Assembly: GCF_014132355.1 (NCBI RefSeq)
Contig: NZ_BLZO01000044.1
Span: 1-64,000, forward strand
Origin: Okeania sp. KiyG1
GTDB lineage: Bacteria > Cyanobacteriota > Cyanobacteriia > Cyanobacteriales > Microcoleaceae
DNA: 64,000 nucleotides
Direction: 5' to 3'
The notes under the pieces are model-generated. The model had not been told where the DNA came from and searched no databases. It saw only the letters and a program-made list of their open reading frames with translations. A program made the position numbers and the translations under genes. Below are positions 1 to 64,000 of the stretch, in pieces. Numbering within the stretch: position 1 is the first letter of the stretch; every line of letters starts with the position of its first letter.

Positions 1-1215
1 TTTGAGTTTTGAGTTTTGTAGCTCTATAAAATCTTACTTTTGACTTTTAACTTTTAACTTTTGAGTTTTGAATTTTGTAGCTCTATAAAATCTTACTTTT
101 AACTTTTGACTTTTAACTTTTGAGTTTTGAGTTTTGTAGCTCTATAAAATCTTACTTTTGACTTTTGACTTTTAACTTTTGAATTTTGAGTTTTGTAGCT
201 CTATAAAATCTTACTTTTGGCTTTTAACTTTTAACTTTTAACTTTTGAGTTTTGAGTTTTGTAGCTCTATAAAATCTTACTTTTGACTTTTAACTTTTAA
301 CTTTTGAGTTTTGAGTTTTGTAGCTCTATAAAATCTTACTTTTAACTTTTGACTTTTAACTTTTGACTTTTGAGTTTTGTAGCTCTATAAAATCTTACTT
401 TTAACTTTTGACTTTTAACTTTTGACTTTTGAGTTTTGTAGCTCTATAAAATCTTACTTTTGGCTTTTAACTTTTAACTTTTAACTTTTGACTTTTGAGT
501 TTTGTAGCTCTATAAAATCTTACTTTTAACTTTTAACTTTTAACTTTTGAATTTTGAGTTTTGTAGCTCTATAAAATCTTACTTTTGACTTTTAACTTTT
601 AACTTTTAACTTTTGAGTTTTGAGTTTTGTAGCTCTATAAAATCTTACTTTTGGCTTTTAACTTTTAACTTTTAACTTTTGAGTTTTGAGTTTTGTAGCT
701 CTATAAAATCTTACTTTTAACTTTTGACTTTTAACTTTTGACTTTTGAGTTTTGTAGCTCTATAAAATCTTACTTTTAACTTTTAACTTTTAACTTTTGA
801 GTTTTGAGTTTTGTAGCTCTATAAAATCTTACTTTTGGCTTTTAACTTTTAACTTTTAACTTTTGAGTTTTGAGTTTTGTAGCTCTATAAAATCTTACTT
901 TTAACTTTTGACTTTTAACTTTTGACTTTTGAGTTTTGTAGCTCTATAAAATCTTACTTTTAACTTTTAACTTTTAACTTTTGAGTTTTGAGTTTTGTAG
1001 CTCTATAAAATCTTACTTTTGGCTTTTAACTTTTAACTTTTAACTTTTGAGTTTTGAGTTTTGTAGCTCTATAAAATCTGACTTTTAACTTTTAACTTTT
1101 AACTTTTAACTTTTGACTTTTGACTTTTGAGTTTTGTAGCTCTATAAAATCTTACTTTTGACTTTTGACTTTTAACTTTTAACTTTTAACTTTTGACTTT
1201 TGACTTTTGACTTTC
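1..1215. repeat. 19-copy tandem array: 24-bp core plus heptad tracts
   Basis: A core reading GTAGCTCTATAAAATCTTAC recurs 19 times, beginning at 18, 77, 136, 195, 261, 320, 379, 438, 504, 563, 629, 695, 754, 813, 879, 938, 997, 1063 and 1136. The spacings are 59, 66 or 73 bp only, so they differ by exact multiples of 7. Between cores lie runs of the heptads TTTTAAC, TTTTGAC, TTTTGAG and TTTTGGC (about five to seven units). It looks like short tandemly repeated repetitive (STRR) DNA with a non-heptad core caught in the amplification. It abuts the 3' end of a broken permease gene and probably continues to the left of the window. No coding potential was seen. Confidence 0.95.
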
Positions 1216-1217
1216 GA

Positions 1218-2242
1218 TTAGTACCTAATTCTCGGATCGATATAAGCATTTAAAATATCAATAAAAATACTAACTACCACAACAATTCCGGCAAAAAATA
1301 CAACAATTCCCTGTACTGTAGGATAATCTCGCGAACTAATTGCCTCATATAATCTATTCGCTAAACCAGGCCAAGAAAACGTGACTTCGGTTAATATTGC
1401 TCCTCCTAATAAAGCAGCAAAAGTTAATCCTAAAATTGTAATTACTGGAATCATGGCATTTTTGAAAGCATGAGCAAATAGTATTTTCAATTCAGGAATA
1501 CCTCTAGCTCTAGCAGCTTCTACATAATCAGATTTTAATGTTCGTTTGAGATTAATTCTGACTATTCTTTCAAAAATACCACTGAGCAAAATTCCTAATG
1601 TTAAACTCGGCAAAGCTAAATAATATATAGATGTAAAAAATGATTTATATTACCACTAAAAATACTATCAATTGTGTATAAACCTGTAATAGTTGGAGGC
1701 GGGTTTTCAGTAATAGGAAAACGAGTACCTAAAGGAAACCATTTTAACTGTACTGCAAAAATTAATTGCAAAATCATGCCAGCCCAAAAAGGTGGAACTG
1801 CATAAGTAATAATTCCAAATAAACGCCCACCAATATCTAACTTGGTATCAGGGTTAGAAGCAGCAATAGAACCAACAGTAATACCAACAATTAAAGCGAT
1901 CGCCATACTAAATACTGCTAATTCTACAGTGGCAGGAAAATAATTTTGAATAATTTGCCAAACTGACTCCCCGCGAGTGGTCATTGATGTGCCAAGGTCA
2001 AAACTGAGTAATTTTCCCAGATAATTAAGATATTGTTCTAATAGTGAGCCATCTAAACCAAGTTCTACTCGCAGAGCTTCTTTCGTTGCTGTTGATACTT
2101 TTGGTCCAAGAATAGCATCTACGGGGTCTCCCGGTGTTGCTCTTAATAACAAGAAAACTAATGTGCTAATAGTCCATAACATCAGTGGTGCTAATAGCAA
2201 ACGTATTAATATATAAGAATATAGGGCTTTAGAGCGAGACAT
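1218..2242 (-). pseudogene. DppB/OppB-type ABC transporter permease, frameshifted
   Basis: Inner-membrane permease of the peptide/nickel ABC family (BPD_transp_1). The 5' part (2242 down to 1616) starts MSRSKALYSYILIRLLLAPL with the typical first membrane helix and the family segment 'RATPGDPVDAILGPK'. The 3' part (to 1218) has the EAA-type cytoplasmic loop 'YVEAARARGIPELKILFAHA' that contacts the ATPase and ends 'AYIDPRIRY', the usual C-terminus. The two parts join at about 1612-1620, where the first frame ends at a TAG and the second continues with 'LALPSLTLG'; one base has been lost or two gained. Together they give about 340 residues, the normal length. No partner permease, ATPase or binding-protein gene is adjacent. 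A real frameshift is likely, but a sequencing error at this one site cannot be excluded. Confidence 0.85.
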
Positions 2243-2551
2243 TATTTCAAGTCAAAATTCAAAATTCAAAAGTCAAAAGTCAATTTAAAGTTAAAATTCA
2301 AAAGTCAAAAGTAATTGCCTTTTATATCAAATCCAGTAGCATCGGTGTTATTCAGTATTTCAAAGATAAGAGTCCATATTGTAGGGGCGAATAGCATTCG
2401 CCCTCAACCATTGTGTGACGACGACAGAATTATATTATTCCGAAGCCAAAAAGTAAGCATTCAGCAGTCAGCTATCAGCTATTCCTACGGAATGCTGCGC
2501 AAACAGCTTTATTACCTTTAGTGGACAATTTAAATTCGTTGTTCTTGTGCT
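2243..2551. repeat. Heptad tract and dispersed repeat fragments
   Basis: Directly upstream of the permease lies a run of AAAAGTC/AAAATTC heptads (about 2249-2312). It is followed by a dispersed element end, ATATCAAATCC plus GTAGCATCGGTGT (2324-2350, also seen at 60169), a short palindrome in GGCGAATAGCATTCGCC (2384-2402) and a copy of the repeat CGGAATGCTGCGCAAACAGC (2489-2508). No gene is supported here. Confidence 0.8.
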
Positions 2552-3400
2552 TCAATATTCATTCCTAAAAATAACATCAGCAACTCGACAAACTTCAGAC
2601 ATTTCTTTCACATCGTGAACTCGTAAAATATCTACAGACTCAGCGATCGCTGCCACACAACCTGCAGCAGTTCCCCAAACTCTTTGTTTAGCATCAGGTT
2701 GATTTAAAATTTTACCAATAAAACTTTTACGAGATAACCCTACTAAAATCGGACAATTTAAACTTCTAAATTTTGATAAATTGCGGATAATTTCTAAGTT
2801 TTGTTCGTAGTTTTTGGCAAAGCCAATACCAGGGTCAATAATAATTTTATCCCGTTCAATTCCTGCTGTTATAGCCGCCTCTATTTGACTCTCTAAAAAT
2901 TGATATATTTCCCCAATTAAATCTTGATAATCTGTCAATTTTTGCATTGTTTTTGATGTACCCCGAATGTGCATTAATACAATCGGCACTTTAAGAGCAG
3001 CCACAACAGAAAACATCTCTGAGTCATAAGTACCCCCAGAAATATCATTAATTAAATTAGCACCAACTTCCACAGCTTTTTGTGCAACTACTGCCCTAGT
3101 TGTATCAACAGAAATTGGAATTTCAGCACAAATATTTTGCTGATTTCTTAATAACTTTATTATTGGTAAAACCCGATTAATTTCCTCATCCAGAGACACA
3201 ACTTCAGCCCCAGGCCGAGTAGACTGACCGCCAATATCAATCATATCAGCACCAGAATCTACCATTTTTTTTGCTTGTATTAAAGATGCTTCTAATGTAT
3301 TAAAATCACCACCATCGCTAAAACTATCTGGTGTTACATTCAAAATACCCATAATATAGGTACGTTTTCCCCAAGCAAAATTTTGATAATAATTGTGCAT
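2552..3400 (-). CDS. folP: Dihydropteroate synthase
   Basis: Condenses p-aminobenzoate with hydroxymethyl-dihydropterin pyrophosphate to give dihydropteroate, the committed cytosolic step of folate synthesis. The 282-residue protein is full length for the family. Pterin-site signatures are 'GILNVTPDSFSDGG' (about 18-31), 'MIDIGGQSTRPGA' (about 53-65), the 'ISVDTTR' strand, 'NDISGG', 'IDPGIGFAKNYEQN' and 'VGLSRKSFIG', followed by the C-terminal 'ILRVHDV' near the phosphate site. These are the loops and ligands expected of an active DHPS. The gene stands alone, and repeat-rich DNA lies on both sides. The upstream bases (3401-3430) are A/G rich, with a possible 'AAGAAGG' ribosome site beyond the start. 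Intact; family assignment is secure. Confidence 0.97.
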   Translation of the reverse strand: MHNYYQNFAWGKRTYIMGILNVTPDSFSDGGDFNTLEASLIQAKKMVDSGADMIDIGGQSTRPGAEVVSLDEEINRVLPIIKLLRNQQNICAEIPISVDTTRAVVAQKAVEVGANLINDISGGTYDSEMFSVVAALKVPIVLMHIRGTSKTMQKLTDYQDLIGEIYQFLESQIEAAITAGIERDKIIIDPGIGFAKNYEQNLEIIRNLSKFRSLNCPILVGLSRKSFIGKILNQPDAKQRVWGTAAGCVAAIAESVDILRVHDVKEMSEVCRVADVIFRNEY

Positions 3401-4105
3401 TTTAATGATGTTTATTTAAGAAGGAAGAAGAAAGAAGGAAGAAGGAAGAAGGCATAAAGCAGAAGGAAAAGAAGTAAGCATTTCCTGCGGAATGCTGCGC
3501 AAACAGCTATTAGCAGTCAGCTAGCCTCCTGCGGAGGAACTGCGTTAACAGCAAAAATACTTTCTCTTTAAGAACAGTTTTTAAATTAACAACTGACTTT
3601 AAGGTTAAGGAAAGCAACTTTTGTAGTAAGACAATTAATAAAGCTTTGATCGTAAACTAAAAACAATAGCTGATAGCTGACGGCTGAATATTTACGAAAA
3701 GAAAGTTTTAAAGGGAGAAGGTTTTTTATCACTAATTATCCGGACACGATATTAATTATTAATTATTGAAGTTGGGTATTACACCCGCAAAAGAAAAGAT
3801 TAATGCAGTAATATTTAGATAATTTATGAGAGTTAATATTAGGATAATTTAAGCAAAAGGGAAGAAAAAAATTGTCAACTATAACTGTTAGTGGAGCAAA
3901 AACTAGGTTAAATGCTTAAACCAAATCTATAGATGATAGTGAGGTTTAATTATCCATAATTATTGGCACCATTTTATAGTTATTTTATAGTGCAAATTAT
4001 TAATTAAATTGATGAATTTATATTTCTATTTTGCTGCAACATATTCTTTTTCCTCCCTTTTTTAGTTTCTACAAGAAGTCTAATTAATCATCAAAAATTA
4101 TTAAA
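3401..4105. other. Intergenic, 705 bp, purine tract and repeat fragments
   Basis: A GAAGGAA-rich purine tract (about 3420-3470) is followed by two 'CGGAATGCTGCGCAAACAGC'-type repeat copies (around 3480-3550). A half of the ATATCATGTCCGG inverted-repeat family occurs as 'TTATCCGGACACGATATT' (about 3737-3754). The remaining AT-rich sequence shows no gene that I can support. Confidence 0.7.
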
Positions 4106-4855
4106 TTATTTATAATTAATCAGACGAGAAAAACTATCTGGCATTAAACTTGCTCCCCCAACTAAAGCACCATCAATTTCTGGTTGAGCCATAATTTCAT
4201 CAACATTATTAGGTTTAACAGACCCACCGTATTGAATAGTGACATTAGAATTAGTTAACTTACTACGAATTAAACCAATAACACGGTTAGCTTCTACAGC
4301 TTCACAAGTATCACCAGTACCAATTGCCCAGATAGGTTCATAAGCAATTACTAGATTTTCCTGATCCACATCAATTAAATCTGTGGCCAACTGAGAAAAG
4401 ATATGTGACTCTGTTTCACCAGCAGCTCTTTGCTCCTTAGATTCTCCCACACAAAGAATAGGGGTTAAACCATACTTCTGAGCAGCTTGTAAGCGCAAAT
4501 TAACTGTTTCGTCAGTTTCACCAAAATATTGACGACGCTCACTGTGGCCAACAATTACATAATTAACTCCAATTTCCTTGAGCATTTGGCCAGAAATTTC
4601 TCCTGTATATGCTCCCTCCTCTTCCCAATGAACATTTTGGGCACCCAACTTGATCCGACTCCCATGCAAATTTTTTGACATAAAATCTAGTGCAGTAAAG
4701 GGAGTGCAGAGAACTACTTCAGGTTTTTCAGGGACTTCTGTTTCAGGTTTTTCAGGGATTTCTATGAGTTTAGACATCAAACCCTGGAGAAACTCTTTAG
4801 CTTCTGCCTGGGTTTTGTACATTTTCCAGTTCCCAGCAATTATAATTTTTCTCAC
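4106..4855 (-). CDS. tpiA: Triose-phosphate isomerase
   Basis: Interconverts dihydroxyacetone phosphate and glyceraldehyde-3-phosphate in glycolysis and the Calvin cycle. The GTG at 4855 is chosen as start because it gives the usual N-terminus '[16 protein letters not shown]'; an upstream TTG (4876) would add seven atypical residues. Catalytic elements are Lys in 'GNWKM', His in 'IVGHSERR', Glu in '[11 protein letters not shown]', the 'YGGSVKPNN' phosphate loop and 'GALVGGASL' near the end. Length about 249 residues, normal. A small internal duplication, '[13 protein letters not shown]' (about residues 33-45 of this start), lengthens the loop after the first helix. Intact. Confidence 0.97.
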
Positions 4856-5242
4856 CGTTGATTTTGTAGACCTCAAACTTGACTATCTGCAACACTCCAG
4901 TCTAAGGCTTTATGAGTCCTTTTTCTAGACTTCAAAGAATAATTGTTTTCCTCATCACAATTGTGTTGATTGGGTTACGCCACTCCGCCAAGAAATGGCG
5001 AAATATTTTTGGAGCGGAGTTCAAATCCCCTACTTCCCCTCCTCCACGGTCGGGGTTAGGGGTGGGTTGGGAGGGGTTAGGGTGGGTTGACTTTTGACTT
5101 TTGACTTCATATTTTTGGAGCGGAGCTCAAATCCCTACTTCCCCTCCCTCCACGGTCGGGGTTAGGGGTGGGTTGGGAGGGGTTAGGGGTGGGTTAACTT
5201 TTGACTTTTGACTTTTAACTTTTGACTTTTAACTTAGTCATC
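4856..5242. repeat. G-rich GGGTTAGG-type repeats and heptads
   Basis: Two related copies of a unit reading TTTTTGGAGCGGAG then TCAAATCCC, CTCC-rich sequence and GGGTTGGGAGGGGTTAGGG occur at about 5008-5090 and 5108-5200. The same words recur at 34850-35170 and, inverted, near 43800-43880. TTTTGAC/TTTTAAC heptads follow at 5088-5104 and 5200-5236. No gene is supported. Confidence 0.8.
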
Positions 5243-5428
5243 CTACTGGCCAAATTCTAATCGAGCTTGCTCAACTATTTCTGCTGTGACGACTTCTTGC
5301 TCTGCTTCTCTGGCCAAATCTTCAATTCGCTTTCTGGCCTGAGTTCGCACAAAATAGGGAATGTTTTTTAATTTAATTTGAGCTTCTGGCGTCCATTGTA
5401 ATTCGTTATTAAAATTAGAATCAGTCAT
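5243..5428 (-). CDS. PCP_red (protochlorophyllide reductase-like) small domain protein
   Basis: A 61-residue protein made almost entirely of the PCP_red domain (PF08369), also found at the C-terminus of the light-independent protochlorophyllide reductase B subunit. Diagnostic pattern: '[31 protein letters not shown]' (split here by eye at about residues 12-42), then '[11 protein letters not shown]'. Stand-alone versions are common in cyanobacteria; their exact role is not settled. It lies 57 bp downstream of the TIGR04376-like gene on the same strand, separated by ATTATTA heptads, so they may be co-transcribed. Short but convincing. Confidence 0.85.
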
Positions 5429-5485
5429 TTTAAATCTTGCAACAAAGAAATTATTAATTATTAATTATTAATTATTAATTATTAA

Positions 5486-6070
5486 TTATTCATTGTTTCT
5501 CATATCCCGCTTCATTTTTTCTAATTCTTCATCTGTTTCCAAACTTTTAAACTGTGCTTCTAAAGGGTCTAATGAATTAGCAAAATTATAGGAATTGGTT
5601 TGATTCCAGCCATCGGTTTCCCAGCGTTTTTCATTCTTAGCAGTATAACGGTTAGCTTCAGCTTGAACAGCCTTTGCTCGTACTTCCTCCCGACGTTGTT
5701 TAATTTGACGATAGAGTTCTTTTGCTCGTTGGATGCGCTGCTTACATCCTTGCATCTGTCCCCAATGTTGATTACCTTGGCGTAAAAAAAATGCTTCCCT
5801 TTCTTGAGCCGCGTGAGCTAGATCGGGTCTATTAGCTGTTTGCGCTTTTTCCACTCGGTTATGCCAACGCTTCACTTCTTGCGCTGTTGAAAGAATATCT
5901 TGCTCTGATTTTTTTTCTTGGCGCTGGAGTTGCGCTATCAGACGCAAAGTGTCTTCTTCTTGTTTGCGTAGTTGCTCTTCGAGTGCCTGAAGTTCTAAAT
6001 GAGGATTATTCCGCAGAAACTCTTCAAGCCGATTTTCTAGAAATTCGCTGAAATCGTCAAATAAACCCAT
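5486..6070 (-). CDS. TIGR04376-like cyanobacterial coiled-coil protein
   Basis: A 194-residue soluble protein starting 'MGLFDDFSEFLENRLEEFL' and continuing 'NNPHLELQALEEQLRKQEED', the pattern I associate with the cyanobacteria-specific family TIGR04376. Residues about 25-135 are strongly heptad-like and charged, predicting a long coiled coil; the tail contains 'LDPLEAQFKSLETDEELEKM'. No catalytic motif or membrane segment is visible. The function of the family is unknown to me. It lies upstream of the PCP_red gene on the same strand. The family name is from memory of the N-terminal motif and should be confirmed by HMM. Confidence 0.75.
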   Translation of the reverse strand: MGLFDDFSEFLENRLEEFLRNNPHLELQALEEQLRKQEEDTLRLIAQLQRQEKKSEQDILSTAQEVKRWHNRVEKAQTANRPDLAHAAQEREAFFLRQGNQHWGQMQGCKQRIQRAKELYRQIKQRREEVRAKAVQAEANRYTAKNEKRWETDGWNQTNSYNFANSLDPLEAQFKSLETDEELEKMKRDMRNNE

Positions 6071-6518
6071 AGTTATTTCAGTTATCAGTTATCAGTTATC
6101 AGTTATCAGTTATCAGTACATCTCTCTGCCTATTTGCGCAGCATGACCTAGGAAAGTCAGAGGCTTGAGACCTGATTTTTTGGTCAAGATGATATAAAAT
6201 TTAGGAGGATTAGACAGTGGAAAATTAGACATCTCCGGAAAAGAGGGAGTAGGGACGTTGCATGCAACGTCCGTACAGAATAGGGGGAAAGAATTGATAA
6301 TTTCTGTACGATAGTTGATTTGATTTTTTATTACCACCAGATGTCTATTTAACTTGATAGCTTATATAGCAAAGAATGGGTTGATTAGGACTTATGGCGA
6401 TCGCAAACCGTAAGATAGGGAAATATTTTTCCCACAGATAAGCTGTTCCCTGTTCCCTGTTCCCTGTTCCCTGTTCCCTGTTCCCTGTTCCCTGTTCCCT
6501 ATTCCCTGTTCCCTTAAA
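6071..6518. repeat. Two heptad tracts (TTATCAG and CCCTGTT)
   Basis: TTATCAG heptads run at about 6077-6117 and CCCTGTT heptads at about 6447-6512. Between them is unremarkable sequence, including a small palindromic motif GACGTTGCATGCAACGTC (6253-6270). The heptad tracts are typical cyanobacterial STRR sequences. A 74-codon open frame here has no family features and is rejected. Confidence 0.85.
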
Positions 6519-7901
6519 CTAAAACTGTTGCCCTACAAAAACAGAACGAACTTGACCGTTACGGCGAATCACAGCTTCTTGGTTTGCCACATTAACAAGA
6601 GTCCAACCACTACCACCAATATTCTCGCCTACATATATCCGACGAGCTACACCCTCTACTTCAAATAAAGCAGCGGAACGTTCCCCTAACTCCAAAATAC
6701 CCACCAAGGTATTAATAGGAATCTGAACTTGACTTTCTGTCACTGTGTTCGTTGCAGGTATTTCTGCTGGCGGTGGAGGTAATTGTACTGGTTGTGTTGG
6801 CGCTTGTGACTCTTCTGATTTTGCTTCTGTTTCAGATTGAGTTTCTGCTTCTGCTGTCGTTTCTGGTTGGGACTGGGATGATGCTTCCGGTTGGCTTGTT
6901 GCTTCCGGTTTTGTTGCTACTTCTTGTGTTGGTTTTGCTTTCTCCTCTACTTTTGCAGCTTCTGTTTTTGCAGCTTCTGGTTTTGCAGTTTCTGTTTTTG
7001 CAGCTTCTGGTTTTGCAGTTTCTGTTTTTGCAGTTTTTGTTGCTTCCGACCTTTCTGTAACGTTTTCAGCAGCCTCTGCGGAGGCAGAAGCATTAGATGC
7101 AGATGCTGCTGATGGCTTTGGGGAAGATTCGGCAGATTTTGGTGCTGCTGCTACTGCTGAAGGTACAACAGTTGGCACTGGAGGAATTACCACCACTTTA
7201 GTTTCTGGAATAGTAATAGGTTCTTTTGCTACTTGTGCCTCCATGAGATCGACCAGTCGGTTGAGCGGTAATAGTAAGCTAGTGTTTGTAGGTTGGTTTG
7301 CAGGTACTGGTACTGTTGGTAAGTTGTTGCTTGCTGGAGCGGGTGGTATACCAGGAATTTGTTGTTGTTGTTTGCGAACTGCCTCTTTTTGTTCAATCAT
7401 CTGGAGCGATCGCTCTATATATTCAGCAAATTCTTTATCTGCTACTGCTCTAGGACTTAATGTTTCTGATGATTCATTTGGCTTTTCTACATAACCTAAA
7501 TAACCCAAAATTTTATTGAGTCCTCCCCTATTTACTAACCACAAAGAAAGGGTGACGAATATAGAGGCAAAAGCTGCTCCTAAAAGTAGTTTATCTAATG
7601 ATTGACTTTGTTTTTTTTCTGCTTCTACTTTTTTGGCTAATTTTACCTTTTCCTCTTTATCAATTTCTTGAGGTTGAGTATTCTTTTGAGGCAGAACAAT
7701 TTCAGGAACTTTAATCTGTGTTAAAGATACAACTTCTGGTTTAGTTACTGGAGTCGGCAAACGAGTACCACCATCCAATACTCGGTCAATATCGCGGAAC
7801 ATATCTTCCATCAAATTGTCGGCAAGATTTTCTACCGAAATAGGGTCTTGAAATCTTGTTTTTTCTGAACTTTCTTTAGTTTTTTGGTAGTTCGTGGTCA
7901 T
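6519..7901 (-). CDS. Membrane-anchored protein with Ala/Glu/Lys-rich linker and PilP-like C-terminus
   Basis: A 460-residue protein. Residues about 1-95 are charged and cytoplasmic; about 105-125 ('LLLGAAFASIFVTLSLWLVN') form one membrane helix; about 245-370 are low-complexity, with repeated 'KTETAKPEAA' units and Gln/Ser/Thr-rich stretches; the last 75 residues form a compact domain with 'INTLVGILELGERSAALFEV', 'IYVGENIG' and 'VIRRNGQVRSVFVGQ'. That C-terminal pattern resembles the beta-domain of PilP/GspC-type pilus and secretion proteins, so a periplasmic role in a trans-envelope machine is plausible but inferred. The linker DNA is itself repetitive (6900-7040), giving long leucine-rich shadow frames on the other strand. 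No partner gene is adjacent. Confidence 0.75.
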   Translation of the reverse strand: MTTNYQKTKESSEKTRFQDPISVENLADNLMEDMFRDIDRVLDGGTRLPTPVTKPEVVSLTQIKVPEIVLPQKNTQPQEIDKEEKVKLAKKVEAEKKQSQSLDKLLLGAAFASIFVTLSLWLVNRGGLNKILGYLGYVEKPNESSETLSPRAVADKEFAEYIERSLQMIEQKEAVRKQQQQIPGIPPAPASNNLPTVPVPANQPTNTSLLLPLNRLVDLMEAQVAKEPITIPETKVVVIPPVPTVVPSAVAAAPKSAESSPKPSAASASNASASAEAAENVTERSEATKTAKTETAKPEAAKTETAKPEAAKTEAAKVEEKAKPTQEVATKPEATSQPEASSQSQPETTAEAETQSETEAKSEESQAPTQPVQLPPPPAEIPATNTVTESQVQIPINTLVGILELGERSAALFEVEGVARRIYVGENIGGSGWTLVNVANQEAVIRRNGQVRSVFVGQQF

Positions 7902-8359
7902 ATTCTTTTTTTACTCCCTATCCTCAATAATTTTTGATTTAAGAGTTTGTTTAATTTTGATTCAGATATTTTAGTTTACCAAGATTATCTAGTAACTGTG
8001 TCTCAGATGAGATTAATTATAGACATTTTAACTATAGTTTATAAGTTGTTCAGCATTTAAGCTATATATCTTAAATTTTGGGAAAGGGAACAGGGAATAC
8101 TGGAGCTGGCAACCGGGAGTATAAAATTTAAATAAGTTTTATTTTACTACATAACTTCCATATCATTATTTTGAGTTTTTGTCAACGACTGTTTGATTTT
8201 TGGGCCAAATTTCAGATTTGCTCGTAGCAGTCTGATAGTAACTGCCAGATAGAAAATATTATCACTGAGTTACAAGCAACTTTAATAGTCCAGTAGGGTG
8301 TGTTAGCGTAGCGTAACGCACCGCCTCTTCCATAACTTTTTCACAAATAGATATAAAAC
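7902..8359. other. Intergenic with antitoxin remnant and a MITE
   Basis: About 8250-8285 repeats the 3' end of the antitoxin gene at 12439-12660 (ATATTATCACTGAGTTACAA shared), but without the rest of the gene. A GTAGGGTGTGTTAGCGT / TAACGCACC inverted-repeat element follows (about 8294-8326). The final 20 bases match the leader of the second DUF29 gene. The other part (7902-8240) has no feature that I can name. Confidence 0.75.
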
Positions 8360-8806
8360 ATGGTTAATCAAATTACCGATCTAAAATTACTGTATGAAGT
8401 TGATTATTTCCTGTGGTTAGAAGAAACAATCAAACTACTAAATAATCGTCAATTAGAAAACCTAGATTATGAGAACTTAATTGAGGAATTAGAAGCCTTG
8501 GGTAGAAGTGAAAAAAGTGCTGTTGAAAGTTTTGTGACTTTAATTATTCAACATTTACTATTTTATCAATATTGGTCAGAAGAAAGAGCTAATAACTCTA
8601 GGCATTGGTGTGGAGAAATTTTTGCTTTTCGGACTCAATTAGAATTAAAAATCACAACTTATTTACAGAATTATTTAGCTGAACGACTTGACTATCTTTA
8701 TGGCAAAGCTAGAAAAATTGCTCAAGTTAGATCGGGACTTCAGTTACCAGAAATTAACCCTTATTCTTTGGAACAGATATTGGATGAAGATTGGCTACCA
8801 GAGTAA
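8360..8806 (+). CDS. DUF29 family protein, copy 1
   Basis: A 148-residue DUF29 protein: 'LYEVDYFLWLEETIKLL', 'LDYENLIEELEALGRSEKSA', 'LIIQHLLFYQYWSEER' and the terminal 'PYSLEQILDEDWLPE' are the family hallmarks, in the standard order. DUF29 proteins are abundant in cyanobacteria; their biochemical function is unknown. It is about 90% alike to the DUF29 gene at 13007-13495, and the two upstream leaders also match, so the pair arose by duplication. This copy lacks the repeat insertion carried by the other, so it probably represents the ancestral form. Confidence 0.9.
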   Translation: MVNQITDLKLLYEVDYFLWLEETIKLLNNRQLENLDYENLIEELEALGRSEKSAVESFVTLIIQHLLFYQYWSEERANNSRHWCGEIFAFRTQLELKITTYLQNYLAERLDYLYGKARKIAQVRSGLQLPEINPYSLEQILDEDWLPE

Positions 8807-8904
8807 TTATTCAACATTTCCTGCTCTATCAATACGATTACACCACACTGTAGGGAATGTAGGGAAGTTGCATCAAGTCCCTATAGTGTTATCGTTTGCA
8901 ATAC

Positions 8905-9085
8905 TTATTGTTTTTGTTGTTTAATTTCTGCTAATATTTCAGGTAATCTCTCGAAATCTGCCTCAGATAACTTACGCCCTGGTCGGTCTCCTCTTGGCAT
9001 AAAACGCCTCGGTATCGTCTCGATGAGCTAATACATAACTTCGTAATTCTGATTCATTCATGGTTTGAAAATTAGGATGATTCAT
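8905..9085 (-). pseudogene. Small DUF6887-like protein, frameshifted, copy 1
   Basis: Reading from 9085 gives 'MNHPNFQTMNESELRSYVLA' then 'HRDDTEAFYA', a start typical of a small cyanobacterial family (DUF6887-like, from memory). The frame then ends at a TAA, while a second frame continues with 'RGDRPGRKLSEADFERLPEI' and 'LAEIKQQKQ'. A single indel near the codons after 'AFYA' would reunite them; alternatively the two are overlapping short genes. An almost identical copy, including the same break, lies at 10114-10294. Both flank the DUF5615/DUF433 pair and may belong to the same toxin-antitoxin neighbourhood. Confidence 0.6.
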
Positions 9086-9139
9086 AGAATTATTACCTCT
9101 CCATTTCTGTCAAACTCTAAATTGAGAGCTAAGTCTGCA

Positions 9140-9532
9140 CTACGGAATAAATAATCGACCTGCTCCCATATAATATTCAACATCAATTACAATTTCCACC
9201 AGCTTTTCAATACAAGATTCTCTGTAACTATACTCGCTGACTCGATCTGGATTGGCGATAGTAATAATGGGGAAAGAGGTAGACGTATTTTCTTGGCGCA
9301 TTACTCGTTCGAGGGAATCTTCACCCTGAGCATTGCGGTTTGCTGTCAGCAAAAGCATTCGATTAGTTTGAGCAAATTCCCAAACAACTCGGTCATTGCT
9401 ATTTGCTGGCAACCCAATCTGTCTAAATGTAACTAATCGAAGATCAATAAGGTCTAACCATCCTCCATTAACAAGACTTCCAGAAAGTAAGATAGCTTCT
9501 CGGTTTAAATTGTAGTCAACCAAAATAATCAT
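9140..9532 (-). CDS. DUF5615-like PIN-fold protein (putative toxin)
   Basis: A 130-residue protein beginning 'MIILVDYNLNREAILLSGSL', with the early Asp of PIN/Mut7-C-like nucleases ('VDYN'), a later 'NDRVVWEFAQTNRMLLLTANR' segment with the Asp and Thr positions of that fold, and a conserved 'ENTSTSFPIITIANPDRV' stretch. The start overlaps the stop of the DUF433 gene by 4 bp, the usual antitoxin-toxin arrangement. Most likely an RNase toxin of a type II pair; the activity is inferred from the fold and neighbour only. Intact as read. Confidence 0.7.
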   Translation of the reverse strand: MIILVDYNLNREAILLSGSLVNGGWLDLIDLRLVTFRQIGLPANSNDRVVWEFAQTNRMLLLTANRNAQGEDSLERVMRQENTSTSFPIITIANPDRVSEYSYRESCIEKLVEIVIDVEYYMGAGRLFIP

Positions 9533-9906
9533 TTTTTCTTTGCTTGACGCTTGGTTTTCCTTTCTATCAGTTTAACTCGAACTGCTTCATATCCTGGACG
9601 GGGAGGACTTGCCGCAATTTTTGCCAAGCGATCGCGATTCCGTTCTTCCCAATATGCTCGAATTTCTTCTGCCATCCTCAAAACTTCCTGATACTCTGCT
9701 TCAACTTCTACTTGATGGTTTTTAATATAAGAAAGAACACCATGGAGTTCTTCCTCAGTAAGATCGAAGACATCGCGAATGTACTTGGGTGGATACTCAG
9801 CTTTGAGATAATCCATAATGTCATAGAGAGTAATACGAGTACCTGAAATCGTCAGACCTCTTTCAGTACGGATAATAATTGCTTCTTTGTTAGATTGGTT
9901 TATCAT
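9529..9906 (-). CDS. DUF433 family antitoxin
   Basis: A 125-residue protein. Residues about 10-70 match the DUF433 helix-turn-helix pattern: 'ISGTRITLYDIMDYLKAEYP' then 'IRDVFDLTEEELHGVLSYI'. The C-terminal half is a charged helix ending 'KTKRQAKKK', probably the toxin- or DNA-contacting tail. It is first in a two-gene unit with the DUF5615-like gene (4-bp overlap), consistent with an antitoxin that also represses the operon. Intact. Confidence 0.8.
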   Translation of the reverse strand: MINQSNKEAIIIRTERGLTISGTRITLYDIMDYLKAEYPPKYIRDVFDLTEEELHGVLSYIKNHQVEVEAEYQEVLRMAEEIRAYWEERNRDRLAKIAASPPRPGYEAVRVKLIERKTKRQAKKK

Positions 9907-10113
9907 ATTCCTTGTGGTATGAAAAATTTCAGCAGTCTTGTTTCCATTGTAATTTATATTTTTTACAAGGAAACTGGCACTATTATAGAGAATATTAAGC
10001 TGAAATATTAAGAAGGGGTTTGGAGACCAAACCCCTACGAAATTGTAATTTATCGACAGATTTTGCTGACAATTTTCATTTAATTATTTGCATAGATCTT
10101 CTCACATCAGCAC
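9907..10113. repeat. Short palindromic element GGGGTTTGGAGACC
   Basis: The perfect or near-perfect inverted repeat AGGGGTTTGGAGACCAAACC (about 10014-10036, followed by CCTACGAAAT) recurs at about 16137-16165 in another gene gap. It lies between the TA pair and the second copy of the small pseudogene. No further feature was seen. Confidence 0.75.
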
Positions 10114-10294
10114 TTATTGTTTTTGTTGTTTAATTTCTGCTAAAATTTCAGGTAATTTCTCGAAATCTGCCTCAGATAACTTACGCCCTGGTCGGTCTCC
10201 TCTTGGCATAAAACGCCTCGGTATCGTCTCGATGAGCTAATACATAAGCTCGTAATTCTGATTCATTCATGGTTTGAAAATTAGGATGATTCAT
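10114..10294 (-). pseudogene. Small DUF6887-like protein, frameshifted, copy 2
   Basis: Nearly base-for-base copy of the pseudogene at 8905-9085, starting 'MNHPNFQTMNESELRAYVLA' (one residue differs) and carrying the same break after 'AFYA', so the break predates the duplication or the arrangement is functional as two overlapping frames. Upstream (10310-10400) the copies diverge. See copy 1 for the family argument. Confidence 0.6.
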
Positions 10295-10694
10295 AGAATT
10301 TTTACCTCTCCATTTCTGTCAATTAAAACTTGGATACCTTCACCTGCGAGAATGAAAATATTATTGCTTCTTTCATCTAATCTAACTAGAGAAATTGTTC
10401 AAGAATTTAGAATTTAGAATTTAGAATTTAGAATTACCTCTTCTTATAAATTAAGAGGATTGAATAAAAGTAGCAGTAGGGTGTGTTACGCTGACGCTAA
10501 CACACCGAAAATTAACATTGTAGATGGTGCGTTACATTTCATTAACGCACCCTACCGGACTACTAAACTTACCAATAGTAGAAATAAGAAATAAGCAAGA
10601 AGGAAAAAGGGATAAATATTTAATTAAAAAAAAGGCAAAGCATGGGAGTGGGGTAACTAGGAAGTCGCCCCATATAAATACCCCAGGGAAACCT
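10295..10694. repeat. Intergenic with 80-bp MITE (GTAGGGTGTGTTA ends)
   Basis: About 10474-10556 is an element with ends GTAGGGTGTGTTACGC and TAACGCACCCTAC and an interior reading AAAATTAACATTGTAGATGG. A close copy lies at 16198-16276 and a short version at 8294-8326. ATTTAGA heptads precede it (10405-10432). No gene is supported. Confidence 0.8.
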
Positions 10695-10901
10695 TTATCC
10701 ACGAACGGCGCGGATTAGTTTTGCTGCTGAGTGAGCGATCGCGCAAATAACTATGGAAGTACCAATGGCACTACCAACGATCAAACCAACTTCTTGATTT
10801 TCCATTGCTAAGTCGGTAATTTTATCTATTAAATTAGATCTAACTTCCTGGACTTGGATAGAAGTTGTTTGTGTTTGGTTTTCTGGAAAGTTATTTTCCA
10901 T
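10695..10901 (-). CDS. Small single-pass membrane protein, unknown
   Basis: A 68-residue protein with a polar N-terminus (about 1-38, 'QTQTTSIQVQEVRSNLIDKI') and one clear hydrophobic segment, 'VGLIVGSAIGTSIVICAIAH' (about 38-57), followed by a basic tail 'AAKLIRAVRG'. A GGAG ribosome site lies 8 bases before the ATG. I do not recognise the family. It could be a small holin-like or toxin-like membrane peptide, but only the topology supports that. The long AT-rich region upstream suggests regulated expression. Confidence 0.55.
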   Translation of the reverse strand: MENNFPENQTQTTSIQVQEVRSNLIDKITDLAMENQEVGLIVGSAIGTSIVICAIAHSAAKLIRAVRG

Positions 10902-11747
10902 TATTATTCTCCAGTATTAAAGGTCAAGCTACTTAATTTTCACTTTAACTAATACTGAAGAAAAAAATGGTCCAACTTTGCCTCAATTTTAGGTAAGAGT
11001 TAGTGAGACAAAATTGGGAATATTGAACTGATTTTGCCGAATAACCATTAAACATTTAGCACTCGACTCTGGATAAGTAGTAGTATTAGCTTAACCAAAA
11101 GATTGGAGTCATGGAACTAAGATTGCTTGTTTTAGGATTCGGAGAATCTAAGTAGTAGTTGTTATGTACTTAGCAGTATTAAAGGTCAGTAGTAGTAGCA
11201 GCTTGACTAAAATACTGGAGTCATGGAACTAAATTGTTTAAACAAAAAGGCTAAACATTATATCAGAATATCGGAAGAATGTAATTTCCTTAACTCCTCC
11301 AATTATGTGATTTTTAATTTCAGATTGCAATATCAAAAGGTATTAATTTTGGTTCAAAAACGTCTAAATACCATTTAAAGAATTAGATAAAATTAGACAA
11401 ATTGACAAAAACAACTTTACATCATGTAAAAGTTCATAACTAAGGTCTCGTGTTTATTATATAAAAGTTGATATTTATTATATAAAAGTAGGTACTTATT
11501 GTATGAAAATTTACATCATATAAAATTTGATATTATATAAAAGTTGATATTAAATCTGAATTATCGCCTTATTTATTGAAGTTGGAATATAACAGTTAAT
11601 TTTGGTTCAAAAAGGTGTTGATTTTGGTTAAGTTTTCCCAATCATTATGGCATTTTTATAAACTAATAATGACCACACAGTTTTTAGTTTAAGTATGCTA
11701 AAAAAAAGGCAGTAGTAGTAGTTTGTAACCAAAATAAAAACGTAATG
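10902..11747. promoter_or_regulatory. AT-rich 850-bp leader with iterated motifs
   Basis: Several short motifs recur. 'ATATAAAAGTTGATATT' or close variants occur at about 11459, 11478 and 11532; 'AATTTTGGTTCAAAAA' occurs at about 11344 and 11597; 'ACTGGAGTCATGGAACTAA' occurs at about 11212 with a close variant at 11103. The last motif begins two tiny ORFs (14 and about 50 codons, starting 11111 and 11223) that share the MEL start with good GGAG spacing. This may be an operator/leader for the HTH gene at 11750. Function is inferred from repetition alone. Confidence 0.45.
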
Positions 11748-11749
11748 TC

Positions 11750-12337
11750 ATGGGACGAAAACCAAGTTCAATAAAACTTAACAAAGAAGGTATAGAAATG
11801 ATTGATACAGCTAGAAAGAAAAAAGGTTGGAATAAAATAGAGTGGCAGTGGTGGGCAAAAGCATATGTCTCCGAATCGACCTTGAAACGTTTTATTAGTG
11901 GCAAACCTGTTTCAGTTAAAAATTTTCAAAGCTTATGTAAAGTTGTAGGGATAGAAGACTGGCAGTCCCTGGTTGATTGGGAAAGTAGTGATAGTACCAC
12001 CGTTGCCCAATTTTCTGAAGAACTTATCGACACTTCCCTTACCGAAAACAAACCACTATCTAAAGGAGGAATAGGTGTAACTGGGGTTTTCACTTCAGAA
12101 AAAAAGTTGGAAGTAGAAATGGCATTGGAGCGTTTACGGGAGCTTTTAATGGAATGCAAAATTGTAGTTAAATCTCCACAGGAAGCTAACTCCAACTATG
12201 GATGTTCCGTGTATGGTCTTTTTAGTCCAGATCAACAGTTAGAAATTGAAGTAGCATTGGAGCATCTAAGGGTACTTTTGCTTACTTGTACAATTACATT
12301 TCATAGCAGAAATACCTCTGAAACCTCCAACGATTAA
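11750..12337 (+). CDS. HTH-domain protein with duplicated C-terminal motif
   Basis: A 195-residue protein. Residues about 12-80 form a cyanobacterial helix-turn-helix module: 'KEGIEMIDTARKKKGWNKIE', 'VSESTLKRFISGKPVSVKNF' and 'LCKVVGIEDWQSLVDW'. Modules like this often precede NTPase or effector domains in conflict proteins. Here it is followed by a linker and two copies of a roughly 25-residue helix motif: 'KLEVEMALERLRELLMECKI' (about 124-143) and 'QLEIEVALEHLRVLLLTCTI' (about 163-182). No NTPase or effector domain is present, so it may be a stand-alone regulator or the truncated N-terminus of a larger gene. Function not assigned. Confidence 0.65.
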   Translation: MGRKPSSIKLNKEGIEMIDTARKKKGWNKIEWQWWAKAYVSESTLKRFISGKPVSVKNFQSLCKVVGIEDWQSLVDWESSDSTTVAQFSEELIDTSLTENKPLSKGGIGVTGVFTSEKKLEVEMALERLRELLMECKIVVKSPQEANSNYGCSVYGLFSPDQQLEIEVALEHLRVLLLTCTITFHSRNTSETSND

Positions 12338-12438
12338 ACATAGATTTTATAGTTTTTCAAGGCTTTGTTGCACAAAGGGAGCAAATAGGGTAAAAATATA
12401 AAAATAATAGTAATAATTAAATTAGGATAGTATAGATT

Positions 12439-12660
12439 ATGGCAACACTAGAAGAGGCTCTTATAATAGTTAACCAACTTTCCATTGAACAAAGAGAAAT
12501 GTTATTAGAAATTGTTAAAAATCAAATGATTGAAGCTAGTCGAGAGGAAATAGCTCAAGAAGCAAAAGAAGCGATCGCCTCTTTTCATAGAGGAGAATTA
12601 CAATCTCAGCCTATAGAAAATATTATCACTGAGTTACAAGCAACTTTAACAGAAGATTAA
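12439..12660 (+). CDS. Type II antitoxin (RelB-like small helical protein)
   Basis: A 73-residue acidic, helical protein, 'MATLEEALIIVNQLSIEQRE' then 'REEIAQEAKEAIASFHRGEL' and a short tail, the pattern of antitoxins paired with YafQ/RelE toxins in cyanobacteria. Its TAA shares one base with the ATG of the toxin gene, typical of translationally coupled TA pairs. A fragment of a second copy survives at about 8250-8285. Assignment rests on length, context and pattern rather than a named catalytic motif. Confidence 0.75.
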   Translation: MATLEEALIIVNQLSIEQREMLLEIVKNQMIEASREEIAQEAKEAIASFHRGELQSQPIENIITELQATLTED

Positions 12661-12944
12661 TGAGAGAAATTGTTTTAACCCCAAAATTTAAACGGTCATT
12701 TCGTAAATTTGTGAAACGAAATTCTCAACTTGAGCAAAAAATTATTCAAACAATAAAGTTAATGCAAGAAGACATTTTTGCAACTTCTTTAAGCACTCAC
12801 TCATTACAAGGTAAATTATTAGGGTTAAAAGCTTGTTCTTGTGGCTATGATTGTAGGATAGTTTTTTCTTTAGAGATTGATAAAAATACCACATAAGAAG
12901 TTATTATTTTGATTGATATTGGCACTCACGATATGGTTTATTAA
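12660..12944 (+). pseudogene. YafQ/RelE-type mRNA interferase with premature stop
   Basis: Frame from ATG 12660: 'MREIVLTPKFKRSFRKFVKR', 'STHSLQGKLLGLKACSCGYD' and 'CRIVFSLE', all characteristic of the cyanobacterial RelE/YafQ toxin family. A TAA at 12894-12896 ends translation, but the same frame continues with 'EVIILIDIGTHDMVY' and a second TAA at 12942-12944, the normal end of the family. A single nonsense change has therefore removed the last 16 residues, which normally complete the sheet and supply active-site residues. The toxin is probably inactive while its antitoxin is intact. Confidence 0.8.
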
Positions 12945-13006
12945 TCTTATATCGAAATTTTTGTGGCGCGATCGCTAACTTTTTCACAAACAAATAGACA
13001 TAAAAT

Positions 13007-13495
13007 ATGGTTAATCACATTACCGATCTGAAATTACTGTATGAAGAAGATTATTTTCTGTGGTTAGAAGAAACAATCGAACTACTCAATAATCGTCAAT
13101 TAGAAAACCTAGATTATGAAAACTTAATTGAAGAATTAGAAGCCTTGGGTAGAAGTGAAAAAAGTGCTGTTGAAAGTTTCGTGATTTTAATTATTCAACA
13201 TTTACTACTTTATCAATATTGGTCAGAAGAAAGAGCTAATAACTCTAGGCATTGGCGTGGAGAAATTTTAACTTTTAGGACTCAATTAGAATTCAAACTC
13301 ACAACAAACATTCCCCCCTTGGTAAGGGGGGTTAGGGGGGATTGTTCCTCTCTACGAAATAATTTAGCTGAACGACTTGACTATCTTTATGGCAAAGCTA
13401 GAAAAATTGCTCAAGTTAAATCAGAACTTCAGTTACCAGAAATTAATCCTTATTCTCTGGAAAAGATATTGGATGAAGATTGGCTACCAGAATAA
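13007..13495 (+). CDS. DUF29 family protein, copy 2, with repeat insertion
   Basis: Same family and almost the same sequence as the gene at 8360-8806, but after 'FRTQLEFKLTT' it carries an extra 'NIPPLVRGVRGDCSSLRN' before resuming 'NLAERLDYLYGKARKIAQ'. The extra DNA (about 13308-13352) is a CCCCCTTGGTAAGGGGGG palindromic repeat of a kind dispersed in such genomes. It kept the reading frame (162 against 148 residues). The insertion falls in a loop between helices, so the protein may still fold. It follows the TA pair in what looks like a duplicated TA-DUF29 module. Confidence 0.88.
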   Translation: MVNHITDLKLLYEEDYFLWLEETIELLNNRQLENLDYENLIEELEALGRSEKSAVESFVILIIQHLLLYQYWSEERANNSRHWRGEILTFRTQLEFKLTTNIPPLVRGVRGDCSSLRNNLAERLDYLYGKARKIAQVKSELQLPEINPYSLEKILDEDWLPE

Positions 13496-13846
13496 TTATT
13501 CAACTTCTCCTCCTTTATCAATATGAGCATCAGTTAGATACATAATTTTTTCACGGTTTATATAATCAACTAAAAGGTAAACCCACGGGGGCAAGATGCC
13601 TGCACTGGCATAATTTTTTCCCATTTCATATAATCAACTAAAAGGTAAACCCAAGCGGGCAAGATGCCCGGACTAGCAACATTTAATTGTTAATATCTGT
13701 ACTTCCAAATAAAGACTCTAAATTACCGGAAAATTAAGGTATAAAGCCTCTCCATTCATGGAGAAAAAAGAAAAAAAATTCCTTTTAGCCAATCCTCTTC
13801 TTTATAATGAAGAGGTAATTATTAATTATTAATTATTAATTATTAA
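13496..13846. repeat. Duplicated 60-bp unit and AATTATT heptads
   Basis: Two direct copies of a unit containing ATATAATCAACTAAAAGGTA and GGGCAAGATGCC lie at about 13559-13612 and 13630-13680. A GAGGTAATTATTAATTATT run of ATTAATT heptads (13812-13850) ends an element related to those at 20294-20451. No gene seen. Confidence 0.75.
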
Positions 13847-14119
13847 TTATTGAAGATATCCACTAACTATTCTCACGATTTCTATTTCTACCTCAGTTAC
13901 TTGATAAAAAATAATATAACCATCTAAGGGCACACCTCTTAAATTAGGCATGATTTGAGCATAACTTCGCCCCATCTTAGGAAAGTTAATTAAGTTTTTA
14001 CACTTATCATCAAAGCCTTTAATAAAACGTTCACCTGCTTCTACACTAAAGTTACTAAAATAATCAGAAATCTCATCTAGATCGCGAATAGCTGCTTGAG
14101 ATAAACTATATTTATTTAC
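13847..14119 (-). pseudogene. ParE/RelE-type toxin lacking a start codon
   Basis: An uninterrupted frame of 90 codons reads 'NKYSLSQAAIRDLDEISDYF', 'RFIKGFDDKCKNLINFPKMG', 'RGVPLDGYIIFYQVTEVEIE' and 'IVRIVSGYLQ', a full-length ParE-type toxin. The codon where Met should stand is GTA (14117-14119), just after an in-frame TAG, and no ATG, GTG or TTG occurs until far inside. It would overlap the end of the ParD gene, as normal for the pair. I infer loss of the start codon and silencing of the toxin. Translation from an unusual start or by coupling is the alternative. Confidence 0.75.
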
Positions 14120-14387
14120 CTAAATTTTCCTCTCGCAACCGCTGAAATTTTTGCTTTAATTGTGCAATAACAATTTCTCCATCAACTTTTTCACCCCTTT
14201 CTAATTGTTCTAAACCTACTTTAACTTGAGCGCGAGTTTCATCAAGCCATTCTTGATAATCTTGTTCTTGTTTTTCTAATAGTTTTAAAGCGACATCAAT
14301 CGCCTGTTGAATATTGGTATACCTTCCCTTATTAATTTGGGATTGAATAAATTTTTCTTGTTCGGGACTTAAGATAATATTCATCAT
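14112..14387 (-). CDS. ParD-type antitoxin
   Basis: A 91-residue antitoxin: 'MNIILSPEQEKFIQSQINKG' and 'YTNIQQAIDVALKLLE' form the ribbon-helix-helix DNA-binding part, and 'WLDETRAQVKVGLEQLERGE' plus a helical tail wrap the toxin. The usual start is the second Met of the initial 'MM'. It precedes and overlaps the silenced ParE gene, the standard order. Intact. Confidence 0.85.
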   Translation of the reverse strand: MMNIILSPEQEKFIQSQINKGRYTNIQQAIDVALKLLEKQEQDYQEWLDETRAQVKVGLEQLERGEKVDGEIVIAQLKQKFQRLREENLGK

Positions 14388-14650
14388 CCAATTTTAAAAA
14401 ATAAACTATATTTAATTCTATCCTTTTTTCAGGATTTATCTTACAAAAAGAGCTGATTTATTGATAAATAGAGCGAAAAGATTTAGCGGTCAGCGTCATT
14501 TCAGTTATCAGTTAACTTCAGACTTTAGTCTGAGGCTTGAAATACTGAGTTAAATATTTTTTTACCCCCTTAAAAGGAGAGGCTTTAGACCTCGTTTTTT
14601 GGTAACACACTGAAAATTAAACACCATAGGTGGTGCATTTACTGGATTTG

Positions 14651-15894
14651 TTAGGGTAAGGAACAACAGATAAATATAGCATCATTAAGGGCTGTATCAT
14701 CACCACTTCTCTGCCAAGGTTCTACTCGGGTTTTGATACCGCAAATAGCACTCTGAGGTGGACAACTTTGGCGACTTGACCATCCCCCCCAATCCAATTG
14801 ATAGGATGTTTGCAAAGAGGTTCCATCTTCACACCAAAACTGTGCATCTACAGCACCTGTATCATCCCCAGAACCAAGCTTAGGTTCAATCCTCAGACGA
14901 CCCGAAACCACATAATATCCCTTTTTACAAGTTCCTAACTCAAATTTATTTCCCCACGACCCTGCTAATGAGGAAATTTCCTTAATTCTTGCTGGATCTT
15001 TGTGGGTACCACACCTGAGATAGATACCATTAAGTGCTGTGTCATCACCACTTCCCCGTCTGGTTTCTACTTTCAGTTCACCACCTAATACCCATTGATC
15101 TGTGGAGCATTGTTGCTGATTTCCCCAATTTCCCCAGTGTCCACCAAATGGGCCGATTTGACCGACCACCTTATACTCTTGCTTGGGAGGTTCTACTTTT
15201 ACTTCTGGTAAGATAATTGGTAAGCTCGATTTCTCATTGATTTCTTTTCCCCACTTGATTGCAATTTGTGGTTGCCTAGTTCGATCTAGTTTCTGCATTG
15301 CTTCTTTAACTTCTGGGCTTTGTATATCCAGATTAAGTTGATAGTTGGTTGATGCAGCAGCAACTCCAATTTCTTCTACGACTTCCCCATCTGCATATTG
15401 TAGGTAAGCTCGAAAGGGTTCCGAAGCCATAAATTCCAGAAAATCCAATCCATAATAGGAAATTAATTGAGTATTAGGTGTAATTGAGTCAGCCGGATTG
15501 GTAGTGCAAATTACTGGAGAGACGACAGGTGCAGCAAAACGCTCTGGTGCTAACTCATGGCGAATATATTCGAGTTTTTGTTGTAATCGCTTTCCTACAA
15601 TATCCGAGCGACAAGAAAATTCATTACCTGTTTGTCCGACCATACTGTTGTAGGTCTCTCGAACATCTCTGGCGACTTGCTGGGAAAGGTTGCTTCCAGA
15701 GGCTTCTAATTGTTCAATCATATTAGTGACGCTATCTTCCCATCGCCCAGGTTGTTGTTTTACTTCTTCAATTCCTTTGTTTAGAATGGCTAACGTCTCA
15801 GGAGCTACGCTTATCTCTGGCTTACAGCTATTACCGGATATAAGAAGTCCTATAAAAATGCAAAAATCTTTATGAGGTTCTGTTTTATCTTCAC
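14651..15894 (-). pseudogene. VMO-I (vitelline membrane outer layer) repeat protein, frameshift in signal peptide
   Basis: The C-terminal two thirds hold three VMO-I-type beta-prism repeats: 'GSGDDTALNGIYLRC', 'GSGDDTGAVDAQFWC' and 'RSGDDTALNDAIFICC', each preceded by 'WGNWG', 'SWGNKF' or 'WGGWS' turns (PF03762 pattern). The 356-codon frame from 15721 is the bulk of the protein. Upstream, the frame remains open ('CKPEISVAPETLAILNKGIE') back to a Cys following a hydrophobic stretch, but the GTG at 15894 ('MKIKQNLIKIFAFL') is in another frame; one base is missing in a T-run near 15858. The intact ancestor was probably an exported lipoprotein. If Met at 15721 were used, the product would be cytosolic. 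Confidence 0.75.
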
Positions 15895-16285
15895 AAAATT
15901 AATCCTTTATAACGTATTTGAGTATTTGGTTTCACTGTTGTTCTACCCAACCTAAATTTTGATATTACCATAGTCATTTTATTAAATCGGTGAAAAATAT
16001 AAAAATGCTTTGCGAGAGTTAGCACAATGAAAGAACCTATTATGATTATACTCTAGCTAAAAATCATCCTTTTCTTGTCGAATGTAGCCAAAACTAGCTA
16101 CAAATCATGTTTCTTTGATAAGTTGGAATATCAATCAGGGGTTTGGAGACCAAACCCCTACGAAATCCAAATTTATCAACAGTAAGTAGACACAACAGTA
16201 GGGTGTGTTAGCGTCAGCGTAACTGAGCGAAAATTAACATTGTACATGGTGCGTTACATTTCATTAACGCACCCTACAAAAGCTT
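15895..16285. repeat. Intergenic with two small inverted-repeat elements
   Basis: Contains the GGGGTTTGGAGACC palindrome (16137-16165) and an 80-bp element with GTAGGGTGTGTTAGCG and TAACGCACCCTAC ends (16198-16276), both also present near 10.0-10.6 kb. The rest is AT-rich without visible genes. Confidence 0.8.
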
Positions 16286-18190
16286 TTAACTTTTAACTCC
16301 CACAAGTCGATATTGCACTTCCAAATAAACCAACAAAGCATTAATATCTGCCGGATTTACTCCTCCAATTCGAGACGCCTGACCAATAGTTAAAGGCTGA
16401 ACTTTCGATAATTTTTCCCGCGCTTCCAACGACAAAGTAGAAATAGCAAAATAATCTAAATTAGCAGGTAATTTTCGATTTTCTTGCCTACTAATTTGGT
16501 CGATTTGATTTTGTTGTCTTTGCAAATAACCGGAATATTTAATATCAATTTCGGCTCCTTCTTTTTCAACCAATTTCAAATCTAAATTCCCCAAATTATA
16601 CTTTTCCAAATCAACATAATGGAAACCAGGTCGGCGCAACAAATCTGCCAAAGTAATCGAACCTTTAATTTTTATCTGAGTATCCGCAACAATATTAATA
16701 GCTACCTCCTCTAATTCTTTAATTCGAGTTGAATTTAACCGAGCTTTTTCAGCATTAATATTAGCTTGCTTTCTCTCAAATAACTCCCATCGACGGTCAT
16801 CAATTAAACCAATTTCTCGACCCAAAGGAGTTAGTCTTTGGTCAGCATTATCGGACCGTAAAATCAAACGATATTCCGAACGACTCGTCAACATTCGATA
16901 GGGTTCTCGCAAATCTTTTGTACATAAATCATCCATCAAAGTACCAATATAACTTTGTTCTCTGGGGAAAATAATCATCTCTTCATTCTTAACAAATTTA
17001 ACCGCATTTATTCCCGCCACAAGACCCTGAGCTGCTGCCTCTTCATATCCAGTGGTACCATTAATTTGACCAGCACAAAATAACCCCTCAACTTTCTTTG
17101 TCATCAACGTCGGATAACATTGAGTCGCAGGCAAATAATCATATTCCACAGCATAAGCAGGTCGTAACATCACACAATTTTCCAAACCAGGCAAACTCCG
17201 CAACATTTGTAATTGCAATTTCTCAGGCAAACCAGTAGAAAACCCCTGAATATAAAGTTCTGGAATATCACGACCTTCCGGTTCAATAAATATTTGATGA
17301 CTACTTTTATCAGCAAAGCGAACAATTTTATCCTCAATACTCGGACAATAACGGGGACCCTTCGCATCCACCCACCCACCATAAACAGGAGACAAGTGCA
17401 AATTATTGCGAATCAGTTTGTGAGTTTCTTCAGTAGTGCGCGTCAGATAACAACACATTTGTTCCCGTTCCACCCACACTTCCGGGTCGAAACTAAACCA
17501 ACGCACTTTTTCATCCCCTGGTTGCTCTTCCAGGTCAGTGTAGTCAACAGAACGTTTGTCAACTCTGGCAGGAGTACCCGTTTTCAGGCGTCCGGTTTCA
17601 AAACCAAGTTTATTGAGGGTTTCGGTTAAACCGATGGCAGGAAATTCACCCGCACGACCTGCTGGCATTGATTTGTTGCCTACCCAAATTACTCCCCCCA
17701 GGAATGTTCCGGTAGTGAGGATGACAGCTTTACATTTGAAGGCAACACCGAAGTAGGTTTCTACTCCAATAATTTCGTCGTTGTCTCCCAGAAGTAGGTC
17801 TGTAACCATGCTTTCCCGAACTCGGAGGTTTTCTTGGTTTTCGACAATGTTACGCATAACAGCGGCGTATTCCCGTTTGTCAGTTTGAGCGCGTAACGCC
17901 CAGACAGCAGGCCCACGAGATGAGTTAAGGATGCGTTTTTGGAGATAAGTGCGATCGCTCATTTTGCCGATTTCTCCACCCAAAGCATCCACCTCGTGTG
18001 TAAGTTGAGATTTTGCAGGTCCCCCAACAGCAGGGTTGCATGGTTGCCAGGCAATTTTATCCAGGTTGAGAGTGAGTAGGAGAGTGCGGCAACCGAGGCG
18101 CGCAGTTGCGAGAGCTGCTTCACACCCGGAGTGGCCGGCGCCTACTACAATGATGTCGTATTCGTCTTGGAAATCGAAAGTTTTGGTCAT
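16286..18190 (-). CDS. mnmG: tRNA uridine-5-carboxymethylaminomethyl modification enzyme MnmG
   Basis: FAD-dependent partner of MnmE that modifies U34 of certain tRNAs. 634 residues, full length. N-terminal dinucleotide fold '[20 protein letters not shown]' (about 14-33), '[20 protein letters not shown]' (about 51-70), '[10 protein letters not shown]', '[11 protein letters not shown]', '[12 protein letters not shown]', '[12 protein letters not shown]', '[20 protein letters not shown]' and '[20 protein letters not shown]' are all family signatures. The C-terminal helical domain ends '[11 protein letters not shown]', slightly degenerate but of expected length. ATG at 18190 is preceded by TTATCAG heptads that almost touch the start. 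Intact. Confidence 0.98.
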
Positions 18191-18561
18191 TTCAGTTATC
18201 AGTTATCAGTTATCAGTTATCAGTTATCAGTTATCAGTACCGACCCCTGAAGTCGGAAGTTTGAAAACCAGAATTTTCTTTTTCATCCCCTTGAAAAGGG
18301 AGACTTGAGACCTAATTTTTGGGTCATGGTAAATGTCTGAGTTATAGCTAAGAAAGAATTAGTTAGGACATAGACTGATGATAAATCTTAGGCAGCGGAA
18401 ATGTTTTTCCAACTGTCCCCCTGTTCCCTGTTCCCTGCTATAGAAAGACATATAAATGATTGTAGCGACTAAATCAAATTTTTAATTTTTGCAGACTATA
18501 GTCTGAAGACTAAATAACCAGAGAATCTTAAGATAATCTTCAAATATATTTTCAGCTCAAA
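18191..18561. repeat. TTATCAG heptads and intergenic DNA
   Basis: TTATCAG heptads run at about 18191-18236. A short pyrimidine tract with CCCTGTT (18419-18437) follows. The last 100 bp before the XRE start carry no obvious palindromic C-box that I can identify with confidence. Confidence 0.7.
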
Positions 18562-18708
18562 GTGAGTTTAGCAGAAGCATTTGGAAGGGTTTTGAAGCAA
18601 AAACGGGAAGCTTTAAAGTTAAGTCAAGAAGAGCTTGGGTTTGAAGCTGGTTTACACCGCACTTATATTAGTCTTTTGGAGCGTGGTTTAAAGTCACCAA
18701 CTATAGAT

Positions 18709-21541
18709 TAGGACTTACGCATATACGCTATATATAGTGCTAGAATCTGTTAGACAATAGTTTTTATACTCTATAAATAGTGTCTTTGCGTAAGTCCTGT
18801 AGATGTAATTTTTCGATGATCGACTGCTTTAATATTCTTCCTTCCCAGTTTATTGCAGAAGTTGAAAAGCTTATTAATACTACTAGTACTTACGCTGATA
18901 GGCTATATATAGTGCTACAAACTGTTGAACAATAGTTTTTATACTCTATAAATAGTGTCTTTGCGTAAGTCTTGTAGATGTAATTTTTCGATGATCGACT
19001 GCTTTAATATTCTTCCTTCCCAGTTTATTGCAGAAGTTGAAAAGCTTATTAATACTACTAGTACTTACGCTGATAGGCTATATATAGTGCTACAAACTGT
19101 TGAACAATAGTTTTTATACTCTATAAATAGTGTCTTTGCGTAAGTCTTGTAGATGTAATTTTTCGATGATCGACTGCTTTAATATTCTTCCTTCCCAGTT
19201 TATTGCAGAAGTTGAAAAGCTTATTAATACTACTAGTACTTACGCTGATAGGCTATATATAGTGCTACAAACTGTTGAACAATAGTTTTTATACTCTATA
19301 AATAGTGTCTTTGCGTAAGTCCTGTAGATGTAATTTTTCGATGATCGACTACTTTAATATTGTTCCTTCCCAGTTTATTGCAGAAGTTGAAAAGCTTATT
19401 AATACTACTAGTACTTACGCTGATAGGCTATATATAGTGCTACAAACTGTTGAACAATAGTTTTTATACTCTATAAATAGTGTCTTTGCGTAAGTCCTGT
19501 AGATGTAATTTTTCGATGATCGACTGCTTTAATATTCTTCCTTCCCAGTTTATTGCAGAAGTTGAAAAGCTTATTAATACTACTAGTACTTACGCTGATA
19601 GGCTATATATAGTGCTACAAACTGTTGAACAATAGTTTTTATACTCTATAAATAGTGTCTTTGCGTAAGTCCTGTAGATGTAATTTTTCGATGATCGACT
19701 GCTTTAATATTCTTCCTTCCCAGTTTATTGCAGAAGTTGAAAAGCTTATTAATACTACTAGTACTTACGCTGATAGGCTATATATAGTGCTACAAACTGT
19801 TGAACAATAGTTTTTATACTCTATAAATAGTGTCTTTGCGTAAGTCCTGTAGATGTAATTTTTCGATGATCGACTGCTTTAATATTCTTCCTTCCCAGTT
19901 TATTGCAGAAGTTGAAAAGCTTATTAATACTACTAGTACTTACGCTGATAGGCTATATATAGTGCTACAAACTGTTGAACAATAGTTTTTATACTCTATA
20001 AATAGTGTCTTTGCGTAAGTCCTGTAGATGTAATTTTTCGATGATCGACTGCTTTAATATTCTTCCTTCCCAGTTTATTGCAGAAGTTGAAAAGCTTATT
20101 AATACTACTAGTACTTACGCTGATAGGCTATATATAGTGCTACAAACTGTTGAACAATAGTTTTTATACTCTATAAATAGTGTCTTTGCGTAAGTCCTGT
20201 AGATGTAATTTTTCGATGATCGACTGCTTTAATATTGTTCCTTCCCAGTTTATTGCAGAAGTTGAAAAGCTTATTAATACTACTAGGACTTACCGAAGAA
20301 TTAAGAATTAAATAATTAAATAATTAAATAATTTAGGTTTAAAGCCTCCCCTTTCAAGGGGAAACAAGAAAAAATTTTCCTTTTATTCAATCCTCTTCCT
20401 TTTAGGGAGAGGTAATTATCAATTATCCATTATCAATTATCAATTATTGAAGCTGATAGGCTATATATAGTGCTACAAACTGTTGAACAATAGTTTTTAT
20501 ACTCTATAAATAGTGTCTTTGCGTAAGTCTTGTAGATGTAATTTTTCGATGATCGACTACTTTAATATTGTTCCTTCCCAGTTTATTGCAGAAGTTGAAA
20601 AGCTTATTAATACTACTAGGACTTACGCTGATAGGCTATATAGTGCTACAAACTGTTGAACAATAGTTTTTATACTCTATAAATAGTGTCTTTGCGTAAG
20701 TCCTGTAGATGTAATTTTTCGATGATCGACTGCTTTAATATTGTTCCTTCCCAGTTTATTGCAGAAGTTGAAAAGCTTATTAATACTACTAGGACTTACC
20801 GAAGAATTAAGAATTAAATAATTAAATAATTAAATAATTTAGGTTTAAAGCCTCCCTTTCAAGGGGAAACAAGAAAAAATTTTCCTTTTATTCAATCCTC
20901 TTCCTTTTAGGGAGAGGTAATTATCAATTATCCATTATCAATTATCAATTATTGAAGCTGATAGGCTATATATAGTGCTACAAACTGTTGAACAATAGTT
21001 TTTATACTCTATAAATAGTGCCTTTGCGTAAGTCTTGTAGATGTAATTTTTCGATGATCGACTGCTTTAATATTGTTCCTTCCCAGTTTATTGCAGAAGT
21101 TGAAAAGCTTATTAATACTACTAGGACTTACCGAAGAATTAAGAATTAAATAATTAAATAATTAAATAATTTAGGTTTAAAGCCTCCCCTTTCAAGGGAA
21201 ACAAGAAAAATTTTCCTTTTATTCAATCCTCTTCCTTTTAGGGAGAGGTAATTATCAATTATCCATTATCAATTATCAATTATTGAAGCTGATAGGCTAT
21301 ATATAGTGCTACAAACTGTTGAACAATAGTTTTTATACTCTATAAATAGTGTCTTTGCGTAAGTCCTGTAGATGTAATTTTTCGATGATCGACTGCTTTA
21401 ATATTCTTCCTTCCCAGTTTATTGCAGAAGTTGAAAAGCTTATTAATACTACTAGGACTTACGCTGATAGGCTATATAGTGCTACAAACTGTTGAACAAT
21501 AGTTTTTATACTCTATAAATAGTGCCTTTGCGTAAGTCCTG
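18709..21541. repeat. 14-copy, 175-bp tandem array of MITE plus gene fragment
   Basis: Each unit is an element with ends (T/C)AGGACTTACGC and GCGTAAGTCCTG plus about 85 bp of the XRE gene 3' half. Successive units 2 to 9 begin TACGCTGATAGG at 18891, 19066, 19241, 19416, 19591, 19766, 19941 and 20116: a period of exactly 175 bp (25 x 7). Later copies are spaced further apart where a 156-158-bp insert occurs. The first copy differs in its interior (GAATCTGTTAGACAATAG) from all the others, so amplification started from a changed second copy. Units 2-9 are almost identical, indicating recent expansion. Confidence 0.95.
20294..20451. repeat. Nested insert in the array (three copies)
   Basis: Between CTTAC and GCTGATAGG of an array unit lies an AT-rich 158-bp insert carrying AATTAAATAATTAAATAATT, a CCCCTTTCAAGGGG hairpin and a GAGAGGTAATTATCAATTAT tail. 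Further copies at about 20800-20956 and 21132-21287 (157 and 156 bp, with single-base losses in C and A runs) occupy the same position in other units. The insert was therefore acquired once and then copied with the array. Confidence 0.9.
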
Positions 21542-21565
21542 ACTACTTCAAGCTAGTAAAAAAGA

Positions 21566-21715
21566 ATGAAAATCCAGAAAATGGAGACTCTATTAACTTC
21601 CTCAGAAGTTGAGAGTAATAGTATCTATTTACAAGCTCGTCACGATGTTGAAGAAGCAATAAAACAAGTTGAATTGCCTGAAGAAAGTAGAAAATTTACT
21701 ATCTATCCAGAAAGT
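21566..21715 (+). pseudogene. BamHI-family restriction endonuclease, 5' fragment
   Basis: ATG at 21566, 8 bp after the controller-like gene. The frame reads 'MKIQKMETLLTSSEVESNSI', 'YLQARHDVEEAIKQVELPEE' and 'SRKFTIYPES', then runs into AATTAATAATT repeat DNA and the first IS. The expected continuation in this family, 'GKKRGEGNGVKPIK', is found in the same orientation at 27155, 5.4 kb away. I infer a single gene split by insertion. The 5' part alone has no catalytic motif; assignment depends on the 3' part. Confidence 0.6.
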
Positions 21716-21739
21716 GTTCAACAATTAATAATTAATAAT

Positions 21740-22763
21740 AGAGCTGTTGGGAAATAACTTAGGTTAGCGAAAAATGAAAACTCAACTGATCAATTTTGGT
21801 TAGTAATCTTATTATTTATGCTGCCATCAGGTACAACTTCCACGGGTCCAGTCGCTGTTAACATTAATTTGTCATCAAAATCAACAAGCGTGATTACGGT
21901 AAATCTGATTGACAGCTCCATAGCGTTTGACACCGGCGAAGGCGTTTTCACATACCACCCTAGATTGATATGATGTCCGATTTTCAGTCTTTTGCTGCTC
22001 AGTTAATTCTCCCCTTTGGTCTTTTATGGGGTATGGGGATATTTTCATACTGGTGTTGAATACCTTGAAAGCCACTATCTACTTCAATTGGTATCTCCAC
22101 GGGTATACTTCCTATCAACTTTTCTTCCTATACGGAATTTCTTGTCATGTAATTTTCCTTCTCTTGCCTGACTCAATACCAATACTTGTTTGTTTTGGTT
22201 TACTGCTGCTAGGTGTTGACTCGTATGACGCTTTTTTTTTCCCGAATAATTCAGTTTTTGTTTTTCTGAGTCAGTGGGTCGTTGCACAGGCCGTTCTGTC
22301 CCATCCATTATTACTCGTTCTACTCCAGGGAAACGCTCTATAAATGTCTGTACACAGTTAATTTGACACTCTGGTAGCGCCTTTTTTTCTCCCAGAGCTG
22401 CTTCTAATATAGGCTGTAAACGATGAGCCCAATGATGTGCCTGGCTGCGGTCGATGTCAAACAGGATACTGGCCAAATCAAAGGTAGGGTAACATTTAAA
22501 GTAGAAGAGAATATAAAATAATTTGTCTTCAGCATTGCGTAAACGAGCCTTACGGCCTCCTGCAACAGAGCGTTGACGAGGTTTGTCTGTTAATGTTTGC
22601 TCATATACCTGAGTAAACGCGAAGAGCAAGGATTGAAATGCTTTTCGATTTAATCCTGTTAATGCCCTGAGTAACCTATCCTGTTTTAAGGCCCGTTCAA
22701 TATTTAGCATTTCTAAGCGCCTATTTCTTCTTGGCTGATTTTACCTTATTTCCCAACAACTCT
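21740..22763 (-). mobile_element. IS5-like insertion sequence, copy 1 (1024 bp)
   Basis: Bounded by imperfect inverted repeats AGAGCTGTTGGGAAATAA and TTATTTCCCAACAACTCT. It differs from copy 2 (25787-26812) by a few substitutions and a loss of two Cs in a C-run at about 22011, so the two are recent duplicates. It lies just before the truncated 5' end of a PIN-domain gene. Target-site duplication cannot be read with confidence in this AT-rich context. Confidence 0.9.
21881..22710 (-). pseudogene. IS5-like DDE transposase, broken
   Basis: The first frame (22710-22084) begins '[20 protein letters not shown]' (helix-turn-helix) and has the first catalytic Asp in 'VIMDGTERPVQRP'. The second frame contains the family's last catalytic Glu in 'VVCENAFAGVKRYGAVNQIY'. 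One base must be skipped near 22115 ('DKKFRI' into 'EEKLIG') to pass from one to the other, as in copy 2. In this copy the two-base loss in a C-run near 22011 scrambles the sequence between the catalytic residues a second time. A third break follows 'QIYRN'. Most similar to DDE_Tnp_4 (PF13359) transposases. Not functional as read. Confidence 0.85.
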
Positions 22764-23175
22764 ATTAGAGTTTATTTAGATACCAGTGTTTATAATCGTC
22801 CTTTTGATGACCAAACACAAAATAAAATCGCCTTAGAAACTGAAGCAGTTTTGTTGATTTTAGGGATGATTGAAAATCGAGAGATTGAAGAGCGTGAACT
22901 CAAGTATTCTCGACTATGAAAATAGCCGTAATCCTAAATTAAATCAAAAACAGAAAATGGCTAATATAAGACAAGCCAAAACAAAAGAAGTAGAAAAAAG
23001 AGCCAAGGAGTTAGAAAATCAAGGAATTAAAACCTTTGATGCTCTTCACGTTGCCAGTGCAGAATCAGCAAACTGTGACTATTTTATAACTTGTGATCGA
23101 CGATTAATTAATCGTTGTCAAACTTTATCAACTCTTAAAACTGTTAACCCTATTAATTTTATTGCTGAGGTGTAA
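22764..23175 (+). pseudogene. PIN-domain (VapC-like) protein, 5' truncated and frameshifted
   Basis: Immediately after the IS, the frame reads '[20 protein letters not shown]' with the first acidic PIN residue, but its ATG was lost to the insertion. At about 22885-22895 one extra base moves the rest to another frame: '[14 protein letters not shown]', 'ELENQGIKTFDALHVASAES' and 'CDYFITCDRRLINRC', which carry the remaining PIN acidic residues (D in 'FDALHVA', D in 'CDRR'). Together they give a standard cyanobacterial PIN toxin of about 140 residues. A small gene follows directly. Confidence 0.8.
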
Positions 23176-23176
23176 A

Positions 23177-23392
23177 ATGACAGTTAAAATACCTGAAAAT
23201 GAACAATTAATCGAAAAAGTTTTACTGATTTTACAAAAGCAATTACCCCCTATTGATTTTTTGCGCTTTGTAGCAATCTTTAATCTAGGAAAAGGTGATT
23301 ATCTGGCTTTCAAAAATCAACTACAAGAAAACGAAACCGTAGAAAGTTTATGTCAAAAAATAGATGAATATGAAACAGGAGCAAAACCTTAA
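23177..23392 (+). CDS. Small conserved-type hypothetical next to PIN gene
   Basis: ATG at 23177, one base after the PIN stop, gives about 71 residues: 'MTVKIPENEQLIEKVLLILQ' and 'FLRFVAIFNLGKGDYLAFKN', then an acidic tail. The tight coupling suggests it is the PIN gene's partner, possibly the antitoxin, although order PIN-then-partner is less usual. No family recognised. Confidence 0.55.
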   Translation: MTVKIPENEQLIEKVLLILQKQLPPIDFLRFVAIFNLGKGDYLAFKNQLQENETVESLCQKIDEYETGAKP

Positions 23393-23771
23393 ATTTCAAC
23401 TCTTAGCAGAAAAATAATTAATCATCACAAGGAGAGCGTCATAAAGTACAGGGTTGCAAAGTTTGTTTAAGGTGGCTCTCACTGCCTGCCACCTAAAGTT
23501 TTAGCCAGCCAGCAATACCATTAATATAAACTGGTCAGACAGTCGTGAAAAAGTTTATTGTGATATCTTTTCGGGGATTGATATTATTTATGGTAAAGTA
23601 TCTGATGGTAATTTTTTTGGTAATTGTTGGATGAGGCCATACATCCCGACCCATATTTAGCTATTTTAGTTGTTGATTTAACCAGTTTTCCAAATCTACT
23701 ATAGTTGCGCAGGTCAAAAATTTCATCACCTAAAATATCTAATAGGATGTCAATATTCAACCTAACCAATT
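23393..23771. other. Intergenic, 380 bp, possible hairpin
   Basis: A GGTGGC / GCCACC stem with 11-base loop (about 23470-23494) followed by TTTT may act as a terminator for the PIN operon. I see no gene or RNA family in the remainder. Confidence 0.4.
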
Positions 23772-24401
23772 ATGACTCAAGCTCAAACCCAACCAAAACT
23801 TATCAGCTTTGATGAATTTATCGCCTGGTATCCTGATTCTTCAGAATTCCGGTACGAATTACACGACGGGGTTATTATAGAAATGCCTAAGCCAAAGGGA
23901 AAACATTCTAATTTAGCAGGTTCTTTAATAGAGCAACTGTTGATAAATATTAGGCAGATGGGTAAAGGTGGTATTTGGACTATTCCCAGGGAATCAATTG
24001 TCAAACCCAAGAGCGAAAAAACTGGCTATGAACCGGATATAATTGTCTTGAATAAAGAAGTTCTTGGTGCAGAACCCCGCTGGGAAAAGGAATCAGTTAT
24101 ACAAAATCCCGATACGGTGAAATTAATTGTCGAGGTTGTTTCGAGTAATTGGCGTGACGATTATTACAATAAACTTCGAGATTATGAGGAAATGGGTATT
24201 GAGGAATATTGGATTGTTGATTATGCAGCATTGGGACCGAGAAAGTTTATTGGCAATCCCAAACAACCTACATTTTTTGTTTGTAATTTGGTTGATGGGG
24301 AGTATCAGATGGTTCCATTTACTAAAGAGGCTGTAATTGTTTCTCCAACTTTTCCAAAGTTCAATTTATCAGCACAGGATATTTTTGCTCTAGCTTTTTA
24401 G
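23772..24401 (+). CDS. Uma2 family endonuclease-fold protein
   Basis: A 209-residue Uma2/DUF820 protein of the PD-(D/E)XK nuclease superfamily. Family features: 'LISFDEFIAWYPDSSEFRYE', 'DGVIIEMPKPKGKHS', 'TGYEPDIIVLN' (catalytic Asp region), 'LIVEVVSSNWRDDYYNKLRD' (the E-V-x-S acidic motif) and 'YEEMGIEEYWIVDY'. The family is hugely expanded in cyanobacteria; biological role is unsettled (mobile nuclease or defence proposed). Intact, single gene with an ordinary start. It lies among cargo between two IS copies. Confidence 0.9.
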   Translation: MTQAQTQPKLISFDEFIAWYPDSSEFRYELHDGVIIEMPKPKGKHSNLAGSLIEQLLINIRQMGKGGIWTIPRESIVKPKSEKTGYEPDIIVLNKEVLGAEPRWEKESVIQNPDTVKLIVEVVSSNWRDDYYNKLRDYEEMGIEEYWIVDYAALGPRKFIGNPKQPTFFVCNLVDGEYQMVPFTKEAVIVSPTFPKFNLSAQDIFALAF

Positions 24402-24488
24402 CTTCAACATAAGTATTCATCTTGTCTAAAAAAATACAACATCTGCTACTATACTTAACTAATATGTTACTACATATATATACTTAAA

Positions 24489-25121
24489 ATGCTAAATAAA
24501 CTCCACCCACAACCAGATATAATTGCTGCTGTCTTAGCCTCTAAAAAATCTCCCAAAACCCGTAAAGAATACAGCCGAGACTTCCAAGAATTTAGCCAAT
24601 TCTTAGGATATGACCCCTACTCCTTTCTACAATTATCACAACTAGAAGCCACAACAGCAGTATTAGCATACAGACAATTTCTCTACGACAAAGGACTCAA
24701 AGTCAACACTGTAAATAGAAAAATTGCTGCTATAAAATCCCTAGTTAATTTTGCTGTACAAATGGGAATATCAACTCTAACTTTAGCAGGAATTAAAAGT
24801 GACAAAGTAACAACATATCGCGACACAACAGGCATTCCCGGCACAGAATATAAAAAAATATTAGCCCTACCAGACAGAGAAACCTTCTCAGGACTCCGTG
24901 ACTATGCTATCCTCAGACTCTTATGGGACTTAGCATTGAGACGTTCCGAAATCTCCAACATTAACGTAGGAGATGTCAACTGTCGCTCGCGCTCCCTATT
25001 AATAATAGGCAAAGGTAGACAAGACCAAGAAAAATTAACCCTACCCCAAAAAAGCGCCGAAGCGATCGCCAACTACCAACAATTAAGAGGCGGGAACAAA
25101 GAACAGCCATTATTTTATTAA
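24489..25121 (+). pseudogene. Tyrosine recombinase (XerC/D-like), C-terminally truncated
   Basis: The SAM-like N-terminal core-binding domain ('KTRKEYSRDFQEFSQFLG', 'TVNRKIAAIKSLVNFAVQMG') is complete and the catalytic domain begins normally, including the first catalytic Arg in 'LALRRSEISNINVGDV' and the 'IIGKGRQDQEKLTLP' strand. It stops at 'EQPLFY', before the HxxR and Tyr motifs. The DNA then switches at once to a CHAT-protein fragment in another frame. The enzyme cannot cut DNA as read. Other recombinases of this sort in cyanobacteria excise elements; target unknown. Confidence 0.85.
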
Positions 25122-25786
25122 AACAATCAATCAACATTAACGAGTCTATTCGCCAAGACCTGCAAGCTTTACCAAAAGAACTCCAAGAGACTTATGCAGA
25201 AAGTATTGCCAACAGATATCGCGCTCTCGCCGAACTTCTACTCCGCAAAGACCGTCCTCTAGAAGCTCTACGAGTAATTGACTTGCTCAAAGTTCAAGAA
25301 CTCGAAGAGTACACCCGTAGCGTTCAGGGTAACGAAGACACTCTAAATGGCATTGAATTTTTGTCCCTAGAGCAAGAAATATGGGAAGGTTACGACAACA
25401 TTCTCCAGTCGGCGAATGCAGTCAGCAGCGAACTGAACGAACTGAGTTTGATTCCTGAAACTAAGCGCACTCCCGTTCAACAGTCACGCTTTTCTGAACT
25501 AGAGAAACAAGAACAAAAGTTTCAGCAACAACTCAACAACTATTTCCAAAGGAACTCAGTGCAAAAAAAAGTAGATACACTGGTAAAAAAAGCAAAAGAA
25601 CAAAGCTTAGACCTAAAATATTTCGATATCTTGCAAGACCAGTTAGGCAACCTTGAGCAAAACGGTGTTTTACTGTATCCTCTGGTATTGGATGACCGCA
25701 TTGAACTTATAGTTAGCACCCTAGAGAAACCTCCTCAAAGGTACACTGTAAATGTAAAACTAGAGGAGTTGAATCAGACAATTAAT
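25122..25786 (+). pseudogene. CHAT-domain protein, internal fragment
   Basis: An open frame without its natural start reads 'NINESIRQDLQALPKELQET', 'YRALAELLLRKDRPLEALRV', 'SLEQEIWEGYDNILQSANAV' and 'LLYPLVLDDRIELIVSTLEK', the segment that leads from TPR repeats into the caspase-like CHAT protease domain. The 5' side is joined to the broken recombinase and the 3' side is cut by the second IS, so both the TPRs and the catalytic His/Cys are missing. CHAT proteins act as proteases in defence and cell-death systems. This is a relic. Confidence 0.8.
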
Positions 25787-26812
25787 AGAGTTGTTGGGAA
25801 ATAACTTAGGTTAGCGAAAAATGAAAACTCAACTGATCAATTTTGGTTAGTAATCTTATTATTTATGCTGCCATCAGGTACAACTTCCACGGGTCCAGTC
25901 GCTGTTAACATTAATTTGTCATCAAAATCAACAAGCGTGATTACGGTAAATCTGATTGACAGCTCCATAGCGTTTGACACCGGCGAAGGCGTTTTCACAT
26001 ACCACCCTAGATTGATATGATGTCCGATTTTCAGTCTTTTGCTGCTCAGTTAATTCTCCCCCCTTTGGTCTTTTATGGGGTATGGGGATATTTTCATACT
26101 GGTGTTGAATACCTTGAAAGCCACTATCTACTTCAATTGGTATCTCCACGGGTATACTTCCTATCAACTTTTCTTCCTATACGGAATTTCTTGTCATGTA
26201 ATTTTCCTTCTCTTGCCTGACTCAATACCAATACTTGTTTGTTTTGGTTTACTGCTGCTAGGTGTTGACTCGTATGACGCTTTTTTTTTCCCGAATAATT
26301 CAGTTTTTGTTTTTCTGAGTCAGTGGGTCGTTGCACAGGCCGTTCTGTCCCATCCATTATTACTCGTTCTACTCCAGGGAAACGCTCTATAAATGTCTGT
26401 ACACAGTTAATTTGACGCTCTGGTAGCGCCTTTTTTTCTCCCAGAGCTGCTTCTAATATAGGCTGTAAACGATGAGTCCAATGATGTGCCTGGCTGCGGT
26501 CGATGTCAAACAGGATACTGGCCAAATCAAAGGTAGGGTAACATTTAAAGTAGAAGAGAATATAAAATAATTTGTCTTCAGCATTGCGTAAACGAGCCTT
26601 ACGGCCTCCTCCAACAGAGCGTTGACGAGGTTTGTCTGTTAATGTTTGCTCATATACCTGAGTAAACGCGAAGAGCAAGGATTGAAATGCTTTTCGATTT
26701 AATCCTGTTAATGCCCTGAGTAACCTATCCTGTTTTAAGGCCCGTTCAATATTTAGCATTTCTAAGCGCCTATTTCTTCTTGGCTGATTTTACCTTATTT
26801 CCCAACAACTCT
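25787..26812 (-). mobile_element. IS5-like insertion sequence, copy 2 (1026 bp)
   Basis: Inverted ends AGAGTTGTTGGGAAATAA and TTATTTCCCAACAACTCT match perfectly over 18 bases. Same orientation as copy 1. Flanks are AATTAAT on both sides, a possible 7-bp duplication, though the region is rich in this heptad. Copies 1 and 2 enclose about 3 kb of cargo (PIN, small ORF, Uma2, recombinase, CHAT fragments), as in a composite transposon. Confidence 0.9.
25928..26759 (-). pseudogene. IS5-like DDE transposase, two overlapping frames
   Basis: Frame 1 (26759-26133) '[20 protein letters not shown]' to 'HDKKFRIGRKVDRKYTRGDT'; frame 2 (to 25928) continues 'IPVEIPIEVDSGFQGIQHQY' and 'VVCENAFAGVKRYGAVNQIY'. 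The catalytic triad D (MDGTERP), D (VDSGFQG) and E (CENAFAG) is complete if one base is skipped at about 26170. A second change of frame after 'QIYRN' is needed to reach 'DFDDKLMLTATG'. A programmed +1 shift could serve the first, but the second suggests decay. Mobilisation in trans by an intact relative elsewhere would explain the recent duplication. Confidence 0.8.
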
Positions 26813-27154
26813 AATTAATAATTACCTCTCCTTGAAAGCGGATAGGATTGACTAATCATGAAAATTTTTTCTCTCTTGGTCGATTGGATATGGCGAGGAG
26901 ACCCGCTCTTATCAGAGCCGCTCCGCTTTTAGCGCAGCTTTGCGATAGCAAACGCCATCCCTCGACCGCTTGTTTCTCCTTTAAAGGATAGGCTTTAAAC
27001 CTTAATTATTCGTTCAATAATGGATAATTGATAATTACCTCTCCCTAAAAGGAAGAGGATTGAATAAAAGGAGAAAATTTATTTTTTCCCATTGAAAGGG
27101 GAGGCTTTAAACCTGAATTATTGAATTATTGAATTATTGAATTATTAATTATTC
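26813..27154. repeat. Nested AT-rich and palindromic repeats inside the split REase gene
   Basis: Contains AATTAATAATT ends, two CCTTTCAAAGG-type hairpins with GAGAGGTAATTAT words (as in the 20.3-kb insert), ATTATTGA heptads, and a larger palindrome GGTCGATTGGATATGGCGAG ... CGCCATCCCTCGACC (about 26878-26971) that is itself interrupted. The palindrome's short form also sits inside the tnpB gene at about 54924-54964. No gene. Confidence 0.8.
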
Positions 27155-27798
27155 GGTAAAAAAGAGGAGAAGGAAACGGCGTTAAACCAATAAAAGTAAA
27201 TTTTATCGAGTATTTGCAAGCTAAAGGTTGGAGAAAAGAAGCGTCTATAAGCGATAACTTAGGAAATGTAGATGCTGTGTTTAATAGAGCAGGTAATACC
27301 AAATTGATAAATGTTTGCTACAAATAGTTAGGGTATTTTTCTAATTTAGAATTTAGAATTTAGAATGCAGAATGGATAGATTTAATGCTATTTTTGATGT
27401 TGGAAGTTACATTTTTCGTGAAATATACTTTATATAAAAGTATTTTTATGGTGTTTATTATTCATAACATTCTTTTTAAAAATTGGTATAAAATAATAGC
27501 TGTAGAGTGGGAAACAGGAAATATTTCCTCAAGTCATCGCTCTATTAATAAAATGGCATTTGCTATTTAAAGACAAGATATTTTAGCTTGGTTTTTAATA
27601 GTTCCTTGTCGGACTTTAGCAAGATATCTGACTGATAGAATTGGTAATTTTGAAGAACTAGAACCATACTTTGATTTTTGGCGAAACTGTACGGCTTGCT
27701 ATCCAGGTATTTTGATTATTATTGGCATAGAATATGATGATACAAGTTATGATGTACCGAGAATTCCTAAAGGTACATCTGGAAGAGCAAAAAATTAA
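27155..27798 (+). pseudogene. BamHI-family restriction endonuclease, 3' part
   Basis: Open pieces read 'GKKRGEGNGVKPIKVNFIEY' and 'GWRKEASISDNLGNVDAVFN', then repeats and stops (27328-27484), then 'IIAVEWETGNISSSHRSINK', 'ARYLTDRIGNFEELEPYFDF' and 'YDVPRIPKGTSGRAKN'. BamHI itself has 'GMEFETGNISSAHRSMNKLL', 'AYYLTDRVTNFEELEPYF' and 'NVPLIPKGSDG', so the match is strong. The BamHI catalytic Glu pair (E111, E113 in EFETGN) is kept as EWETGN, and 'NVDAVF' may hold the catalytic Asp. A stop (TAA near 27568) interrupts the 3' part after 'KMAFAI'. Dead gene. Confidence 0.82.
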
Positions 27799-27878
27799 CC
27801 TTCAACATAATCATTATTTTGATGATAATGTAAATTCCCTTCAGTTAACCTCTCAATAATTACATCACAATTTTGTAT

Positions 27879-28688
27879 TTATACACCAATCAAATTCCGA
27901 CTATTTGCTTCACAAACGGCATAAGTTGTACCACTCCCGCCAAATGGATCGATAATTAAGTCTCCAGGTAAACTAGACATTTGAACAACTCGATCTAACA
28001 ACTTTGTTGATAGTTGATTAGTCTTTCGCTTTTTACTTTTAAATTTCCAATGACGTACAGGAGGAATATCGTTCCAAACGTCTGTTAAATTAACACCCAA
28101 GGGATTCATTGCTTGACGATGACCGCCATAGTCTTTGATTTCTTTGCCACAATGACGACAAGTTTCTATAGGAGTCCTAATTTTTCTAAATACTTTTGGC
28201 TTACCTTTAGAATAATATAAAAGGCTGTAGTGACTGGGATAAAGTCTACCAGTTATTGGCATACTAACTTTTAAATTAATTGTTATCCAATGGCGAAAAG
28301 TTAAACCACAATTTATTAGATGAGAGCCTAATAATATATTCCATTTAGGTAAGTTATAAATAAATAAACTACCACCAGGTTTAAGGATGCGACAACATTC
28401 ATCTATCCAGGCAAAACACCAATTCAAATATTCTTTATCTGCCAGAGAGTCATTAGATTTATTACCGTAATCTTTCCCTAAATTAAAAGGAGGATCGGCA
28501 AAAATTACATCAGCAATTTCATCTTTGATATTCGGTAAAATTTTCAGGCAGTTTGCCTCAAATAAAATACCTTGAGTTGAACTAAAACATGGTTCAATTT
28601 TTTGGGTATCCTCAAAGTATTTTTCCCAGGAAAATTTACTTAGGTTATTAAAGTTTAAAGAAAGTTGTTTTGCCATTTTATAATACAA
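27879..28688 (-). CDS. Site-specific DNA methyltransferase (class beta, DPPF)
   Basis: A 269-residue S-adenosylmethionine-dependent methyltransferase. Motif IV 'DVIFADPPFNLGKDYGN' (about 80-96) comes before the SAM-binding motif 'IIDPFGGSGTTYAVCEA' near the C-terminus, the class-beta order. A Cys-His cluster 'CRHCGKEI' (about 176-183) may bind zinc. DPPF favours N6-adenine, though N4-cytosine is possible. The protein ends at 'NLIGV', some 20 residues short of the family's usual end, because repeat-like DNA follows. It is convergent with the BamHI-like REase remnant (81 bp apart) and most likely its modification partner, retained as a solitary methylase. Start may be the internal Met at 28676. 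Confidence 0.85.
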   Translation of the reverse strand: MYYKMAKQLSLNFNNLSKFSWEKYFEDTQKIEPCFSSTQGILFEANCLKILPNIKDEIADVIFADPPFNLGKDYGNKSNDSLADKEYLNWCFAWIDECCRILKPGGSLFIYNLPKWNILLGSHLINCGLTFRHWITINLKVSMPITGRLYPSHYSLLYYSKGKPKVFRKIRTPIETCRHCGKEIKDYGGHRQAMNPLGVNLTDVWNDIPPVRHWKFKSKKRKTNQLSTKLLDRVVQMSSLPGDLIIDPFGGSGTTYAVCEANSRNLIGV

Positions 28689-29277
28689 AATTAGGGGTAA
28701 GTTGACAACTTTCCCCTAGACAAATTTAATGCTTTGACAGGCGCACAGTATTTCAACCATGCCATAACTCCCCGTGCAGTTCAAGGTACCTCATCTATTT
28801 ATTTATAGTAATGCACAGTACTATAATTCAGTAGATATTAAAAAAATAATACTTAAATAGGGTTTGCTTATGGAAAGTCTTTTTGCTCTTTGTAGGGAAT
28901 AGGGAATAGGGAATAGGGAATAGTGAAGAGTCAGAAGTTAGGGGAGTTATAGAGAAGTTGGTTGTTCATAGTGGCAAGAGTGATTTTTCTGCCCCCCTCA
29001 CCCCAAAATCCGCTCCATGCATGAGCTTTTTGAGCTAAAACAGGCGCACTTTTTCAATACTTAAAAAGGCTAAAAGCAATATAAGTCAATGCTTTGATAT
29101 TTAATCAGCAAGCCCTAAATATGGACAAAATTCATCTTGCTTATCATAGTAAATGTATGAATATGAAGTTGCGACCGCTAACTCTTGAACAAAATTTTCA
29201 TACCAAAAAATTTAGGCGATCGCTCTATCAAAACTTAACAACAGAAGTTAATTTAGATTAAAAATTAATAGCTACTA
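28689..29277. other. Intergenic, 590 bp
   Basis: GGGAATA heptads at about 28893-28923 and a CCCCTCACCCC patch; otherwise no recognisable element. Several short open frames lack ribosome sites and family features. Confidence 0.6.
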
Positions 29278-30182
29278 ATGTGCGATTTATTTAATATTAT
29301 TGAAGTTAAAGAAGATTCAATTTTAGAAACTGAACAACTAGGAACTAAGGACAAATTTTGGTATTGCGAGGATGAACTTAATTATTTATACAAAAAAGCT
29401 AGACCTAATACTGGGGAAGCTTGGTCAGAAAAAATAGCATCAGAATTATGTGAGTTACTAAAGCTACCTTATGCACATTATGAATTAGCAATTTGGAAAG
29501 GTAATTTAGGCACAATTTCTCCTTCCTTTGTACCAGAAAATAACACTCTCATACTTGGTAATAAAATTTTAGTAAAAATAGACGAAAGTTATCCCGAATT
29601 TAATAATTATAAAGTTTCCGAACATACTCTTGATATTGTAGTTGAGGCGATCGCCTATAATTCTATCAATATCAATTTACCTTTAAACTGGAAACCTGCT
29701 GAAGGTATTGAAACAGCAATAGAAACTTTTGTTGGTTACTTATTATTAGATGCTTGGATAGGTAACACTGATAGACATCACGAAAATTGGGGATTTATTA
29801 TGAATGATTCAGTAAGTTTAGCACCAACATTCGACCACGCATCTAGTCTCGGTAGAGAATTACTAGACCCCGAAAAACAGAAGAAAATAAATAATAAAGT
29901 TGTCAAAAATTATGCAGCTAAATCCAGGTCAGCAATGTATGAAAAATAGGAGATAAAAAAGCTATGTTAACACTAGATTTATTTGAAAAAGCAGCACAAG
30001 AATATCCCAAAGTTGGTCTAATTTGGCTCCAAAACTTAGCCAATATATCACCAGAGGATACTTTGTCTTTATTTGAACGTATACCTAAAAATTGTATCTC
30101 TGAAATTTCTATTGAATTTGCACAAAAAATTCTGACAATTAACCAAAATAGACTTCTACAAATAAGAGAAAATTTGCAATGA
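29278..30182 (+). pseudogene. HipA-like kinase, frameshifted
   Basis: The first 223 codons contain the HipA C-terminal kinase signatures: 'GEAWSEKIASELCELLKLPY', 'FVGYLLLDAWIGNTDRHHEN' (catalytic Asp in the 'NTDRH..N' loop) and 'APTFDHASSLGREL' (metal-binding DFD-like loop). The frame stops at TAG 29947-29949 in 'MYEK'. Adding one A to the A-run just before it restores 'MYEKIGDKKAMLTLDLFEKA', which continues to 30182. So one homopolymer deletion splits a roughly 300-residue protein. HipA-like kinases phosphorylate translation factors or other targets. The HIRAN-domain gene overlaps its stop by 4 bp. Confidence 0.82.
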
Positions 30183-30924
30183 AAAAATTATTTTTAGCTT
30201 GGCAAGACCCAATTAGTCGTGCTTGGTTTCCAGTAGGTCGCTTAACTTATGAAAATGGTTGGTATGAATTTGTTTACTTGAAAGGTGCAGAAAAAGCAAA
30301 AAAAGATTGTGGTTTTGCTGGTATTTGGTCTTTAAATGAATTTGATAAAGTTTATCGCTCTCAGGAATTATTGCCTGTATTTTCTCATAGAATTATGAGG
30401 AAGTCTCGCCCGGATTATCCAGATTTTATTAGTTGGCAAAATCTCTTAAAAACAGAAGATGATCCTATGGTTTTATTGTCTCGTAGTGGAGGTAAAAAAG
30501 TAACAGATAATTATGAGATTTTTCCTTATCCAGAACAAGATAAAAATGGTGGTTATCATCTATATTTCTTTACTCATGGTTTCCGATATATGGCATCTGA
30601 AACTATTGACAGAATTAAAAATTAGAGGTAGGATAAATTTTGTATTTAATGCACGATGCACAAAACGATTTTGACTCAAATGCTTTAATGCTACGCACGG
30701 AAGATTTTTACCTTTTAGGTTTTTGCCCTCGATATTTATTAAATGATGTTTTTTTCCTACTAAAAAAGTATCCTGATGCAGTTAAAGTAACATTAGAACG
30801 GGTAAATCTACCACCGGCACCGTTACAAATGAGATTGCTTTGTCATTTAATAGTCAAACATGATGATTTTCAACCTTTTTCTAGTGAAATGTATGAATCT
30901 TTAGCTGTACCAATTTTTCATTAA
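30179..30924 (+). pseudogene. HIRAN-domain protein, frameshifted
   Basis: The first frame (to 30625) reads 'MKKLFLAWQDPISRAWFPVG' and 'YLKGAEKAKKDCGFAGIWSL', a module common next to cyanobacterial HipA-like genes. The second frame (from about 30640) reads 'LYLMHDAQNDFDSNALMLRT' and 'FYLLGFCPRYLL', the HIRAN pattern (dependent on N-D-x-x-A-L). One or two small indels at 30620-30640 separate them. ATG overlaps the HipA-like stop (4 bp), so the two genes form an operon, possibly with the HIRAN protein controlling the kinase. Confidence 0.75.
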
Positions 30925-31619
30925 ATTTAAGTTGGCTTTGCTGTAAAGAATATAAAATTAATCCTTTGGGTAAAGTTCGTATTCATTTATCTAAGTAAAA
31001 CACCAATTAAAATATTCACTATTCGCCAACAAATCATTAGATTTATGACCGTAATTTTTACCTAAATTAAAAGGTGGATCTGCAAAAATTACATCAGCAA
31101 TTTTATCTTTGATATTCGGTAAAATTTTCAGGCAGTATGCCTTAAATAAAATACCTTGATAGGTTATTAAAGTCTCAAGAAAGTTGTTTTGCTATTAATA
31201 CTCATTTAAAAAAAGAATGCCATAGCAATTCTCATAGTTATGAACTACATTTACGATCGCCCTAAATCCCCCTTAAAAAGCTATCCCTTATAAGGAACTC
31301 CTCAGAGACGAGGACACGGAGACGCGGAGAAACGGGGACACGGAGAGCAGGGGAGAAGGGGAGCAGGAGAGAAGGGAGAAATAGTCATAGCATCTAAGTA
31401 AAATTATTTAATTTATCAAAATCAATATACTTTTAAATACATTTTCTCTCTAGAAAAAGGCTTTTAAAGTATCCAACATAATTTGTCTATTTTGTCAATT
31501 TTTATGTTAAGAAAGATGTTTATAAAGCATAACTTAAAAAGGGGGACTTTGAAGACTCCCCCCTTAAAAAGGGTAAAATAAATAAAAGGAATGTAACCTG
31601 CAACAGGAGTAATAAAAAT
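30925..31619. other. Intergenic with methyltransferase gene fragment
   Basis: About 30995-31200 (minus strand) repeats the 5' third of the methyltransferase gene at 28430-28680: 'KDKIADVIFADPPFNLGKNY' is recognisable, in a shortened and frameshifted form. A CGGAGACGAG/ACGGGGACACGG purine-rich tract (31300-31380) and CCCCCTTAAAAAG repeats (31540-31570) follow. A GGAG ribosome site for the next gene is at about 31604. Confidence 0.75.
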
Positions 31620-33026
31620 ATGTCTGTATATATAAAGCATCTTGAAGCCAAAGGAATTTACGGAATTTTTGATATAAATTTAGATTTTCATCAAGGGGTT
31701 AATGTTTTATTTGCTAAAAATGGCAAAGGGAAGACTACTTTGCTACATATTATTGCTAATTTACTCAATGAAGACTATGAAAGATTCGCCTTTATTGATT
31801 TTGATTATATTAATCTGAGGATGAGTGATGAAAGTCAAGTCGAGTTAAAAAATAATAGAAATGATGGAGATATTATATTATTTTTGAATGGAGTAGAAGA
31901 AAAAAAATTCTATTTAAAAGAACTAAAAATATATTTCTACAGAGTTTTTCAAAGTGATTGCTGCTGCGGCTTCTGCTGCGACTGCTGCTGCGACAAGCAT
32001 ATGGGTAAATGATAATATTCCTAGTCAATCGTTAGAACAAGAATTCACAACATCTGCAGGAGAAAAATTAATAAAATCTACGGTTTCTGCTGCGGAAAGT
32101 ATAGCTATAAATAATATTCTCAATCAATCATCAGAAAAAAATTAATAACAGCTTATTTTCCAGCTTTTAGAAGTATGATAGAAGCTTGGGCATCAACACA
32201 GGAAGAAAAAGACAAACTAAAAGATATTTATAATGAAGAAAAGCAACAACTAAAAACAGATTTTGCACGTCAAATTTTTGGAGACTTTGTACCCTTACTA
32301 AACTATCCATCTATTATTGAAATAGAGCAAGTATTAAACCAAGAAATTTCTGAAGCTTTTTATCAACTAAAGCAAGCAGAACAAAAATATTTAGGAAACA
32401 TTCTACCTCAAATATTTAATACTCTCTCCAAAAATTCAAAACCTGTAGAAGAAGACTCAAATTCAATTCTAGAAGAAATCAAACAACTCAGTAACGAACT
32501 GAAATTTCAAATGCTTGAAGACCTCCGCACTGCTGTTGAATCATTTCAAGCTGATGAAGAATCTAAAAAAGCTGCTGTAAGGATTTTAATTACCTACAGA
32601 GAAGCACTGCAAAAAATATCTGATGAACAGAAAACTTACTTTCAAAATATTGAAAAATATCTAGATGCTATTAACTCATTTTTAGAAAGTAAAGAGATAG
32701 AAATTATCTTCAAAAATTTACCAACTTTAGGCATAAATTTTCATAATGGTAAGCCTCCTATTCCTGGAATAAGTAAAGCATTATCATCAGGAGAACGTCA
32801 AATTCTAACTATGATATATGCTGCCTCTCAGATGAGCGAACAAGAAATAGTTTTAATTGATGAACCTGAAATTTCTCTTCATGTAGACTGGCAACGTAAA
32901 TTATTAGAAAAAATCTCTCAACAGTTAGGTAACAAACAAATTATTGCTTGTACTCATTCTCCAATAGTAGGAGCTGACTATGAAGACGAAATAATAATAC
33001 TTGAACCTACAATAACTCAAAATTAG
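31620..33026 (+). pseudogene. AAA ATPase (AriA/OLD-like), two frameshifts
   Basis: N-terminal frame (31620-32012): 'LDFHQGVNVLFAKNGKGKTT' with Walker A GKNGKGKTT-like (here AKNGKGKTT). A central part in another frame (from about 31950) reads 'VNDNIPSQSLEQEFTTSAGE'. After the A7 run at 32133-32139 the first frame resumes with 'LITAYFPAFRSMIEAWASTQ', a coiled-coil region, signature 'KALSSGERQILTMIYAASQM', Walker B 'EIVLIDEPEISLH' and the His switch 'IIACTHSPIVG'. Two compensating indels (about 31940 and 32135) split an ATPase of about 470 residues. Its neighbour is a DUF4435 gene, as in PARIS (AriA/AriB). Confidence 0.85.
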
Positions 33027-33531
33027 TAAGCATTTCCTGCGGACTGCTGCGCAAACATAAGTCAGCTATCAGCTATTGTTTTTAGTGAGTGGTAAAAGCT
33101 TTATTAATTCAGTCTGAGTTAAATATTACTAAACAAAACTGTCTCCCTTGACTTGAAAATTTGTATTCATTTAAACTCAGTATTTAAGAGGTATTATTGC
33201 TGAGATATGACGACTAATAGCTGGATGTTTACCAAAATTATTCATATAGTTTCCACAACAATAGTAGATAAGTCAAATTAAAATCAAACAGAACTTACAC
33301 ATTCAACACGAAAATGTTGGTTTGAGATTACTTTCCTGCGGAATGCTACGCAAACGCTATCGTTCCTAATGACAGAAATATTTTGTTTTGCGTAATACCA
33401 TTTCTCCATGAAGTGGCACTTAATATAAAGATGAGAATAGTCAGTTTAATCAGGTCTGACCAATAATTATTAAGTGCATTATTACAGATAAATGGTATAA
33501 GTTCTATTAAAAAAGAGGAAAAATAATAATA
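33027..33531. other. Intergenic, 500 bp, dispersed repeats
   Basis: Two copies of the TTTCCTGCGGAATGCT / GCGCAAAC repeat (33030-33055 and 33331-33358). AT-rich sequence otherwise; no gene seen. Confidence 0.65.
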
Positions 33532-34519
33532 ATGGCAAAAAATACTCCTAAATTTACTCCACAAGAGTATCGAATTTACTTGATGAATAGTAGTAAAAAC
33601 ATATTTTAGTTGAAGGCAAAAATGATAAATATTTTATAGAAAGGATGTTGTCTTATTTGGCAAATGAAATAGATAAACCAGAACTAACAGAACAGGTTTT
33701 GGTAGATTCAGCAGAATCTTTAATTAAAGCTGATTCAGGAACAGGTAACAATAAACAAAAAATTCAGGAAATTGCTAAAAGTATAGTTGGTAAATCTTAC
33801 AGTCATAAATTTATAGGTTTTGTAGACCGGGATTTCGATATGTTTGATTGGGATTATGAAAAAACTCAAATATTGCAAGACAATTTTCCAGGACATAATA
33901 TAGAAGAACGAATTATTAGAACACGAGGACACTCATTAGAAAACTATTTATTTGAACTCGATATAGTTAGTAATTTTTTTGACATAAATACAACAATACC
34001 TAATCCCCAAATAGCTACAAATTTATTTAGGCAAATTTTTAAATCGGTAATATATTCAGCTTGTACTGTTGGTTTAGCTGCTACTAAAAGTAGCCTGTTA
34101 CAAAGAATAGAATCTGGCGTTCCTTGGAGAAATTTTATTGAGTTAACCTCTGGGGAAATAATTTTTTATTAGAAGATTGGTTAATTTTTCTGACCGATAA
34201 ACGTGATGTACCCAAGTGCAAAATTTTAGAACTTAAGCAAAATTATAAAATCTATATTCAACCTATTAATCAAACATCTTTTGAGATTGTGAAATGGCTA
34301 TGTCATGGTCATATTGGTTATGATTTTTTGAGAGAAGCATATATTAAATGTGTTATGCAAATTATCAAAGATAGCAAAGAAGCTGATAGTAAAGTTAACT
34401 GGACAACAAAAGATAAGATGTTCCAGCAATTGATTAATTATTGGGTTCAGGAAATATTAAGTAATAACAGGATATATTTTCAAGCAATATTTGAAATGCT
34501 AGATTTATCATTAGATTAG
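33532..34519 (+). pseudogene. DUF4435 (AriB-like TOPRIM) protein, two frameshifts
   Basis: ATG 33532 starts 'MAKNTPKFTPQEYRIYLMNS', stops after 'SKNIF', and in another frame continues 'VEGKNDKYFIERMLSYLANE', the nucleotide-binding TOPRIM Glu motif of DUF4435. Further on, 'IGFVDRDFDMFDWDYEKT' gives the D-x-D acidic motif, and 'RTRGHSLENYLFELD' is the family's conserved His/Glu segment. A second break lies in a T6 run at about 34163-34168, after which 'LLEDWLIFLTDKRDVPKCKI' runs to 34519. Both breaks are in homopolymers. Together about 325 residues, as for AriB. Probable toxin half of the PARIS-like pair. Confidence 0.8.
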
Positions 34520-35209
34520 ATTAATTAAATTGAGCGTAATTCATTCAAATAGGTTCTATATAATTTTGCTTTCCTCTTTATTCAACTATTCCTGAGCAAC
34601 CTCATCCTCTGAACTTTTCGGAAAATTTTAGCGTTGCATCCCACATTCCGCACGTCAATTTGTAACATTAAAAGTCGTATATGAACCCGTAGCTTGGTAA
34701 GTATTTATACTATACAAATCATCTCAATTACTTTTTTCCTCGATCAAATTCCGAATAAAAAATTTACGCATAAATACTTGCTTGATCGTGTACTCGATCG
34801 CGGCAGCTATGATTTTGTTCTAAAATTCTGTCTCCTGTCTTCCCCTCCTCCTGGGAGGGGCTAGGGTGGGTTGGGACTGGTTAGGGTGGGTTGTCTCCTG
34901 ACTCCTTCTTCGGTTGCTACATTTTGTGGTGCCGAATGTGGGTTACATATTTGTGGGATGAATTTTAGGTTTGGAGAAAAAAGAAGTATCAAGTATTAAA
35001 GATGAGATTCACCTGTTCCAAAAAGATTCATCCCGCCCCTCAACAACACCCTTTCTTCTTCTTTCTTTCCTCCTGACTCCTGACTCCTGACTTCCCCTCC
35101 CCTCCTGGGAGGGGCTAGGGTGGGTTGGGAGGGGCTAGGGGTGGGTTGGGAGGGGTTAGGGGTGGGTTGACTCCTAAATAATTAAGATTAATATCATACA
35201 CGCACTTCA
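34520..35209. other. Intergenic, 690 bp, GGGTTGGGAGGGG repeats
   Basis: Two patches of CTCCTGACTCC and CTCCTGGGAGGGGCTAGGG / GGTGGGTTGGGAGGGG-type repeats (34840-34915 and 35085-35170), shared with 5030-5190 and 43805-43850. No gene is supported between 34520 and 34840. Confidence 0.7.
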
Positions 35210-36673
35210 CTAACGCCGAAAATTTCCCTCCTGATAAGCAGTAATTTGCTCGTCACTCAACAGATCCATAAAATCTGCTAACTCACTATAAGTAATACAT
35301 CGAACTTCTGGTAAACCACAGACAGACTCAGCAAACCGAAACATTGCGTTCCAGTAAGCACCGTTATTCCAAGCTGAAAAATGATGCCCAATATCTATAG
35401 GAGCGCGGTTGCCATTATAGTTTTTCTGGAAATATTTCATGTAAGTTTTCAGAGTATCCTCCTCATAACGTTTAGCATTACGAGGGTTTGGTTTTGCCTT
35501 AGAATGCAAATAATAAAAATTGTAATCCATTGACAGAACATTCTTTCCACGAGAGTTAGTCAGACTAGCTAACGGAAAATTCCAAATACCATTTTCCTTT
35601 CGCGGCCAATAGTTAGATAATGCTACTTTGCTAGTGTCATAGCGGAAACCATTTTTGGCTAAAACTTTATACAAACCAGGACTTCGAGCTAATAGTGGTG
35701 CGCGAAAACCTTCGATGGCAGTGCGATCAAATACTAGGGAACCTGGCAAATTATTAATTTTATGCGCTCCAAAGAAAAATTGCTCGAAATATTTAAACTC
35801 TTCGCTCCAGTCTTTCTCACTCCATTTGCTACCATCAAAATGACCTACCGCATGAGACCCGATCTCGTGACCTTCTTGATAAGCAAGATTAACCTGTTCC
35901 AGTCTCAGAGCAATATCTTCCGCTGTATCACCCCAACCAATATCCGACCGACCTTTTCCTTTCCCACCGGGAGCATCGTAAAGTTTTCGTTTGTCTTTGC
36001 TGACAAAATATACTGCACTGACAAAATAAGTGAACCGCAGGTTAATACCTTTTTTCTCCATTTCTTGAGCAAAGTTGCGCGATCTTTTCCAAGCGTCTAG
36101 GGATCTGGAACCATCAAATGCTAACATCACAAACTGGGGCGGTTTATCTATTTTGCTCACGATACCTTCATCTTGCATCAATTTGTAGAGGAAACGTGCA
36201 TTCCAAAGGTTCAACTGACAGCTATTTCCACCATTAGCTTTGACACAAGCAGAAATTAATTCTTGAGGAAAAGGACCCATGACTTGGTTATTTTCCACAC
36301 AATAACCGATAATTTTGTTGAGGGTAGCTCCCTCCGGACATCTTCTGTTTCCGTATGCTTGGAGAAATAATTTTTCTGACCATTGGTTACTATTGCAACT
36401 GCCTCCACCTCCCCATTCTCGACATTTTTTAATCATTGTTGGAGTGAATGGTCCAAGAGCGTATTCGCCGTTAGTATAGAAGTATCCACCTTTGTCGTTA
36501 ATGGGCTTTTTTTCAAATTTTAATGTCTCTAATTTAGAACTTTTATTGTTAGTGAGTGTAGGGTTGTCCGAAATATTTGATGTGTTGCTACAGGCAGATA
36601 TTAAGATTAAAATACTGTAGATAAAAAGGCTATGGTATGATTTTAGTTTTTTTAGCACTTTGATATTTTTCAC
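35210..36673 (-). CDS. NodB-like polysaccharide deacetylase lipoprotein
   Basis: 487 residues with a signal peptide and lipobox ('YSILILISAC', Cys about 29), so a lipoprotein of the cell envelope. Residues about 60-160 hold two Cys-containing motifs of one kind ('GPFTPTMIKKCREWGGGGSC' and 'GPFPQELISACVKANGGNSC'), perhaps a small binding domain. The NodB-homology domain follows: motif 1 'FVMLAFDGS', motif 2 'EGHEIGSHAVGHFDG', motif 3 'IEGFRAPLLARSP' and a late 'IDIGHHFSAW'. Motif 1 has Gly in place of the second Asp of the usual TFDD, so metal binding may differ. Intact; no operon partner. Confidence 0.85.
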   Translation of the reverse strand: MKNIKVLKKLKSYHSLFIYSILILISACSNTSNISDNPTLTNNKSSKLETLKFEKKPINDKGGYFYTNGEYALGPFTPTMIKKCREWGGGGSCNSNQWSEKLFLQAYGNRRCPEGATLNKIIGYCVENNQVMGPFPQELISACVKANGGNSCQLNLWNARFLYKLMQDEGIVSKIDKPPQFVMLAFDGSRSLDAWKRSRNFAQEMEKKGINLRFTYFVSAVYFVSKDKRKLYDAPGGKGKGRSDIGWGDTAEDIALRLEQVNLAYQEGHEIGSHAVGHFDGSKWSEKDWSEEFKYFEQFFFGAHKINNLPGSLVFDRTAIEGFRAPLLARSPGLYKVLAKNGFRYDTSKVALSNYWPRKENGIWNFPLASLTNSRGKNVLSMDYNFYYLHSKAKPNPRNAKRYEEDTLKTYMKYFQKNYNGNRAPIDIGHHFSAWNNGAYWNAMFRFAESVCGLPEVRCITYSELADFMDLLSDEQITAYQEGNFRR

Positions 36674-36696
36674 TCCTCTGGTTATTAGCTCATAAT

Positions 36697-36824
36697 CAGG
36701 ACTTACGCACGGACACTATATCGAGTGAGCGCGTTAGCGGAGCTTGGCGTTAGCCAATGCCATTTGAGGGCGAATGCCATTCGCCCCTACATATTGCGTT
36801 TTTAAGGTGAATTTGCGTAAGTCC
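36697..36824. repeat. MITE with CAGGACTTACGCA ends
   Basis: Ends CAGGACTTACGCA and TGCGTAAGTCC are inverted; the interior includes the palindrome GGGCGAATGCCATTCGCCCC. Same family as elements at 18709, 38033, 43338, 46523, 48888, 50985 and 52939. Here it sits between two genes. Confidence 0.9.
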
Positions 36825-36867
36825 CAATCGTATTATAATGGAAGCGATCGCTTTTTTAATAGATCCC

Positions 36868-37395
36868 CTACTTATTCTTCCTACCAAATTTCCAATCTTC
36901 TCCACCGGGTAATAATGCCAAATTATCGTCAATAATTGCGGCTATTATCTCCGGTTGATGTGCGTAAATTAAGGATAATAAACTCAAAGCATTTTCAGTA
37001 ACTTGAGCTGTTTCTACCATTTCTTTTAGTTGAAACGGACTGCAATTGCCATCTAATGCTTCTACGCTTGCATCTCGAATAGCTGCTTCTATAACTTGCG
37101 CGATCGCTTTTCCCCATTCATCTTCTTTGATGTAATAAGAAGTTTTATTTGGCCTCAAATTCAAGACTTGAATTTCAATAATTGCATAGCGGATAGATGC
37201 TGCCCAGGAATTGGTTAAACGTCCTTCCACCTGATTTTTAATTAAATGGATTAACATCACAGTTAAATAGGATTTGATTTTTCTGATGATGTCTTTTTTA
37301 CTCATGGCATCCAGTTCGTCAATAAGTGCTAAGGCATCATGATTTCTACCTTCCATAATGCAAGTCCTTAAGTCGATTAATTCTTGAGTTGTCAT
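36868..37395 (-). CDS. DUF29-like protein, tandem copy A
   Basis: 175 residues, 'MTTQELIDLRTCIMEGRNHD', 'SKKDIIRKIKSYLTVMLIHL', 'LTNSWAASIRYAIIEI' and the ending 'LLPGGEDWKFGRKNK'. The N-terminal two thirds match the DUF29 pattern in divergent form. It lies 36 bp downstream of, and is over 75% identical to, copy B; the N-terminal halves are almost the same and the C-terminal halves differ more. Function unknown. Confidence 0.75.
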   Translation of the reverse strand: MTTQELIDLRTCIMEGRNHDALALIDELDAMSKKDIIRKIKSYLTVMLIHLIKNQVEGRLTNSWAASIRYAIIEIQVLNLRPNKTSYYIKEDEWGKAIAQVIEAAIRDASVEALDGNCSPFQLKEMVETAQVTENALSLLSLIYAHQPEIIAAIIDDNLALLPGGEDWKFGRKNK

Positions 37396-37431
37396 TAGTT
37401 ATTTTCCTCCTGAAATTAACAATTAAAAATG

Positions 37432-37959
37432 CTACTTATTTCTCTTACCAAACTTCCAATCTTCCCCACCGGGTAATAAAGTAAAATTTTGTTTAATAAC
37501 TGCTGACAAATCATTGGCAGAATAACTGTAAGTTAAGGCTAAAAAACTCTTAGTAGTTGCGATTACAGAATTTATATCCACCATTTCTTCCATTTGAAAT
37601 GGACTGTAAACCCCATTTTCAACCTCAGTGCTGGCACTATCAATAGCAGATTCTATAGCATTTTCTAACATTTCGTCCCATTCATCTTCTTTGATAAAAT
37701 AAGAGGTTTTATTTGGCCTCAAATTCAAGTCTTGAATTTCAATAATTGCATAGCGGATAGATGCGGCCCAGGAATTAGTTAAACGTTTTTCTACCTGATT
37801 TTTAATTAAGTGAGTTAACATCACAATTAAATAGGATTTGATTTTTCTGATGATGTCTTTTTTACTCATGGCATCTAGTTCGTCAATAATTGCTAAGGCA
37901 TCGTGATTTCTACCTTCCATAATGCAAGTCCTTAAATCAATTAATTCTTGAGTTGTCAT
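37432..37959 (-). CDS. DUF29-like protein, tandem copy B
   Basis: 175 residues, nearly identical to copy A through residue about 100 ('KNQVEKRLTNSWAASIRYAI') and then divergent ('MLENAIESAIDSASTEVENG' against 'AIAQVIEAAIRDASVEALDG') before the shared end 'LLPGGEDWKFGKRNK'. Both have the same AGGAG-like site before ATG. The pattern, conserved ends with a variable centre, suggests duplication followed by divergence or gene conversion. Function unknown. Confidence 0.75.
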   Translation of the reverse strand: MTTQELIDLRTCIMEGRNHDALAIIDELDAMSKKDIIRKIKSYLIVMLTHLIKNQVEKRLTNSWAASIRYAIIEIQDLNLRPNKTSYFIKEDEWDEMLENAIESAIDSASTEVENGVYSPFQMEEMVDINSVIATTKSFLALTYSYSANDLSAVIKQNFTLLPGGEDWKFGKRNK

Positions 37960-38032
37960 CAGTTATTTTTCTCCTGAAATTAACAATTAATATACCAATT
38001 CACTTTAAATATGTCACAAATAGTTTCAAGCT

Positions 38033-38308
38033 TTAGCGAATGGCATTCGCCCTGACTCGATTTAGTTTCTGTGCGTAAGTCCTGATAATATCTAAATCCT
38101 TGTCTACAGGAACGGTAACTTCTTTAATTATTAACCATTTTGGGGGAGTTTTAATCCAATTTTTGACCGCAATAGGCGATCGCTCATCCAATAATTCTTG
38201 TTGCACTATTCGAGGAATTAAAACTTGACCGTACAGTTGAGGTAGCAGTTGAATTTGCCCGATTAGAAGTAAATAACAAATCGGCGAAGTATCCGAAACA
38301 ACTATCAT
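38033..38308 (-). pseudogene. DUF3368 PIN-domain toxin truncated by a MITE
   Basis: 'MIVVSDTSPICYLLLIGQIQ' with the first PIN Asp, 'VLIPRIVQQELLDER' with the Glu, then normal up to 'VPVDKDLDI'. From there the coding DNA is the right end of a CAGGACTTACGCA-type element (38033-38084), giving the unrelated tail 'IRTYAQKLNRVRANAIR'. The last half of the PIN fold, with two catalytic acids, is lost. Its antitoxin gene overlaps by 4 bp and is intact. Confidence 0.85.
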
Positions 38309-38592
38309 AACCTCTTTAACTTTCCCTCTTTTTCTAGTTGTTCGTGGGTTTGGCGATCGGCGAAGAAATCTTCTTCATCGTAGTCTAAATCTACTCCTTT
38401 AAGTTTAAGAAATTTATCAGCTTCTAAAGGGGTTGAAAAACCCAATAATTCTCGTAATTTACCACTACTAATAGAACCTTCGCGATAAGCCTCTACCACA
38501 ATTATTTCTATGAGCTTACGTTCTAAATTTCCCCATTTTTCCTTTAGGAAAGAAGCAAGTTCATCTGGTAAGACAATCTGAATTTGCTGCAT
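38305..38592 (-). CDS. UPF0175 family antitoxin
   Basis: 95 residues: 'IVLPDELASFLKEKWGNLER', 'VEAYREGSISSGKLRELLGF' (helix-turn-helix) and 'EADKFLKLKGVDLDYDEED' are the UPF0175 (PF03683) pattern. These genes regularly precede DUF3368 PIN toxins in cyanobacteria. Here the 4-bp overlap (38305-38308) confirms the pair. Intact while its toxin is truncated. Confidence 0.88.
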   Translation of the reverse strand: MQQIQIVLPDELASFLKEKWGNLERKLIEIIVVEAYREGSISSGKLRELLGFSTPLEADKFLKLKGVDLDYDEEDFFADRQTHEQLEKEGKLKRL

Positions 38593-38629
38593 GAGTATTT
38601 CCTCTGGTTATTAACTAATACAGACATTT

Positions 38630-38944
38630 TTATAGTAACATTTTGAGACGCATCCGTACTAAAAAGGATGAGGGAGAAGCAGCAGATTTTTCCCGTTGTA
38701 CTTGCTCCCACTCCAGACGAATTTCTGCATTAATCTCATCCTCGTGGTCAAAATAATATGCCATTGCTGCATGAGCTTCCGAAAGCATTAAATAAGGATG
38801 TTGGCGACACATTTCATCAACAGACCATCCATAAGCTAAATAATCCATAACAATTTGAGCAACGCGCACCCTGGGTATTCTTTGTAGTCGTGGGGGTTGA
38901 TTTTCCTCTATTTTTATATGAGGATAGTTAACTTTTGCAGTCAT
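38630..38944 (-). CDS. DUF433 family protein
   Basis: 104 residues; 'PRVRVAQIVMDYLAYGWSVD', 'MCRQHPYLMLSEAHAAMAYY' and 'FDHEDEINAEIRLEWEQV' match DUF433 antitoxins. The usual toxin partner (DUF5615) is missing: downstream lies the UPF0175 gene instead. The tail 'PSSFLVRMRLKMLL' is unusual and may come from a change of frame near the end. Orphan antitoxin. Confidence 0.8.
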   Translation of the reverse strand: MTAKVNYPHIKIEENQPPRLQRIPRVRVAQIVMDYLAYGWSVDEMCRQHPYLMLSEAHAAMAYYFDHEDEINAEIRLEWEQVQREKSAASPSSFLVRMRLKMLL

Positions 38945-39024
38945 AGTTTTTGGGGATATTTTATATAGGAGAAATATTTATATGCAATTACACAGATTTA
39001 GCAAACTGTCAGGCGTTCTAAACT

Positions 39025-40122
39025 TTATAATTTAAAGCTAAACTTACTAAATTCCAATTCAGCTGCCCCATACCACCTATATATCTGATTGCGGAAAGTT
39101 TTCCATTTTGTGTAGACGTCTTTAAATGTTTTGTCCTGATCAGCATAGTCTTTATAAATTTCAAAAGCTTTTCTTTCGAATTCATTTAGGATGCTTTTTT
39201 CATAGGAAATCAAGTTAATTTTCTTATTATCATCATTCTCATTCCTTAGTTCTTGTAGTGCTGACTGATTTGAACTATCCTGCTTGGCAATTGTTTTCAG
39301 GCTAGCTTCAAAACAAGCCACTTTGAAGATTTCCTGATACTCGCCTGGTAGTTCATTCCATTTATCCAGGTTTACCAGCACATCATCCGAACTACCTGGC
39401 TCCCACCAACCAGGATAATAGTAGTAAGACGCAGCTTCATTTAAACCTAATTTCTTATCCTCATAAGGTCCACTCCACTTTGCTGCATCAATCTCATTAT
39501 TTTTCATCGCCTTCTGAATATCAACACCCGCTATATCTTTGCGGACTTTTACACCAAACTGCTTCATCACCTCAGCACCTAATCCAGGTATACGCATCCT
39601 TAGTCCTTCCATATCTTTTATATTAATTTGTTTCTTAAACCATCCTCCCATTTGGACACCAGTATAGCTTGCAGGAAAATTAATTATATTAAAGTCAGCA
39701 TATATTTTCTGCATTGCCTCTAGCCCACCCCCCTCAAAGAGCCAAGCATTCTGCTGCTGGATATTTAGGCCAAAAGGGACTCCTGTACCAAAGGCTAGTG
39801 CTGGGTTTTGATCCATATAATAGAAACTACTCGTATGACCACACTCTACTGTTCTATTTTTTACCGCGTTTAATACTTCTAGTGGTTCTACTATCTTTTT
39901 TGCAGGATAGGGCGTAATCACAAATCGCCCATTAGTCATTTTTTCGACGCGCTGACAAACAATTTTTGCAGCTTCATAATAGACTTGTTTTTCATCCCAG
40001 CTAGTCGCCATTCGCCATTTAATATTTGGTTGTGTCTGGTTAATTACATCATGACAAGATACTAGAGCGGTACTACTTGCTATGCCAATTGCACTGTTGT
40101 AAAAAAATTTTCTACGTTTCAT
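39025..40122 (-). CDS. TRAP-type substrate-binding lipoprotein (DctP family)
   Basis: 365 residues. The N-terminus 'MKRRKFFYNSAIGIASSTAL' has a twin-arginine-like motif and then a lipobox ending at Cys (about 23, 'ALVSC'), so export and lipid anchoring outside the inner membrane are expected. The body has DctP signatures 'WRMATSWDEKQVYYEAAKIV', 'MEGLRMRIPGLGAEVMKQFG' (substrate-carboxylate Arg in 'RMRIPG'), 'AAKWSGPYEDKKLGLNEAAS' and 'VLVNLDKWNELPGEYQEIF'. The family binds organic acids for TRAP transporters. No TRAP membrane genes are here; instead it is 20 bp downstream of a WD40/caspase operon, suggesting a receptor role. Intact. Confidence 0.88.
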   Translation of the reverse strand: MKRRKFFYNSAIGIASSTALVSCHDVINQTQPNIKWRMATSWDEKQVYYEAAKIVCQRVEKMTNGRFVITPYPAKKIVEPLEVLNAVKNRTVECGHTSSFYYMDQNPALAFGTGVPFGLNIQQQNAWLFEGGGLEAMQKIYADFNIINFPASYTGVQMGGWFKKQINIKDMEGLRMRIPGLGAEVMKQFGVKVRKDIAGVDIQKAMKNNEIDAAKWSGPYEDKKLGLNEAASYYYYPGWWEPGSSDDVLVNLDKWNELPGEYQEIFKVACFEASLKTIAKQDSSNQSALQELRNENDDNKKINLISYEKSILNEFERKAFEIYKDYADQDKTFKDVYTKWKTFRNQIYRWYGAAELEFSKFSFKL

Positions 40123-40142
40123 AATTTAGTCTTTTCTATGAA

Positions 40143-41210
40143 TTACCTGGTTAGCCAAGCTTTAATACTTTTAGATTGATAACCAAATATAAGGATTTGC
40201 CCATCCTTGTAAAAGGTAAGGGCAATATTCTCTTTTGAATTGTCTGATAAACTATAGGTCTGGAGTGGTTTATTGTTTACTAGATCCCAGACTCGAACAG
40301 TTCCGTCACGACTTCCACTAGCCAATTTTTGTCCGTCTAGGCTAATGTCAAGAGATGTAACAGCTCTTGAATGCCCCTCCAATGAGTCTATTAACTGCCC
40401 GGTTTTGAGATTCCAAAGTTTGATTGTTCCATTATCACTGCCACTAACAAGAAATTCATCATTCTTGAATATAAGATGTGTCACCTCACCTGAATGGCTC
40501 TTCAGAGATAGTTTTTCTTCACCATTTTCCAGGTTCCAAAGTTTAATTGTTCCGTTGCTGCTACTACTAGCAAGAGTTTTTCCATCTGGGCTAATTGTAA
40601 GAAACTTAATATCAGGGTGTTTTTCCCCAAAAGAGATTATTGGTTTCCCAGTTTGTAGATTCCAAAGTCTGATTGTTCCATCATCACTACCACTAGCAAG
40701 AATGTTTCCATCTACTGGGCTAATTGTAAGAGACTCAATCAGAAATGAATGTGCATTTTTAATAGAACGAGGGGATGCTTCTTTTGGTATTTCCCAAATG
40801 TAAATATCATTGCTCAAACCTCCACTAACAAGGATGTTACCATTTAGACTGAACGCAAGAGACCTAGTACTTCCATCCATCTTAAATGGAGGGTTTATTG
40901 TTGGTTCTTCTTTTCTCCAATTCCACAGTTGAATATTCCCATCATTACTTCCAGTAGCAATAATTTGTCCATCTGCACTGATGGCGATGGATTCAATCTG
41001 GCCTGGATTTCCAGTCAATGTTTTTTCTAAAGGAACTTTCTTCCCTAGACTAGGAGTTTCAATAGTGTGGTCAGTAGGACTTGTAGAATCTGATTTTTGC
41101 TGCTCTGGTTGACCTATCAGTTTCGACAACACAAATCCAGATATTACCAAAACAACTATACTAAGGAGCAAAAATAAGATTAATGAGATAGTTTCTCTTC
41201 TTTGGGACAT
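40143..41210 (-). CDS. Membrane-anchored seven-blade WD40 protein
   Basis: 355 residues. One N-terminal membrane helix, 'ISLILFLLLSIVVLVISGFV' (about 8-27), then a short linker and seven WD40 repeats, for example 'GSDDGTIRLWNLQTG', 'SSSNGTIKLWNLENG', 'GSDNGTIKLWNLKTG' and 'GSRDGTVRVWDLVNN'; the first ('GSNDGNIQLWNW') and last ('YQSKSIKAWL') complete the ring. WD40 rings are binding platforms; placement outside the membrane depends on topology, which follows a basic N-terminus inside. It is 18 bp downstream of the caspase gene and 20 bp upstream of the DctP gene. Intact; repeats are diverged, unlike the 123-bp units at the right end of the window. Confidence 0.9.
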   Translation of the reverse strand: MSQRRETISLILFLLLSIVVLVISGFVLSKLIGQPEQQKSDSTSPTDHTIETPSLGKKVPLEKTLTGNPGQIESIAISADGQIIATGSNDGNIQLWNWRKEEPTINPPFKMDGSTRSLAFSLNGNILVSGGLSNDIYIWEIPKEASPRSIKNAHSFLIESLTISPVDGNILASGSDDGTIRLWNLQTGKPIISFGEKHPDIKFLTISPDGKTLASSSSNGTIKLWNLENGEEKLSLKSHSGEVTHLIFKNDEFLVSGSDNGTIKLWNLKTGQLIDSLEGHSRAVTSLDISLDGQKLASGSRDGTVRVWDLVNNKPLQTYSLSDNSKENIALTFYKDGQILIFGYQSKSIKAWLTR

Positions 41211-41228
41211 TCTCTTAACTCCTGGTAT

Positions 41229-42740
41229 TCAACGATTAAATCGAGCAATTAGTAACCAGGAAGCCATTAAAATAGATATCAGCGCTCCACCAATAATAGC
41301 CATTACCATAAGAACTAAGAAAGAATAACTGCTAGAAATTTGATCATCTATAACACTTCGCAATGTCGGAACCAACGAAACCAGACAAAATGTGATAGAA
41401 GCAATCAATGGCAAAACAAATATTTTCATTTTGTAGCGGAATTGAACAAAAATCAAATTCGCTAAGATAACTAACAGCAACAGCCACAACCCAAACCAGG
41501 CATCAATCAAAGTAGCTTCTAGAAGACTAGCTAAAGCGATTGTTAACAAGACTCCTTCAAACCCAGTAAATGCAGACCTGAACAATAATTCTCTGGTAGA
41601 AGAGAAGTTAGTTGGCTGTCTAGAGGGTTGAGTTAGTTGAAGAACATTGTTTCTAAACAGGGTAGTACCCAACCAATTTCTTACTGTTTTTGTTTGTTCC
41701 ATAATTGGATCTGTATCTTCATGCCTAAGTCTCCATTTTTCCCGAAGGTCTTTTAAATTCTTTATTGTTCTTGGAGTCAAAGGATTCTCCTCAGCCATTT
41801 TATCAGCAACAGTCTTTTTATATCTATCTAACTTTTGCTGATAATCTTGGTAAGGCTTTAGAACTTCCTGCCTAATTGCTTTAGCTTCTTCCGGCTTTAG
41901 CTTAAGCTCAATCCGTCTTTCTTCCAAAATGATTTCACTAACTGAGTCAATCTGACCTTCAGACTCTTCAGCATATCTGGAAACTAATTTGCGATACTCT
42001 ATTTTGGGATCGCCGACAGGTGCTTTAGCGATGAAAATTTTGTGCCCGTCCTCCTCTATATCTATTTTTGGTTTCATTTTCATTGTGGTTTCTTCTTGAA
42101 CTTTTTGCTTCGCATACTCATGCAACTCATCAACAGAAATCCAACCGTCCCTATCTTTATCAGCAGCTCCTGTTTCAATACCCTCGACAAGGTAACGGGT
42201 GTATACCGATAGTTCTGATTCCTTGAAATAGGATAATCCGTAGAAACTAGATGATTTAAGAACAACCCGCCCCTTGCAAGTTAGCTGATTCTTGATATCT
42301 ACCACTCCTTTGGGATGTAAATTATAAGCTCCACTATAACAACAGTCAAGAATTATTACTTGTTGCTGAGAGTGACTATCTTTCATAATTTGACTTACTG
42401 TATTAGAATCAACCGCTGTTGATCTGAGGTATTTTTTGCTAGTCTTAGCAGTTGCAAAATAAAGACGACCACCGTCATCTATGAGTCCATGACCAGAAAA
42501 GTAGAACAGTATGAAATCATTCCTTCCCAGACCTGAAAACATTTCTTCAATTGTTCGTGTCATTGATGCGACATCAGGATTGATCATTTTCTTCACATGA
42601 GATGGCTCAAATTCTCCTAGCTGTGGATTAAGTAATACTCGCTCCATGGCCTCGACATCTTTTTTAGCAGCGGGAAGTGGTGATAACAATTCATCCGAGT
42701 CATACTCACTTACTCCGATCAGCAATGCTACTTTAACCAT
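41229..42740 (-). CDS. Caspase-family protease with EF-hand-like loop and membrane helices
   Basis: 503 residues. Residues about 1-220 form a C14 caspase (metacaspase) p20-like domain: 'KVALLIGVSEYDSDELL', His in 'FILFYFSGHGLID' and Cys in 'VIILDCCYSGAY'. About 193-205, 'DKDRDGWISVDEL' is a canonical 12-residue EF-hand loop (D-x-D-x-D-G-x-I-x-x-x-E), pointing to calcium binding. A charged, likely coiled-coil region (about 230-350) follows, then four hydrophobic segments (about 395-500) that would place the protein in the membrane. ATG overlaps the EACC1-like stop by 8 bp. Calcium-activated metacaspases are known; whether this one is calcium-dependent is inferred. Intact. Confidence 0.92.
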   Translation of the reverse strand: MVKVALLIGVSEYDSDELLSPLPAAKKDVEAMERVLLNPQLGEFEPSHVKKMINPDVASMTRTIEEMFSGLGRNDFILFYFSGHGLIDDGGRLYFATAKTSKKYLRSTAVDSNTVSQIMKDSHSQQQVIILDCCYSGAYNLHPKGVVDIKNQLTCKGRVVLKSSSFYGLSYFKESELSVYTRYLVEGIETGAADKDRDGWISVDELHEYAKQKVQEETTMKMKPKIDIEEDGHKIFIAKAPVGDPKIEYRKLVSRYAEESEGQIDSVSEIILEERRIELKLKPEEAKAIRQEVLKPYQDYQQKLDRYKKTVADKMAEENPLTPRTIKNLKDLREKWRLRHEDTDPIMEQTKTVRNWLGTTLFRNNVLQLTQPSRQPTNFSSTRELLFRSAFTGFEGVLLTIALASLLEATLIDAWFGLWLLLLVILANLIFVQFRYKMKIFVLPLIASITFCLVSLVPTLRSVIDDQISSSYSFLVLMVMAIIGGALISILMASWLLIARFNR

Positions 42741-43155
42741 TGTTAATTTCTGATATTGATTTAACCAACTTTTCTACATCTTGTATAGCTGCCGATAAGT
42801 CTTTTTGACTCCCTACTTTCACCTTAATTGATGCTTTTTTATCAATTTTTACTTCAACCTCAGTTGCTTTCCCAGACAGACGCTCCCATAAAAATGTTAT
42901 AAAAGTCTTTATATTTGCTAGATTAATCTCTACATTTAAGATTCCTGGTTCTTGCTCATCACCTTTAGCTCCTTCAGGTAATTTTGAAACAGGTACACGC
43001 GTAACTTCTACTTCTTCCAAGTTATTACGCATTTGTCTCAACAAATTCCGTGTAAAGACTTCTAGTAGTTCTTCATCATCTGGATTATTCGAATCTCTTA
43101 GATTATTAGAATCTCTAAAATCTATTGTGAACTGAAAATTAGATGTGTTAAGCAT
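42733..43155 (-). CDS. EACC1-like effector-associated protein
   Basis: 140 residues with no signal or membrane segment. Core pattern: 'LEEVEVTRVPVSKLPEGAKG', then 'NIKTFITFLWERLSGKATEV' and 'VEVKIDKKASIKVKV', ending in a helix 'DLSAAIQDVEKLVKSI'. This resembles the EACC1 (effector-associated constant component 1) family described in conflict systems of multicellular bacteria and often found beside caspase-like proteases. The assignment rests on pattern and neighbour, without a database search. It is the first gene of the operon and overlaps the caspase start by 8 bp. Intact. Confidence 0.65.
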   Translation of the reverse strand: MLNTSNFQFTIDFRDSNNLRDSNNPDDEELLEVFTRNLLRQMRNNLEEVEVTRVPVSKLPEGAKGDEQEPGILNVEINLANIKTFITFLWERLSGKATEVEVKIDKKASIKVKVGSQKDLSAAIQDVEKLVKSISEINNG

Positions 43156-43674
43156 ATTAACTTTCCAATAATGTGATGTAAGTTAAACAACAATTTATGA
43201 AGCAAATAGAAAACATTGGCCTTTCATCTGGGTAATTACAGGCTCAAAAATTTTCCCTGTAAGTAGGCATTTATGTAACTTTAACAGTATTGTAACCAAC
43301 TTTAACATGATTTTTTTAGTAGGCGCTATATTAGAGTCAGGATTTACACAGAGACTCTACATATAGTGAGGGAAAATACTATTTGCCCCTACAGATGGTG
43401 GTTTAAAAGTCAATTTGTGTAAGTCCTGACTAATAGAAATCTCCAAAAATCAAAAATAAAATCAATTCTCACACAGAAATTATCAGTTCTTTCTCCCTAT
43501 TGCCTACTGCCTACTCCCTCTTTTCTGGAGATGTCTAATATCATAATACCAGTATCTGATTAACATAATTTTTGAGAAACAGCAATACTTTTGATAATTG
43601 GTATTAAACTTGGCTAATATTTCATATTGTATGCTTAAAGTTAATTGAGTTTTATAAAGCAGGAATTAAAGGCA
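43156..43674. repeat. Intergenic with a MITE (43338-43428)
   Basis: The 91-bp element has ends CAGGATTTACACA and TGTGTAAGTCCTG, a variant of the CAGGACTTACGCA family. The 180 bp before it lead up to the EACC1 start and should contain its promoter; I see no certain -10/-35 pair. A short CTACTGCCTACT patch (43501-43520) has no known meaning. Confidence 0.75.
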
Positions 43675-43990
43675 ATGTCATTAATGAGATTATTACAAGA
43701 AAAACGTGGTGAAATTCTCAAGATTGCTGAACAGCATGGGGCTTTTAATTTACGGGTGTTTGGTTCAGTAGCAAGGGGAGAAGTTAACGAAGTCAGAAGT
43801 TAGAAGTCAACCCACCCTAACCCCTCCCTGGAGGGGAAGTCATAAGTGATTTTTGTAACGGGGATTTGAGCTTCGCTCCAAAAGTATTACGCCTTAAAAG
43901 GCGGGGTTTTAGACCCATATTATTTTGATAAAGAAACCAGCGATATTGATTTGTTGATTGATTATGATTTGGAAAAAATCACTTCTTTAC
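43675..43990 (+). pseudogene. MNT-type nucleotidyltransferase antitoxin, interrupted
   Basis: ATG 43675: 'MSLMRLLQEKRGEILKIAEQ' and 'LRVFGSVARGEVNE' (the GSxARGE nucleotidyltransferase motif). A repeat-derived insertion of about 120 bp (43796-43922) with stop codons follows, after which 'FDKETSDIDLLIDYDLEKIT' supplies the D-x-D of the active site. A further repeat cuts the end. The intact family is the MntA-type antitoxin that AMPylates a HEPN toxin; no HEPN gene is present. Dead. Confidence 0.82.
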
Positions 43991-44111
43991 AGAACTACCT
44001 ATGCCAAATAACTAAGAAACCGGGTTTATTACCGTGATTATTGTTGTTCAAACCACGAAATTTCCTTGATAAACTCGGTTTCTATATAAAAAATGCCCTC
44101 AGTATTTCTTT

Positions 44112-44612
44112 ATGCCAGCTAGAGATGCTTACCATAACAACTTAATTAATGCTTTAGTCAAAGATAATTGGAGCATAACTGATGACCCTTACGTTATCAA
44201 GTGGGGTTCCATTTCAGTTATCAGTTATCAGTTATCAGTTATCAGTATCTCTGGCACTCAGCATCGGGATTGAAAGACTAAAGCTGATTTTTTTCATTCC
44301 CTTGAAAGGAGAAACTTTAGACCTTGTTTTTTAGGAAAAATAGCAGTAGAACTGAAAAGTTTTGCAAGTCCTTCCCCAATCAATAACCTAGAAAATGCGG
44401 TTGGTCAGTATATCGTTTACCATGATGTACTCAAAAAAACAAATCCAGAAAGAATCCTCTATTTAGCAGTAGATGTAAAACCTTATAATGGCATATTCAG
44501 CGAACCCATCGGTGAATTAATGCTAGAAAACCAACGCTTAAATTTATTAGTTTTCCACAAATCAGAGGAGATAATTATTAAATGGATACCATCAGTAAAT
44601 ATCAACAAATAA
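44112..44612 (+). pseudogene. XisH family protein, interrupted by repeat
   Basis: 'MPARDAYHNNLINALVKDNW' and 'SITDDPYVIKWGS' match the start of XisH (fdxN-element excision controlling factor). A 120-bp insertion with TTATCAG heptads and a CCTTGAAAGG hairpin (about 44212-44335) then breaks the gene, which resumes 'IAVELKSFASPSPINNLENA', 'VGQYIVYHDVLKKTNPERIL' and 'LNLLVFHKSEEIIIKWIPSV'. The 3' end overlaps the intact XisI gene by about 30 bp, the usual order. Confidence 0.88.
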
Positions 44613-44917
44613 TTGAGAAAATAATCGGCGAATATGCTAAATTGCGATATTCTGATAGCGAAGTAGAAAGAAAAACGGTTTTTGACCGAGAACAAAACCA
44701 TTATCTATTAATGATTGTGGGAGTAGAAGGTCATAAAATGGTTCATGGTTGCATACTTCATCTGGAAATTATAGATGATAAAATTTGGATTCATCGCGAC
44801 GGAATTGAAGATGGTATAGCAGGAGAATTATTAGCAGAAGGGGTTCCTAAAGACAAAATTGTTTTAGGATTTTATACCCCCGAAAAACGTAAGATAACTG
44901 ATTTTGCAGTTTGTTAA
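44582..44917 (+). CDS. XisI family protein
   Basis: 111 residues, 'MDTISKYQQIIEKIIGEYAK', 'VERKTVFDREQNHYLLMIVG', 'VHGCILHLEIIDDKIWIHRD' and 'GVPKDKIVLGFYTPEKRKIT' are the XisI family from end to end. XisI and XisH are required for excision of the fdxN element in heterocystous cyanobacteria; homologs elsewhere are often stand-alone and may be nuclease/partner pairs. Intact, while XisH is broken. Confidence 0.92.
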   Translation: MDTISKYQQIIEKIIGEYAKLRYSDSEVERKTVFDREQNHYLLMIVGVEGHKMVHGCILHLEIIDDKIWIHRDGIEDGIAGELLAEGVPKDKIVLGFYTPEKRKITDFAVC

Positions 44918-45207
44918 TTTGAAGAGCGTTTTCGCTGGTGCAAATTCCGGTAGTAGACTGTTTGATCTTAAATGGTGCAATAGTAGGGGCGGGTTTTAGC
45001 TAGAATTTTAATGCTTACTCTAAGATTTACATAAACCCGCCCTTAGTACGGTGGCTTATATCATTGGGGGCGGGTTTATCTGACTCAATGTGAAAACTCT
45101 TTAACTTAATGGTGAAACCCGCCCCTACAGAGCCTGATTCCCTAATGCAAACTCATTAGTTGTGTCAGTCCACTACAATTTTTGCTGATAACTGATAACT
45201 GAAATTT
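44918..45207. repeat. Intergenic with GGGGCGGGTTT inverted elements
   Basis: About 44983-45046 and 45066-45130 hold GTAGGGGCGGGTTT / AAACCCGCCC inverted words, the same set that recodes the end of holB at 49920-49990. A single TTTGCTGATAACTGATAACT heptad patch precedes the next gene. Confidence 0.75.
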
Positions 45208-45719
45208 ATGATTGCCCAAGAAAAAAAACAACCTAAAACTAATCATTTCCTTACCTTAACTATTCTATGGTTATTCGCAGCAGTGAGCGATCGCTTCTGG
45301 TTTGCTTTTGATAAGTCTGTACCTGCTTGGGATCAAGCTGACTATCTCACGGGTTCCCTGACTTACTGGCGTGCTTTTCAAAATGTGCATCTGTTTTCTG
45401 GGGAATGGTGGCAGCATTTTTGGGAACTTTCGCCGAAGGTTCCGCCGTTGACTTATATTCTTACTGTTCCATTTCAAGTGATTTTTGGTAGGGGTGCTGA
45501 TCAAGCAACTTTAGTACATCTATTTTTTAGTGCTATTTTACTGGCTTCAGTTTATAGTTTAGGCAGCAAATTATTTAATCAAAAAGTTGCTTTTTGGGCA
45601 GCAGTTTTATGTATATTATTTCCGGGTTTATATAGATATCGTTTACAGTATTTACTCGATTATCCTCTCACGGCAATGGTGACTTTAAGTTTCTGTTGTT
45701 TAACGTTTTGGTATTGGGA

Positions 45720-46510
45720 TAGGGAACAGGGAATAGGGAATAGGGAACAGGCAACAGGCAACAGGCAACAGGCAACAGGCAACAGGGAAAATAAAGCGGG
45801 AAAAATTGACAAAGAAAATTTTAATTTTAATTCTGAAACAAAGTCTATTTTCGATAAATTACTGTCAAAAATATCTGCTATAGGGAACAGGGAACAGGCA
45901 ACAGGCAACAGGGAACAGGGAATGGGGAAAATTGACAAGAAAAAATTTAATTTTAATTCTGAAACAACGTCTATTTTCGATAAATTACTGTCAAAAATAT
46001 CTGCTATAGGGAACAGGGAACAGGGAACAGGGAACAGGGAACAGGGAATGGGGAAAATTGACAAGAAAAAATTTAATTTTAATTCTGAAACAACGTCTAT
46101 TTTCGATAAATTACTGTCAAAAATATCTGCTATAGGGAACAGGGAACAGGCAACAGGCAACAGGGAACAGGGAATGGGGAAAATTGACAAGAAAAAATTT
46201 AATTTTAATTCTGAAACAACGTCTATTTTCGATAAATTACTGTCAAAAATATCTGCTATAGGGAACAGGGAACAGGGAACAGGCAACAGGGAACAGGGAA
46301 TGGGGAAAATTGACAAGAAAAATTTAATTTTAATTCTGAAACAACGTCTATTTTCGATAAATTACTGTCAAAAATATCTGCTATAGGGAACAGGGAACAG
46401 GGAACAGGCAACAGGGAACAGGGAATGGGGAAAATTGACAAGAAAAATTTAATTTTAATTCTGAAACAACGTCTATTTTCGATAAATTACTGTCAAAAAT
46501 ATCTGCTGTA
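45720..46510. repeat. 126-bp tandem array within a coding frame
   Basis: GGGAACA/GGCAACA heptads alternate with a non-heptad segment coding 'KIDKKKFNFNSETTSIFDKL'. GGGGAAAATTGACAAG of successive units begins at 45924, 46050, 46176, 46302 and 46427, after an initial diverged unit at about 45799. Spacing is 126 bp (18 x 7 and 42 x 3), so units keep both the heptad phase and the reading frame. The last two units lost one A each in an A-run, which ends the frame near 46386. The minus strand therefore also shows a repetitive Pro/Cys/Ser shadow frame. Confidence 0.95.
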
Positions 46511-46522
46511 GCAAATAATTTA

Positions 46523-46613
46523 CAGGACTTACGCACAGGCACTAAATTCAGTGAGGGCGAATGCCATTCGCCCCTACATATTGCGTTTTCAAGGTTAATT
46601 TGTGTAAGTCGTG
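46523..46613. repeat. MITE with CAGGACTTACGCA left end
   Basis: 91 bp, ends CAGGACTTACGCA and TGTGTAAGTCGTG (one mismatch each), interior with GGGCGAATGCCATTCGCCCC. It lies between the array and the resumption of the glycosyltransferase frame. Confidence 0.9.
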
Positions 46614-48778
46614 ATTTACTTATATTTTTAACTCTAAAAGATTTGCTTTGGGCAACTGCTTTTGGCTTGGCTTTTGGTGCTGCAATTTTAGTTAAACAAA
46701 CTACCATATTTTTTCTCTTCATTCCGTTACTTTCGATAGGAATAAATATTCTCAGAAAACGGCAGTGGCAAAAGTTAATTCAACTAATTTTTTCTCTGTG
46801 TTTATCTATAGCAATTTTTTACCCTTGGGCGAGAACAAATTGGCTATTAATGTTAACTGCTGGTAAACGGGCAACTGTAGATTCTGCTATTGCTGAAGGC
46901 GACCCCAATTTATTGAGTTTGGATGCTTGGCTTTATTATTGGAAACTGCTGCCTTATCATGTTTCTTTGCCTCTATTAATTATTCCCATTGGCGGATTAA
47001 TTTTTTACTTTATTCGGTCGTTCAAAAAACAGGATAAATTCTCATCAAATTACCTTCACTCTTGCCGATGGTTAGCTATTTTTTTAATTGGCGGTTATCT
47101 CATTTGCTCCCTTAATATCAACAAAGATTTTCGCTACACTTTGCCATTATTGCCAGTTTTATCAATTTTATTAGCCTTTGGTTTAATGCAGTTTCCGATA
47201 AAAGTAGGAAAACAAATTCGCTGGTTTACTATTGGTTTAGCCATTATTTTAATGTTATTAAATCTCTGGCCTGTAGGTGGAATTTTCTTCAGAAAAATTT
47301 CTGCCTGGTTGAGTCCTGGTGGTGTTTATTATGCACATTTAGGTAAAGAATGGCCTCATCAAAAAGTAATTGCTGAAATTGTCAAAACTGACCCCTATTT
47401 ACGGTCAACTTTAGGAGTTTTACCCTCCACTCCAGAAATTAATCAACACAACTTAAATTATTACGGTGCTTTGCAAAATTTACAGGTTTACGGTAGGCAA
47501 GTAGGAACTAATTTAAAACAAGTACCTCAAGATGTGCGATCGCTCTCTTGGTTTGTCACGAAAACTAATGACCAAGGTTCGATAAAAAGAATTAAAAAAG
47601 CTCAAGCTGCTATTGTTAATATCATCGAACAAAACCCAAATTTTCAACTACAAAAAAGTTGGCAGTTGCCAGATAATAGCAACTTAAATCTTTATCATAA
47701 TCAGTTTTTACCTGTAGAAGTTCATCCTCTGAATAAACCACAGGAAAAAGTCAAATTAGACTATGTGATTTTATCGCCAAAAATTAGACCGGGAGTGCCA
47801 ATACCTATTACCTATAAATGGTCTGGTTCTTGGCAAGAATTACAGTCCGGTTTAGTGTTGTTAACTTATCGCCGAGAAAATATAGCAATTCCCACAGTTA
47901 CGAAGTACATTTATAATCCCCCTAAATCCCCCTTACAAAGGGGAACTTTGAACGTTCCCCCCTTACAAAGGGGATATAAAACTGTATCTCATAGATTAAA
48001 GAACTGCTGTATTAATCAACCACAATTTCAGCAATTAGTTTCTGACAATATCTCAGAAAAATCTATTACAAGTTTCATTCACGATCGCGCTATTGGAATG
48101 GGGAGTTTATACCCTGGTCTGTCTCCAGCAAATAAGTCTGAGGTCGGGTTTGAAATTATTGAAAGAATAGGAATGTTACCCCCTGCCAATATTTCATCGG
48201 GAAATTACATATTAGAAGCGACTTACCTTAACCGGAAAACTGGAGAAACTTATCCTATTCCTATACAACCCCCCGTGCGTGTCGAAATTGACCCCCAGGC
48301 CGAAATATTACCAGCACCAGAATTAGATTTAGTGACACAGTTACGGATGTGGGGGCAAAAGTTGCCTCTGGGAATAAAAGGTTTAGAAACTGTATTTGAG
48401 GAAGTAGGGCGAGTTAATCAGTACGATCCAGTCCAAGATTATACCAAACAAGCAGAAAAAACTTTGGCATATCGTTTGCAGCAAGACCCCAATAATTTAG
48501 AGTTGCTTTATGGGTTGAGTTTGGCCAGAGTTTTACAACAGGATGCAGATGGAGCGATCGCTGCTTTGACTAGAGTAACTGAGTTAGATTCCCAAAACCC
48601 CTTTGCTTATGCTTATTTAGCTTTTGTTTATCTATATAACTTAAATCCAGGGGCGGCAGAAATAGCTTTGAAGTCTGCTTTGGAGCTTGACCCCACTCAG
48701 CCAGAAATTAGAGCTTTAAATGGAGTTGCTGCTTTGATGCAAGGAAATGTATTTAAGGCGTGGCGTTATCTGAAATAG

Positions 48779-49412
48779 GGAGTGGGGGAGTAGGGGAGAG
48801 GGGGAGTGGGGGAGTGGGGGAAATATTTGGCAATGGCGCTTAGATGGAAGATTTTTTTATACCCACATTAAACGGACTTGATATTATCAGGACTTACGCA
48901 CTCGCCCCCCTAACCCCCCAAATCTGGGGGGAACCAGATTTACTTCCCCCAAGGTTGGCAGGGTCAATTTATTGTCACCAGAGAAAAAAGGAGGGGGTGG
49001 GAAGTGTGGGAAGGGTGGGAGGTTTGGGAAGTACAGGATCTCAAAAAGAATAGGCTTGTAAATATTCTCTGACGACAAAGAATTAGCCCTGCCAAATCTG
49101 GGGGAACCAGATTTACTCCCCCCAAGGTTGGGGGGTTGGGGGGGCAAAATGATGGTATGTGCGTAAGTTCTAATTATCTCAAATATCCAGGTAGAGAGTT
49201 GGGAAAAGTGGGAAAAACATTTCCCTATCTAAGCTTTAGCGTCAGTATTTAGTACTAAATACCTCATTCTTGACAATAAGTCAAGACTTAAGAAGTGTGG
49301 ATTTCTATATTTTTTTACCCACAATACCGTAATTTATCCTAACTTGACACTTACTGCAATAAATTGTTACATTTGTTTACATAAAGATAAATAAATGTAA
49401 AGGAAAAAAGTT
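48779..49412. repeat. Intergenic: G-rich tract, nested MITE (48888-49171), psb34 leader
   Basis: GGGGGAGT repeats (48780-48822) lead into a partial ATATCAAATCC-family end (about 48857-48885) and then a 284-bp CAGGACTTACGCA-family element, longer than usual because it holds inverted copies of CCCCCCAAATCTGGGGGG and AAGGTTGGGGGG words. The last 100 bp are the psb34 leader with an AGGA ribosome site at about 49402. Confidence 0.8.
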
Positions 49413-49652
49413 ATGGTTATTTTAATCTCACTATTCGTTATCGGTTGGGTAGCTGCAGCAGTAATTGGAAGCCAAGCTTATTTCTTGGGCGAACAAACTA
49501 AGCCTATCCACGAGCGCAACTGGAGTTCCAAGTCTTTTGAAAATTTATCTGAATCTTTAACAGGCAATAGATTGGACTACAATCAGCGAATTCCGGCCTA
49601 TAGTATGGACGCCTATACTAGCCAGCGCCTTGCTGATGGTTCAAATGTGTAG
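49413..49652 (+). CDS. psb34: Photosystem II assembly protein Psb34
   Basis: 79 residues. 'MVILISLFVIGWVAAAVIGS' is a single membrane helix at the very N-terminus, followed by 'QAYFLGEQTKPIHERNWSS', the conserved segment of Psb34 (ssl1498/tsl0063-type proteins) which binds CP47 in assembly intermediates and shares a stretch with high-light-inducible proteins. The rest ('LTGNRLDYNQRIPAYSMDAY') is soluble. Intact, single gene, good ribosome site. A strong sign of a cyanobacterial host. Confidence 0.9.
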   Translation: MVILISLFVIGWVAAAVIGSQAYFLGEQTKPIHERNWSSKSFENLSESLTGNRLDYNQRIPAYSMDAYTSQRLADGSNV

Positions 49653-49957
49653 GCCATTTCAGTTATCAGTTATCAGTTATCAGTTATCAGTACCTCTATC
49701 GGTAAAGATTGATGATTTGATTTTTCGCTGACTCCTCTCTTTGAAACTTAATTGAAGTATTTTCATCCCAAGCAGATATTCTGCTGGGGTGATTTTTTTT
49801 ATAAACAAAAGGGTAGTCCTGCATCGTAATGGTATACAGCAAAGAGGGATACCTGGCACGGGAGCAAGATGCTCCCACTGTTGGACTGACACAGCTAAAA
49901 TGGTGCATTAGGTCATTAGGGTGGGGGGCGGGTTCATCTAAATTTAATGTTGAGCTA
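49653..49957. repeat. TTATCAG heptads and repeat DNA after psb34
   Basis: TTATCAG heptads at 49660-49690 come right after the psb34 stop. The region 49922-49990 holds a GGCGGGTTCAT / GGAACCCGCC inverted element that overlaps the 3' end of holB. A short CGGGAGCAAGATGCTCCC hairpin (49859-49876) is present. No gene. Confidence 0.75.
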
Positions 49958-50941
49958 TTAATTTAACGTGGAACCCGCCCCTACTACAGAACACATTGCC
50001 ATGAAAGTACATTCCCAAACTAATCTAGGTTGGACATAGGAGAGTAAATATTTTCTAGCTGCCTCCAGATGTTTGAGACATTCCACTTTGTCAAGCTGCT
50101 GTTGTGGTTTTGCCCAATAACTATGCTGTAGATAATCTATCAACCATAACTGCGCCTCCATATCCAAATTTTTACTAATATCTCGCCCTACTTCTAGTGC
50201 TTGACGAATAGTCTTAATACCCTGAGTTACCGTTTCCAAAATATCCGCAGGAATTTCTTGTAGTTGTTGCCAAGCAGCGATCGCCTCTCCTGGACTACCT
50301 TGAGCCATCATCATCACCTCTGTATGTTTCAGAATTTCTTCATGGCCAGCTTTTTCCAATACGAGCTTCATATTCTCGTTGGCCAAACGATAAAAAGGAA
50401 TGCGCTGACATCGGGACACCAAGGTGGGCAATAATGAATCAACTCCCGGAGCAATTAAAATTAAAGTTGCCCGTTTGCCTGGTTCTTCCAAAGTTTTCAA
50501 CAAACCATTTGCAGCACTTTCTCTCATTGTTTCAGCTTGTTGCAAGACTACTACTGACCTTGCAGTTTCTAGGGGGGGACGGCCCAGAAATTCACTAATT
50601 TCCCGTACCTGTTCGAGACGAATTTGAGGTGGTGACTTGCGTTTGACTCCTGCCTCTGTTGCTTCTTTTGCTGAGAGTAGTTTTCCTTGGTGTAGATAGG
50701 TGGGTTCTACCCATAATAAGTCTGGATGATTTCTTTTGTGAATGCGATTTTTTAGAGATTGGTTAGCGGGGGAGTGGTTATTGGAGAATAGGAGTTCTAT
50801 AAAACATTGGGCAGTTAAACTCCGTCCTATTCCTGGAGTGCCTACAAATAAATAGGCAGGGGCAATACGTTGGCGAGTAACTGCTTGAGTTAATAATTCT
50901 ATGGCTTGGTTTTGTCCGATAATTGAGGTAAGTGAAGTCAA
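49958..50941 (-). CDS. holB: DNA polymerase III subunit delta'
   Basis: 327-residue clamp-loader subunit. 'LTSIIGQNQAIELLTQAVTR', 'AYLFVGTPGIGRSLTAQCF' (degenerate P-loop, Arg in place of Lys), 'ARSVVVLQQAETMRESAANG', 'LLKTLEEPGKRATLILIAPG' and 'LPTLVSRCQRIPFYRL' (SRC motif) are in order. The C-terminal helical domain is present. The final residues 'VVGAGSTLN' come from an inserted GTAGGGGCGGGTT element, so the natural stop has been replaced without serious harm. Cyanobacterial delta' is usually of this size. Confidence 0.93.
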   Translation of the reverse strand: MTSLTSIIGQNQAIELLTQAVTRQRIAPAYLFVGTPGIGRSLTAQCFIELLFSNNHSPANQSLKNRIHKRNHPDLLWVEPTYLHQGKLLSAKEATEAGVKRKSPPQIRLEQVREISEFLGRPPLETARSVVVLQQAETMRESAANGLLKTLEEPGKRATLILIAPGVDSLLPTLVSRCQRIPFYRLANENMKLVLEKAGHEEILKHTEVMMMAQGSPGEAIAAWQQLQEIPADILETVTQGIKTIRQALEVGRDISKNLDMEAQLWLIDYLQHSYWAKPQQQLDKVECLKHLEAARKYLLSYVQPRLVWECTFMAMCSVVGAGSTLN

Positions 50942-51619
50942 AAGTTAAAAGTTAAAAGTTAAAAGTTAAAAGTTAAAAGTCAAAATGTAGGGGCGAATGG
51001 CATTCGCCATCACTGGATTTAGTGTCTGTGCGTAAGTCCTGAAGGAGTCAGGAGTCGTAGGGGCTAATGGCCATTAGCCCCTACAGAAGTCAGGAGTTAG
51101 AAGAATGCGGGAGATGAGATTTTGATCTCCTACCTACAACCTTCTTCTATGATTATCCGAACATAATATAACCTCTCCCAGGAGGGGAATATCGAGAAAG
51201 ATTTGGCAATAGCGCTCGTGAAGAGAACATTTTTTTATACCGAATTAAACAGATTTGATATAACTACCCAAATTTTTTGGTACAAAAAGAGTTGGGCAAG
51301 CGATCGGATTGAATAATATCATGTCCGAACGCAATCGTTTGTGTAAACCCAAGGGTGAATATCTACAGGAAATTTAGATTTTTTTCTTGCGAGGGTAGCT
51401 TTCTTCCCTCTTCTTTCCTCTTCCCTCTTCCAACTTCGGTCTTCCTTACCTTTGCTATACAATACCGATGCTACCGGACATGATATAAAATGTTTGAAGT
51501 CATATCATGTCTGTTTGAATCACCACATTGAAGAAGGCAGAAGGGACTTATGCTGTTGGCGCAGCATAACAAATATGGATTCTACCCCAAGCAAAAAGAG
51601 GCACTGAAAAACCAACGAT
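50942..51619. repeat. Intergenic, 680 bp, heptads and MITE fragments
   Basis: AAAAGTT heptads (50940-50983) reach the holB start. A CAGGACTTACGCA-family right half follows (50985-51041), then the palindrome GGGGCTAATGGCCATTAGCC (about 51058-51080), a TTATCCGAACATAATAT fragment (51133-51150), an AAACAGATTTGATAT end (about 51245-51262) and an ATGATATAAAATG / CATATCATG hairpin (51485-51515). No gene. Confidence 0.75.
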
Positions 51620-52888
51620 CTATCTTGAAATCAAGAAAGAAAGGTCAATTCTACCAAAATTTGTACTGAGTGCTATTTGCATATTTTCCAAAACTTTAAC
51701 TAACCATTGAACTTTCTTTTGTGTAGAAAATTCGTAATGCTTAAACAACAATGCAAATCGTTTGTCTAAGCTAGGTCTAACTTGTTGACAAACTAATAGT
51801 ATTTTTAGTAACAATCCTGTTGTGGTTACAGGTCCTAAATTACCAACTAGATTAATAAAAAAGAAATGTTGTGGCTGCTTTGAACTATGCACAATTAATA
51901 AACTTAATAATTGATAGCAGGTCTTCATCATTAAAGATTCATTTAAGAACTGTTCATCACTATTAGACATAGTATTTTGTAAATACTTGTAGAGTTTATT
52001 CTTAAATTTAACTTCAATCCGATGAGATTCAACATTAAAGGATGTACTTAGGTATTCATAAAAACTATCTTTAAAAAGGTGATATGGTTGGGGAACTGTG
52101 GTATAAGCTAAAAACCGTTTAGCATAATCTCGATAAGTTTCATTACCTTCTACTTTTCCCACAAATTGTTTGATAGAGAATAATAGTTCATCATTGGATA
52201 ATAAGGTAGGATTTGTAGCAAATGTAGCTCTTTTAACTTGACTAAGTTGTATTCTAACTAGGTGAGTAACATAATGGGATAAATCAATTTCATACTTTTG
52301 CTGTTTTTCTACTTGCATTTTTCTGATGGCTTGTTGATGTTCTTTACTGCTATTTGGACTCATTAATAAATATTTATATAAATAAGGATAGTGGTAATTA
52401 AGAATTTTTAAAGGTTTATTTAAAGGATCGTTGTTATTATTTGTAGATGATATATTTATTACTTCTACCATCCGTTTTAAACTCAAATACTCTCTACTTT
52501 GTGTAAAACATTTGATAAGTTCTAACATTTTTTTTGTTTCGCCAGGTCCGTAATAGGAAGACTCAGATTTATGAATTGTTTGCTCAAATAAATTCATCAA
52601 TTGTTTTAAAGCATTTTTTTTGTCTTGAGGTAGTTGCTGATGATTAATTAAGATATAACAGCAACGATTCATAATGGCGTTAAATTTTTCTTGGCATTGA
52701 GGAAGTTGTATAATTCTCCTCACTGCTGTAGATATTTCGGGAACTTGGTATAGAGAGTATTGAATAAATAGTATCCGAAATCTCTCAATTATTTGCTCGA
52801 TTGATTCAGTTACAACTAATTCCAAAAAGTGATTATAAATCTTTTGTTCTTCTCTAAAGATTTGTTGATCATCAGAATCTATAGTCAT
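51620..52888 (-). CDS. Hypothetical alpha-helical protein
   Basis: About 422 residues from the ATG at 52888 ('MTIDSDDQQIFREEQKIYNH'), which has an AGGA ribosome site; an upstream Met at 52972 would read through a MITE end and is rejected. Rich in Leu, Gln, Ser and aromatic residues, predicted mostly helical ('FRILFIQYSLYQVPEISTAV', 'YGPGETKKMLELIKCFTQSR'), with no signal peptide. A segment 'PQHFFFINLVGNLGPVTTTG' is mildly hydrophobic. I do not recognise a family. Intact and next to holB on the same strand, but 680 bp away. Confidence 0.7.
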   Translation of the reverse strand: MTIDSDDQQIFREEQKIYNHFLELVVTESIEQIIERFRILFIQYSLYQVPEISTAVRRIIQLPQCQEKFNAIMNRCCYILINHQQLPQDKKNALKQLMNLFEQTIHKSESSYYGPGETKKMLELIKCFTQSREYLSLKRMVEVINISSTNNNNDPLNKPLKILNYHYPYLYKYLLMSPNSSKEHQQAIRKMQVEKQQKYEIDLSHYVTHLVRIQLSQVKRATFATNPTLLSNDELLFSIKQFVGKVEGNETYRDYAKRFLAYTTVPQPYHLFKDSFYEYLSTSFNVESHRIEVKFKNKLYKYLQNTMSNSDEQFLNESLMMKTCYQLLSLLIVHSSKQPQHFFFINLVGNLGPVTTTGLLLKILLVCQQVRPSLDKRFALLFKHYEFSTQKKVQWLVKVLENMQIALSTNFGRIDLSFLISR

Positions 52889-53516
52889 GATTTTTTTCCT
52901 GTAGATTTCATAGAAATTTGCCTCCATTAAAAAAGAACCAGGACTTACGCAAAATATCAATTTATACGCCATCTGTAGGGGCGGTTCGCGTAATTAGGAG
53001 CATTCCGGAACGGAAACCGCCCCTACTAGACGAACCGCCCCTACTAGATATGGTTGTTCTGCGTAAGTCCTGAGAACGTTATCAGTGATTAGGTATAATA
53101 TACACTAGCAGTTATTTATATCATGTTCGGTTGAATACTTACACTTTGGAGGTCCGAAGGCAGAAGGCAACCCACCCTAACCCCTCCCAGGAGGGGAAGG
53201 CAGTAGGCAGTAGGGAATATTGGTTCAAGGCCAGAAGTTTTTTTTATAACTGATTATCCGTTAGCGTAGCTCCCCCTCCGGGGGAACATGATATTATTCG
53301 TAAGAAAGTTAGGTTTGTGATTGAATAGTTTTGGATATTGTATTATCTATCTCTATTATAGCCTTCACTCCAGTTCTGAAAGTGTCGCATTAGCTTGTAT
53401 CCTAAACATACTCTCATTATGAATTTATTTCTGGATGAGGAGCGATAATGTGTATCAATTGTAACAAAAAATTATACTGCTGTTCTGAGCGTGCAAAAAA
53501 ATACACATTGACTAAC
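52889..53516. repeat. Intergenic with MITE (52939-53072) and inverted repeats
   Basis: The 134-bp element has perfect ends CAGGACTTACGCA / TGCGTAAGTCCTG(A) and an interior of GGGGCGGTTCG ... CGAACCGCCCC. A second inverted element runs from ATATCATGTTCGG (53121) to GAACATGATAT (53285-53295), holding a GGGGTTAGGG-type word. No gene is supported to 53516. Confidence 0.8.
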
Positions 53517-54661
53517 TTATATCATGTTCAAAATAATGCTGTTTAAAACTTCTGGCGTAAAGGGATTTTCATCTTTTTTTAGAGATTCAATCCAAAGCTG
53601 TCGTTGTGCTTTTTGTTCAGTGCTTTTCACTTGCTGAATAAACGCTTCAAAATCTTCAACAGCACCGTTAAAATCACCCGTTAATGCTCTGGCCAAACCT
53701 CTACTATCCCTAAACTGTGCATTTTCTGGTTGAAGTTCTACTGCATTATCACAAGCAAACATCACATCTGTGCCATGACTATGTAAGCTACCGTATCGAC
53801 AGAGTTTATCCCAGTGTTTGCCAAGAATTTGTAAATTCGGATGATACTCTTGAGCCACATTATAAGCACGAATTGCTTCTTTAATTTTACCTTTTTGTGC
53901 TAACTTTCCACCTTCATCCCGGACGCCTGGTGCAGCAATCATTTTGGCTTCTGTTAATGGGTCAAATTTCAAGTTAGAATCTAGTTTTAATGCTTCTCGG
54001 TATTTAGTAGCAGCACCTTCAACATCACCATTATTGGTAACAATTCTGTTACCCTTTTCTAGGAAAAGTTGTGCTGAAGGTTGAACATCATCGCATAGAT
54101 GCTTGTTGGGGTAGTTTTCAGGTTTGCTTTTCAGATAGTCATCCACCCAGTTGCAACCTCTAGCTACTAGATCGTCGAGGTCTAAATTCCATAGTCTGAT
54201 AGTTTTGTCATCACTAACGGAAACGATCTGGTTACTATGGGGGCTAAAAGCAAGACTCTCAACCTGCTCTTTATGATCATTAAGAGTAAGTAAGGGAGTG
54301 CCATCAGGTTTCCAGACTCTGACTGTTTTGTCATTACTTGCTGTAGCAATTAAGTCTCCCTTGGGGCTAAAAGCAATGCCAAGCACCGGACCAGTATGCC
54401 CTATCAAGCTATCTTTGACAGTACCGTTAGGTTTCCAGAGTTTGACGGTTCTATCTCGACTGGCAGTAGCAATTAGGTCTCCGTTGGGACTGAATACAAT
54501 ACTGTAAATAGTCCGTTCTACTAAACTTACCCAAACTTACCCATGAGGGTTTTGGAGCTAGCTTCCTGTTTTCCTACGGAATGCTGCGCAAACACTGAAG
54601 ACCACTGACCGCAGTCTGCAACTTATCTTCTCCACAGGCTTCAAATCGCTTGGAACTCAAG

Positions 54662-55798
54662 CTACTTGTTCACATAGTTTTCTAGATTGACAGCAGCATT
54701 CAAGTCTCTGTCTGCACTCAAACCACAGTTGCTACATTCGTAAGTTCTCTTATGTAACGGCATTTTCTGTTGATGCCCACAGTGAGAACATATTTGAGAA
54801 CTTGGATAAAATCTATCTGCTATCACTAACTTACTTCCATACCATTCACACTTGTATGTAAGTTGACGCTTAAACTCATAAAACCCACAGTCTGCTATAG
54901 CACTTGCTAGTTTATGATCTCTTGGTCGATTGGATATGGCAAGGAAACCTCGCCATCCCTCGACCACTTTTTGACCATTCCACTTACATTCAAGTCTTCT
55001 ATCACTATGGTGCTGTGGTTTTTAGCTAACCATGTTGTTACTTTATGCAGTGTATCTGCTCTGATATCAGCTACTTTTTTGTGCAATCTTGCTAGTTTTT
55101 TGATCGCTTTGACTCTGTTTTTCGACCCTGGCTTTTTTTTGCTGACAAGGCGTTGATAACGAGTTAGTCGTTTTTTCCTTTGTTTGTAGGCTTTAACGTT
55201 AGCGTAGGTTGTTCCATCGCTACAGGTGGCTAGGGCGTTTATACCCACATCTACACCGATAATATCTCGTTCTTTTGTAGTAGGATTTGATTGATGATCG
55301 TATTTAAAACTTATATACCAATTACCCGCACATTTTGAGATTGTCACGTTTTTAACTGGCACAGAAGGTAAGATTTCATAAGTTTTAACTATTCCTATTC
55401 TTGGTAGTTTTATGTAGTTTCCTTTCAGGATTTTGATACTTCCTTCTAAATAGAAACTGTCTTTTTTCCCTTTTTTCTTAAAGACCGGAAACCCACGTCC
55501 GGGAATAGTTAGAAAGTTTTTAAATGCCCTCTCTAAATCTCTTAATGCTTGCCCTTGGTGCACATTTTGATACTTCATAGTACCAGGGATTTTCACTTTT
55601 TACTTCCCTCACCAAACGCTTATGTAAAGTGATAGCACTCAGTCGTTTCTTGTTTGATTTATATTCACAGATGCAAGTTGCTGAACCCCAGTTGTAAGCG
55701 TGCCTAGCTACACCTGCGTGTTTAGCAAGTATTGTTTTTTGGTAATTGTTAACTTTTAATTTGGTCTTGATTGATTGCATTTGAACTGGTAATATCAT
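54662..55798 (-). pseudogene. IS605-type TnpB (OrfB), broken
   Basis: Frame 1 'MQSIKTKLKVNNYQKTILAK' (about 55777 on), frame 2 from 55596 with RuvC-I Asp in 'IIGVDVGINALATCSDGTTY' and RuvC-II Glu in 'STIVIEDLNVSGMVK', frame 3 with zinc fingers 'CSHCGHQQ', 'YECSNCGLSADRDLNAAVNL' (RuvC-III Asp). Frame 2 to 3 is broken by a palindrome (about 54924-54964) reading GGTCGATTGGATATGGCAAG and CGCCATCCCTCGACC. No TnpA is present, so the element was a stand-alone tnpB. It lies inside the WD40 part of paralog A. TnpB are RNA-guided nucleases; this copy is dead. Confidence 0.88.
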
Positions 55799-55974
55799 GT
55801 CCGGATAATTAGTGATAAAAAAACTTTCTCCTTCTTCTCCTGTTCTTGTTCTTCCTTCTTCCTTCTTTCTTCTTCCTTTTTTCTTCTTCTTTCTTCTTTC
55901 TTCTTTCTTCCCTCCTGACTCCTGACTCCTGACTCCTCGGTCGTTATTTATAACTGTTCAACCGGACATGATAT
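55792..55974. repeat. MITE with perfect ATATCATGTCCGG ends
   Basis: 183 bp bounded by ATATCATGTCCGG and CCGGACATGATAT. The interior is a CTTCTTCC polypyrimidine tract and a CTCCTGACTCC word. It is directly adjacent to the tnpB start. Half elements of the family occur near 3737, 51470, 53121 and 53285. Confidence 0.9.
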
Positions 55975-58417
55975 AAGCCATGAAAAAAAGTCTTTGATAA
56001 TTTTGGTTTATAGATTAATGTATGATAGCAGATAATCAGCATATTTTCAATACTTATTAATATTTGTCAAATTTTGTCCAATTATTTGGCTTCAGTAGTT
56101 ATCCCTTTATGTACTTCAAATGTATTGACTAGCTTGACTAGATTTCCATCAAATGTCCAGAGTTTAGCTTTCCCGTCAAGACTGGCAGTAGCAATCAGGT
56201 TTCCTTTGGGACTGATGGCAACATCGGTGATTTCATGGCCATGTTTTGTATTTACTTCTCTGATGAAACTACCATCAGCTTTCCATATTTTAATATTTCT
56301 GTGTAGACCCGCAACAATTAGGTCTCCCTTGGGACTGAAGGTAATATTATAAGAGTTGCGATCGCGTAATTCTTCATCGGTCAGGTCAAGAACTTTTGTA
56401 CCATCTGGTTTCCATAGTTGGGCTATACCGAGATGGGTGATGGTAGCGATAAACTCACCGTTAGGACTAAAGGCGACATCTGTTACCCAATTATTGTGCT
56501 TGATGTTAGGCTGTATTAAAGTACCATCAAGTTTTCGCAGTTGAAGTGTGTTTTGGTTATAACAACCCAAAGTAATTAGGTTATTAGGACTAACGGCAAC
56601 ACGCCTACAATGATAATTATCAAGTTGGCTTTTGGCGAATGTGTCTTGATCAGGAATGGTATTCCAAAGTCTTACTGTTTCGTCAGCACTAGCAGTAGCT
56701 ATTAAATCTCCTTTGGGACTGAAGGCAATGCTATAAATTTTCTCATTGTGTCCTTCAAGAGTGTCTACATGAGTACCATCTGGTTTCCAAATTCTGACGG
56801 TATTATCTTCACTAGCACTAGCTATTTGTTCCCCATTGCCACAATATTCCGTCGCCGTTTTCGATCGCGTAACTTCGCACTTTCTCGAATAAACTTTTGT
56901 TCTTTTTCTGAAAGTTCATCGCAATGGTCTTTGAGTTGTTCCTGGGCCTGAGCGAGTGCCGCTCCCCGTAATAGTTGTCCTTCATCTCGCCCCATTTCTT
57001 GCCACTGATCTATGGAACCTCGTAGTCGTTCTTGCCAAGCACGAAATTCTCGGTCTGTTTCCATCCATCCTTTCAGTTGACCCCAGTTACGAATTAAGGC
57101 TTCATGGACTACTTCGACGGTTTCTTGCCCTGAATTTTCTTCTGTTTCACTGGTAATAACAGTGCGACTGGTGACAACTAACCGTGCATCAGCTAATTTT
57201 TTGACTAAATTCCAGTTTGTCTTGTTTAATTCTGCTTTAGTTGCCACTCTTCGGGTGTCTTCGGTGCCTTCTCCGGGTCGTACTAACTGCACAAAAATTC
57301 GATGTACTTGTTGTTGTTCTTCTGGTTTAAGTTTACTAAATTTGTCATCAGCATAACGAGTTAATGCACCAGAAACTTGACCTATTTCTTCATAAGCTTG
57401 ATGAGTTAATTGTTTGCCTTGGCGTTTTTTCCATAGTTCTGTTAAAGCAAATTCTAATAGGGGTAGATTTCCTGGTTCTTTGTCTACATCTTCAAGAATA
57501 CGTTCAACCAGTCCGCTTTCAAAATTGACACCTAATTTTTGAGCTGGTTTTTCAATAACTTCTCTTAGTTCTTTTGAGTTCATGGAGCGAATTTTTACAT
57601 CCCCATTTCGCAAGACATCTGCTAATGGTGGATAAGATAATACATTCCCTAAAAAATCAGCCCGCATTGTAGCAACTAATACTGTGGATAAGGATGATTT
57701 TTCGGTTAAGGACCGGAATGTATATAAGAGAGTATCAAGAAATTTCCGGCGGATTTGTTCATCATTACAAAGAGTGTAAAGTTCTTCAAATTGGTCGGCA
57801 ATTAATAAAGTTCTGTTATGGGGATGATTATGCTGTATTTGTTCAAAAACTTTGGATAATTGATTGGTTTTTTTTGTATCTTTGAGATACTCAGATAAGT
57901 CGTCAGCTTGAGTCAGAAGTTGAGTTTCATTGAGGTTGGGTGCGTAGAGTGGAATTAAGGCACGAGCTAGAGCATAAAATGGGTCTCCTCCGGGACGGAA
58001 ATGGGTAAATTGCCAATGTCTGGCTTTGACTAATTTTGGTACTAATCCTGCTAAAATCACTGAAGATTTGCCACTTCCAGACGCTCCTAATACGGGAATA
58101 AAATTACGAGTTTCTGTATATTGATAGAGTTCTTCTACAAATACTTCTCGCCCAAAGAAATATTCGGCATTTTCCGGGTTAAAGTGATATAAACCTTGAT
58201 AGGGACAAGGTAAATTATCATCTATATCTTCCTCAGTAGATGTTGTAATTGTTTGTTTTTCATAATAATAGTTATAAATGACAGTACGAGATTGATTAAT
58301 ACTTACATCTTTGGCTGAATTTACAGAATTCATGGCATTTTCGTTGCCAATAAAATCTATATTTCCAGTAGTTTGGTTTTGATTGGATAGGGATTTATCA
58401 TTTTGTTCTGTAGTCAT

Positions 58418-58718
58418 AATCTCATATGTGTAAAAAGTCTATATCTTGTTCGGAGATGTCTATTGGGCGTTGCTGATTCTGGGTATGATGCAAGCCCCCC
58501 TAGCCCCCCAATGCGTGGGGGGAATAAAACTCTAAAAGTCCCCCCTTATTAATCCCCCTCCCGTCCCCCGATCCTGCGGGGGAAGCCAGAGGATGCTGCG
58601 CTTTTTGTTGAATGGGGGATGCGCGGGGGCGAAGGCGAGAACCAAACAATCGCGCATTCATACTTCAATTCAGCAACGCCGTCTATTGATTATATTGAAA
58701 TGGTTTAGTATCCATTAA
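58418..58718. repeat. Intergenic, 300 bp, CCCCCTAGCCCCCC repeat
   Basis: GCCCCCCTAGCCCCCCAATG / GTGGGGGGAAT and CCCCTCCCG words form inverted repeats at about 58491-58600; an ATGCTGCGCTTTTTG word follows. No gene. Confidence 0.7.
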
Positions 58719-59207
58719 TTATTGTTGATCCAGCCAATCTTTATCGTAGATACTCAACAGTTTTGTCAAGATATCAAAAAACTGTTTTTCTGTTCCATCA
58801 ATAAATTTGCTCGATTTTAGAGATGTCTTGAATTCAGGAATAACACCTGCACGAACTAATGATGACTTACCACTTCCTGATGCTCCTAAAACTAAAGTAA
58901 AGCTACTTTTATTCACTGCTGCAAATAGTTTATTAATCAAAGCATCCCGACCAAAAAAGTATTCTCTATCTTGAAAATTAAACCTTTTTAGTCCTTGATA
59001 CGGAGAATCTTTAATCAGTTGTTGCTGAATAATCTTCTCAGTGGATACTTCATTATAAATGTAGGTAACATGACGAGATTGATTAACATTTACAGTGCCT
59101 TCTTTTGTATTGACAAGATTTACAGGATTTTCACTACCAGAAACTGTCACATCTCTGGCTGTTAGATTTTGATTGGATAAGGGTTTATCATTTTGTTCTG
59201 TAGTCAT
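58719..59207 (-). CDS. nSTAND paralog C, truncated after P-loop
   Basis: 162 residues: 'MTTEQNDKPLSNQNLTARDV', 'VNVNQSRHVTYIYNEVSTEK', 'DSPYQGLKRFNFQDREYFFG' and Walker A 'LVLGASGSGKSSLVRAGVIP', then an end that does not fit the rest of the family ('FFDILTKLLSIYDKDWLDQQ'). The N-terminal 55 residues and the P-loop match paralog A. No Walker B, WD40 or TPR follow. It could be a truncated relic, or, since the frame is intact with a normal start, a short regulatory form. The gene B tail follows downstream at 59381-60001 on the next part of the same strand. Confidence 0.7.
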   Translation of the reverse strand: MTTEQNDKPLSNQNLTARDVTVSGSENPVNLVNTKEGTVNVNQSRHVTYIYNEVSTEKIIQQQLIKDSPYQGLKRFNFQDREYFFGRDALINKLFAAVNKSSFTLVLGASGSGKSSLVRAGVIPEFKTSLKSSKFIDGTEKQFFDILTKLLSIYDKDWLDQQ

Positions 59208-60059
59208 AATCTAAATTAGTTACTATTTTTCTTAGGTTAATTAAATACAGCAAATTCCAAGTATATGAAGTACAGATATTAATAATTAAATTTTCCCAGT
59301 CCGAGCATCTTGCTCGCGTGATTGTACTTCACCAAAGCTGATAGCTGATGGCTGACAGCTGAATGCTTCTCAAATTACTCCTAACGAAGCTTTTCTAATT
59401 CCTCTGTTGTCAAGGGATTTTCTCCTTTTTTCAAAGTATCAACCCAACTTTTTCGTCGTGCTTTTGCATCTTCATAACCTTTATTATCTATTCTTTCAAT
59501 AAACATCTCAAAGTCTTCAATAGCACCCTGAAAATCACCCGTTAATGCTCTGGCCAAACCTCGACGATCTCGAAACCATTCATTATCAGGCTCCAATTCA
59601 ACTGAATTTTCACAGGCAGACATTACCTTTTTTGCTTGCTTGTTCAGAATACCTTGCTGACAAATATTATCCCAATCTGGGGCATAAATTTCTAAACTTG
59701 AATCTAATTTTTTCCCTTGATTATAAGCAGAAATAGCTTCATCAAATTTCTGATTTTTTATTAATTTCCTGCCACTCCGTAACAGACTTGCTGCTGCATA
59801 ATTTAAACTGAAATCAGAGTCTAGTTTTACTGCCTTTTGGAAAGCAGAAATCGCTTCATTAATTTCACCCTCTGCTGCTAACTTCTCACCGTACGAAAAA
59901 AACTGTAGAAAAATGAAACAGCTTTTATCTTGATATTGGATTAACCAATACTGGCGCTCTCGGCACAGCTCACTATTCCCATCCTCCGGAATGCTACGCA
60001 AACGGCAGTAAATGCCCCTGGGAATTTCTTATCTTATATTTGAAGACTGCCGTTGATAT

Positions 60060-61324
60060 CGGCATTAATCACTTTACCTGTTGCACTTCTGAATAAGCCA
60101 CGCTTGACTCGTTTACCTACATACAATTCATGCTTACAGGGCAATTCCAGGTCAAGTGCAGATGTCTTATATCAAATCCGGTAGCATCGGTGTAATTAGA
60201 TGGGGAGATGGGGGATGGGGAGATGGGGGGATGGGGAGATGGAGAAATATTTGGTAATCGTTGAAGATGGAACATTTTTTTATACCGAATTAAACGGATT
60301 TGATATTACTGGTGTAACTTTCTTCGGTTTCAATGACTTTTACCCCAGCCAGTTCACACTTATAAGTTATCTGTTGAATTAACTTATAGTGAGGTATTTG
60401 AGTAAAATTTTGGTTGTTTTTTTTGCCCATATTTGCACCTTGTTTCCAGTTATCATTTTTTCCAATGACTACAGTACCAATATTATTTGTGGTTAAATAC
60501 TCAACCACTAAGAAACTGGTGTTATGCAAATAATTCTCGACAAAACGATTTCGGTGATAGGTTAACGCTTCAATCTTACGGCTAGTTTTTCTGTTGCCTT
60601 TGAGATGACTTTGGTACTTAGCTTTACGCTTGTTATATAATTGATTGATGCTTTTTAGTGGCTTCCCATTAATCAGCAGTGGTTTGACACCAGGCTGGCT
60701 TTGTAGATAGAGCAACTAATCTATCAATCCCTAAGTCTATTCCGGCTACATATGTTGAGTGTATTTGTGGCTGAGGATGTTTTTTCATATACTACTTCAA
60801 TTATATAGCAACCAGTGGCAGGTACTATTCTGACTTCAACTACAGTATCCACAACTACAGGTATTTTGATTTCACTCATTGATAAGTGACAAATACCATT
60901 CTTCAAAGGGGCTTTATAGACTGATTCCTGTATGAATAGATAACTACATTCCTACCTTTGAGTTTTGTCCTTATACTTTGGGTATTTTGGGCTTAGCCAA
61001 AAACTTACAGGGATGTTTTGACCATTCTTTTACAGCCTGAAAATAACCACGCCAAGTTGCAATCAAGGATTTGATTATTTGTTTTGATACTTTAGTTGGT
61101 AATGCTCTGTAAGCATCGCTATCTTTGGTGGTGTGGTAAAGTTGAGTTAAATCCAGACTATGACCAGTACAAAAAAAATGCTGACGACAGTAATAATTAG
61201 CCAAATTATACAAGTTTTTTGACTTAAAGGCTAAGTCATCGCACAACTGCCAATACTGGTGTGCTTGTCTAATAATATGTCTGTCAACAACTCTCATTGG
61301 ACGCTCAACTCCCACTCGGCGCAT
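60060..61324 (-). pseudogene. TnpB-type nuclease (second lineage), fragmented
   Basis: N-terminal 'CDDLAFKSKNLYNLANYYCR' and 'SKQIIKSLIATWRGYFQAVK', then 'INQLYNKRKAKYQSHLKGNR', 'FLVVEYLTTNNIGTVVIGKN' and 'IQQITYKCELAGVKVIETEE' (RuvC-II region), and a terminal 'GKRVKRGLFRSATGKVINAD' at about 60060-60165. Stops at about 60970, 60906 and 60720 and a MITE (60169-60306) after 'ESYTS' divide it. The sequence differs clearly from the tnpB at 54.7 kb (no CxxC zinc finger is visible), so two tnpB lineages entered sister genes independently. Confidence 0.8.
60169..60306. repeat. MITE with ATATCAAATCCG ends inside tnpB
   Basis: 138 bp from ATATCAAATCCG to CGGATTTGATAT, with GTAGCATCGGTGTAATT near the left and ATACCGAATTAAA near the right end and GGGGAGAT repeats between. 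It sits between 'ESYTS' and 'LDLELPC' codons of the tnpB gene. Left-end relatives at 2324; right-end relatives at about 48857 and 51237. Confidence 0.88.
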
Positions 61325-61599
61325 GTGGTAACAAAAGATTAATTACCTATTTAATTTTAGAACACTGTTTATTGATTTTACAACTATTTACTACGGTTTA
61401 AGTTTAACAGTTACTAACCCTGCAAAAACAAAGCCGTTGCCGAAGTTTCTACACCACAGAGACGACGCTCCTCTTCGGTAACATTGGGATTGTTTTTCAA
61501 GTAGTCACTCATCCACTGACAAGGATAAGGTAGAAGGTCATCCTGGTTAAAGCTCCACAGTTTCACTTTGCCATCCCAACTTGCAGAAGCGAGCAAATC

Positions 61600-63260
61600 T
61601 CCTTTGGGACTAAATGCTACATCCATGACAACTTTTTCATGGCCGGTGAGAGTGTGCACTAAAGTACCATCTGGCTTCCACAATTTCACTGTTTTGTCAC
61701 CACTAGCAGAAGCAATCAAATCTCCTTTGGGGCTAAATGCTACACTGCATGACCCAGTATCTGTCATGACCGGTGAGAGTGTGCACTAAAGTACCATCTG
61801 GTTTCCACAGTTTCACTGTGTTGTCACCACCAGCAGAAGCAAGCAAATCTCCTTTGGGACTAAATGCTACATCGTAGACACCATTGTTATGCCTCGCTTA
61901 GAGTCTTGCAGTAATGTGCCATCGGGTTTCCACAGTTTCACCGTGTATTATCCAAACTTCCAGAAGCAAGCAAATCTCCTTTGGGGCTAAATGCTATACT
62001 CCAGACAGCTCTTTCATGTTCGGTGAAAGTGTTCATCAAAGTCCCATCTGGTTTCCACAGTTTCACTGTGTTATCCCAACTTGTAGAAGCAAGTAAATCT
62101 CCTTTGGGGCTAAATACTACATCTATGACAACTTTTTCATGGCCACTGAGACTTCGCACCAACGTACCATCTGGTTTCCACAGTTTCACTGTCTTATCAG
62201 TGACACGTAGAAGCAAGCAAATCTCCTTTGGGACTGAATGCCACACCCCAGACAGCTATTCTTCCATGGCCCTCTGAAAGTCCTGAGTAATGTGCCATCA
62301 GGTTTCCACAATTTCACTGTCTTATCGCGACTCGCAGAAGCAATCAAATCTCCTTTGGGAGTTGAATGCCACATCCCAGACAGTAATTCTCATGGCTCCC
62401 TGAAAGTCTTGCAGTAATGTGCCATCTAGCTTTCCACAGTTTCACCATTGTAGTCACCAACTGGCAGAAGCAATCAAATCTCCTTTGGGATTGAATGCCA
62501 CGCCCCATGACAGCTAAATGTCATCCTATGGCTCCGACTTACAAGTCTGGTGAGAGTGCACACTAAGGTGCCATCAGGTTTCCACAATTTCACTGTCTTA
62601 TCGCGACTCGCAGAAGCAATCAAATCTCCTTTGGGATTGAATGCCACACCCCAGACAGTATTCTCATGGCTCCCTAAAGTCTTGAGTAATGTGCCATCAG
62701 CTTTCCACAGTTTCACCATGTAGTCACCACTGGCAGAAGCAATCAAATCTCCTTTGGGATTGAATGCCACGCCCCAGACAGTATTCTCATGGCTCCCTAA
62801 AGTCTTGAGTAATGTGCCATCAGGTTTCCACAATTTCACTGTCTTATCACGACTCGCAGAAGCAATCAAATCTCCTTTGGGATTGAATGCCACGCCCCAG
62901 ACAGTATTCTCATGGCCCTCGAAAGTCTTCAGTAATGTGCCATCAGGTTTCCACAGTTTCACTGTGTTGTCACCACTGGCAGAAGCAATCAAATCTCCTT
63001 TGGGGCTGAATGCCACACCATAAACAGAACTATCATGGCCCTCAAAAGTCTTGAGTAATGTGCCATCAGGTTTCCACAATTTCACTGTGTTGTCACGACT
63101 CGCAGAAGCAATCAAATCTCCTTTGGGACTGAATGCCACACCCCAGACAGTATTCTTATGCCCCTCTAAAGTCCTGAGTAATGTGCCATCAGGTTTCCAC
63201 AATTTCACTGTGTTGTCACGACTCGCAGAAGCAATCAAATCTCCTTTGGGGCTGAATGCC
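61600..63260 (-). repeat. 14 near-identical 123-bp WD40 DNA units
   Basis: The word CTCCTTTGGG (coding 'PKGD') occurs at 63241, 63118, 62995, 62872, 62749, 62626, 62480, 62350, 62223, 62099, 61976, 61849, 61732 and 61609. The first six are exactly 123 bp apart and keep the frame ('[20 protein letters not shown]'). The later spacings are 146, 130, 127, 124, 123, 127 and 117 bp, several of which shift the frame. Unit identity is very high at the DNA level, unlike the diverged WD units of paralog A and of 40143-41210. Confidence 0.93.
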
Positions 63261-64000
63261 ACACCATAGACACTATTAAGATGCCCCTCTAAGCTATTAA
63301 TTTCTTTCTCTCCTGGCCAGTAAACAGTTCTTTGCAGGAGATTGGTAGCCTGGTGTATCTCAGGTATTGTTTTATTTGCTCTTTGCTCCAGTTTGAGAAC
63401 TTCTAACTGTATGTCTAAGCTTTCCTCTCCTAAGACTAAACGAGTATTTAAAGCTCTCATCTCTGCTTTTTGTTCACTAATGACAGCTTTACGTCGTTGA
63501 ATTTCTGACCACACAGCAAGTAGGGAAATTATCACGGAAAATGCGACCATTCCTGCTAACATTCGTTGACGTTTACGTTGCTTATATTTCTGACTTTTCC
63601 GAATAAATTCTTGCTCCCCTTCTGACAGTTCATCCCGACGGTCTTTGAGTTGTTCCTGGGCCTGAAGCAACGCCACTCCCCGTAATAGCTGCCCCTTATC
63701 CTGTTTCATTTCCTGCCACTGACGCATTGCTCCCCGCATTCGTTCTTGCCAGGCACGAAATTCTCGGTCATTTTCCATCCATTCTTTTAGTTGGCCCCAG
63801 TTTCTAATTAAAGCTTCATGGACTACCTCAACGATTTCTTGCCCAGAATTATTTTCTGTTTCACTGCTAACAACAGTACGACTGGTGACAACTAACCGCG
63901 CATCAGCTAATTTTTTGACTAAATTCCAATTGGTTTGGCTTAATTCTGCTTTAGTTGCCACTCGTCGGGTATCTTCCGTGCCTGCACCAGGGTGAACTAA

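Follow-up and report, generated by a model that had tools for sequence, protein, structure and literature searches.

The marine cyanobacterium Okeania sp. KiyG1 carries a cassette of four genes in which an EACC1-associated caspase is combined with membrane parts of the kind otherwise found on Ser/Thr kinases and their anchored periplasmic binding proteins (PBPs). Newly found here are a kinase-type membrane domain of four helices (4TM) on the caspase and a PBP-type anchor on the adjacent WD40 protein, both recognised by sequence comparison and both of putative function. Our preferred reading, to which we assign a probability of roughly 0.55, is that an EACC1–caspase system of the conflict or cell-death type has been rewired as a membrane receptor, with the solute-binding protein DctP included.

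The window (the whole stretch of 64,000 nucleotides that was analysed) contains the cassette as four intact ORFs on the minus strand. Their tight packing, already described in the earlier note, was reproduced in full, with identical coordinates, the 8-bp overlap and gaps of 18 bp between caspase and WD40 and 20 bp between WD40 and DctP. The only direct repeats found around the cassette were WD40 repeats or short ones. The features are as follows.

42733..43155, minus strand: EACC1-like gene (140 aa), first of the four; overlap of 8 bp between its stop and the start of the caspase gene
41229..42740, minus strand: caspase gene (503 aa) with C-terminal 4TM membrane domain; PF00656 and NF047832
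42126..42161, minus strand: EF-hand-type loop DKDRDGWISVDE in the caspase domain, read from the sequence
41232..41618, minus strand: 4TM membrane domain of the caspase, with AFTGF motif; alignment and kinase-only HMM
40143..41210, minus strand: WD40 gene (355 aa), predicted to be membrane-anchored; Pfam WD40 and single N-terminal helix
41106..41210, minus strand: MSQxxET anchor, WD40 residues 1–35; alignment with anchors of kinase-linked periplasmic binding proteins
39025..40122, minus strand: DctP gene (365 aa), solute-binding protein family; PF03480
38958..43556, no strand assigned: stretch found in the window but missing from the congener G002; blastn of the window against L193

Caspase and EACC1-like protein

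The caspase matches Peptidase_C14 in Pfam (PF00656, E = 1.4e-17), passes the EACC1-associated caspase model NF047832 (169.9 bits against a cut-off of 140) and retains the motifs SGHG and DCCYS, read from the sequence, which we take to be its catalytic His and Cys motifs. Hydropathy confirmed the four membrane helices reported earlier at its C-terminus, the first two nearly touching. The EF-hand had been called canonical, which is true of the letters of the loop, but the Pfam EF-hand models stay below cut-off and calcium binding is putative. Of 89 related caspases, 48 or 45 have such a loop, depending on which of two patterns is used; being present in about half of them, it does not mark the window caspase as specially calcium-controlled, and calcium control as a special feature was rejected. 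This set of 89 consists of the stronger caspase matches among those found (90 were read and L144, with no caspase match, was dropped); the survey took up to the three best candidates per genome, and another survey up to the five best, so that genome counts are lower bounds.

EACC1 with a caspase is an already known kind of two-gene system. In System 4 of Kaur et al. 2020 (PMC7159879), prevalent in actinobacteria, a small EACC1 gene immediately precedes the gene for a caspase-superfamily protein whose C-terminus varies, one variant named there combining TM helices with a PBP domain. Judged by position and size, 56 of the 89 loci have an ORF of 100–165 aa directly upstream of the caspase gene, and BLAST finds 50 of these ORFs similar to the EACC1 copy of the window (one of the 56, L126, was probably picked in error). 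The EACC1 model PF19953 was matched by 12 of 56 aligned cyanobacterial counterparts at E ≤ 0.1, the best at 1e-4, and the window protein itself matched no EACC1 model in Pfam or NCBIfam; NCBIfam and PADLOC likewise gave no match for it. The earlier designation as a small EACC1-like protein is retained as a putative one that rests on position and family alignment, since the window copy matches no EACC1 model. The cassette resembles the known two-gene system in having a small gene directly upstream of an NF047832-type caspase. It differs in that its sensor-like parts are separate downstream genes and the membrane domain of its caspase is of the kinase type. The EACC1 protein of the known system has one TM helix and a glycine patch; the window copy, in contrast, has no clear TM helix (best 19-residue hydropathy 1.12; >1.6 in one of the 56 family members) and lacks the glycine pattern that 32 of the 56 members show.

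Membrane parts shared with Ser/Thr kinases

Searching with the window caspase alone recovered the 4TM domain on other proteins, in open frames of about 460–530 aa; those read from this search were kinases, one of them matching the 4-Cys prefix model. The domain is present in at least 91 of 386 genomes of the phylum (up to the 11 best candidates per genome scored) and in 39 of 60 genomes of relatives, nearly all with one match. Fifty 4TM loci, the best matches of the phylum and relatives surveys, were read: 46 encode kinases by motif, two are the cassette caspases and two were not assigned. A kinase-only HMM (37 rows, gathered with a cassette-containing profile, both cassettes left out) matched the window caspase at E = 2.1e-17 and, among 1096 ORFs, matched only this caspase and its counterpart in Okeania sp. 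SIO3B5. Judged by this profile and alignment, the 4TM domain of the caspase is a homologue of the domain at the C-terminal end of Ser/Thr kinases in cyanobacteria.

The next gene downstream of the 4TM domain encodes a protein with an MSQxxET-type N-terminus in 33 of 40 extended loci, a count based on the motif with hand-picked variants in loci that were hand-chosen and include contig ends; under a stricter motif, 26 of the 40 loci hold 37 such ORFs. No anchored gene was found in the other 7 extended loci, nor in 4 of 39 genomes with the 4TM domain. Anchors occur in 35 of these 39 genomes and in none of 21 genomes lacking the domain (Fisher 4e-12, the two Okeania excluded; the counts are not independent of kinship). 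Fifty anchored downstream proteins were scanned and matched PBP_like_2 (29) or Peripla_BP_6 (21), and their lengths also split 29/21. This module of a 4TM kinase and an anchored PBP, as described here from loci L177, L179–L181 and L194–L283, was not found described in the part of the open-licence literature that was accessible.

The WD40 protein (Pfam WD40, E = 6.7e-54) begins with MSQRRET followed by one helix, detected by hydropathy. It is, as first described, a membrane-tethered protein with seven blades, the blade number being counted by eye where the Pfam model reports six stretches. When 1096 ORFs were scored with an HMM of PBP anchors only, the window WD40 protein ranked first (E = 0.0012) and that of SIO3B5 second (0.045), although both scores are weak, and the two cassettes were the only ones without a PBP among 30 anchor loci fetched. 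Like the kinase module, the cassette has an output protein that ends in a C-terminal 4TM domain and an MSQxxET-anchored partner in the next gene (with a weak anchor profile match). Unlike the module, it has a Peptidase_C14 output in place of a Ser/Thr kinase, and its anchor carries WD40 where the module has a PBP; DctP also belongs to a different binding-protein family from the PBPs of the module. On the 4TM and anchor profiles and the co-occurrence results, the cassette therefore looks like a kinase-receptor module in which both ends have been exchanged, and we regard the pairing of caspase and WD40 protein as likely.

DctP protein and its genomic context

DctP matches PF03480 in Pfam (E = 1.1e-45), and its best match in the structure library is 7ug8 (Ketoacid-binding protein, E = 2.9e-101), with 2hzk at E = 9.3e-73; the latter, named SmoM in the PDB, is presumably the ketoacid binder TakP. 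Its N-terminus is of the Tat and lipobox type by eye, with no helix over the hydropathy cut-off. Although it belongs to the same sequence family as these TRAP solute-binding proteins, it differs from them in having no DctM nearby and in many otherwise invariant residues: it departs from 44 of 161 columns invariant in 17 other DctPs, so that its ability to bind may have changed or disappeared.

The earlier note had singled out a TRAP binding protein without permease genes. DctM is indeed absent nearby, but this is normal in the genus, since all six Okeania have a single full DctM on a contig other than that of the DctPs (in the source genome, DctM (PF06808) only on C118 and DctP on C44 and C172); the missing permease was therefore rejected as a special trait. 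The proposed check on co-occurrence went against the grouping as a general one. DctP normally lies elsewhere, in Okeania as tandem orphan genes and in a few other genomes close to DctM (e.g. G046, G041 and G010), and EACC1–caspase pairs normally lack it. It lies near 3 of the 89 caspase loci, two of these being the cassette (the full 5 kb on both sides was present in only 10 of the 89), and no further DctP was found within 5 kb of a caspase among the matches listed, compared by eye in whole-contig coordinates. With DctP usually elsewhere and near so few caspase loci, a general association with EACC1–caspase pairs was rejected. In G286, a distance of about 550 bp separates the end of a DctP gene from another caspase gene downstream of it, a single case that could be chance. 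No paper on caspases with TRAP or solute-binding genes was found in the open-licence literature.

Distribution in Okeania and alternative explanations

One of five sampled congeners, SIO3B5 (G001), has a syntenic counterpart, the single locus that a contig scan gave, so that the cassette is known from two genomes only, and four of the six Okeania lack it; in G002 the blocks flanking the 38958..43556 stretch are 14 bp apart. SIO3B5 repeats the four-gene order at a different place relative to the neighbouring DUF433 gene. This recurrence, together with the matched 4TM and anchor modules, makes it very improbable that four unrelated genes are adjacent by chance, even though DctP adjacency is rare in general and the WD40 genes near four other caspase loci stand in different arrangements. 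An ordinary EACC1–caspase conflict system in a decaying accessory island, its membrane parts leftovers and its downstream genes under relaxed selection, is improbable to a lesser degree. It would account for the patchy presence, for the five in-frame stops that break EACC1 in SIO3B5 and the EACC1–caspase scraps that lie near the cassette there, and for a dN/dS of 0.61 over the four cassette genes (0.46–0.75 per gene) against 0.13 in four flanking genes. However, the catalytic motifs are kept, and both species retain open frames for caspase, WD40 and DctP although their nucleotides differ by 10–20%. In a simple simulation in which neutral substitutions amounted to half the divergence observed between the window and SIO3B5, the probability of no stop was 0.04 for caspase, 0.03 for WD40 and 0.01 for DctP, and the intactness of these three genes exceeds chance; the openness of EACC1 says little because its simulated probability is 0.49.

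A less remote alternative, although still an unlikely one, keeps caspase and anchored WD40 protein as a receptor pair whose propeller senses an outside protein, and treats DctP as a passenger copied from the TRAP solute-binding genes of the genome. The small number of caspase loci near DctP and the tandem DctP genes elsewhere in Okeania agree with a passenger, as do the lack of an MSQxxET anchor on DctP, its long branch in the window (0.46) and a dS above that of the other three genes, although the intervals overlap. Yet DctP shares in the recurrent gene order, the related kinase module regularly uses domains of binding proteins, and the DctP frame is intact in both species where about 4.6 stops are expected neutrally on the window side in the simulation. 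We place a working role of DctP slightly below even odds, while retaining the rewired membrane receptor, DctP included, as the preferred reading.

Proposed mechanism and relation to known systems

Since the membrane parts of the caspase and of its neighbour resemble the matched pair that couples binding proteins for outside nutrients to a kinase in other cyanobacteria, the protease may be under the control of an outside signal. Physical contacts, topology, signalling direction, ligand, protease activity and outcome are here predicted from sequence. The caspase would be cytoplasmic and held on the four-helix 4TM domain, and the WD40 propeller would be an outside domain on the MSQxxET anchor, taking the place of the binding domain of the kinase module. 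DctP, of the lipoprotein type, would dock on the WD40 protein or compete for it. Outside the cell, DctP would bind a small acid or the propeller a protein, and either event would move the anchor helix relative to the 4TM domain, by which the caspase domain would be released or clustered, and EACC1 would be a cytoplasmic regulator of the caspase. We tentatively suggest a device like a death receptor, in which 4TM domain and MSQxxET anchor, a module encoded across a gene boundary, would have moved from kinases paired with outside binding proteins to an EACC1 caspase and been refitted with WD40 and a solute-binding protein, giving a caspase gated by a ligand outside. The earlier scheme, in which DctP senses, WD40 relays and a calcium-binding caspase executes, gains evidence for its layout from the match of 4TM domain and anchor to the kinase module; its DctP part is weaker, and calcium is not special.

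A layout analogy is offered by GlnH–GlnX–PknG (PMC6069109, PMC8546545), where a solute-binding protein steers a Ser/Thr kinase and, as in the cassette, an outside lipoprotein binder, a membrane protein and an inner effector share one operon; as these sources present it, that kinase has no TM domains and acts on metabolism, unlike in the cassette. No paper on Okeania metacaspases was found in the open-licence literature. A cyanobacterial receptor-type caspase with CHASE2 and four TM helices was proposed in 2012 (PMC3501461), likewise a caspase homologue with membrane helices and a proposed outside receptor. There, receptor and protease form one chain, and the accessible part of that paper describes no separate anchored partner, whereas in the cassette they are separate and would be coupled by a module shared with kinases. 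The cassette suggests, in a form that can be tested, how a caspase-like protease of bacteria could receive signals from outside, which is a question in cyanobacterial cell death, and points to a shared membrane-coupling module, with kinases and anchored binding proteins, in many cyanobacterial genomes. Of 80 C-termini of caspases in the set, seven carry a fused PBP domain and four a fused WD40 domain.

The four genes and EACC1-caspase pairs in cyanobacteria

The cassette at 39025..43155 comprises four minus-strand genes, in the order EACC1-like (140 aa), caspase, WD40 and DctP, and a check of the sequence bore out their existence, intactness and spacing as first described. Family-model searches placed the caspase above the cut-off for both PF00656 and NF047832 ('caspase, EACC1-associated type') and assigned the third gene to the WD40 family and the fourth to DctP (PF03480); the 140-aa protein had no match of its own to EACC1 models. 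In PADLOC, the caspase matched the model 'caspase' and the WD40 protein matched HEAT-ARM_XIII, with no match for the 140-aa protein or DctP. The 11 Mb genome belongs, in the taxonomy used, to the same genus as G001 (Okeania sp. SIO3B5), which carries a syntenic cassette.

The pairing of EACC1 with a caspase, which the earlier note described as known, is indeed common in cyanobacteria and corresponds to System 4 of Kaur et al. 2020 (PMC7159879), one variant of which has transmembrane helices followed by a periplasmic binding protein (PBP) domain. Caspase matches (E ≤ 1e-25) were found in at least 45 of 386 genomes sampled across the phylum, a lower bound with at most three candidates scored per genome. 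Among 89 caspase loci analysed (90 retrieved, one excluded), 56 have an ORF of 100–165 aa just upstream of the caspase, as judged by position and size; 50 of these ORFs show BLAST similarity to the window EACC1 and 12 match Pfam EACC1 at E ≤ 0.1. The C-termini of related caspases are diverse (80 scanned: FGE-sulfatase 24, GUN4 22, Peripla_BP_6 7, TPR 6, WD40 4), and WD40 and Peripla_BP_6 also appear among the accessory domains in a survey of cyanobacterial orthocaspases. The receptor-caspase idea is itself not new, since an older survey (PMC3501461) reports four transmembrane helices and a CHASE2 receptor domain, which probably faces outward, in a metacaspase from cyanobacteria. In G001, a WD40-like ORF was also seen on the same strand as another caspase gene and ~490 bp upstream of it (L140); at L114, L118 and L164 such ORFs lie further from the caspase.

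A membrane domain and anchor common to the cassette and Ser/Thr kinase loci

With the window caspase as sole query, several proteins matched through its C-terminal residues (about 370–500) only, and those examined were Ser/Thr kinases that carry this four-helix domain (4TM) at their own C-terminus; a 4-Cys prefix was present in the one 4TM kinase tested. By motif, 46 of 50 4TM loci analysed encode kinases, two are the cassette caspases and two are unclear. A kinase 4TM profile built without both cassettes matched only the two cassette caspases among 1096 ORFs (E-values 2.1e-17 and 2.4e-17). The membrane domain of the window caspase is, by sequence, of the same four-helix type as these kinase C-termini; this, together with the anchor described next, is the central new point of this analysis.

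At 33 of 40 extended 4TM loci, the next gene downstream encodes an N-terminal anchor of MSQKNET type plus a single helix, and further anchored genes often come after it; 50 such downstream proteins scanned comprised 29 matches to PBP_like_2 and 21 to Peripla_BP_6. The cassette WD40 proteins begin with MSQRRET (window) and MSQRKET (G001), each followed by one helix, a combination restricted to these two among 649 ORFs of at least 150 aa at the caspase-survey loci. A PBP anchor profile built without the cassettes ranked the two WD40 proteins first (E = 0.0012) and second (0.045) of the 1096 ORFs, the next match being at 1.6. Across genomes, 4TM matches occurred in 91 of 386 from the phylum and 39 of 60 relatives, and the anchor in 35 of these 39 and in none of the 21 lacking 4TM, counts for which the search profiles include cassette rows. 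The association gave a Fisher p of 4e-12 with the two cassette-bearing Okeania excluded, a value too small given kinship. PBPs occur in 28 of 30 anchor loci retrieved, the remaining two being the cassettes.

Because anchor and 4TM go together across loci and genomes, even where they lie on separate contigs (e.g. G033, G030 and G015), they look like a matched pair across a gene boundary. Compared with the kinase module, the cassette retains 4TM and anchor, but its output domain is a caspase rather than a kinase and its anchored domain WD40 rather than PBP, as if both output and input had been exchanged. Ser/Thr kinases with 4TM and MSQxxET-anchored PBPs, the latter often in tandem, were seen at L177, L179–L181 and L194–L313 in related genomes, and look like a widespread, little described cyanobacterial receptor-kinase system. 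In searches of open-licence papers, we found no published description of this kinase-PBP arrangement and no counterpart of the exact cassette architecture.

We propose a mechanism modelled on the kinase module and on GlnH-GlnX-PknG (PMC6069109 and PMC8546545): WD40 and DctP, both outside, would provide the input, the anchor helix set against the 4TM domain would couple it, and the caspase would be the output, with EACC1 as its putative partner in the cytoplasm. All of this, from contact and topology to ligand, activity and outcome, is inferred.

DctP and TRAP genes

The grouping of DctP with EACC1-caspase, proposed in the earlier note, failed as a general association but does recur: DctP lies near the caspase at 3 of 89 loci (window, G001 and G286), with the full 5 kb on both sides present at only 10 of the 89. 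By whole-contig coordinates, no further pairs occurred among the matches listed for relatives and the phylum sample, and DctP is usually located away from EACC1-caspase. The G286 case (L106) involves another EACC1-caspase pair, with DctP on the same strand and ~550 bp upstream.

DctP matched 34 of 60 relatives and, in the phylum sample of 386, at least 75 genomes; DctM matched 31 of the 60 relatives, all among those 34. The two genes are on separate contigs in all six Okeania genomes and neighbours in a few others (G046, G041 and G010). The window genome has DctM on contig C118 and three tandem DctP paralogues on C172 (L005), around which no permease gene was seen nearby; a transposase-like ORF, identified by eye, separates the second and third. 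A tree of 19 DctPs sets the cassette pair apart from the other 17 (support 100/100), and the branch to the window copy is long (0.46). Those 17 share 161 invariant columns, of which 44 differ in the window copy and 32 in the G001 copy. The closest solved structure to the window DctP is 7ug8, named Ketoacid-binding protein.

Evolution and surroundings of the cassette

Across Okeania the flanking regions are conserved but the cassette is not. It is absent from this site in G003–G005, the blocks that flank it stand 14 bp apart in G002, and the 4TM profile had no match in G002–G005. In G001 the cassette lies on the opposite side of DUF433. Between window and G001, synonymous divergence is 0.25 for the cassette versus 0.11 for four flanking genes, and dN/dS is 0.61 versus 0.13; this pattern fits exchange or separate acquisition, plus fast change. 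The G001 EACC1 contains five in-frame stops, but the caspase, WD40 and DctP frames are open, which is unlikely without selection. Downstream of the G001 DctP, an in-frame chimera of an EACC1 copy, a caspase scrap and a UPF0175 antitoxin (L057:7038–7793) shows past rearrangement.

Other differences were seen nearby in the window:
36868–37959: DUF29 genes of 175 aa in tandem, apparently in varying copy number among Okeania genomes
38630–38944: DUF433 gene, lacking the 143-aa ORF found beside it in G001 (L057:12366–12797)
45208–46386 and 46643–48778: gene split around an array of ~126 bp repeats, a single 1023-aa ORF in G001
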